Shown here in pieces: positions 1 to 32,976 of a stretch of DNA of 32,976 bases. The DNA lies in NCBI GenBank assembly GCA_020629695.1, contig JAHDCV010000044.1, forward strand, positions 1 to 32,976, written 5' to 3'. A program made the translations under genes and the position numbers. The notes beneath the pieces were generated by a model. That model searched no databases. It had not been told where the DNA came from and saw only the letters and a list, made by a program, of their open reading frames with translations. The first letter of the stretch is position 1; the number at the start of each line of letters is the position of its first letter. The DNA is from Acidimicrobiales bacterium. Lineage in GTDB: Bacteria > Actinomycetota > Acidimicrobiia > Acidimicrobiales > SZUA-35.

Positions 1-1440
1 GGGAGCCTCGGCGTCGGCAGTGGTGCCCTCGGTGGTCTCGGCCTCGACCGATGCGGTCTCCTCGGCGGGAGCGTCCCCAGCGACCTCGGCCTCGACGGCC
101 GGGGCCTCGGCCTCGACCGGCGCCTCCTCGGCGGCCGGCTGCTCGGCGGTGTCCTTCTTCGGCTTGTCCTTCTTGGGCTTGCGGTCGTTCGGTCGAGTCC
201 GCTTCCGGTCGCGGCGGGCCTTCTTGGCTTCCGACGGGTCGATGCCGAACAACGCGGCGATCGTCGGCACGCGGTCGGCAACGCGACGCACGGCGTCGAG
301 GAGCTCGGCCGTGGGCTCGGCCGGCGCACCGGCCGGCGTCACGACGCCACGGATCGGCGAGAAGGCGATGGCCTCGACGACCGTGGCATACCGATCCGAT
401 GGCGTGTCGGCGGCCAGAGCCAACGACGCCGCCTCGGCCATCTGGCCAGCGATCTCGGGCGGCAGGGGAGCGCCGGCCTTGACCGGGCGCGAGCTGAGTC
501 GAAGTGCACGAACGGTGCGGCCGATCTCGAGCGCTTTCGAGAGATCGGCGAGCCACTCGTTGTGGTCCGACTCGATCCGCTCGTTCAGGCCGACCTTGAG
601 CTGGTCGGCCATCGCCCGTGACTCGTCGTCCTTGGCATTCGAGTCGGACGCCACGACGACGGAGCGAAGATCACGAAGATCGAGCTCGGCGAGGTCGGCG
701 ATCGCCGCGGTGGCGCGATCCTTCCACTCCGCGGTGTCGAGCTTCGGCCCCACGCTCTCGGCGATCGCGATGACCGGCTTGGCCTCGATCTCGGGCGTGT
801 TGTTCTCCTTGGCCGCCTTGTTCTGCTCGTCGATGGCGGCGCGCACGGCCGGCATCCGACCTCGCAGCCACTGCTCGGCGATCGGGCGGTGCTCCTGCGG
901 CATCTCGGACAGGACGGCGTCGCGGAAGGTACGGCGCGGGCGAAGACGCTTCGGCTTCGGTCGCTGCGGCATGTCGGGCACCCGAGGCCGGCGGGGGCGA
1001 TCGCCACCACGGCCACGTCCCTCGCCATCGCCACGGCCGCCGCCACGGTTCTCACCGTCGCCCCGGCCACGTCCGCCACGGTTGTCCCCGTCGCCACGGC
1101 CTCGGTCACGTCGGCGGCCACGACCCCGGTCGTCTTCCCCGGAGCGGGCACGCTTGGAGACCCGCTCGGTCGAGACGAGTTCGTCGTCGCGCAGTGGCCG
1201 GGAGATCAGCTCGAGCAGATCGTTGCGGCCGGCCTTCTGCTTGGGTGCGGTCACCGACAGCACCTCGATCCCGTCGAGGAGGTTCTCGACCTCGGCCTTG
1301 GCGATGTCGCCGACGGCCGCACCGCTCCACAGGAGCGACCCGTCGAGGGCACCCTTGGGCTGGCGGGCACCGGCCTTTCGCCACGTCCAGGAGCCGTCGT
1401 CGCGGCTGCTGGTGAGTTCGATATCCATGCGGTGGGCCAT
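1..1440 (-). CDS. Hypothetical RG-rich, charged low-complexity protein (3' end outside window)
   Basis: I do not recognise this protein. The frame is open from ATG at 1440 to the window edge, giving at least 480 residues with no stop. Four zones are visible. Residues 1-100 look folded (N-terminus MAHRMDIELTSSRDDGSWTW) and include a short stretch around 'GAAVGDIAKAEVENLLDGIEV' that could be a small barrel. Residues 105-153 are an RG box with repeated RGRGDG/ENRGG units. About 160-400 is a helical, Ala/Glu-rich region. Residues 406-430 are Lys/Arg-rich and 431-480 are Ala/Glu/Pro-rich and strongly acidic. RG boxes commonly bind RNA, so nucleic-acid binding is a reasonable inference, not shown. 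A putative AGG ribosome site lies about 10 bases before the ATG. A long open frame on the opposite strand is a composition shadow. Confidence 0.8.
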   Translation of the reverse strand, partial: MAHRMDIELTSSRDDGSWTWRKAGARQPKGALDGSLLWSGAAVGDIAKAEVENLLDGIEVLSVTAPKQKAGRNDLLELISRPLRDDELVSTERVSKRARSGEDDRGRGRRRDRGRGDGDNRGGRGRGDGENRGGGRGDGEGRGRGGDRPRRPRVPDMPQRPKPKRLRPRRTFRDAVLSEMPQEHRPIAEQWLRGRMPAVRAAIDEQNKAAKENNTPEIEAKPVIAIAESVGPKLDTAEWKDRATAAIADLAELDLRDLRSVVVASDSNAKDDESRAMADQLKVGLNERIESDHNEWLADLSKALEIGRTVRALRLSSRPVKAGAPLPPEIAGQMAEAASLALAADTPSDRYATVVEAIAFSPIRGVVTPAGAPAEPTAELLDAVRRVADRVPTIAALFGIDPSEAKKARRDRKRTRPNDRKPKKDKPKKDTAEQPAAEEAPVEAEAPAVEAEVAGDAPAEETASVEAETTEGTTADAEAP

Positions 1441-1505
1441 GTCGGGACCTCGTCGGTTCGTCGGTTGGGGCACGCCGGCCCGGTTGGCGGGCGAGCCAAC
1501 CTTGA

Positions 1506-1511
1506 AGCCTA
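1506..1511 (-). promoter_or_regulatory. Candidate -10 element (TAGGCT) for the RG-rich protein gene
   Basis: TAGGCT on the minus strand fits TANNNT and lies about 65 bases upstream of the ATG at 1440, in the 108-bp gap after the recombinase gene. No clear -35 is visible. The position implies a leader of roughly 60 bases. Confidence 0.3.
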
Positions 1512-1548
1512 GGCCTGCTCCGTCGAATCGACCCCCGCCGATGTCGGG

Positions 1549-2538
1549 TCAGTCCTCGCTGCGCTGGACCTGGGCGAGGGCGCGGTACGCGTCGTTGCTG
1601 CGGGCCGCGGCGCGGACCTCCCGGGCGGTGGCGTCGACATAGCGCTGCGTCGTCGCGAGCGACTCGTGGCCGAGCAGTCGCTGGAGCTCGGTTCCGCTCG
1701 CACCATTGCGTGCGAGTGAGGTCGCGAAGGTGTGGCGGAGGGCATGGACGAGCGCACCGGCCGGGACCCGCGTGCGGATTCCGGCTTCGCGATAGAGCTG
1801 CTCGACGAGGTATTGGAGCCCGCCCCGTTTCATGCCTTCACCCGAATTGGCGACGAACAGCGGCGCGGTCTGTGCGATCCGGCCCGGGAAGCGTCGAAGT
1901 CGTGACTCGAGGTACTCGGTGATGACCGCCTCGACCTCGGGCTCGAGTGGGATGGTGCGTTCCTTGTTCCCCTTGCCGCGGACCCCGATGACCCGATCGT
2001 CGGCCGGACCGTCGAGCGATCGCATCGTCAGGTCGAGCAGCTCGGACAGGCGGAGACCGCACGTGACGAGAGTGACGATCACCGCGAGATCCCGCTCGGG
2101 CCACGGATTCCGGGCTCCCGTGCGCCCGCGGGCAGCGGCGAGCAGCAATCGTTCGACCGAATCATCGCCGGTGATCGACTTCGGCCGACTCTTCGGCACC
2201 CGCGGCTTCTCGATGGCGGCCATCGGGTTCCCGGGGAGTGTCCCTTCGGCGACGAGGAACGTGAAGAGCTGATTCCACGTCGACCACGTCCGGCTGATCG
2301 TGGCGGCCGACTGGTGGGCGATCCCGGCGAAGGCGTGACGGAGGGTGCGCACGTCGAGCTGATCGAGACGGAGTTCGTCCGCTCGGGTCCCGGTCACCTC
2401 GACGAGTTGCCGGGTGATCGCATCGAAGTCCCGTCGGTAGGCCGCGATCGTGTGCTCCGAATGCTTCTTCGGCCTTCGGGCGAGGAAGAACTCGGCGATA
2501 TGTTCGATGAGCGGGTCCGCAGGAGAAATAACCTGCAT
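1549..2538 (-). CDS. Tyrosine recombinase of the XerC/XerD type
   Basis: A 329-residue site-specific recombinase, close to the usual 300-330 for Xer proteins. Residues about 9-110 form the SAM-like core-binding N-terminal domain ('SEHTIAAYRRDFDAI' is typical). Residues about 125-320 are the catalytic domain with the full active-site set: R163 (GLRLSE), K189 (RGKGNKER), H265 and R268 (HALRHTFAT), H291 (LLGHES) and the nucleophile Y300 (TTQRYVDA). It should be active. In the family this role is resolving chromosome dimers at dif, but phage and island integrases share the fold. No attachment-site repeats, tRNA or phage genes flank it, which favours a housekeeping Xer protein; I cannot choose between XerC and XerD. 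A TACGCT hexamer 7 bases before the ATG suggests leaderless transcription. Confidence 0.93.
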   Translation of the reverse strand: MQVISPADPLIEHIAEFFLARRPKKHSEHTIAAYRRDFDAITRQLVEVTGTRADELRLDQLDVRTLRHAFAGIAHQSAATISRTWSTWNQLFTFLVAEGTLPGNPMAAIEKPRVPKSRPKSITGDDSVERLLLAAARGRTGARNPWPERDLAVIVTLVTCGLRLSELLDLTMRSLDGPADDRVIGVRGKGNKERTIPLEPEVEAVITEYLESRLRRFPGRIAQTAPLFVANSGEGMKRGGLQYLVEQLYREAGIRTRVPAGALVHALRHTFATSLARNGASGTELQRLLGHESLATTQRYVDATAREVRAAARSNDAYRALAQVQRSED

Positions 2539-2545
2539 GTAACGC

Positions 2546-2551
2546 AGCGTA
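2546..2551 (-). promoter_or_regulatory. Candidate leaderless -10 (TACGCT) for the Xer gene
   Basis: TACGCT on the minus strand, then 7 bases (GCGTTAC), then ATG at 2538. There is no Shine-Dalgarno sequence before this start. The spacing matches leaderless promoters known from actinobacteria. Confidence 0.5.
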
Positions 2552-2733
2552 GCAACGCACGCGCGACGCGTGGTCTACGATGCTCACATCGGGCCGGGCG
2601 GTGCCGATGGAATCCTGATCGCCGCGACCGCGCCGATCAGCCAGCGGAGGGGTGCGAGCCGAGTTCGTTCCGGGCGTCCCCGGAGCGGAAGTCCACCCTC
2701 CATGAATCAGACGTAGAAGAGAATCGAACCAAC

Positions 2734-2895
2734 GTGAGTCCCCAGATCCAGTGCCCGTCTTGTGGCATGCGAGCTTCCGCCGGCGATCGCCGGCAATACC
2801 AACCCACTCGAACCGACGACGGGCGCGACGTGCGCACGTGCCGCAACTGCGGCGAGCGATTCGAGCTTCCCCAGACGGCGGCCGCAGCCGCCTGA
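2734..2895 (+). CDS. Small zinc-ribbon protein, 53 residues
   Basis: A short GTG-started frame encoding a tiny soluble protein. Two CxxC knuckles are plain: CPSCG near residue 7 and CRNCG near residue 36, about 27 residues apart, with a basic/polar loop between and an Ala-rich C-terminus. Four cysteines in this arrangement normally bind one zinc ion as a zinc ribbon. The role is unknown; small ribbons of this kind often contact nucleic acids or larger complexes. A purine-rich stretch (AGAAGAG, from about 2716) lies upstream at a long but possible ribosome-site distance. It sits alone between the divergent recombinase gene and the DedA gene. The frame stays open upstream to 2314, but only this part has recognisable protein sequence. 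Confidence 0.75.
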   Translation: MSPQIQCPSCGMRASAGDRRQYQPTRTDDGRDVRTCRNCGERFELPQTAAAAA

Positions 2896-2934
2896 TCACG
2901 CCGGCGGCGCCGCGGCGCCGATCCTGCATCCATC

Positions 2935-2940
2935 TAGCCT
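2935..2940 (+). promoter_or_regulatory. Candidate leaderless -10 (TAGCCT) for the DedA gene
   Basis: TAGCCT followed by six bases (GAGCGA) and the GTG start at 2947. No ribosome-binding site is present at the right distance, in keeping with a leaderless mRNA. Confidence 0.5.
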
Positions 2941-2946
2941 GAGCGA

Positions 2947-3546
2947 GTGCTGACCTCGCTTCTCGAGTGGCTCGAGTCGATCTCGTCGAGCTCTGGCTTC
3001 TACCCGGTGATCTTCGCGATCGCCCTGCTCGACTCGGTCGTGCCCGTGGTGCCGTCGGAGACGACGGTGATCCTCGGCGGCATCGCGGCCGGGCAGCAAC
3101 ATCTGTCGTTGCCGCTCGTGATCGGCCTCGGCGCCACGGGCGCCGCCGTCGGCGACAACATCGCCTACTGGCTCGGGCGCCGGGCCGGAGGGCGCCTCCA
3201 GCGGACGTTGTTCCGATCGGACAAGGCCAAGGCCCGCCTCGCCTGGGCAGCCGAGCAGCTCGAGAAACGTGGTGGCCTGCTGCTCGTCACCGCTCGGTTC
3301 GTCCCCGGTGGCCGGACGGCCATCACCATCTCGTCCGGGCTCACCCGGCAGCCGTATCGACGGTTCATCCTGTTCGATGCTCTCGCCTGTGTGCTGTGGG
3401 CGAGCTACGCCGCGATCCTGGGCTTCGTCGCCGGCGACCGGTTCAAGGACGATCACACGACCGCGTTCCTCGTGGCCTTCGGCGCGGCCTTGTCCGTCAC
3501 CGCGCTCATCGAGCTCGTGCGCTGGCTGCGAGAACGACGAGGGTGA
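2947..3546 (+). CDS. DedA/VTT-domain membrane protein
   Basis: A 199-residue integral membrane protein of the DedA (SNARE-associated, VTT) family, whose members act in flipping or partitioning of phospholipids and undecaprenyl phosphate carriers. Seen here: the re-entrant segment 'DSVVPVVPSETT' with P33, P36 and E38; the 'GDNIAYWLGRRAGG' segment at about 69-82; and the family motif 'RFVPGGRT' with R117, P120 and R123. Hydrophobic helices follow at about 137-160 and 168-190. Length is normal for the family. The GTG start has a TAGCCT hexamer 6 bases upstream, so it is probably the first base of the transcript. Its stop overlaps the start of the MATE gene by 4 bases (GTGA), so the two are likely translated together. 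The exact lipid substrate cannot be told from sequence. Confidence 0.9.
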   Translation: MLTSLLEWLESISSSSGFYPVIFAIALLDSVVPVVPSETTVILGGIAAGQQHLSLPLVIGLGATGAAVGDNIAYWLGRRAGGRLQRTLFRSDKAKARLAWAAEQLEKRGGLLLVTARFVPGGRTAITISSGLTRQPYRRFILFDALACVLWASYAAILGFVAGDRFKDDHTTAFLVAFGAALSVTALIELVRWLRERRG

Positions 3547-4922
3547 GTCCGTCACCGGTCGGGGTGGTCCCCGAGAGGTCGAGGGTCCGGCGGGCGACCC
3601 GGCTCCGCACCGAGCACGACGTCCCGATCCTCCGCCTCGCCGTGCCCGCACTCGGGACGCTCCTCGCCGAGCCGGTCTACGTGCTCGCCGACACGGCGAT
3701 CGTGGCACGCATCGGGAGCGAGCAGGTCGCCGGTCTCGGCCTCGCTTCGGCCGTCCTGCTCACATGGCACGGCCTGATGATCTTCCTCGCCTATGGCACG
3801 ACCAGCCGGGTGGGCCGCCGACTCGGCGCCGGTGACGACGCCGCCGCGGCGTCGTTCGCGAGGGCGGCGTTGTGGACGGCCGTCCTGCTCGGCCTGGTCG
3901 GCACCGCGTTCGCCGCGCTGATCCCCGAGACCCTGGTCGGTGTGTTCGGCGACGGCGCCTCGGCCGAAGCCCGCGCCGCCGGTGTGCGCTACCTCAGCGT
4001 CTCGGCTGCGGGCATCGTGCCGCTTCTCGTGTCGCTCGTCGGGGGCGGTCTGTTCCACGCTCGCCAGGACGCCCGGACGCCGCTCGTGATCCTCGGCACG
4101 GGCGCGGTGGTGAACCTGGTGCTCGAGATCGTCCTGGTGTTCGGCTTCGGTCAGGGCATCGGGGCGTCTGCGTTGTCGACCGTCGTGACCCAGTGGTTCG
4201 TGGCCGCATGGATGTTGTGGGGTCTGCGTCGATGGTTGGGGCGGGCGCTCGACGGTCGGCCGGCAATCGCCGACCTCGTCGACGTGGTGCGATCCGGAGG
4301 CCCGCTGCTCGTGCGGACGATCGCGATGCGGGTCGCCTTCGGGGGCACCGTGTGGATGGTCGGCCGACGCGGCGATGTCGACCTCGCGGCCCATCAGATC
4401 GCGACCTCGGTCTGGATGACGATGGCGCTGGCGCTCGACGCGATCGCGATCGCCGGCATGGCGTTGACCGCCCGTCTGGTCGGAGAGGGCGACGGGCGGC
4501 GATCGACCGCCGCCGCCGACCGGATGATCGTGCTCGATCTCGTGGTGGCGGTCGTGCTCGGTGCCCTGATTCTCCTCACCGCCGACACGCTCGCCGGCCT
4601 CTTCACCGACGACCCCGCGGTGCAGGCGCTCACCGCCTTCCTGTTCCTCCACGTCGCCGCCCAGATGCCGGCCAACGGCGTGATCTTCGCACTCGACGGC
4701 ATCCTCATCGGCGCCGGCGACCTCGTGATGTTGGGGCGGCTCATGGTGGGCGCCGCTGCGGTGTTCGTGCCCGTCGCGATCGTCGTCACCATGACCGGCG
4801 CCGGTATCGGTTGGATCTGGGGAGCCCTCGCCGTGTTCATGGCGGCCCGTCTCGTCGGGATGACCTGGCGGTATGTCAGCGGCGGCTGGGTGGATGACCC
4901 ACCGGAGGTTTCGACCCCGTGA
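3543..4922 (+). CDS. MATE-family multidrug/toxin exporter
   Basis: A 459-residue membrane antiporter of the MATE family (DinF/NorM-like), which uses Na+ or H+ gradients to expel cationic drugs or metabolites. It shows the two-fold repeat of the family: the first half begins 'LAVPALGTLLAEPVYVLADT', in which 'PVYVLADTAIVARIG' is a family hallmark, and the second half restarts near 'SGGPLLVRTIAMRVAF' with 'LAAHQIATSVWM'. About 12 hydrophobic helices can be traced and the length is typical (440-460). I chose GTG 3543 because it overlaps the DedA stop as GTGA; the same frame runs open much further upstream, but that part is DedA read in the wrong frame. The substrate is unknown. It lies in the same transcription unit as the DedA gene. 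Confidence 0.92.
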   Translation: MSPSPVGVVPERSRVRRATRLRTEHDVPILRLAVPALGTLLAEPVYVLADTAIVARIGSEQVAGLGLASAVLLTWHGLMIFLAYGTTSRVGRRLGAGDDAAAASFARAALWTAVLLGLVGTAFAALIPETLVGVFGDGASAEARAAGVRYLSVSAAGIVPLLVSLVGGGLFHARQDARTPLVILGTGAVVNLVLEIVLVFGFGQGIGASALSTVVTQWFVAAWMLWGLRRWLGRALDGRPAIADLVDVVRSGGPLLVRTIAMRVAFGGTVWMVGRRGDVDLAAHQIATSVWMTMALALDAIAIAGMALTARLVGEGDGRRSTAAADRMIVLDLVVAVVLGALILLTADTLAGLFTDDPAVQALTAFLFLHVAAQMPANGVIFALDGILIGAGDLVMLGRLMVGAAAVFVPVAIVVTMTGAGIGWIWGALAVFMAARLVGMTWRYVSGGWVDDPPEVSTP

Positions 4923-4934
4923 CCTCGCATCTGG

Positions 4935-4940
4935 CAGCAT
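4935..4940 (+). promoter_or_regulatory. Candidate leaderless -10 (CAGCAT) for the CoA-transferase gene
   Basis: CAGCAT followed by 7 bases and the GTG start at 4948, within the 25-bp gap after the MATE gene. It is a weaker match (C for T at the first base), but the same CANNNT form and spacing recur at other starts here. The gene may instead be read through from upstream. Confidence 0.3.
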
Positions 4941-4947
4941 CGCCGGC

Positions 4948-6114
4948 GTGACGTTCCCCCTCAGCGGCCTCCGCGTGCTCGACCTCACCCGGGTCGTGGC
5001 CGGCCCCTTCTCCACCCGCATGCTCGCCGACCTCGGTGCCGACGTCGTGAAGGTCGAGCCACCCGACGGTGACCTCTCACGACTCTGGGGCCAGCGACGA
5101 GGCGCCCAATCCGGCTTCTACGCCCAGCAGAACGCCGGCAAACGCAACATCTCGATCGATCTGAAGGCGCCGGGAGCCGGCGACCTCGTTCTCGAGCTCG
5201 CCGCCGAAGCCGACGTCGTCGTCGAGAACTATCGGCCGGGTGTGCTCGACCGCCTCGGTCTGACCTACGAGGCATTCCGCGGGGCTCGGGACGACATCAT
5301 CCTGTGCTCGATCTCGGGCTTCGGTCGGGGGTCGTCGTGGGAGGGTCGGGCCGCCTTCGCCCCGATCCTCCACGCCGAAGGCGGCCTCATCGGCCGGCAG
5401 CTCCGCCACGACGGTGGCGACGGCACCGATCCGATGTTGTCGATCGCCGACACCAACGCCGCGCTCCACGCCACGATCGCCATCCTCGCCGCGCTCCGAC
5501 TCCGGGACGCCGGTGGGGGCGGACAGCACATCGACATCGCGATGCTCAACACGATGACGGTCACCGATGACTACGCCCACCATGCGCTCGACGGCGAACC
5601 GATCGTGCGACTCGGGGGGATCACATGGCGCACGCCGTTCGGGCATCTGCTCACGTCGGGCAACAACCGTGCCCTCTGGTGGCAGCTGTCGACCGCCGGG
5701 GTCATCGACGACGGTCTCGGTGCCGACGCATCCCTCGAGGACAAGATCCGGGTGCGGGCCGAGAGACTCGAGGCGTTCTTCGATCGTGATCGCGATGCCG
5801 TGATCGCCGATCTCGACGCCGCGAACGTGGCGTGGGGTGACGTGCGGGATCCGATGGAGGTGTTCGACACCGCCGTGGCCGCCGAGCGTCGCCTCTCGAC
5901 CGAGATCGATGATCGAGCGGGGGGTACCCGCCGGGTCGTCGAGTCGCCTTACCACTTCTCCTCGGCCGAGGCCGGGGTCCGTGGGCCCGCCCCGCATCGC
6001 GGCGAACACAACGCAGAGGTCCTCGCCGACTGGCTCGGCGACGACGGCGTCCGACTCGAGGACCTCGCAGCTTCAGGCGTACTCGATGCCGATGAGCCGG
6101 TCGACGCATCGTGA
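4948..6114 (+). CDS. CaiB/BaiF (class III) CoA-transferase
   Basis: A 388-residue cytosolic enzyme that moves CoA between an acyl-CoA and a free acid through an aspartyl-CoA intermediate. The N-terminus is diagnostic: '[20 protein letters not shown]' then '[17 protein letters not shown]'. Also present are '[17 protein letters not shown]', '[16 protein letters not shown]' and 'ISGFGRG'. The likely nucleophile is D168 in '[11 protein letters not shown]', aligned with Asp169 of formyl-CoA transferase, followed by '[10 protein letters not shown]'. Substrate cannot be assigned; the family includes carnitine, bile-acid, oxalate and racemase (AMACR-like) branches. Length fits the shorter 380-400 residue members. 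GTG 4948 is chosen over an in-frame ATG at 4873, which would lie inside the MATE gene. The stop overlaps the coaA start by 4 bases. Confidence 0.92.
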
Positions 6115-7043
6115 GCACCGTGAGCCCGTACCACCACTTCTCGGCGGCGGACTGGGGTGAGCTGCGGGCCCACACCCCGCTCCAGCTGTCCGAACAGGAT
6201 CTGGAACGGCTCCGAGGTATCAACGTCGAGCTGAGCCTCGATGAGGTCGCCGAGGTGTTCCTGCCGCTGTCGCGGCTGCTCAACCTCTACGTCAATGCGT
6301 CACAGGAGCTCTACCGGGCGAGCGACACCTTCCTGGGAAAGCTTCCGGCGAAGGTCCCGTTCGTGATCGGCATCGCCGGGTCGGTCGCGGTGGGCAAGTC
6401 CACGGCGGCACGCGTCCTGCAGGCCGTGCTCGATCGTTGGCCGGACCATCCCACGGTCGATCTCGTCACGACCGACGGATTCCTGCTGCCGAACGCCGTG
6501 CTCGACGCTCGCGGATTGATGGAGCGGAAAGGATTCCCCGAGTCGTACGACCGTCGGGCGCTCATCGAGTTCCTGTCGAAGGTGAAATCCGGAGTGCCCG
6601 AGGTGACGGCACCGGTCTACTCCCACCTCGTCTACGACATCGTCGAGGACGAACAGGTCCTGGTCCGCCAACCCGACATCCTGATCGTCGAAGGTCTCAA
6701 CGTGTTGCAGACCGGGGTCGGCGGCGGTGACGTGGATCAGTTCGTGTCGGACTTCTTCGACTTCTCGATCTACGTCGATGCCGAGACCGAGCACATCCGG
6801 CGCTGGTACGTGGAGCGCTTCTTCACGCTCCGGCGCACGGCGTTCGCCGACCCCCAGTCGTTCTTCCACCGGTTCGCTTCGCTGAGCGATGCCGAAGCCG
6901 AGGAGACGGCGACCGGGATCTGGCGGGCGATCAACGAGGTCAACCTCGTCGAGAACATCCTTCCGACCCGGAGCCGGGCGGACCTCATCATCACCAAGGG
7001 CGCCGATCACCGGGTGACCGACGTGAGGCTCCGCAGGCTCTGA
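6111..7043 (+). CDS. coaA: Type I pantothenate kinase
   Basis: Phosphorylates pantothenate with ATP, the first and rate-setting step of coenzyme A synthesis, in the cytosol. At 310 residues it matches bacterial CoaA (about 310-320). Visible are the N-terminal '[15 protein letters not shown]', the '[12 protein letters not shown]' segment, the Walker A loop '[12 protein letters not shown]' (K96, S97), '[13 protein letters not shown]', 'RKGFPESYD', '[10 protein letters not shown]' and '[12 protein letters not shown]', all typical of the P-loop PanK-I fold. '[15 protein letters not shown]' and '[20 protein letters not shown]' close the protein. Family members are usually feedback-inhibited by CoA; I assume this holds. 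Its GTG start sits on the stop of the CoA-transferase gene (GTGA), so translation is probably coupled. Confidence 0.96.
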
Positions 7044-7065
7044 CCGGCGCCCGTCGATACCGGTC
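7042..7065 (+). terminator. Possible stem-loop after coaA
   Basis: GACCGG and CCGGTC form a perfect 6-bp inverted repeat with a 12-base loop starting at the coaA stop codon. No T run follows, so it is at best a weak or Rho-aided end signal, or a 3' stabiliser. Confidence 0.3.
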
Positions 7066-7104
7066 GCGACCCGCGGGGGCGGTGAATCGTCCCTGGGGAG
7101 GACC

Positions 7105-7110
7105 TAGCCT
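7105..7110 (+). promoter_or_regulatory. Candidate -10 (TAGCCT) for the DUF808 gene
   Basis: TAGCCT about 33 bases before the ATG at 7143, with a loose -35 (GTGAAT) 17 bases further upstream. The implied leader carries a good ribosome site (GGGAG near 7131), so this would be a conventional leadered transcript. Confidence 0.4.
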
Positions 7111-7142
7111 CGGGCAGGTCGTTCTCGGACGGGAGATGCAAC

Positions 7143-8108
7143 ATGGCTGGTGGTCTGGTCGGACTACTCGATGACGTCGCTGCACTGGCGAAGCTCGCCG
7201 CGGCGTCCATCGACGATGTGGGTGTGGCCGCCGGTCGCGCCTCGATGAAGGCCGCCGGGGTCGTCGTCGACGATGCCGCGGTGACGCCGAAGTACGTGAG
7301 CGGGCTCGCCGCCGAGCGTGAACTCCCGATCATCCGCAAGATCGCCACCGCATCGATGCGGAACAAGCTCGTCTTCATCGTGCCGGTGGTGCTGCTCCTG
7401 AGCGAGTTCCTTCCGTGGATGATCGAGATCCTGCTGCTCTGCGGCGGCACGTTCCTCTGCTACGAGGGCGCTCACAAGGTCATCCATGCCATCAAGAAGG
7501 ACGACCACGATCACGACGAGCCTGCGGTCGTGAAGGGACCCGAGGCGGAGAAGGAGACGGTGGCCGGCGCGATCCGGACCGACTTCATCCTCTCGGCCGA
7601 GATCATGGTGATCTCGCTCAAGTCGATCCTCGAGGACGACGCCGGCTTCATCACCCGAGCGGTCAGCCTCATCGTCGTGGCGATCCTCATCACGATCGCC
7701 GTCTACGGCGTCGTGGCGCTCATCGTGAAGATGGACGACATCGGCCTCCGCCTCGCCGAGCGCGATGACGAGAGCTCGAAGCGTCTCGGTCGCGGTCTCG
7801 TGAACGGCATGCCGAAGTTGCTCACCTTCCTGTCGGTGGTCGGCACCGCCGCGATGCTGTGGGTCGGCGGCCACATCCTGTTGGCGGCTGCGAAGGATCT
7901 GGGTTGGAAGTGGCCGTACGAGACCGTGCACGACTTCGCCCACGCCTTCGACGTCGGTGCGATCGGCGGCTTCCTCGAATGGCTCGCCAACACCGCCGTC
8001 TCGGCCGTGATCGGCCTCGCCGTCGGCTTCGTCGTCGTCACCGTCATCGAGAACCTGCCGTTCGGGCCGGGGAAGAAGGCCGACGAGGCCCACGCCGCCG
8101 CCCACTGA
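7143..8108 (+). CDS. DUF808 family membrane protein
   Basis: A 321-residue inner-membrane protein of the DUF808 (YedI-like) family, function unknown. The start 'MAGGLVGLLDDVAALAKLAA' and the following 'AAGVVVDDAAVTPKYV' are highly typical. Hydrophobic segments lie at about 77-95 and 96-112, 180-200, 220-245 and 275-300. A short charged loop with 'DDHDHDE' (about residues 120-126) follows the second helix and could hold a metal, but that is only a guess. The length (about 300-320) is normal. A GGGAG ribosome site is well placed before the ATG. The gene stands alone, with a stem-loop before it and its own promoter candidate, so it gives no context for a role. Confidence 0.9.
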   Translation: MAGGLVGLLDDVAALAKLAAASIDDVGVAAGRASMKAAGVVVDDAAVTPKYVSGLAAERELPIIRKIATASMRNKLVFIVPVVLLLSEFLPWMIEILLLCGGTFLCYEGAHKVIHAIKKDDHDHDEPAVVKGPEAEKETVAGAIRTDFILSAEIMVISLKSILEDDAGFITRAVSLIVVAILITIAVYGVVALIVKMDDIGLRLAERDDESSKRLGRGLVNGMPKLLTFLSVVGTAAMLWVGGHILLAAAKDLGWKWPYETVHDFAHAFDVGAIGGFLEWLANTAVSAVIGLAVGFVVVTVIENLPFGPGKKADEAHAAAH

Positions 8109-8191
8109 CGCCGGAACTCACGGGGTCAGTCCCGGGGACTCGAAATGCTCCAACCACCCTCGTGGAGGCCGATGGAGACAGACCTGGCCGC

Positions 8192-8197
8192 TACCGT
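8192..8197 (+). promoter_or_regulatory. Candidate -10 (TACCGT) for the glycogen gene cluster
   Basis: TACCGT lies 34 bases before the glgP ATG at 8232, in the 123-bp gap after the DUF808 gene. No clear -35 is seen. The rest of the gap shows only a weak 5-bp hairpin near 8128-8140. Confidence 0.3.
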
Positions 8198-8220
8198 TGC
8201 GGCCGTTCCCCGAACCCGCC

Positions 8221-8226
8221 GAGGAG
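8221..8226 (+). promoter_or_regulatory. Ribosome-binding site that fixes the glgP start
   Basis: GAGGAG is placed 5 bases before ATG 8232 and is one of the best Shine-Dalgarno matches in the window. It argues against the in-frame ATG at 8172. Confidence 0.7.
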
Positions 8227-8231
8227 CCCCC

Positions 8232-10241
8232 ATGCCCATCGACCCGCTCGACGCTCTGCAGCGCGTGGCGTCCAACTACGCCTGGACCTGGGAGTCCGAC
8301 CTGCGTGACGTGCTCGTCCGCTACACCGGCGACCCCATGCACACTCCTCCGGCGCAGGCTGTCGCGGAGGTCACCAAGAAGCAGCTGCCACGCGATCGTG
8401 CCGACCTGCTCGCGGCCGGCGAGAAGGTCGCCGCTCTGGAGGCCCAGGCCAGCTCGACCCCGGAGATCGCCTACTTCTCACCCGAATTCGGGATCTCGGA
8501 GATGCTCCCGCAGTACTCGGGTGGCCTCGGCATCCTCGCCGGCGACCACCTGAAGGCGGCGTCCGACCTCAAGACCCCACTGGTCGGGGTCGGTCTGTTC
8601 TACGCCCACGGCTACTTCGCCCAGGGTGTGAAGGCCGGGAAGCAGTCGGTGGACTACAACACCTATCAGCCGGCCGATCTCGGTCTCACCGACACCGGTG
8701 TCGTGGTCCGCGTCGACACCCCTCGTGGCCCCATTCGCGCCTCGGTCTGGGAGTGCCGCGTCGGACGGATCAAGCTCTACGTGCTCGACTCCCGCGTCGA
8801 GGGCAACGACGACTGGGCATGGGACGTCTGCGATCGCCTGTACGGCGGCGACCGTCAGAAGCGCATCGATCAGGAGTGGTTGCTCGGCGTCGGTGGTCTC
8901 CGTGCGCTGCGGGCGCTCGGCATCCATCCGCGGGTCATGCACCTCAACGAGGGCCACGCCGGGTTCCTCCTGCTCGAGATGCTCGCAGAGCGGGCCGGCC
9001 TCGGCGAAGACCTCGAGACCGCCCGTGCTGCCATCCGTGACCGCATCCTGTTCACCACCCACACGCCGGTCCCGGCCGGCATCGACCGGTTCCACAAGAG
9101 CCTGATCATGCCGTTCCTCCAGCAGGTGGCGTCCACGACCGGTTTCAAGGCGAAGGACCTCTTCGCCCTCGGCGACCTGCCGTCCGACCGGGCTCCCGCC
9201 AAGAAGGGTGCGAAGCCCAAGCCGCACACCGAGTTCAACATGGCGGCATTCGCCCTCACCTCGGCCGGCAAGATCAACGGCGTGTCCGAGCTCCACGGTC
9301 GTGTGAGCCAGAAGCTGTTCGGCTCGCTCGACGAGGGTGCGTCGATCGGCTCGGTCACGAACGGCATCCACTCGAAGACCTGGATCGCCCCCGAGGCGCA
9401 GGACTTCTTCGACGACCACCTCGGCGGCAACTGGGCCGACGGTTCCGCGGCAGCGTGGAAGAAGTCGAAGAAGATCGACGACGCGTCGCTCTGGGCGATG
9501 CGGGACGGCCTGCGGGCCAAGCTCGTCGACGGCCTCGCCGCCGACTGGGGGACCAAGGGGCTGGACCCCGACGCTCTCACCGTCGGGTTCGCCCGCCGGT
9601 TCGCCACCTACAAGCGCGCTGCCCTCCTGCTCTCCGAACCGGAGCGTCTCGAGGCCCTGCTGGCCGACACCCAGCAGCCCGTGCAGTTCATCTTCGCCGG
9701 GAAGGCACACCCGGCCGACGTCCCCGGGCAGGCCGTGTTGGCCGAGGTCGTGAAGTTCTCGAAGTCCAAAGCCGCCAAGGGCCGCTTCGCCTTCGTGCCC
9801 GGCTACGACGTGCGCCTCGCCCAGCTCCTCTACGGCGGTTGCGACGTGTGGCTCAACAATCCCGTCCGTCCGCAGGAGGCCTGCGGCACCTCGGGCGAGA
9901 AGGCCGCCCTCAACGGTGGGCTCAACTGCTCGATCCGTGACGGTTGGTGGGCCGAGTGGTCCTTCCCCGGCAACGGCTGGGACATCCCGACCTTCGATGT
10001 CGGTGACAAGGGCATCGCAACGATCGAGGACCGCGACGCTGCGGAAGCCTCGGCGCTGCACGACCTGTTCGCCGACGACATCGTGCCGACCTTCCACGGC
10101 GATCGTCCGGCCTGGGCGGATCGCATCCGCACCGGGTGGGTGCAGCTCGGCCCGCGGGTGACCGCGGCACGAATGGTCGCCGACTACAAGCGTGACTGGT
10201 ACGACACCCTCGGGACCGGCGCCGCCGGCGAAGCGGTCTGA
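8232..10241 (+). CDS. glgP: Alpha-glucan (glycogen) phosphorylase
   Basis: Releases glucose-1-phosphate from the non-reducing ends of glycogen or maltodextrin using phosphate and pyridoxal phosphate (GT35). At 669 residues it belongs to the shorter bacterial/archaeal alpha-glucan phosphorylase branch rather than the 800-residue E. coli type. Visible are 'IAYFSPEFGISEMLPQYSGG', 'LGILAGDHLKAASDL', 'HLNEGHAGFLLLEML', 'FTTHTPVPAGIDRF', 'VTNGIHSKTWIAPE', 'VGFARRFATYKRA' and 'QEACGTSGEKAALNGG', where K557 aligns with the PLP-binding lysine. I chose ATG 8232 because GAGGAG (8221-8226) lies five bases upstream; in-frame earlier starts give a poorly conserved extension. The stop overlaps the glgX ATG (TGATG), so the two should be translated together. 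Confidence 0.95.
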   Translation: MPIDPLDALQRVASNYAWTWESDLRDVLVRYTGDPMHTPPAQAVAEVTKKQLPRDRADLLAAGEKVAALEAQASSTPEIAYFSPEFGISEMLPQYSGGLGILAGDHLKAASDLKTPLVGVGLFYAHGYFAQGVKAGKQSVDYNTYQPADLGLTDTGVVVRVDTPRGPIRASVWECRVGRIKLYVLDSRVEGNDDWAWDVCDRLYGGDRQKRIDQEWLLGVGGLRALRALGIHPRVMHLNEGHAGFLLLEMLAERAGLGEDLETARAAIRDRILFTTHTPVPAGIDRFHKSLIMPFLQQVASTTGFKAKDLFALGDLPSDRAPAKKGAKPKPHTEFNMAAFALTSAGKINGVSELHGRVSQKLFGSLDEGASIGSVTNGIHSKTWIAPEAQDFFDDHLGGNWADGSAAAWKKSKKIDDASLWAMRDGLRAKLVDGLAADWGTKGLDPDALTVGFARRFATYKRAALLLSEPERLEALLADTQQPVQFIFAGKAHPADVPGQAVLAEVVKFSKSKAAKGRFAFVPGYDVRLAQLLYGGCDVWLNNPVRPQEACGTSGEKAALNGGLNCSIRDGWWAEWSFPGNGWDIPTFDVGDKGIATIEDRDAAEASALHDLFADDIVPTFHGDRPAWADRIRTGWVQLGPRVTAARMVADYKRDWYDTLGTGAAGEAV

Positions 10242-12364
10242 TGCGATCCGGGCGGGACCACTCCGAACTGGCCGTCTGGCCGGGCCGGCCGTACCCGCTC
10301 GGCGCGTCCTTCGACGGGTCGTCGACCCATTTCGCCGTCTTCTCCGAGTCGGCCGAGATGGTCGAGCTCTGTCTCTTCGACGACGATGGCAACGAGACCC
10401 GTCTCGAGATGCCCGAGGTGACGGCGTTCGTCCACCACGCGACCGTGCCCGGGGTCGGCCCGGGCACTCGCTACGGGTTCCGCGTGCACGGCGCGTGGGA
10501 TCCACGGCGCGGCCATCGTCACAATCCGAACAAACTGTTGCTCGACCCGTATGCCCGTGCGATCGATGGCCCGGTGGACTGGCATCGCGCCACCTTCGAC
10601 CACGTGCCCGGCGACATCGACACGATGGACGAGCGCGACTCGGCGCCCTACGTGCCGCGGTCGGTGGTCGTCAACCCGTGGTTCGACTGGGCCGACGATC
10701 GCTCCCCGAACGTCGCCCGGCACGAGACGATCCTGTACGAGACGCACGTCAAGGGCATCTCGATGCGGCACCCCGACGTGCCCGCCAGTCTGCGCGGCAC
10801 CTACGCCGGCATGGCCGAACCCGCCGTCATCGAACACCTCAAGTCGCTCGGTGTCACGGCGGTCGAGCTGCTCCCCGTCCACCAGTTCTTCCCCGAGTCC
10901 TCCATCGTCGACCGCGGCCTCACCAACTACTGGGGCTACGCGACGATCGGGTACTTCGCCCCGCACAACGCCTACGCCGCGTGGGGGCAGCGGGGCGAGC
11001 AGGTCCAGGAGTTCAAGTACCTCGTCCGCACGCTGCACGCCCACGGGATCGAGGTCATTCTCGACGTGGTCTACAACCACACCTGTGAGGGCAATGCCTG
11101 GGGACCGACCCTGTGCCACAAGGGGCTCGACAACGCCTCGTACTACCGACTCGACCCCGAGGACGGTCGGCACTACGTCGACTACACCGGCACCGGCAAC
11201 ACCCTGAACGTCCGCCATCCGAACGTGTTGCAGCTCATCATGGACTCCCTGCGGTACTGGGTCACCGAGATGCACGTCGACGGCTTCCGGTTCGATCTCG
11301 CCTCGGCCCTCGCACGCGACACCGAACACGTCGATCAGTTCGCCGCGTTCTTCGACATCATCCACCAGGATCCGGTGCTGCGAACCGTGAAGCTGATCGC
11401 TGAACCGTGGGACGTGGGGGAGGGCGGCTACCAGGTCGGCCGGTTCCCGCCGCTGTGGTCGGAGTGGAACGGTCGATACCGCGACACGATCCGCGACTTC
11501 TGGCGGGGCGAGCCGCACACCCTCGGCGACTTCGGTTCCCGCCTCACGGGTTCGTCGGACCTCTACGAGGCGAACGGCCGTCGGCCGTCGGCCTCCATCA
11601 ACTTCATCACCGCACACGACGGCTTCACCATGGCCGACCTCGTCGCGTTCAACGAGAAACGCAACGACGCCAACCTCGAGGACAACCGTGACGGCGAGAG
11701 TCACAACCGCTCGTGGAACTCGGGGGCCGAAGGTCCGACCGACGACGCCGACGTGCTGGCTGTCCGAGCGAATCGCCACCGTTCGATGCTCGTCACGCTG
11801 TTCCTCTCCCAGGGCATGCCGATGTTGCTCGGCGGGGACGAGTTCGGCCGGTCCCAACGCGGGAACAACAACGCCTACTGCCAGGACTCCGAACTGTCCT
11901 GGTACGACTGGATGGCTGCCGACCGCCAGATGCTCGCCTTCACCCGTCGGGTGATCGAGTTGCGACGTCGGCATCCGGTGTTCCGGCGCCGGCGGTTCTT
12001 CGACGGCAAGGCGGTCTTCTCGGCCGATCACTCCGACATCGCGTGGTTCCGACCCGACGGTTCGGACATGACCCAGAAGGACTGGACCGAGGCCCACGCC
12101 TCGACGATCGCCGTGTATCTGAACGGTCGGTCGTTGCCGTCGCAGGGCGAGCGCGGAGAACGAGCGACCGACTCGAGCTTCCTGCTGTTGTTCAACGCCG
12201 GTTCGACCCCGGTCGACTTCACCATCCCGGCCGAGTTGGCCGATCGGTGGTGGCTGCTCGAGCTCGACTCGGCCGAACCGAAACCGACCGACCGTCCCGT
12301 GGTCGACCGTCTCACGGCCGCGCCGTGGTCGGTCGTGGTACTCCGGGACGAAGCCCGGCACTGA
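10241..12364 (+). CDS. glgX: Glycogen debranching enzyme GlgX (isoamylase type)
   Basis: Hydrolyses alpha-1,6 branches in glycogen left by the phosphorylase (GH13, GlgX/TreX group). The 707 residues contain an N-terminal beta-sandwich (CBM48) at about 15-120, starting 'YPLGASFDGSSTHFAVFSES', then the TIM barrel. Conserved regions: 'VILDVVYNHT' (D275, H280), 'DGFRFDLASAL' with the nucleophile D352, 'LIAEPWDVG' with acid/base E388, and 'FITAHDGFT' with H459 and D460. 'GNNNAYCQD' and 'LSWYDW' are typical of the GlgX branch. Length matches family members (650-710). It is translationally coupled to glgP by a 1-base overlap, which fits joint glycogen breakdown. A TreX-like transferase side activity cannot be excluded. 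Confidence 0.95.
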   Translation: MRSGRDHSELAVWPGRPYPLGASFDGSSTHFAVFSESAEMVELCLFDDDGNETRLEMPEVTAFVHHATVPGVGPGTRYGFRVHGAWDPRRGHRHNPNKLLLDPYARAIDGPVDWHRATFDHVPGDIDTMDERDSAPYVPRSVVVNPWFDWADDRSPNVARHETILYETHVKGISMRHPDVPASLRGTYAGMAEPAVIEHLKSLGVTAVELLPVHQFFPESSIVDRGLTNYWGYATIGYFAPHNAYAAWGQRGEQVQEFKYLVRTLHAHGIEVILDVVYNHTCEGNAWGPTLCHKGLDNASYYRLDPEDGRHYVDYTGTGNTLNVRHPNVLQLIMDSLRYWVTEMHVDGFRFDLASALARDTEHVDQFAAFFDIIHQDPVLRTVKLIAEPWDVGEGGYQVGRFPPLWSEWNGRYRDTIRDFWRGEPHTLGDFGSRLTGSSDLYEANGRRPSASINFITAHDGFTMADLVAFNEKRNDANLEDNRDGESHNRSWNSGAEGPTDDADVLAVRANRHRSMLVTLFLSQGMPMLLGGDEFGRSQRGNNNAYCQDSELSWYDWMAADRQMLAFTRRVIELRRRHPVFRRRRFFDGKAVFSADHSDIAWFRPDGSDMTQKDWTEAHASTIAVYLNGRSLPSQGERGERATDSSFLLLFNAGSTPVDFTIPAELADRWWLLELDSAEPKPTDRPVVDRLTAAPWSVVVLRDEARH

Positions 12365-12388
12365 TCAGCCGGCGATGGGGGACAGGAC

Positions 12389-13795
12389 ATGACGATGCAG
12401 GTGCTCTTCGCCACCGCCGAGATGGCCCCGGTCGCCCGCGTCGGCGGCATGGGTCTCGCGACGGCGGGGCTCGTCAAACAGCTTCGCGCCGATGGCGTGG
12501 ACGTGACCGTGGTCCTGCCGGACTACGGCGACGCCGAACTCGCCGACGAGACGTCGTGGGACCTCGACGTGCCGGCCTGGTGCGGCCCGACCCGAGCCCG
12601 ACGTGGGCGGCTCGTGATCGACGGCGGTCTCGACGAGCACGAGATCGTGTTGGTCGATCGAGCCGGTCTCGCTCGCCCCCACCCCTACGTCGACCCCACG
12701 ACGGGCACGGCGTGGCCCGACAACGACTGGCGGTTCATCGGATTCGGTGCGGCGGTCGCGGCGCTCACCCGGCAGCTCGAACCCGACGTGCTCCACCTGA
12801 ACGACTGGCACACCGCCGCCGCCGTCGGATTTCTTCCGGCGCCCCCGCCGATCGTGTTGACGATCCACACGCTCGGATACCAGGGGGTCACGAGCGCGGA
12901 CTGGCTCCAGCGGTTCGAGGTCGAGCCGTGGCGCTTCGTCTGGTACGACGTGGCGAATCCACTGGTGGGAGCCATCCGGGCTGCCGACCGCATCATCGCG
13001 GTCAGTCCGAACTACGCCCGCGAGATCCTCACCGAAGAGCAGGGCATGGGCATGCACCACGAGCTGGCCGCCCGTGGTGAGGCAGTGGTCGGCATCCTCA
13101 ACGGCATCGACACCGCCGAGTGGAATCCCCGACTCGACCCCGTCCTGCCGACGACGTACGGAGAGACCGACATCGACACCGGTCGCGCCGCCGCTCGTGC
13201 CGCACTGTTCGAGCGGGCCGAGTGGCACGACGACGGCGGCCCGTTGCTCGGTGTCGTGACCCGGCTGGTCGATCAGAAGGGGGTCGACCGGATCCTCGGA
13301 TTGGCGCCGTACCTCGAATCGATGGGAGCTCGGCTCGTCATCCTGGGCTCCGGCACGCCGGATCTGACCGACTGGGTCCGCCATGAGGCGGCGGCCCGAC
13401 CGGACCGGATCTGGGCCGAGACGTCACGCTACGACGAGCCGCTCGCCCACCTGATCTTCGCCGGCACCGACCTGTTCCTCATGCCATCCCGGTTCGAGCC
13501 GTGCGGGCTCGCCCAGATGCAGGCGATGGCCTACGGCACGTTCCCGGTCGCGACGCCGGTGGGTGGACTCGTCGACACGATCGTCGACGTCGACGCCGAC
13601 CCGCGTCGGGGAACCGGAATCCTGTGTCACACGGCGGACACCGCCGGACTCGTCGATGGGGTGCACCGTGGCATCCGGGCGCTGCGCGTGGCCAGCCGAC
13701 GTCGGGCGATGCAGAAGCGGGGCATGACCCACGACTGGAGCTGGTCGGCGCCGGCCGCCGAGCACGTCCGGGTGTATCAGTCGGTCCAGCGGTAG
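12389..13795 (+). CDS. glgA: Glycogen synthase (GT5)
   Basis: Transfers glucose from ADP-glucose to the growing alpha-1,4-glucan. It has 468 residues and two Rossmann domains. Seen are '[18 protein letters not shown]' at the N-terminus, '[17 protein letters not shown]', '[12 protein letters not shown]', '[13 protein letters not shown]', '[13 protein letters not shown]', '[14 protein letters not shown]' and '[15 protein letters not shown]' with E370, the conserved catalytic-site glutamate. The usual donor-binding lysine of 'KTGG/KVGG' is replaced by R17 ('ARVGG'), a conservative but unusual change. The start is ATG 12389 behind a GGGGACAGGA ribosome site, 24 bases after glgX. The last 19 bases overlap the 3' end of glgC on the opposite strand. 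Confidence 0.93.
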
Positions 13796-15018
13796 TTCTT
13801 CGGTACGACCGTCACACCCTCGTCCGACACCGTGAAGCGTCGGGCGTCGGCCACGGGGTCGACCCCGATCTGCTTCCCGTCGGGGATCACCGCGTTCTTG
13901 TCGATGATGCAGCGTCGCAACGTCACATTCGCACCGATCGTCACGTTGTCCATGATGATCGCCTGATCGAGCCTCGCGCCCCGACCGAGCCGGGCGGCCG
14001 GGGAGATCACACTCATGCGGACGTCCGCGCCCGACACGATCGCACCGTTGCTCACGATCGAGTTCTCCACGTGGGGTGCCTGGTCGCCGTCCTTCACGAA
14101 CTTCGCCGGCGGCATCGATCGCCCGTAGGTCCAGATGGGCCAGTCGTCGTTGTAGAGACTGAAGTTGGGCAACGGTTGCACGAGGTCCATGTGGGCATCG
14201 AAGAACGAGTCGATCGTGCCGACATCCCGCCAGTAGCCCCGGACCCGGTCGTCGTCGCCGGGCACGATGTTGGTCGTGAAGTCGTAGACGTGGGCTTCGC
14301 CCTTGTCGACGAGGCGCGGAATGATGTCCCCACCGAGGTCCGAGCCGCTCTCGGCGTCGGCCGCCTCCTCCTCGAGGACCTCGACGAGCACGTCCGTGTC
14401 GAACACGTAGTTGCCCATCGAGATCAAGGTCTCGTCGGGTGAGTCGCTGAGACCGGGTGGGTCCTCCGGCTTCTCGATGAAGGCGTCCATCGTCGTGCCG
14501 GTGCCCCGCCGGATGCAGCCGAACTGCCAGGCCTCGTCCCGTGGGACGCGGATGCCGGCGACCGTCACGCCAGCGCCCGACTCGATGTGCTGGTCGAGCA
14601 TCTGGCGCGGATCCATGCGGTAGATGTGATCGGCGCCGAAGACGAAGAGGTACTTGGGACGCTCGTCCTCGATCAGGTTGAGGTTCTGGTAGATCGCGTC
14701 GGCCGATCCCTGGAACCAGTGCTTGCCCCGACGCATCTGGGCCGGAACCGAGGTGACGTAGTTGCCGAGGAACGACGAGAGCCGCCACGTCCGGGACACG
14801 TGCACGTCGAGCGAGTGCGACTTGTACTGGGTGAGCACGACGATCTTGCGGTATCCACCGTTGGCGAGGTTCGACAGTGCGAAGTCGATCAGGCGGTAGT
14901 GGCCGCCGAACGGGACGGCCGGCTTGGCTCGGTCGAGCGTCAACGGTGCGAGGCGTTTGCCCTCACCACCGGCGAGCACGATGGAGAGGACATGCGGTCG
15001 GGCAGACGGTTCGAGCAC
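13777..15018 (-). CDS. glgC: Glucose-1-phosphate adenylyltransferase (ADP-glucose pyrophosphorylase)
   Basis: Makes ADP-glucose and pyrophosphate from glucose-1-phosphate and ATP, the committed step of glycogen synthesis; normally an allosterically controlled homotetramer. With GTG 15018 as start the protein has 413 residues, near the family norm of about 400-430. Motifs: '[13 protein letters not shown]' (nucleotide loop), '[20 protein letters not shown]', '[12 protein letters not shown]', 'FIEKPEDPP' and '[16 protein letters not shown]', then a C-terminal left-handed beta-helix with '[15 protein letters not shown]' and '[12 protein letters not shown]'. An ATG 13 codons earlier (15057) is possible, but the GTG has CAGACT 6 bases before it, the leaderless pattern used elsewhere here, and lies close to the first conserved strand. 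The gene is convergent with glgA and overlaps it. Confidence 0.95.
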
Positions 15019-15024
15019 GGTTCG

Positions 15025-15030
15025 AGTCTG
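15025..15030 (-). promoter_or_regulatory. Candidate leaderless -10 (CAGACT) deciding the glgC start
   Basis: On the minus strand CAGACT is followed by six bases (CGAACC) and GTG 15018. The identical hexamer at the same spacing precedes the aminotransferase start at 29462. If it is used, the annotated ATG at 15057 lies upstream of the transcript. Confidence 0.45.
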
Positions 15031-15183
15031 CCTCAACTCGCGTCGCCGTGTCGTCATGGGCGGTCTCGGTCGTCGCCATGGGCGGTGACACCCTCGATGG
15101 TGAGGCGACCACCCTGGGTGATGTCGACCACCGCGCGAGGGAACTTGGCAGGATGATTGAAACCGACCACGCGATCGTGTTCA

Positions 15184-15268
15184 CTGGCGCCTGCGGGTAA
15201 CGGAGTTCCTGCGCCAGGCCCACCCCTCCGGCGGGTTGAGGCGGGCCGTCAATGGCAGAGGAACTCCG
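15184..15268 (+). ncRNA. Candidate structured RNA or leader element
   Basis: Three inverted repeats interlock. CTGGCGC (15184) pairs with GCGCCAG (15211-15217). CGGAGTTCCT (15201-15210), which lies in the loop of that hairpin, is a perfect 10-bp match to AGGAACTCCG (15259-15268), so the two pairings form a pseudoknot or act as alternatives. Between them GGCCC/GGGCC with CCTC/GAGG makes a further hairpin (15217-15247). This is dense for chance even in GC-rich DNA. It resembles no riboswitch family I know. It could be a small RNA, the leader of the YceI mRNA, or a small palindromic repeat element. Confidence 0.4.
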
Positions 15269-15275
15269 GTGTGGG

Positions 15276-15307
15276 GCCGGGCCTTCGGGCCCGGCTCACT
15301 CCCTTTT
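15276..15307 (+). terminator. UUCG-loop hairpin with short T run (terminator-like)
   Basis: GCCGGGCC-TTCG-GGCCCGGC is a perfect 8-bp stem with a UUCG tetraloop (15276-15295), extendable by two pairs, and TTTT follows at 15304-15307. On the plus strand it could end a small RNA from the element just upstream, or act as an attenuator for the YceI gene. Confidence 0.45.
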
Positions 15308-15395
15308 CCGGCATCACTCGTCCTTGCCGGCGTCGCTCATCGGCGGAGAGATCGCCGACGTTCGCGAACCGATCAGGGGTCGGCTCCGTCATGGA

Positions 15396-15427
15396 GGTCG
15401 GAGGAGCACATCGGATGCTCCTCGACC
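15396..15427 (+). promoter_or_regulatory. Stable hairpin just upstream of the YceI ribosome site
   Basis: GGTCG-G-AGGAGCA pairs with TGCTCCTCGACC: 12 bp with a single bulged G and a 7-base loop. It ends 16 bases before the CAGGAG ribosome site. It holds an AGGAG in its stem, so it might compete with or expose ribosome binding. Confidence 0.4.
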
Positions 15428-15458
15428 GATCACACCCCCGTCATCAGGAGATGCTCAG

Positions 15459-16208
15459 ATGAGCGCCATGTCCCGCACCACCAAGATCGCCCTCGGCGCC
15501 GGCCTCGGACTCGTCGTCCTCGTGGTCGGCGGACTCTGGTTCGGCGGCTACTTCAGCTCCGAACCCGAGGAACAGACCATCGAAGACGCCGTCGCTGCGA
15601 TCGGTGGCGACACCGGAACCGACGAAGAGACGACGACCGACGACGCGTCCCCAGCAGACGCCGCGGTGGAGATCACCTCGCTCGACGGGGTCTGGTCGGT
15701 CGTCTCCGACAGCGAGACGTTCGTCGGCTACCGCATCAACGAGGTCTTCACCGGCGGCCGGGACTTCGAGGCGGTCGGTCGGACCCCGGCCGTCACGGGC
15801 ACCTTCACCGGCGCCGGCACCGTGATCGAAGCGGTCGAGATCGCCGCGGAGCTGAGCGAGCTCGCCTCCGACTCGTCCTCCCGCGACGGCCAGGTCCGGC
15901 GGGTGCTCAACACGAGTGAGTTCCCGACCGGCACGTTCGTGTTGACCGCCCCGATCGACGTCGGCTCGATTCCGGCCGAGGGCGAGACCGTCCGAGTCGA
16001 CGCCACGGGCGACCTCACGATCAACGGCGTGACCCAGACCGTCACGTTCCCGCTCGACGCGGCGATCCAGTCCGGCCTCGTCATCGTCGTCGGGCAGATC
16101 GAGGTGCTCCTGAGCGACTTCGACGTCGAGACGCCCAGCGCGCCGATCGTGGCCTCGGTCGAGGACGACGCCAGGGTCGAGGTCAGCCTGATCTTCCAGC
16201 AGGGTTGA
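15459..16208 (+). CDS. YceI-family lipid/isoprenoid-binding protein, membrane-anchored
   Basis: A 249-residue exported protein. Residues about 8-31 are a single hydrophobic helix with a basic lead (SRTTK), acting as an uncleaved anchor or signal; 33-70 are an acidic, Thr/Asp/Glu-rich linker. Residues about 73-248 are the YceI lipocalin-like barrel: 'LDGVWSVVSDSETFVGYRI' opens it and 'LTINGVTQTVTFPLDA' with 'GQIEVLLSDFDVETPSAPI' closes it, all classic YceI signatures. Family members bind polyisoprenoids or amphiphiles in a hydrophobic pocket outside the cytoplasm. ATG 15459 is preferred because AGGAG lies eight bases upstream; ATG 15468 is also possible. The long structured leader suggests RNA-level control. 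Confidence 0.9.
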   Translation: MSAMSRTTKIALGAGLGLVVLVVGGLWFGGYFSSEPEEQTIEDAVAAIGGDTGTDEETTTDDASPADAAVEITSLDGVWSVVSDSETFVGYRINEVFTGGRDFEAVGRTPAVTGTFTGAGTVIEAVEIAAELSELASDSSSRDGQVRRVLNTSEFPTGTFVLTAPIDVGSIPAEGETVRVDATGDLTINGVTQTVTFPLDAAIQSGLVIVVGQIEVLLSDFDVETPSAPIVASVEDDARVEVSLIFQQG

Positions 16209-16233
16209 CCTCGAGGCTTCGTCAGCGACCGGC

Positions 16234-17274
16234 TCAGGCCTCGGCCCAGGCCTTGACCTTCTCGATGATCTCGAGCGGGTTCTCGCCGACCGGCGTGATC
16301 GACAGGCGGGTCACCCCGGCCTCGCGGTAGGCCTCGATGCGCTCCCGGACGTAGCCCTCGTCGCCGGCCATGGTCGTGGCTCGGAGGTAGTCGTCGGGCA
16401 CCAGTGCTTCGGCCTCGCCACGATGGCCGCTGAGATACAGGTCCTGGATCTTCTCGGCGGCGTCGCCGTAGCCGTACTTCTGGAACAGCGTGTTGTAGAA
16501 GTTCTTGCCCTTGGCGCCCATGCCGCCCACGTAGAGCGCCGTCATCCCCCGGCCGGCGTCGCGGAGCGCTTGTGCGGACGCGTCATCACAGATCGAGACG
16601 ACGCCACCGGCGACCACCTCGAGCTCGCCCAGCTCGGGGTCGCGCTTCGCCTTGCCGATCTCGAGGTCCTCCGACCACACGTCGGCCGCCTTCTCCGGGT
16701 GGAAGAAGATCGGCAGCCAGCCCTCGGCGATCTCGGCGGTCATCTGGATGTTCTTCGGGCCGAGCGAGGCGATGTAGATCGGGATGTCGGACCGGACGGG
16801 CCGGTTGATCAGCTTCAGCGGCTTGCCGAGGCCGGTGCCCTGATCGGCCGGAAGCGGCAGTTGGTAGTAGCGGCCGTCGTGGGTGACCTTCTCCCGTCGC
16901 CAGACCTGCCGGCAGATGTCGACGATCTCACGGGTGCGTCCGATCGGGGCGTCGTACTTCACGCCATGCCATCCCTCGATCACCTGTGGGCCGCTGGCGC
17001 CGAGGCCGAGCACACACCGACCGTTCGACAGGGCGTCGAGACCGGCGGCGGTCATGCCGATCAGCGTCGGCGTGCGGGAGTAGATGGGGAGGATCCCGGC
17101 GCAGATCTCCATCCGCTCGGTGACGGCGGCCAGGTAGCCCATGAGCGACACGGCGTCGAAGCTGTACAGCTCGGCCACCCAGACCATGTCGACACCGGCC
17201 GACTCGTAGTCCCGCGCGGTCTTGGCCGTCGTGGCCGGGTCGCCGGAGTAGTTGAGGGTCATCGAGAGCTTCAT
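16234..17274 (-). CDS. LLM-class F420-dependent oxidoreductase
   Basis: A 346-residue TIM-barrel enzyme of the luciferase-like family, of the actinobacterial F420-using group (similar in character to mycobacterial Rv3520c). Visible signatures are 'MKLSMTLNYSGDPATTAKTA' at the start, 'AGVDMVWVAELYSFDAVSL', 'LPIYSRTPTLIGMTAAGLD', 'RCVLGLGASGPQVIEGWHG', 'IPIYIASLGPKNIQMTAEIA' and 'EGWLPIFFHPEK'. The cofactor is inferred from family; the reaction is unknown. ATG 17274 has AGGA about nine bases upstream; the open frame further 5' is out of register with any conserved sequence. It follows the next oxidoreductase gene by 41 bases in one unit. It is convergent with the YceI gene, 25 bp away. Confidence 0.9.
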   Translation of the reverse strand: MKLSMTLNYSGDPATTAKTARDYESAGVDMVWVAELYSFDAVSLMGYLAAVTERMEICAGILPIYSRTPTLIGMTAAGLDALSNGRCVLGLGASGPQVIEGWHGVKYDAPIGRTREIVDICRQVWRREKVTHDGRYYQLPLPADQGTGLGKPLKLINRPVRSDIPIYIASLGPKNIQMTAEIAEGWLPIFFHPEKAADVWSEDLEIGKAKRDPELGELEVVAGGVVSICDDASAQALRDAGRGMTALYVGGMGAKGKNFYNTLFQKYGYGDAAEKIQDLYLSGHRGEAEALVPDDYLRATTMAGDEGYVRERIEAYREAGVTRLSITPVGENPLEIIEKVKAWAEA

Positions 17275-17315
17275 CACTGGATCCTGTGGGTCGGGGTCTG
17301 GGGCATGGTGGTTCC

Positions 17316-18284
17316 TCAGGCGGTCGCGTTGCGAACCGCGGGCATGACGTCGCCCAGATAGGCGTCGAGTGCGTCGGCATCGAACGGTGCTCGAAGCGCG
17401 ATGTTCACCATGTCCGCTCCGGCATCGCGGTAGGCGAGGATCTGCTCCACGGCCTGTTCCGGGGTGCCGAGGAGTGCCCCGCCGGCCACCCGTTCGAACA
17501 TCGGCCCCCACTGGTCGCGCAGGGCGCCTTCGTTGCGGGCGGCCGAGTCCGCATCCGACCCGGCGGCGAAGAGCAGATTGATGGAGCGCTGGATCGTGGC
17601 CGGGTCCCGGTCTTCGGTCTCGCACCACCGGTCGAGCACCTCACCGAGGCGGGCGAACTCGGCCGGGGCGATGTAGGCCGCGTTCCAGCCGTCGGCGTAC
17701 CGGGCCGCCATGCGGAGCGTGCGCTTCTCGCCGACACCGCCGATCCAGATCGGCAGATGGCCGTGCACGGGCGTCGGGAGTGCCGAGGCGTTCAGGGCAC
17801 GGACATGGGTGCCCTCGAAGGTCGTGCGATGGATCTGGTCGGGTTCGTCGGGCGCGGTGAGCAGGCCCCGGATCACCCGGGTCGCCTCGTCCAACATGTC
17901 GAGGCGGGTGCCGATCGACGGGAAGTCGTAGCCGAACGCCTCGGCCTCCCACTCGTGCCAGCCGGCGCCCAGGCCGAGCTCGAAGCGCCCACCGGACAGG
18001 TGGTCGATCGTGGCGGCGGCCTTCGCGAGCAGGCCGGGGTTGCGGTAGCCGACGTAGAACACGAGGCACCCGATGCGGGCGTTGGTGGTCTCACACGCGA
18101 GCGCGGCGAGTGTCGCGACGGCTTCGAAGTGTGGGACGGTCCCGCCCGCCGGGGGTGCTTCGTAGAGATGATCCCAGGCGGAGATCCAGTCGACCCCGCT
18201 CGCATCGAGATGACGCCACAGCGCCCGGAGCTCGTCCATCCGGAGGTTCTGTTGGCCGACATGGACACCGAGTGCAAGGGTCAC
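17316..18284 (-). CDS. LLM-class F420-dependent oxidoreductase (second copy, distant)
   Basis: A 322-residue luciferase-like TIM-barrel protein, related to but clearly different from its downstream neighbour. It begins 'VTLALGVHVGQQNLRMDEL' and shows 'GVDWISAWDHLYEAPPAGG', 'LATLAALACETTNARIGCLV' type core, 'GGRFELGLGAGWHEWEAEAF', 'HLPIWIGGVGEKRTLRMAAR' and 'YADGWNA', which are typical of F420-dependent LLM enzymes in actinobacteria. Reaction unknown. The GTG start at 18284 has TAGCGT 7 bases before it and no ribosome site, so it appears leaderless; the longer open frame upstream overlaps the divergent hydratase gene and is rejected. It is probably the first gene of a two-gene minus-strand operon. 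Confidence 0.88.
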   Translation of the reverse strand: MTLALGVHVGQQNLRMDELRALWRHLDASGVDWISAWDHLYEAPPAGGTVPHFEAVATLAALACETTNARIGCLVFYVGYRNPGLLAKAAATIDHLSGGRFELGLGAGWHEWEAEAFGYDFPSIGTRLDMLDEATRVIRGLLTAPDEPDQIHRTTFEGTHVRALNASALPTPVHGHLPIWIGGVGEKRTLRMAARYADGWNAAYIAPAEFARLGEVLDRWCETEDRDPATIQRSINLLFAAGSDADSAARNEGALRDQWGPMFERVAGGALLGTPEQAVEQILAYRDAGADMVNIALRAPFDADALDAYLGDVMPAVRNATA

Positions 18285-18291
18285 GGAGCGC

Positions 18292-18297
18292 ACGCTA
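18292..18297 (-). promoter_or_regulatory. Candidate leaderless -10 (TAGCGT) for the oxidoreductase pair
   Basis: On the minus strand TAGCGT is followed by seven bases (GCGCTCC) and GTG 18284. It lies in the 64-bp divergent gap shared with the crotonase gene. Confidence 0.5.
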
Positions 18298-18348
18298 CCG
18301 ATCCGGTCGAGGACGATCGAACTCGCCGGACGACCCGGAGGACTCCCC

Positions 18349-19140
18349 ATGACCCACCACCCGTCCCCGGCCTTCGAGACGCTCGAGGTCCGGCTCGATG
18401 GCACGATCGGAACGCTCGAGCTCGCTCGGCCCGACAAACTGAACCCACTCTCGGCGACCTGCCTCGCGGAGCTCGCCGAGGCGGCCGGGTGGTTCGACAC
18501 GACCGATGCCCGGGTCGTGGTGGTCAGAGGCCAGGGCCGGTGTTTCTCCGCCGGGGCCGACCTCTCCACCTTCGCCGGACCGGCCGATCCCCGCTACTCG
18601 TTGCGCGACGCGGCGGACCTCGGTCGACTGATGGCCGATGCCATCGAGGGCATGAAGGCCGTCACCATCGCCGCGGTGCGCGGCTGGTGCGTCGGCGGCG
18701 GACTCGTGCTGGCGGCGGCCTGCGACCTGCGCATCGCCGCCGCCGACGCCCGCTTCTCGATCCCGGAGGTCGACCTCGGCATCCCGCTCGCCTGGGGTGG
18801 CATCCCCCGACTCGTTCGTGAGATCGGACCGATGCGGACGAAGGACCTCGTGATGACGTGTCGTCCGTTCGGGGCCGACGAAGCCGTGTCGGCGGGGTTC
18901 CTCACCGACGTGGTCGAACCGGATGACCTCGACGGCGCCGTCGACGAGCTGGCGAGGTCCCTCGCCGCGAAGGCGCCCTACACGCTCTGGGCCACGAAGC
19001 GTCACGTCGACGCCGTCACCTCCGCGATGGTCGGCCTCGACCGCTCCTGGGGCGACGCCGACAGCCTCGCGTTCGCATTCCGGGATCCCGCCTGCAACGA
19101 GGCGCGAACGGCCTACCTCGCCAAGAGGTCGGCGAGCTGA
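18349..19140 (+). CDS. Enoyl-CoA hydratase/isomerase (crotonase) family protein
   Basis: A 263-residue crotonase-fold enzyme acting on acyl-CoA thioesters. Landmarks: 'LELARPDKLNPLS' (CoA binding), 'GRCFSAGADLSTF' (first oxyanion-hole strand), 'VRGWCVGGGLVLAAACDLRI' (second) and 'FSIPEVDLGIPLAWGG'. E140 matches the second catalytic glutamate (Glu164 of rat hydratase), but the position of the first (Glu144) is V120. With one glutamate only it is more likely an enoyl-CoA isomerase or another crotonase activity than a hydratase. The start is ATG 18349 with CGGAGGA just upstream. It diverges from the oxidoreductase pair across 64 bp. Substrate unknown. Confidence 0.9.
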   Translation: MTHHPSPAFETLEVRLDGTIGTLELARPDKLNPLSATCLAELAEAAGWFDTTDARVVVVRGQGRCFSAGADLSTFAGPADPRYSLRDAADLGRLMADAIEGMKAVTIAAVRGWCVGGGLVLAAACDLRIAAADARFSIPEVDLGIPLAWGGIPRLVREIGPMRTKDLVMTCRPFGADEAVSAGFLTDVVEPDDLDGAVDELARSLAAKAPYTLWATKRHVDAVTSAMVGLDRSWGDADSLAFAFRDPACNEARTAYLAKRSAS

Positions 19141-19209
19141 ACCACAGCGCGTTCGGTTGCCGTCGACGGCGGGGGTGAAATCGAAGGGGGAACTCGGTTC
19201 GCCGCGTGT

Positions 19210-19215
19210 CAAGCT
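19210..19215 (+). promoter_or_regulatory. Candidate leaderless -10 (CAAGCT) for the MFS gene
   Basis: CAAGCT is followed by six bases (GCGCGG) and ATG 19222. No ribosome site is present. The 81-bp gap after the crotonase gene shows nothing else clear. Confidence 0.4.
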
Positions 19216-19221
19216 GCGCGG

Positions 19222-20439
19222 ATGTCCACCCCCGGCACCGCCGAACGTGGTGCTCGGCAGCGGTCGTGGCCGGTGCTCGAGATCACGGCCTTCCTCCTCA
19301 CGATCAACGCCGGTGTCGTGTTCGTGCTGTTCGCGGACCTCCAGGAGGCGTATGGACTGACCGACACCGACGTCGGCCTGATCGCATCGGCGGGCTTCGT
19401 GTCGGCCCTCGTCGTCACGCTCGGGTTCGCGCCGATCGCCGACCGCGGCCATGTCGTCGTGGTCGGGTCGATCGGGCTCGCCGGCGCCATCCTCGCCGGT
19501 TTCGGGTTCGCGCTGGCCACGACGGCTCCGACGTTGATCGCTTCGCGTGCCGGGCTCGGCATCGGATTCGGCTTGTTCTCGGTCGCCGCCCGGAAGTCGA
19601 TCGTCGGGGCGGAGATCGAGGGGTCCGGCGCACGGATGGGACGGTTCCTGTCGTTCATGGTCGCCGGCTTCCTTCTCGGTCCGCCGCTCGGGGCGGTGCT
19701 CGCGCCGGTCGGGCTGTGGGCGCCGTTCGTGGTGCCGGCCGTCCTCGTGACCCTGCTCGCCCCGTTCGCGGTGCAGGCACTGCGCGCCGCGGAGATCGCC
19801 GTCTCGTCGCCCCGCTACCGCGACATGTTCAAGCTCACCGCCGACCCCGTGCTCCAGGGAGCGATGTTGTTGCAGATGGTCATCTTCGGATGGATCGGCG
19901 TGTTCGACTCGACGATCGACCGCCACCTGACCGAGCAGGGCGTCGGCAACCTCGGGACGGCGGCGATCCTCGTCGTCATCGGCGCACCGCTCGTGATCCT
20001 GCCGTCGTGGGCCGGTGGCTGGGCCGAGCGGGTCGGTGCCCGACGAGCGGTCGCGATCGGCCTCGTCGTGGCGCTGTGCGGCTACGCCGGGTACGGCGCG
20101 GTCATCGCCTGGAGCTCGGTGCTGATCGCCGGGGTGGCCAACACGGTCGGCGAGTCGTTCATGTTCCCGGGGCTCCAGCTGGCGACCGTGCAGCGCACCG
20201 GCACCGAACGCTCGGCGATCGGTCAGACGCTGTTGGAGGCCGTGGGGACCAGTGCCGCGGCCGCGGCGGCCTTCCTCGCTCCAGCGATCTTCAGCGCGCA
20301 CGGCCCGCGGACGTTGTACGGCGGCTACGCGGCGGGATCGCTGGTGTTCGGTGCGATCGCGGTGTGGCGGATGCGGGCGCTCGACGCGGCGCCCCCACCG
20401 ATCGGCGAGCCCGTGCCGGCACCGTCCGCCGTGCCCTGA
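19222..20439 (+). CDS. Major facilitator superfamily transporter
   Basis: A 405-residue membrane transporter with about 12 hydrophobic helices. The first is 'VLEITAFLLTINAGVVFVLF', then 'LTDTDVGLIASAGFVSALVV', and the loop after helix 2 'GFAPIADRGHVVVVG' is a relaxed form of the MFS motif A (GxxxDRxGRR). A helix carrying 'ASRAGLGIGFGLFSVAARKS' follows; the second half restarts after 'YRDMFKLTADPVLQGAMLL'. Substrate cannot be told; the general layout fits drug or metabolite efflux. The C-terminus is Pro-rich. It starts at ATG 19222 with a leaderless-type hexamer upstream. It is followed by a small hairpin and then the separate ABC importer operon. Confidence 0.88.
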   Translation: MSTPGTAERGARQRSWPVLEITAFLLTINAGVVFVLFADLQEAYGLTDTDVGLIASAGFVSALVVTLGFAPIADRGHVVVVGSIGLAGAILAGFGFALATTAPTLIASRAGLGIGFGLFSVAARKSIVGAEIEGSGARMGRFLSFMVAGFLLGPPLGAVLAPVGLWAPFVVPAVLVTLLAPFAVQALRAAEIAVSSPRYRDMFKLTADPVLQGAMLLQMVIFGWIGVFDSTIDRHLTEQGVGNLGTAAILVVIGAPLVILPSWAGGWAERVGARRAVAIGLVVALCGYAGYGAVIAWSSVLIAGVANTVGESFMFPGLQLATVQRTGTERSAIGQTLLEAVGTSAAAAAAFLAPAIFSAHGPRTLYGGYAAGSLVFGAIAVWRMRALDAAPPPIGEPVPAPSAVP

Positions 20440-20448
20440 GTCGTGGAC

Positions 20449-20473
20449 CGGCATCGGTGGTGGAGATGCGCCG
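20449..20473 (+). terminator. Possible stem-loop after the MFS gene
   Basis: CGGCATC pairs with GATG-C-GCCG (one bulged base, nine-base loop) ten bases after the MFS stop. There is no T run, so an end signal is uncertain. Confidence 0.3.
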
Positions 20474-20496
20474 ATCTGGGCGATTCGCCCGAGTGA

Positions 20497-20526
20497 TTCG
20501 ACTTTGGCCGTGACCCGGGTCACAAT
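20497..20526 (+). promoter_or_regulatory. Candidate promoter of the ABC importer operon
   Basis: TTCGAC at 20497-20502 and CACAAT at 20521-20526 form a plausible -35/-10 pair with an 18-base spacer, 35 bases before the first ATG. The match is moderate. The spacer and -10 are covered by a palindrome. Confidence 0.35.
20510..20523 (+). promoter_or_regulatory. Perfect palindrome GTGACCCGGGTCAC, candidate operator
   Basis: A 14-bp perfect dyad in the 122-bp gap before the importer operon, lying across the likely promoter spacer and -10. A dimeric repressor bound here would block RNA polymerase. The GTGAC/GTCAC arms recur in the inverted repeat at 22715-22755. Confidence 0.45.
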
Positions 20527-20561
20527 CTGGCCCGAGCATTCGAGCCTGGGGGATCACATCG

Positions 20562-21683
20562 ATGTCGGAACGCGCGACCGGTACAGCGGGTAACGAACCG
20601 TTCCTCGTCGTCGAGGACCTGAAGACCCACTTCACCGTGCCGGCCGGCACGGTGAAGGCCGTCGACGGCGTCTCGCTCGAGCTACGCCGAGGCCAGACGC
20701 TCGGCATCGTGGGCGAGTCCGGCTCGGGCAAGACGGTCCTGTCCCGCTCGATCATGCGGCTCAACATCGGCGGCAACGTGCACACGACCGGGTCGGTCCG
20801 CTACGACGGTCGGGAGCTGATCGGCCTGAAGGCGAAGGAGATGCAGTCGATCTGGGGCCTCGAGATGGCGATGGTCTTCCAGGACCCGATGACCTCGCTC
20901 AACCCCGTGGTGAAGGTCGGTCGCCAGCTCACCGAGCATCTGCGATTCCACCTGAACGTCTCCAAGAGCGAAGCCCGCCAGACGGCCATCGAGCTCCTGC
21001 GCAGCGTGAAGATCCCCGAACCCGAGACCAGGATCGACAACTACCCGCACGAGATGTCGGGCGGCATGCGTCAGCGTGTGTGCATCGCGATCGCACTCGC
21101 CTGCGGGCCCCGGGTGCTGTTCGCCGACGAACCCACCACGGCCCTCGACGTGACGGTGCAGCACCAGATCCTGAACCTGCTGGCGACCCAGCAGAAGGAG
21201 CGGTTCATGTCGATGATCATGGTGACGCACGATCTCGGCGTGGTCGCCGGGCGTGCCGACGAGATCATCGTCATGTACGCCGGCAAGGTCGTGGAGAAGG
21301 CGCCCACGGCGACGCTGTTCGCCGAGATGAAGCACCCCTACACCGAGGCGCTGCTGCGCTCGATCCCGAAGATCGCGCAACCGAAGCACTCCCGGCTGAG
21401 CGCCATCCTCGGCCGACCGCCCGACCTCATCAATCCGCCCCCCGGCTGCTCGTTCGCGCCGCGCTGCCCCTATGCACAGCAGCGGTGCCACGAGGAGAAG
21501 CCGGTGCTCAGCCCGGGTTCGACACCGGGGCATCAGTTCGCCTGCCACTTCCCGGTCGGCACGCCGGAGGCCCGCGAGGCCTTCGACCGCAATCTGGCCG
21601 CCGGCCTGCCGGTGACGCTCGCCGCCGCCGGCGACAGCAAGGTCAGCGACGACGATCTCGTCACGAGTGCAGGGGGTGCCTGA
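20562..21683 (+). CDS. Dpp/Opp-type ABC importer, ATP-binding protein 1
   Basis: Cytoplasmic ATPase (DppD/OppD type), 373 residues, powering peptide or nickel/solute uptake. It has Walker A 'GESGSGKT' at 51-58, Q-loop 'MVFQDPMTSLNP', signature 'MSGGMRQR' at about 165-172, Walker B 'VLFADEPTTALD' and the switch 'MVTHDLGVV'. The C-terminal oligopeptide-family tail 'PPGCSFAPRCPYAQQRC' has the cysteine cluster that in some relatives binds an iron-sulfur centre. Length is a little above the usual 320-340 owing to a tail of about 40 residues. The start ATG 20562 is weakly supported by GGGGGA about ten bases upstream. It heads a six-gene operon and overlaps the next gene by one base. Confidence 0.94.
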   Translation: MSERATGTAGNEPFLVVEDLKTHFTVPAGTVKAVDGVSLELRRGQTLGIVGESGSGKTVLSRSIMRLNIGGNVHTTGSVRYDGRELIGLKAKEMQSIWGLEMAMVFQDPMTSLNPVVKVGRQLTEHLRFHLNVSKSEARQTAIELLRSVKIPEPETRIDNYPHEMSGGMRQRVCIAIALACGPRVLFADEPTTALDVTVQHQILNLLATQQKERFMSMIMVTHDLGVVAGRADEIIVMYAGKVVEKAPTATLFAEMKHPYTEALLRSIPKIAQPKHSRLSAILGRPPDLINPPPGCSFAPRCPYAQQRCHEEKPVLSPGSTPGHQFACHFPVGTPEAREAFDRNLAAGLPVTLAAAGDSKVSDDDLVTSAGGA

Positions 21684-22708
21684 TGGCCGGTTCGGGTCGG
21701 GCGCACCTGCGCCCCGAAGACGAGACGCTGCTCCGGGTCGAGCATCTGAACGTCGAGTTCCCCGTCGGCGGTGGCCGCGTGGTCTACGCCGTCAGCGGCA
21801 TCAGCTTCGACATCGCCAAGGGTGAGACCCTCGGGCTCGTCGGCGAGTCGGGCTGTGGCAAATCGACGACCGGACGGGCGATCCTCCAGCTCCCTCGACC
21901 GACCTCCGGCTCGGTCGTGCTCAACGGCGTCGACCTCATGGAGCTCGACGGCGAGGGCATGCGCGAGAAGCGCACCGACCTCCAGATGATCTTCCAGGAT
22001 CCGATCTCATCGCTGAACCCCCGCCGCACCGTCGGCGAGGTCGTGGCCGAGCCCCTCCAGGTGTGGGGGCCACACGACGAGGACAAGCAGTGGGACATCG
22101 TCGCCGACATGCTCGAAGCCGTCGGCATCGACCCCGGCGTCGCCCGCTACAAGCGCCCCCACGAGTTCTCGGGTGGGCAGTGCCAACGCATCTCCATCGC
22201 CCGGGCCCTCGTGCTCGAGCCCGAGCTCATCATCTGCGACGAGCCGGTGTCGGCCCTCGACGTGTCGGTGCAGGCCCAGATCCTCAACCTCCTCGAGGAT
22301 CTGAAGGCGGAGTACGGCCTGACGCTCGTGTTCATCGCCCACGACCTGGCGGTGGTGAAGAACATCAGCGACCGCGTCGCGGTGATGTACCTCGGCAAGA
22401 TGTGCGAGATCTCCGAGACCGACGAGATGTACGCCAATCCGGCCCATCCCTACACACAGCTCCTGCTCGAGTCGATTCCGGAGCCGGATCCGCTCGCGGT
22501 GCTGGACGACCGGGCCGAGATCGAGGGTGAGCTGCCCTCGCCGCTCGCGCCGCCATCGGGCTGCCGGTTCCGCACCCGCTGCCCGTACGCCGACGAGACG
22601 TGTGCGCGAGTCGAGCCGCAGATGCGGCGTGTGTCCGAAGATCACTATGTCGCCTGCCACCACCCGCTGGTGCCGGTCGACGAGACCGAAGTGCAGATCG
22701 ACGTTTGA
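21683..22708 (+). CDS. Dpp/Opp-type ABC importer, ATP-binding protein 2
   Basis: The partner ATPase (DppF/OppF type), 341 residues. Visible are 'YAVSGISFDIAKGETLGLVG' (the family start of the ABC domain), Walker A 'GESGCGKS' at 54-61, Q-loop 'MIFQDPISSLNPRRTVGEVV', signature 'FSGGQCQRISIARAL', Walker B 'LIICDEPVSALDVSVQAQ', 'FIAHDLAVVKNISDRVAVMY' and the C-terminal 'PPSGCRFRTRCPYADETC' tail. The two ATPases form the heterodimer under the DppB/DppC-type permeases. The signature has Cys in place of the usual Q/R ('GGQCQR'; normally GGQRQR), a mild oddity. Start chosen at ATG 21683, fused to the previous stop as TGATG. Confidence 0.94.
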   Translation: MAGSGRAHLRPEDETLLRVEHLNVEFPVGGGRVVYAVSGISFDIAKGETLGLVGESGCGKSTTGRAILQLPRPTSGSVVLNGVDLMELDGEGMREKRTDLQMIFQDPISSLNPRRTVGEVVAEPLQVWGPHDEDKQWDIVADMLEAVGIDPGVARYKRPHEFSGGQCQRISIARALVLEPELIICDEPVSALDVSVQAQILNLLEDLKAEYGLTLVFIAHDLAVVKNISDRVAVMYLGKMCEISETDEMYANPAHPYTQLLLESIPEPDPLAVLDDRAEIEGELPSPLAPPSGCRFRTRCPYADETCARVEPQMRRVSEDHYVACHHPLVPVDETEVQIDV

Positions 22709-22714
22709 CGGACG

Positions 22715-22755
22715 TGTGACGGTTGCCGGCAGCGAACTGGGTGCCAGCCGTCACA
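22715..22755 (+). promoter_or_regulatory. Inverted repeat/hairpin between ATPase and binding-protein genes
   Basis: TGTGACGG (22715) matches CCGTCACA (22748), and inside it CTGG/CCAG closes on a 3-base loop, giving a 12-bp stem with a 14-base bulge on one side. It may stabilise the downstream binding-protein mRNA or mark an internal promoter; TGCTATCAA at 22758-22766 is an extended -10-like sequence right after it. Confidence 0.35.
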
Positions 22756-22815
22756 TCTGCTATCAACGTGCAACTCGGATCGAAGATTCGAATTCCGACT
22801 ACAGGGGAGACCTAC

Positions 22816-24636
22816 ATGAACAAGCAGGGTTTGCTGAAACTCCTTGCGTTGCTGTTCTCGATGGGCCTGATCGCAGCCGCGTGTGGCGGCAGCGATGATG
22901 GCGACACCGGGGCCACCGACACAACGGAGGCGGAAGCCGAAGAAGCGGCGACCGATGACACGGTGGCCGAGGCGGGAACCGAAGCCGAGGGAGACAACGA
23001 CACCGAGATCGTGCCGTCTGAGGGTGAGCGCGCCTACGGCGGCTCGATCGCGGTCGGCCTCGAGGCCGAGGCCGTGGGCCTCCGCCCCTGGGAGGACACC
23101 TGCTCCTCGCCTTGCTACAACATGATGATCACCATCTACGACAAGCTCATCGAGCAGACCGTCGATGGTGAGTACGAGGGTTGGCTCCTCGAGTCGATCG
23201 AGCCGAGCGAGGACTTCATGTCGTGGGTCGGCGTGCTCCGCCCGGGTGTGACCTTCCACAACGGCACCGAGCTGACCGCGCAGACCATCGCCGACATGTT
23301 CATCGTGCAGCAGACCGGTGCGGCTTCGGCCGGCCAGATCAGCTCGGCGAACCTGGCCGACGTGCAGGCCACGGGTGACCTCGAGGTCACCTACACGCTG
23401 AGCCAGGCCAACTCGGCCTTCCCGGCGTTCCTCGCCCGTGCGCCGATCGGCATGGTGTTCGACCCGGCCCTCGCCACCGAGGATCCGGACGGCTACGCCA
23501 ACGCTCCCGTCGGCACCGGCCCGTTCGTGGTCGAGAGCCGTGACCTCGACAACGAGACCGTCGTGGTCCGCAACGAGAACTACTGGGGTACGGATCCCGA
23601 GGGCAACCAGCTCCCGTTCCTCGACCAGATCTCGTTCCGTCCGATCCCGGACGAGGGCACCCGCCTCGATGCACTGCTGTCGGGCACGGTCAACGCCTTC
23701 CAGACGCTCCGTCAGGGCACCATCCGCGACGCTCGTGCGGCCGTGGAAGAGGGCGCCGACGTGACGCTGCTCGAGTTCCAGGGCAACAACACCGGTGGTG
23801 GTCACTTCAACGTGCTCGTGCCGCCGTTCGACGACAAGCGTGTCCGGAACGGTCTCGTTCACCTGAACCCGCAGGACCAGGTCATCGAGGCGCTCGGTGG
23901 TACCGGCATCTCGCTGCCCGCCACCCAGTGGTTCAGCCCGGATTCGCCGTGGTACTCCGAGAAGGTCGCCGAGGCGTGGCCGAAGTTCGACTTCAACCGT
24001 GGCGTCGAGCTCATCACCGAGTACGTCAACGACCCGGCACGTTCCGACGGCAAGGCTGTGGGTGAGCCCATCAGCTTCGAGCAGTCCTGCCCGCCGGATC
24101 CGACCCTGATCGCCGCCACCCAGGTGATCATCGAGGTCTACGAGCAGACGGGCGGCCTGATCGAGGCCGAGGTCACCAACTACGACCAGCAGACCCACAT
24201 CAACTACGCCCTCGGCGCCGAGAACGGCTTCGTCGGTGAGCACGGTGCGCACTGCTGGCGTTGGAGCTCCGAGGACGATCCCTCGGTCAACCTGAACCCG
24301 GCCCTCGCGCCGCCGACGGCGGAGATCGCCGAGCTCGCCGGAATCCCCGGTGTCGTCTCGCCGCTCAACTTCGCCAACTGGTTCGACGGTGAGTCGTTCC
24401 AGGCAGCGGTCGGTGCCACGCAGACCGATGACTTCGCAGCTCGTTATGCGCTGTACGAGACCATCATGCTGCGCATCGCCGAGGAGACCCCGATCTGGTA
24501 CTCCGGCCACACGGCCACCGCCATCGGCACGGATGCGAACATCCTCGGCCTCAATGGCTGGCACCTGCCGTCCGGCTCCATCGGCGTCGGGTTCCCGAAC
24601 GCCGAAGGCCGCTGGGCAGAGGTCTGGCTCGGCTGA
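22816..24636 (+). CDS. Extracellular solute-binding lipoprotein, family 5
   Basis: A 606-residue lipoprotein that captures the transported peptide or solute outside the membrane. The lipobox 'LIAAAC' puts the lipidated cysteine at C23, followed by 'GGSDDGD' and a long acidic Ala/Glu/Asp/Thr linker to about residue 66 that tethers the domain. The binding domain opens 'GGSIAVGLEAEAVGLRPWED', then 'MITIYDKLIEQ', 'LRPGVTFHNGTELTAQTIAD' and 'APVGTGPFVVESRDL', all typical of SBP_bac_5. C96 and C100 (TCSSPC) form a CxxxC that recurs in the second binding protein of the operon. Start ATG 22816 has AGGGGAG at the right distance. The substrate is unknown. Confidence 0.93.
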   Translation: MNKQGLLKLLALLFSMGLIAAACGGSDDGDTGATDTTEAEAEEAATDDTVAEAGTEAEGDNDTEIVPSEGERAYGGSIAVGLEAEAVGLRPWEDTCSSPCYNMMITIYDKLIEQTVDGEYEGWLLESIEPSEDFMSWVGVLRPGVTFHNGTELTAQTIADMFIVQQTGAASAGQISSANLADVQATGDLEVTYTLSQANSAFPAFLARAPIGMVFDPALATEDPDGYANAPVGTGPFVVESRDLDNETVVVRNENYWGTDPEGNQLPFLDQISFRPIPDEGTRLDALLSGTVNAFQTLRQGTIRDARAAVEEGADVTLLEFQGNNTGGGHFNVLVPPFDDKRVRNGLVHLNPQDQVIEALGGTGISLPATQWFSPDSPWYSEKVAEAWPKFDFNRGVELITEYVNDPARSDGKAVGEPISFEQSCPPDPTLIAATQVIIEVYEQTGGLIEAEVTNYDQQTHINYALGAENGFVGEHGAHCWRWSSEDDPSVNLNPALAPPTAEIAELAGIPGVVSPLNFANWFDGESFQAAVGATQTDDFAARYALYETIMLRIAEETPIWYSGHTATAIGTDANILGLNGWHLPSGSIGVGFPNAEGRWAEVWLG

Positions 24637-24644
24637 TCAGCCGA
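24629..24644 (+). other. Perfect 16-bp palindrome over the binding-protein stop codon
   Basis: TCGGCTGATCAGCCGA is fully self-complementary and contains the TGA stop. As RNA it gives a short 5-bp stem with a 6-base loop. It may stabilise the 3' end of the binding-protein message ahead of the permease genes. Confidence 0.4.
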
Positions 24645-24692
24645 AGCTGACCATCACGTAATGCACGGATCAACCCGGGGGAAGTTGACGAC

Positions 24693-25649
24693 ATGCTGAA
24701 GATTCTCGGACAACGACTGCTGCGCCTTCTGGCGACACTGTTCGCGGTCACGTTCCTGTCCTTCTTCATGACGTCGCTTCTCCCGGGTGATCCCGCGGTT
24801 GCGATCCTCGGCGAAGCCGGGGTCCAGAACGAAGAACTGCTCAACCAGGTCCGCGAGGACCTCGGACTCAACGACCCGCTCCCCGTTCGATATGTCAACT
24901 GGCTCGGCAACGCCGTGCAGGGTGACCTCGGCGAGTCGTACATCAATCAGGGCCAGTCGGTCTCGGGCACCATCGTCCAGCGGCTGCCCGTCACGGCCCA
25001 GCTCGCCTTCATGGCGATCGGCCTCGCCGTCCTCTTCGCCGTGCCGATCGGCGTGCTCGGCGCCTACCGCCAGGGCCGCTGGCAGGACAGCGTGAGTTCG
25101 GCCGGGGTGCAGGTCGCACTCGCCGTGCCGAACTTCATCACCGGCATCTTCCTGATCTGGCTCTTCGCGGTGAAGTTGCAGTGGTTGCCGGCATCCAACT
25201 GGAACCGCATCTCCGACAAGGGCATCGTCGAGAACCTCAGGACGGCGATCCTGCCGGCCACCGCCCTCGCACTCACCCAGATGGCGATCTTCTCCCGCCT
25301 CGTCCGATCCGACATGATCGCGACCCTCCAGGAGAACTACATCCTCTCCGCTCGGGCCAAGGGGCTGAAGGACCGTTACGTGCTCTTCCGCCACGCGCTC
25401 CGCCCGAGCTCTCTCAGCCTCGCGACGATCGTGGGCATCAACTTCGGTGCGCTGCTCGGGGGCACCGTCATCATCGAGACCCTCTTCGCCATCCCCGGTC
25501 TCGGTTTCCGGCTGATCAATGCCATCAGCCAGCGCGACATCCTGGTGATCCAGGGCATCACCGTGTCGGTGGCGGTGGGCTACGTGCTCATCAACACCAT
25601 CGTCGACCTCTTCTACACCGTCCTCGATCCTCGCATCCGAAGGAGCTGA
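24693..25649 (+). CDS. Dpp/Opp-type ABC importer, permease 1 (DppB-like)
   Basis: A 318-residue inner-membrane permease with six predicted helices. It starts 'MLKILGQRLLRLLATLFAVT' and has 'FFMTSLLPGDPA' after helix 1, a DppB/OppB hallmark. The periplasmic stretch 'DLGLNDPLPVRYVNWLGNAV' and 'GDLGESYINQGQSV' is also typical. The cytoplasmic coupling (EAA) loop is 'ARAKGLKDRYVLFRHALRP', which docks on the ATPases. The last part 'IPGLGFRLINAISQRDI' and 'YVLINTIVDLFYTVLDPRIR' is standard for the family. Start ATG 24693 has GGGGGAA about ten bases upstream. It is in operon with the binding protein (56-base gap) and the next permease (3-base gap). Confidence 0.94.
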   Translation: MLKILGQRLLRLLATLFAVTFLSFFMTSLLPGDPAVAILGEAGVQNEELLNQVREDLGLNDPLPVRYVNWLGNAVQGDLGESYINQGQSVSGTIVQRLPVTAQLAFMAIGLAVLFAVPIGVLGAYRQGRWQDSVSSAGVQVALAVPNFITGIFLIWLFAVKLQWLPASNWNRISDKGIVENLRTAILPATALALTQMAIFSRLVRSDMIATLQENYILSARAKGLKDRYVLFRHALRPSSLSLATIVGINFGALLGGTVIIETLFAIPGLGFRLINAISQRDILVIQGITVSVAVGYVLINTIVDLFYTVLDPRIRRS

Positions 25650-25652
25650 GCC

Positions 25653-26651
25653 GTGACCACGACGGAACCAACCGTGAGCCTCGACCAACCGACGGTCGTG
25701 GAGGCGCCGAAGGTCCAGCAGTCGGGTGTCCCGCGCGAGGGCATCAAGCCGAAGCGCGCGAGCGTGCTCGAGGTCTGGCGGTCGATGCCGCTCACCGTCA
25801 AGTTCTCCACGGTCTGGCTGATCCTCGTGTTCGGCGGTGCCATCTACGCCAAAGTCGACACCACGATCTTCGACGGTGCCCTGCCGCTCCAGGATCCGAA
25901 CGCACAGACCAACGGATTCAGTGCCGCGACCGGTGAATTCGGCGACGGCGAACCGCTGGAGAAGCCGTCTGCCGACCACTGGCTCGGCACCGACGCCATC
26001 GCACGCGACACGTTCTCGCGCATCGTGCACGGCGGTTGGGTGTCCCTGATCGTCGCCAGCGTGGCGGCGGGCTTCGGTGTGATCTTCGGTGGCTTCCTCG
26101 GCGCCCTGGTGGGCTTCGTGCGGGGTCGGACCGAAGCGGTCATCATGTCCGCGATCGACGTGATCCTGGCCTTCCCGGCGCTCATCCTGCTGCTCGCGAT
26201 GGTGTCGATCTTCCGGGTCCGGGACCTCCTGATCATCAGCCTGGTGATCGGCTTCCTCTCGATCCCGGCCTACACCCGGGTCGCTCGTGCCACGTCGCTC
26301 GCCATCAGCCAGCGCGAGTTCGTGCTCGCCGCACGAGCGATCGGCACGAAGCCGGGCACGATCCTGCGTCGTGAGGTCATCCCGAACGTGCTGCCCGTGG
26401 TCCTGTCCTACGCCATGGTCGCCGCGGCGTTCGTGATCGTGGTCGAGGGTTCACTGTCGTTCCTCGGCCTGTCGGTGCAGCTGCCGACGTCGACCTGGGG
26501 CAACATGATCAACCTCGCACGAGCCGACATCAAGGTCGACGTCATGCAGGCCGTCTACCCGTCGCTCGCTCTGGTCATCACGGTACTGTCGCTCAATCAG
26601 GTCGGGGACTGGTTCCAGAAGCGGGCCTCGCACCGGGCTTCGGCGCTCTAG
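25653..26651 (+). CDS. Dpp/Opp-type ABC importer, permease 2 (DppC-like)
   Basis: A 332-residue permease partner. An N-terminal cytosolic stretch of about 45 residues precedes the first helix ('TVKFSTVWLILVFGGAIYAK'). A periplasmic loop ends in 'HWLGTDAIARDTFSRIVHGG', the family signature before helix 2, followed by 'VSLIVASVAAGFGVIFGG'. The coupling loop is 'AARAIGTKPGTILRREVIPN', and 'VVEGSLSFLGLSVQLPTSTW' then 'GNMINLARADI' completes the DppC pattern. The first periplasmic loop (about 60-105) is longer than usual and rich in Gly/Ala/Asp. GTG 25653 follows AAGGAG by seven bases, which fixes the start. Confidence 0.94.
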   Translation: MTTTEPTVSLDQPTVVEAPKVQQSGVPREGIKPKRASVLEVWRSMPLTVKFSTVWLILVFGGAIYAKVDTTIFDGALPLQDPNAQTNGFSAATGEFGDGEPLEKPSADHWLGTDAIARDTFSRIVHGGWVSLIVASVAAGFGVIFGGFLGALVGFVRGRTEAVIMSAIDVILAFPALILLLAMVSIFRVRDLLIISLVIGFLSIPAYTRVARATSLAISQREFVLAARAIGTKPGTILRREVIPNVLPVVLSYAMVAAAFVIVVEGSLSFLGLSVQLPTSTWGNMINLARADIKVDVMQAVYPSLALVITVLSLNQVGDWFQKRASHRASAL

Positions 26652-26670
26652 CCGCCACGACACCTCGGTG

Positions 26671-28533
26671 ATGCAGCGCAGCGATGGACTCGGGTTCCGC
26701 GCGCTCGCACTGCTGTTGGCCACGGGAACACTCGCTGCGGCGTGCACCTCCGGCGCTGACGACGCCACGACCACCACCACATCCCCGGCGGCGACGGTCG
26801 ATCCGACCGGCGCGGAGGTGGGAGTCGAGCCGTCGTCCGATCCGGGGCGCAGCGGCACGCTGATCTATGCCGTCGAGCACGGGACCCAGCAGCCGTGGGC
26901 GCACTTCGAGGCGAGCTGTCGACTGGCCTGCCGTCTCGTGCTCGAAGCGGTCGCCGATCCACTGGTGCTGCCGTCGCCGGACGGGGGCGTCGTGCCCGTG
27001 CTCCTCGACGCGATCGAAGCCTCCGACGACTTCGGTGTCTGGACACTCGCCGTACGGGACGGCATCGAGTTCCATGACGGCACACCGCTCGATGCCGAGG
27101 CTGTCGCGTTCAATCTGCAGACGTGCCGGGCCGCTCCGCTGACCGGGCCCGACCTCGTCGAGATCTCGACGGTGGAGGTCGTCGACGGCGATGTCGTGGT
27201 CACCATGTCGAACCCGTGGTCGTCGTTTCCGATGCTGCTCGCCGGTTCGGCCTGCACCTTCGTGTTGTCGCCGACCTGGCTCGCATCCCTCGCCTCGGTG
27301 CCGCAACGCGACCCGGCCAACCCGTGGTTCGATCCGGCGATGGCCGCGACCCCGGCCGACGGCACATCGGCCGCACCGGTCGGCTCCGGCCCGTTCGTGT
27401 TCGACCGCTACGACCCCGGTGCGGGCAACACGTTCCGGGCGATCCGGAACGAGGAGTACTGGCGAGGTCCTGCGGGCGTCACCGGCGAGGAGCTTCCGCG
27501 GTTGGATGCGGTCGAGTTGGTGTTCGACCCGTCGTCGGAGTCCCGAGTGGTGGGCGTCGCCGACGGCAGTTACTCGATCGCCCACGTCGACCAGGGCGAG
27601 CCGATCGCCACGGCGACCGCCGATGCCACGCTCACGGTCGTCCAGTCGCTGGTCGGCGCCGACACGGACCACGTCGTGTTCAACGTGGCCGCCGGCCTGA
27701 ACGCGTCGGCCGCCGCCGTGCTCGGCGTCGAGGGTTCGGTGGAGATGGATCCCGACGGAAGCCAGGTCGACAACCCGCTCGTGCACCTGAGCTGCCGGAA
27801 GGCACTCGTGGCCGCCACCGATCACGGGCGTCTCGTGACCGAACGCCACGGGGGTGCCCTGCCGGCCGCGAATGGTCCCTTCCCACCGGGGGTGGCCGGA
27901 CACCTCGATGTCGCCGCGCCGACCGTGGTCGACTCCGCCCAGGCACAGGTCGAGCTCGAACGCTGCCTGGTGGAGGCCGAGACGGAACGCCTCCGCTTCA
28001 CGTTGCTCGTCCCCGCCGGCGGTCCATCGGCCGAGACCGGCGAGCTGCTCGCCTCGATGTGGGTGCAGCAGTTCGGTGCGGCGATCGACGTCGCCGTCGA
28101 GCCAGTGCCCGCGGAGGACTACCTCCAGCGGGGGATCGATGGGTCGTTCCAGGCGATGATCCTCCGCCTCCCGGGCGCCATCGATCTGGACGCACATCAC
28201 CGTTCCTGGTCGATCCGCACGGCCTCGCCGATCGGCCAGTTCGCGCTCAACACGGGTCGGTTTCTCGATCCCGTGATCGATCAGAGTCTCGCCATCCAGC
28301 GCCGCACGACCGATGCTGCGCTGCGGCGGGGTGCTGCGGAGGAGATCAACCGGTCATTCGCTGCGAATGCGTGGAATCTGTGGTTGACGTGGCGACCCTG
28401 GGTCGTCGTGCACCGCGGGGCGGTCCGTGACGTGACGGTCTCGACCTCACCCGAGGGCGTGGTGACCGTGGCGATCGACGGCGGCCAGCACCGACTGGCC
28501 CACGTCTGGTGTGTCGAGGGCGTGTGTCGCTGA
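26671..28533 (+). CDS. Second family 5 solute-binding lipoprotein (divergent paralogue)
   Basis: A 620-residue lipoprotein ending the importer operon. Lipobox 'LAAAC' puts the lipidated Cys at residue 25, followed by a Thr/Pro/Ala-rich linker. The binding domain has 'LAVRDGIEFHDGTPLDAEAV', 'APVGSGPFVFDRYDPGAG' and 'FRAIRNEEYWRGP', which mark SBP_bac_5, but the rest is far from the first binding protein. Like that protein it has a CxxxC pair (C83, C87) near the start of the mature domain. It ends in 'VWCVEGVCR', with two more cysteines. The start is ATG 26671 (or GTG 26668) 19 bases after the permease stop. It may bind other ligands for the same permease, or act as a sensor; both are inference. 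Confidence 0.88.
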   Translation: MQRSDGLGFRALALLLATGTLAAACTSGADDATTTTTSPAATVDPTGAEVGVEPSSDPGRSGTLIYAVEHGTQQPWAHFEASCRLACRLVLEAVADPLVLPSPDGGVVPVLLDAIEASDDFGVWTLAVRDGIEFHDGTPLDAEAVAFNLQTCRAAPLTGPDLVEISTVEVVDGDVVVTMSNPWSSFPMLLAGSACTFVLSPTWLASLASVPQRDPANPWFDPAMAATPADGTSAAPVGSGPFVFDRYDPGAGNTFRAIRNEEYWRGPAGVTGEELPRLDAVELVFDPSSESRVVGVADGSYSIAHVDQGEPIATATADATLTVVQSLVGADTDHVVFNVAAGLNASAAAVLGVEGSVEMDPDGSQVDNPLVHLSCRKALVAATDHGRLVTERHGGALPAANGPFPPGVAGHLDVAAPTVVDSAQAQVELERCLVEAETERLRFTLLVPAGGPSAETGELLASMWVQQFGAAIDVAVEPVPAEDYLQRGIDGSFQAMILRLPGAIDLDAHHRSWSIRTASPIGQFALNTGRFLDPVIDQSLAIQRRTTDAALRRGAAEEINRSFAANAWNLWLTWRPWVVVHRGAVRDVTVSTSPEGVVTVAIDGGQHRLAHVWCVEGVCR

Positions 28534-28555
28534 CCCGGTTGGTCGGCTCGCCAGC

Positions 28556-29425
28556 TCAGGGATTGGTGAGCAGGTCGATGAGCGAGCTCGTGTCCCACCG
28601 GTTGCCGCCGCGGGCCTGGATGCGAGCGTAGAGCTGGTCGACCGCGGCTGCGGTTGGCAGGGACGTGCCGAGGCGTCGACTCTCGTCGAGGGCGATGCCG
28701 AGATCCTTGCGGAACCAGTCGACCGCGAAGCCGAAGTCGAACTCGCCGGCCGCCATGGTCGGCGCCCGGTTGGCCATCTGCCACGAACCCGCGGCGCCTT
28801 TCGAGAGGGTCTCGGTGACCTGATCGATGTCGAGTCCGGCGGCCATCGCGAGGTGCACACCTTCGCTGAGGCCGGCGAGGATGCCGGCGATGCAGACCTG
28901 GTTGACCATCTTCGTGAGCTGGCCGGCACCGGCCGGCCCGAGCAGGGTCACGCCGACGGCGTAGGTGTCGAGCACCGACTCGACCCGGGCGAACACCTCG
29001 GCGTCGCCACCACACATGATCGTCAGCTTGCCGTTCTGTGCTCCGGCCTCGCCGCCCGAGACCGGGGCGTCCACGAATCCGATGCCCTTCGCGGCGCAGA
29101 TGCCGTGGAGTTCACGGGCCACGTCGGCCGACGCCGTCGTGTGGTCGACGAGGACGGCGCCCGCACCCATCGTCTCGAGGGCGCCGCCGGGGCCGGAGGT
29201 GACGGCCCGCACGTCGTCGTCCGCTCCGACGATCGTGATGACGATGTCGGCCCCGTCGGCCGCCTCGGCGGGAGACGCGGCGACGGAGCCGGTGTGCTCG
29301 GCCGCCCAGGCGTCGGCTTTGGCACCGGTGCGATTGAAGACCCGCACGTCGTGGCCTGCTGCGGCGAGGTGTCCGGCCATGGGATACCCCATGACACCGA
29401 GTCCGATGAACGCGATGGAGGTCAT
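28556..29425 (-). CDS. 3-Hydroxyisobutyrate dehydrogenase family protein (beta-hydroxyacid dehydrogenase)
   Basis: A 289-residue NAD(P)-dependent dehydrogenase of the HIBADH/GLYR group. It has the Rossmann 'FIGLGVMGYPMAGHL' at residues 6-20, 'VRVFNRTGAKADAW', the substrate loop 'DAPVSGGEAGAQNGKL' with S123, G124 and G125, and 'GAGQLTKMVNQ' with catalytic K172 and N175. The C-terminal helical domain includes 'FDFGFAVDWFRKDLGIALDE'. R31 ('FNRT') suggests NADP preference. The 'EAGAQNG' insert resembles tartronate semialdehyde reductase and glyoxylate reductase as well, so the substrate is open. The start ATG 29425 has CATGAT six bases upstream. It diverges from the aminotransferase gene across 36 bp and is convergent with the importer operon. 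Confidence 0.9.
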   Translation of the reverse strand: MTSIAFIGLGVMGYPMAGHLAAAGHDVRVFNRTGAKADAWAAEHTGSVAASPAEAADGADIVITIVGADDDVRAVTSGPGGALETMGAGAVLVDHTTASADVARELHGICAAKGIGFVDAPVSGGEAGAQNGKLTIMCGGDAEVFARVESVLDTYAVGVTLLGPAGAGQLTKMVNQVCIAGILAGLSEGVHLAMAAGLDIDQVTETLSKGAAGSWQMANRAPTMAAGEFDFGFAVDWFRKDLGIALDESRRLGTSLPTAAAVDQLYARIQARGGNRWDTSSLIDLLTNP

Positions 29426-29431
29426 GCGGCC

Positions 29432-29437
29432 ATCATG
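29432..29437 (-). promoter_or_regulatory. Candidate leaderless -10 (CATGAT) for the dehydrogenase gene
   Basis: On the minus strand CATGAT is followed by six bases (GGCCGC) and ATG 29425. Confidence 0.4.
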
Positions 29438-29449
29438 CCCCAGCGCGGG

Positions 29450-29455
29450 CAGACT
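29450..29455 (+). promoter_or_regulatory. Candidate leaderless -10 (CAGACT) for the aminotransferase gene
   Basis: CAGACT is followed by six bases (GGGTCG) and GTG 29462. It is the same hexamer and spacing as at glgC. It lies 12 bases from the opposing dehydrogenase hexamer. Confidence 0.45.
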
Positions 29456-29461
29456 GGGTCG

Positions 29462-30601
29462 GTGAAGGTCGCTCGTCGAGGACATGTTCGCCCGTTCGGC
29501 GTCATGGAGGTCATGCGTGCGGCCGCGGAGGCCGAGGCGGCCGGCCGCGACGTGATCCACCTCGAGGTCGGCCAGCCCTCGACCGGCGCGCCCGAGGCCG
29601 TCGTGGCCGCAGCACAGCGGGCCCTCGTCGACGATCGGCTCGGCTATGTCGACCCGCGGGGGATCGAGCCTCTCCGCGAACGCATCGCCCGTTGGTACGA
29701 CGAACGACACGGCGTCGCCGTCGACCCCGGGCGGGTCATGGTCACGACGGGTGCGTCGGGCAGCTGCATGCTCGCCTTCCTCAGTTGCTTCGATCCCGGC
29801 GACCGGGTCGCCGTGCTCGAGCCCGGATACCCGTGTTATCGCAACGACCTCCAGACGTTCGGGATCGAGGTGGTCGGCGTGCCCGTCGGTCTCGGCGACG
29901 GCTTCCGGCCGACCGTCGCCCACCTGGAGGCGGCGGGCTCGCTCGATGGTCTGGTGCTCGCGAGTCCGTCCAATCCGACGGGCACGGTGCTGCGGTCCGA
30001 TGAGCTCGAACCGATCCTGACCTGGGCCCGAGCCAACGGCGTCCGGGTGATCGTCGACGAGATCTACCACGGCATCACCTACGACGGTCCCGCCGTCAGC
30101 GCCCTCGAACTCGACCCCGACGCCATCGTGTTCAACAGCTTCTCGAAGTACTTCTCGATGACCGGATGGCGACTCGGCTGGATCGTCGCACCCGCCGAGT
30201 TGACCGAGCCCCTCGAGAACCTCGGGGCGAACCTCACGATCTCCGCGCCGACCCTGTCGCAGATCGCCGCCGTGACCGCGTTCGACAGTGTCGACGTCGC
30301 CGACCGCAACGTCGAGCGCTACCGGGCGAACCGAGCGGTGCTGCTCGACGGACTGCCGACTGCCGGGCTGAACCGCATCGCCCCGGCCGATGGAGCGTTC
30401 TACCTCTACGTCGCCACCGACCACGTCGGTGACTCCTCGGTCGATGTCGCCCGGCGCTGGCTCGACGAACTCGCCATCGCCTGCACTCCCGGCACCGACT
30501 TCGATCCCGTGCACGGGGTCGACTTCGTGCGCCTGTCCTATGCCGGCACCACCGACGAGATGCAGCGTGCCTGTGAGCGTCTCGCCGGGTGGAATGCCTG
30601 A
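29462..30601 (+). CDS. Class I/II pyridoxal-phosphate aminotransferase
   Basis: A 379-residue fold-type I aminotransferase. Motifs: 'GQPSTGAPEAVVAAAQRAL' (substrate entry), 'MVTTGASGSCMLAFLSCFDP' (cofactor-phosphate loop), 'VAVLEPGYPCYRNDL', 'LASPSNPTGTVL' (N contacts PLP), 'VIVDEIYHGITYDG' (D and Y contact PLP) and 'NSFSKYFSMTGWRLGW', with K229 as the Schiff-base lysine. The C-terminal arginine is in 'FVRLSYAG'. The amino donor is not clear; aspartate/aromatic/alanine transaminases share this pattern. GTG 29462 is chosen since it is the first start before 'RGHVRPFGVMEVMRAAAEAE' and follows the leaderless hexamer; the open frame upstream overlaps the divergent gene. The mycothione reductase gene follows after 25 bases. 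Confidence 0.92.
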   Translation: MKVARRGHVRPFGVMEVMRAAAEAEAAGRDVIHLEVGQPSTGAPEAVVAAAQRALVDDRLGYVDPRGIEPLRERIARWYDERHGVAVDPGRVMVTTGASGSCMLAFLSCFDPGDRVAVLEPGYPCYRNDLQTFGIEVVGVPVGLGDGFRPTVAHLEAAGSLDGLVLASPSNPTGTVLRSDELEPILTWARANGVRVIVDEIYHGITYDGPAVSALELDPDAIVFNSFSKYFSMTGWRLGWIVAPAELTEPLENLGANLTISAPTLSQIAAVTAFDSVDVADRNVERYRANRAVLLDGLPTAGLNRIAPADGAFYLYVATDHVGDSSVDVARRWLDELAIACTPGTDFDPVHGVDFVRLSYAGTTDEMQRACERLAGWNA

Positions 30602-30615
30602 CCCCTCTCACCTGG

Positions 30616-30620
30616 TTGGA
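30616..30620 (+). promoter_or_regulatory. Ribosome-binding site that favours the mtr GTG start
   Basis: TGGAG lies six bases before GTG 30627. No comparable site precedes the in-frame ATG at 30594. Confidence 0.5.
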
Positions 30621-30626
30621 GCCACC

Positions 30627-32060
30627 GTGACCGACACCCCCACCAATGCGAACCCGACCACCTCCGGCGATGCCGACGTCGAGGAGTTCGACCTCATCAT
30701 CGTCGGATCCGGCTCGGGCAACTCGATCCCCGAGTCGCTCGCCGGTTGGAAGATCGCCCTCGTCGAGAAGGGCATCTTCGGCGGGACCTGCCTGAACGTC
30801 GGTTGCATCCCGTCCAAGATGTTCGTGCTCCCCGCCGACTCGATCCGGATCGCCGAGGACGGTCCTCGCCTCGGTGTCGCGACGACCCCCGGCCCGGCGG
30901 ACTGGGCGGCCATCCGGGACCGCGTGTTCGGCCGGATCGATCCGATCTCGGCCGGCGGCGAGGAATACCGCGCGTCGGGGACCGAGGGACTGACCCTGGT
31001 GCGTGGGCACGGGCGCTTCGTCGGCGACAAGACCATCGAGGTCGATGGGCGACGGCTGCGGGCGCCGCGGATTCTGCTCGCCACCGGCTCACGGCCGTGG
31101 GCGCCGCCGATTCCCGGACTCGACGACGTCCGGACCCACACCTCCGACAGTGTCATGCGGCTCGAGGAGTTCCCGAAGCGGCTGGGTGTGCTCGGTGGTG
31201 GGTTCATCGCGGTCGAGATGGGGCACGTGTTCTCCGCGTACGGCGCCGAGCTCCACATGTTCAACCGGGGGGAGGTGTTGCTGCGGGCCGAGGACGCCGA
31301 GATCGCCGAGCGGTTCACCGAGGTGTTCGGCTCACACTCGCGGGTCAATCTCCACCTGGGCACGGTGCCCGAGCGTGTCGAGGAGCTCGACGACGGCACC
31401 ATCGCGATCCACCACGGTGGCGACGTGACCGTCGTCGACGAGTTGCTGCTGGCGCTCGGTCGTCGCCCGAACAGCGACCTGCTCGGGCTCGAGCAGACCT
31501 CGGTCGACGTGCACGCCGACGGTCGGATCGTCGTCGACGAGCACTTCGCCACGACCGAGCCCGGCATCTGGGCGGTCGGGGACGTCTCGAACAGCTTCCA
31601 GCTCAAGCACCTCGCCAATGCGGAGGCGAAGGCCGCGTTCGCCAACATCGCCGCCGATGCGGCCGGCGAGCCGCAGACGCAGGTGGTCGACACCCGGGCG
31701 GTGCCCCATGCCGTGTTCTCCGACCCGCAGGTCGCGACGGTCGGTCTGACCGAGGCGCAGGCGGCCGCCGCCGGGCTCGACGTCGTGGTCGGCAAGCGTG
31801 ACTACGCCGGCACCGCCTACGGCTGGGCCATGGAGGACACGTCGTCGTTCGCCAAGGTGATCGTCGAGCGGGGCACGAAGCGCATCGTCGGAGCCCACAT
31901 CATCGGGACCCAGGCGGCGTCGCTGATCCAGCCGTTGATCCAGGCCATGCAATTCGATCAGCCAGCCGACGCGGTTGCCGACGATGTCTTCTACATTCAT
32001 CCTGCCCTGACCGAAGTGGTCGAGAACGCCCTGCTGGATGCCGTCGGTCAGGATTCCTGA
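30627..32060 (+). CDS. mtr: Mycothione reductase
   Basis: A flavin disulfide reductase that reduces mycothione (oxidised mycothiol) with NADPH, the actinobacterial counterpart of glutathione reductase. The 477 residues hold 'FDLIIVGSGSGN' (FAD-binding loop at 21-32), the redox-active pair C55/C60 in 'GGTCLNVGCIPSKM' (the KM-type ending is typical of Mtr rather than lipoamide dehydrogenase), 'LLATGSRPWAPPIPGL', 'GVLGGGFIAVEMGHVFSAYG' (NADPH), 'PGIWAVGDVSNSFQLKHLAN' and 'FYIHPALTEVVENALLDA' with the catalytic His-Glu pair. GTG 30627 is chosen since TGGAG lies six bases upstream; an in-frame ATG at 30594 would overlap the aminotransferase end. Mtr proteins are about 460 long, so the Thr/Asn-rich first 20 residues are extra. 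Confidence 0.92.
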   Translation: MTDTPTNANPTTSGDADVEEFDLIIVGSGSGNSIPESLAGWKIALVEKGIFGGTCLNVGCIPSKMFVLPADSIRIAEDGPRLGVATTPGPADWAAIRDRVFGRIDPISAGGEEYRASGTEGLTLVRGHGRFVGDKTIEVDGRRLRAPRILLATGSRPWAPPIPGLDDVRTHTSDSVMRLEEFPKRLGVLGGGFIAVEMGHVFSAYGAELHMFNRGEVLLRAEDAEIAERFTEVFGSHSRVNLHLGTVPERVEELDDGTIAIHHGGDVTVVDELLLALGRRPNSDLLGLEQTSVDVHADGRIVVDEHFATTEPGIWAVGDVSNSFQLKHLANAEAKAAFANIAADAAGEPQTQVVDTRAVPHAVFSDPQVATVGLTEAQAAAAGLDVVVGKRDYAGTAYGWAMEDTSSFAKVIVERGTKRIVGAHIIGTQAASLIQPLIQAMQFDQPADAVADDVFYIHPALTEVVENALLDAVGQDS

Positions 32061-32103
32061 TTCGACGCATCAAGTGGTCGTCGGACCCGCCGATAGGACT
32101 CCG

Positions 32104-32964
32104 ATGACTGCTGAGCGCGTGCCCACCGATCCCGATCAGCTCGCCGACTATCTGTCGGTGCAGCCGGCCGCGAGCCTCGTCGTCGTCGACGGTGCGGTGA
32201 CGGCCAGCAACCAGGAAGCGATCGAGGTGCTGGGCATCCCGAGCGCTCGTCTCATCGGCGCGCCCTTCGTCGAACTCTTCGTGCCCGAGCTGGCCGACCC
32301 GGTCGCCGCCGCTCTGGCGGACACACTCCCGTTGCTGCGTGCCTTCCGTGTGCGTCTCAATCGCGGGCTCATCCCGATCGAAGTCACGGTCCGCTCGTTG
32401 GACGGTCACACCGCCCTGGTGTCGGTGCGCGATCTGACCTTCGAGCACGAGCTGTCGGCCGCCGGCAACGGCTCGCTCACACACGACCCGATCACGTCGC
32501 TGCCGAACCGGTACCACCTGCTCGAGCGGCTGAACTCGCACCTGACCGCGCCGAACACCCAGCCGGTCGCCCTCCTCGGACTCTGGATCGACGATCTCGC
32601 CACCCTCGAAGCCGATCGTGGCCCCCGGGTCACCCAACGGGTCGTTCGCCAGGTCGGTGAGCGCATCCACGGGCGTCTTCGTGGCCCCGATCTGCTCGGT
32701 CGTTATGGCGACGATGCGTTCCTCGTCGTGATGGCATCGGGCATGGACGCCGATCAGCTGACGGCCGTGGCCGACCGCCTGCGCAACGAGATCGCCTTCC
32801 CCGTCGAGGTCGAGGGTGGTCTGGTGTCGTTCACGGCGTCGGTGGCCGTTGGTGCTCTGGGGCGGCAGCGTCCCAGCTTGGAGCGAATCCTCGCCCGTCT
32901 CGCCGCCGCCTCAGATCGAGCGAGCGCCGCGAACACCAACCGCACCGAGATCCTCAGCTTCTGA
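32104..32964 (+). CDS. PAS plus degenerate GGDEF-domain protein
   Basis: A 286-residue soluble protein. Residues about 12-115 look like a PAS sensor domain ('SLVVVDGAVTASNQEAIEVL' and 'PIEVTVRSLDGHTALVSVRD'). Residues about 120-286 have the GGDEF fold: 'HDPITSLPNRYHLLERLNS' is the typical start, then 'GLWIDDLATLEADRG'. The active-site motif is 'RYGDDAFLVV' (202-206) in place of GGDEF, with the second Gly and the Glu both changed, and the usual 'GD' before the next helix is 'TQ'. It is therefore unlikely to make cyclic di-GMP; it may bind it, or serve as a signalling scaffold. ATG 32104 follows AGGA; an ATG at 32038 lies inside mtr. The stop is 12 bases from the window edge. Confidence 0.85.
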   Translation: MTAERVPTDPDQLADYLSVQPAASLVVVDGAVTASNQEAIEVLGIPSARLIGAPFVELFVPELADPVAAALADTLPLLRAFRVRLNRGLIPIEVTVRSLDGHTALVSVRDLTFEHELSAAGNGSLTHDPITSLPNRYHLLERLNSHLTAPNTQPVALLGLWIDDLATLEADRGPRVTQRVVRQVGERIHGRLRGPDLLGRYGDDAFLVVMASGMDADQLTAVADRLRNEIAFPVEVEGGLVSFTASVAVGALGRQRPSLERILARLAAASDRASAANTNRTEILSF

Positions 32965-32976
32965 GTGCACACCCCA

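Follow-up and report, generated by a model that had tools for sequence, protein, structure and literature searches.

The described RNAs that come closest to the element reported here are the 6C RNA of actinobacteria (Rfam RF01066), the titrating RNAs of the CsrB/RsmZ type and, more generally, the trans-acting small RNAs of bacterial intergenic regions. 6C is a short RNA whose conserved loop motifs are rich in a single base, C, and RNAs of the CsrB/RsmZ type present one short motif, GGA, in mostly unpaired places and carry more than two copies of it. Intergenic small RNAs typically combine promoter-like blocks with a body of about 100 nt, invariant and mostly unpaired motifs and an end hairpin, often with a run of T. 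Actinobacteria are not known to have the classical RNA chaperones, and the Acidimicrobiales seem to have received little attention as regards small RNAs, as judged by the titles in the open-licence literature.

Here we analyse a DNA stretch of 32,976 nucleotides from an Acidimicrobiales bacterium (contig JAHDCV010000044.1; hereafter the window), which holds an intergenic element that shares traits with each of these systems. Similar to 6C, it would be a short actinobacterial RNA with conserved loop motifs dominated by one base, but its loops are G-rich and it consists of one rod and a terminator. Like CsrB and RsmZ, it repeats a short motif in mostly unpaired places, but this motif is GCGGG and occurs only twice. 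It also has the overall build of an intergenic small RNA, yet it belongs to no Rfam family and has been seen in one uncultured family only. A search of Rfam 15 with the window and six homologous loci returned no match at gathering score; a first, sequence-only reading of the window had not matched the element to a known riboswitch. When the window and two homologues were scanned permissively against Rfam, all matches fell below threshold; the strongest was to ncS011 on the minus strand of one terminator region, at 24.2 of 48 bits. The 6C model likewise gave no gathering-score match and a single sub-threshold one (20.8 of 47 bits), on the terminator of one homologue. By comparison with Rfam, we therefore regard the element as a candidate new family of stand-alone small RNA.

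Results

The element and its main helix

The element lies between the divergent upstream gene glgC, encoding glucose-1-phosphate adenylyltransferase (13777-15057, minus strand; Pfam PF00483 and PF25247), and a downstream gene for a YceI-like protein (15459-16208, plus strand; PF04264), the start codon of which was chosen by us and is preceded by AGGAG. The sequence-only reading had described a 7-bp hairpin, CTGGCGC at 15184-15190 with GCGCCAG at 15211-15217, and had noted that ten bases of its loop, CGGAGTTCCT at 15201-15210, are the exact complement of AGGAACTCCG at 15259-15268; these letters and positions are correct. However, the reading of these pairings as knotted or mutually exclusive is not supported, as the 7-bp hairpin proved to be a product of chance with its 5' arm before the inferred start of the RNA. 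Perfect stems of at least 7 bp with loops of 3-25 bases arose in 88 of 300 dinucleotide shuffles of 160 nt, and 10-bp stems with loops of 3-60 bases in only 4 of 300, so that the hairpin is ordinary and the ten-base complementarity is not. In addition, the six testable pairs of the seven paired in 55.3% of cells in an alignment of ten sequences (A1) compared with 55.5% in shuffles, and we rejected this hairpin: its letters do pair, at chance level and without conservation. Its 5' arm, which ends ahead of the inferred start, touches the inferred -10 element. What had been taken for a pseudoknot pairing, between 15201-15210 and 15259-15268, is in fact the main helix of the element, which we call P1.

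Inferred promoter and predicted terminator

Conservation among 28 homologous copies, anchored on their core, points to a promoter directly upstream. Genus-weighted information does not rise above 0.44 bits between -120 and -56, exceeds 1 bit at -35, -34, -12 and -11, and reaches 2.00 bits at +2 to +8. The window reads TTGAAA (15157-15162) followed after 17 bases by TTCACT (15180-15185), which we take as putative -35 and -10 elements with a start near 15192. ATTG occupies the place of the -35 element in 27 of the 28 homologues, the window included, and the -10 place holds TTCACT in 19 and TTTACT in three more. A generic sigma-70 scan of the window reported no promoter, TTCACT not being a site by its rule. 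With its 5' end placed at the onset of invariance and its 3' end at the T run, the predicted RNA spans 15192-15307 on the plus strand and measures about 115-116 nt.

Between the -35 and -10 blocks, 15 of the 28 homologues, from six genera, carry an inverted repeat, CAC-N5-GTG, whose spacer is variable in sequence. It begins 32 to 29 bases upstream of the RNA start, equivalent to about 15160-15175 in the window, and occurs in neither member of the window's own genus. By its form, this repeat resembles the operator of a transcription factor that binds as a dimer.

At the other end, the UUCG hairpin announced by the sequence-only reading is present (15274-15297), but with 10 pairs, nine of them G-C, instead of 8 bp. 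The TTTT said to follow it at once is found at 15304-15307, six bases past the strict stem; if the stem is extended to 15269-15302, as in the single-sequence fold, the distance shrinks to one base. All 28 copies have a hairpin of 10-20 bp that begins 0-10 nt past P1, compared with 8 of 1120 shuffles, and a run of at least four T within 25 bases past the stem occurs in 19 copies and is absent from nine. By sequence, the RNA thus has a terminator of its own, at which transcription is predicted to end. In one genome (G004; locus L034, 530 bases) the element is adjoined by hairpin-forming units of a similar kind, ATAGCTCTCTTGTTGGGTCTGCTGTCGCAG... and one close copy, which look like repeats or repeated terminators.

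Distribution of the element

In a DNA similarity search of 99 relatives, the whole element was reached only in a sister species (G001), where it is 84% identical and likewise lies between glgC and YceI; by score and coordinates, this copy corresponds to public contig JAHDBV010000111.1 (Acidimicrobiales bacterium isolate MAG-119). Upstream of glgC, other genera of the family have a core in common, UGCGGGUA...GGCGGG..., and then a hairpin. We aligned ten such sequences (A3), drew their structure by hand and built a covariance model (R1), which yielded 24 copies in 39 family genomes that were accepted after reading the promoter, the loop and the hairpin. Fourteen of these copies were outside the model, 11 of them with E-values of 2.2e-11 to 0.0088 and the remaining three (G013, G003 and G036) with E-values of 0.15 to 0.93. 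A second model built from the 24 sequences (R2) added four copies from genus g10 (E 0.007 to 0.16), and a third built from 28 (R3) added G032 (E 0.026) and G015 (E 0.23). Copies with weak E-values were accepted on their signature, that is promoter blocks, GCGGGTA, GGCGGG and hairpin. In total, 30 of the 39 genomes, representing 10 of the 11 genera of one Acidimicrobiales family, hold one accepted copy each, and each copy was read by eye.

Models R1-R3 found no copy in G005, G006, G010, G021, G023, G027, G030, G034 and G038. Since most of these genomes are 90-96% complete (seven of them; G021 is at 55% and G023 at 88%), some absences are probably real or reflect copies that are too divergent. 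A few further family copies may exist among the weak matches of the R2 scan, because G032 and G015 stood in that list and later proved good. Outside the family, no candidate survived inspection in 298 and 397 genomes of the order, 395 of the class, 396 of the phylum and 193 of the order (the last with R3). The sets have genomes in common and contain a few members of the family, and most of the scans scored only 11 to 24 candidates per genome, so that divergent copies could have escaped them. A strict DNA pattern that contained TTCACT, run on one genome for each of 84,980 species, matched 16 contigs, all of them Acidimicrobiales or Acidimicrobiia MAGs that correspond by score and coordinates to genomes already found.

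Several matches were rejected by eye as chance because in each the loop motif, the hairpin or the pair of promoter blocks was missing: L083 in G006, L087 in G038, L085 with L089 in G003, L088 in G013, L111 and G030:C105 in G030, and matches in G042, G275, G333, G365, G372, G062, G075, G522 and G1007. A pattern scan of viral contigs gave seven places, six scoring 15.3-21.0 bits with R2 and one unmatched up to E 1, which we also took as chance.

Conserved secondary structure and strand

The sequence-only reading had suggested looking for covariation in relatives, and the 10-bp pairing is indeed kept through compensatory changes. Between the window and G001, five of the ten P1 pairs still form although both bases differ, four are identical and one is broken. 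Across the 28 copies read on the plus strand (alignment A8), 534 of 584 pair cells (91.4%) are standard pairs compared with 70.5% in shuffles, which leave the relatedness among copies in place, and partners slid out of register pair at 36-48%. Both sides are changed in 114 cells, against 33.3 in shuffles and 12-29 with slid partners, and none of 500 shuffles reached 114; the number of pairs with a change on both sides is 15 of 22, against 11.3 in shuffles, and was reached by 2 of 500. Alignments A5 and A8 were fitted to the model, which favours the A8 figures. In the unfitted A3, a plain MAFFT alignment whose structure was hand-drawn from the same sequences, 89.0% of cells pair and 13 of 22 pairs are changed on both sides, with 0 of 500 shuffles reaching either value.

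These pairings suggest that the body of the RNA is an unbranched rod, P1-P2-P3. In the window, P1 is formed by 15201-15210 and 15259-15268, P2 by GGCCC at 15217-15221 with 15243-15247, as supported by the fold and the consensus structure, and P3 by CCUC at 15225-15228 with 15238-15241, a region that is paired slightly otherwise in the single-sequence fold. The same 28 copies read on the minus strand still pair in 485 of 584 cells. We consider it more likely that the RNA is the plus strand, because G-U cells outnumber A-C cells by 71 to 22.

Twin GCGGG motifs

Two motifs recur unchanged in all 28 copies: the 5' end carries GCGGGUA (15193-15199), and the apical loop carries GCGGG (15231-15235), the latter within GGCGGG in 27 of them. 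When the RNA is folded with its terminator, the predicted probability of being unpaired averages 0.75 for the 5' motif and 0.78 for the loop motif, compared with 0.28 overall; for the 5' motif in the core alone the mean is 0.95. Values below 0.5 were obtained for the loop motif in six of the 28 copies (G029, 0.05; G022, 0.23; four of genus g10, 0.42-0.49) and for the 5' motif in two. Because the motifs are invariant and mostly unpaired while most paired positions vary, the twin motif is most likely the working part of the RNA. The 5' CGGGU can also be set against the linker after the first arm of P1, where 84.6% of cells pair compared with 23.9-55.3% for slid positions. A pseudoknot at this place is possible but unproven, as its 5' side is invariant and covariation cannot test it.

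Discussion

We propose that the element is a new small RNA, stand-alone and about 115 nt in length, encoded on the plus strand, with its own promoter and an intrinsic terminator, and that it acts in trans through GCGGG seeds; taken as a whole, this account seems to us rather probable. The RNA would be transcribed from its own promoter between glgC and the YceI gene, its transcript would end at the intrinsic terminator, and the rod P1-P2-P3 would present GCGGGUA at its 5' end and, in its apical loop, GCGGG. The two motifs could then serve as seeds that pair with C-rich stretches of the UACCCGC type, in mRNAs or in some other RNA, and the RNA would probably be a regulator. That the element might be a small RNA beside a terminator was one suggestion of the sequence-only reading, and it has good sequence support in the covariation, the invariant 5' motif located 3' of promoter-like blocks and the hairpin that follows; the absence of an Rfam match and the single accepted copy per genome fit it as well. 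The same small RNA could instead use its twin GCGGG as protein-binding sites and titrate or scaffold a protein in the manner of CsrB, which we regard as possible but on balance doubtful. A protein site would explain the invariance of a motif kept at two places in every copy, amid paired positions that mostly vary, as well as a seed would, but two motif copies per RNA are fewer than Csr-type RNAs carry. We prefer base-pairing seeds over a protein site for the twin motif, and the possible 5' pseudoknot, which would hide one GCGGG, counts against the seeds. As a C-rich candidate partner, 6C was not found in the 39 family genomes by a search that reached its cut-off in none of 14 control genomes either.

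A cis-acting leader or riboswitch whose terminator controls the downstream gene, YceI in the window, was part of the sequence-only reading; the T run lies about 150 bases 5' of the chosen YceI start, and YceI is found 3' of the RNA on the plus strand in 12 of 28 contexts. However, the downstream gene varies among genera: an aminotransferase follows within 300 nt in six contexts and a DAO-family (glycerol-phosphate oxidase-like) gene in three, the next gene is on the other strand in G033 and G035, and in G002 (L120; G002:C78, RNA at 2010-2087), where the kinase and DAO-family neighbours are those of the congeners G012, G020 and G025, the RNA is inverted relative to them. G003, G013, G033, G035, G036 and G037 have other neighbours or contig ends, all of these counts resting on rough gene calls and some short contigs. 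A downstream gene constant in class and orientation, as expected of a riboswitch or cis-leader, was thus not found, and we consider a leader improbable. We give still less weight to a regulatory element on the minus strand, acting as a leader of glgC, the start of which is about 135 bases away. Fold energies alone favour that strand (z -4.03 for 15170-15312 compared with -2.62 for 15180-15312 on the plus strand, the lengths differing slightly), but the excess of G-U over A-C cells and the T runs lie on the plus side, and 17 of the 28 contexts have no glgC within 350 nt. Least credible of all, and close to negligible, is a repeat or mobile palindromic element of the REP or MITE kind. Strong inverted repeats and an intergenic position would suit it, and scattered copies had been named as the alternative to an RNA gene, but the window's own genome holds the element once by DNA similarity, the covariance models led to one accepted copy per genome (some weaker second matches being unread), and the G-U pairs are strand-specific.

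Returning to the trans-acting small RNA, an extension that we consider speculative and rather unlikely is that it serves as a lineage-specific global regulator, with one RNA per genome, two like seeds or two sites for one RNA-binding protein, and, in part of the family, control by a factor that binds CAC-N5-GTG inside the promoter. Conserved in 10 of 11 genera and bearing two invariant motifs that are alike, the RNA offers a handle on small-RNA use in actinobacteria, which are not known to have the classical chaperones, and metatranscriptomes can be searched for it directly with the covariance model. By eye, no reading frame is common to the 28 RNAs among their ATG and GTG frames (at most the first four of each). 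A long open frame in the window, 15252-16208, begins inside the RNA and continues into YceI, and is probably a by-product of high G+C.
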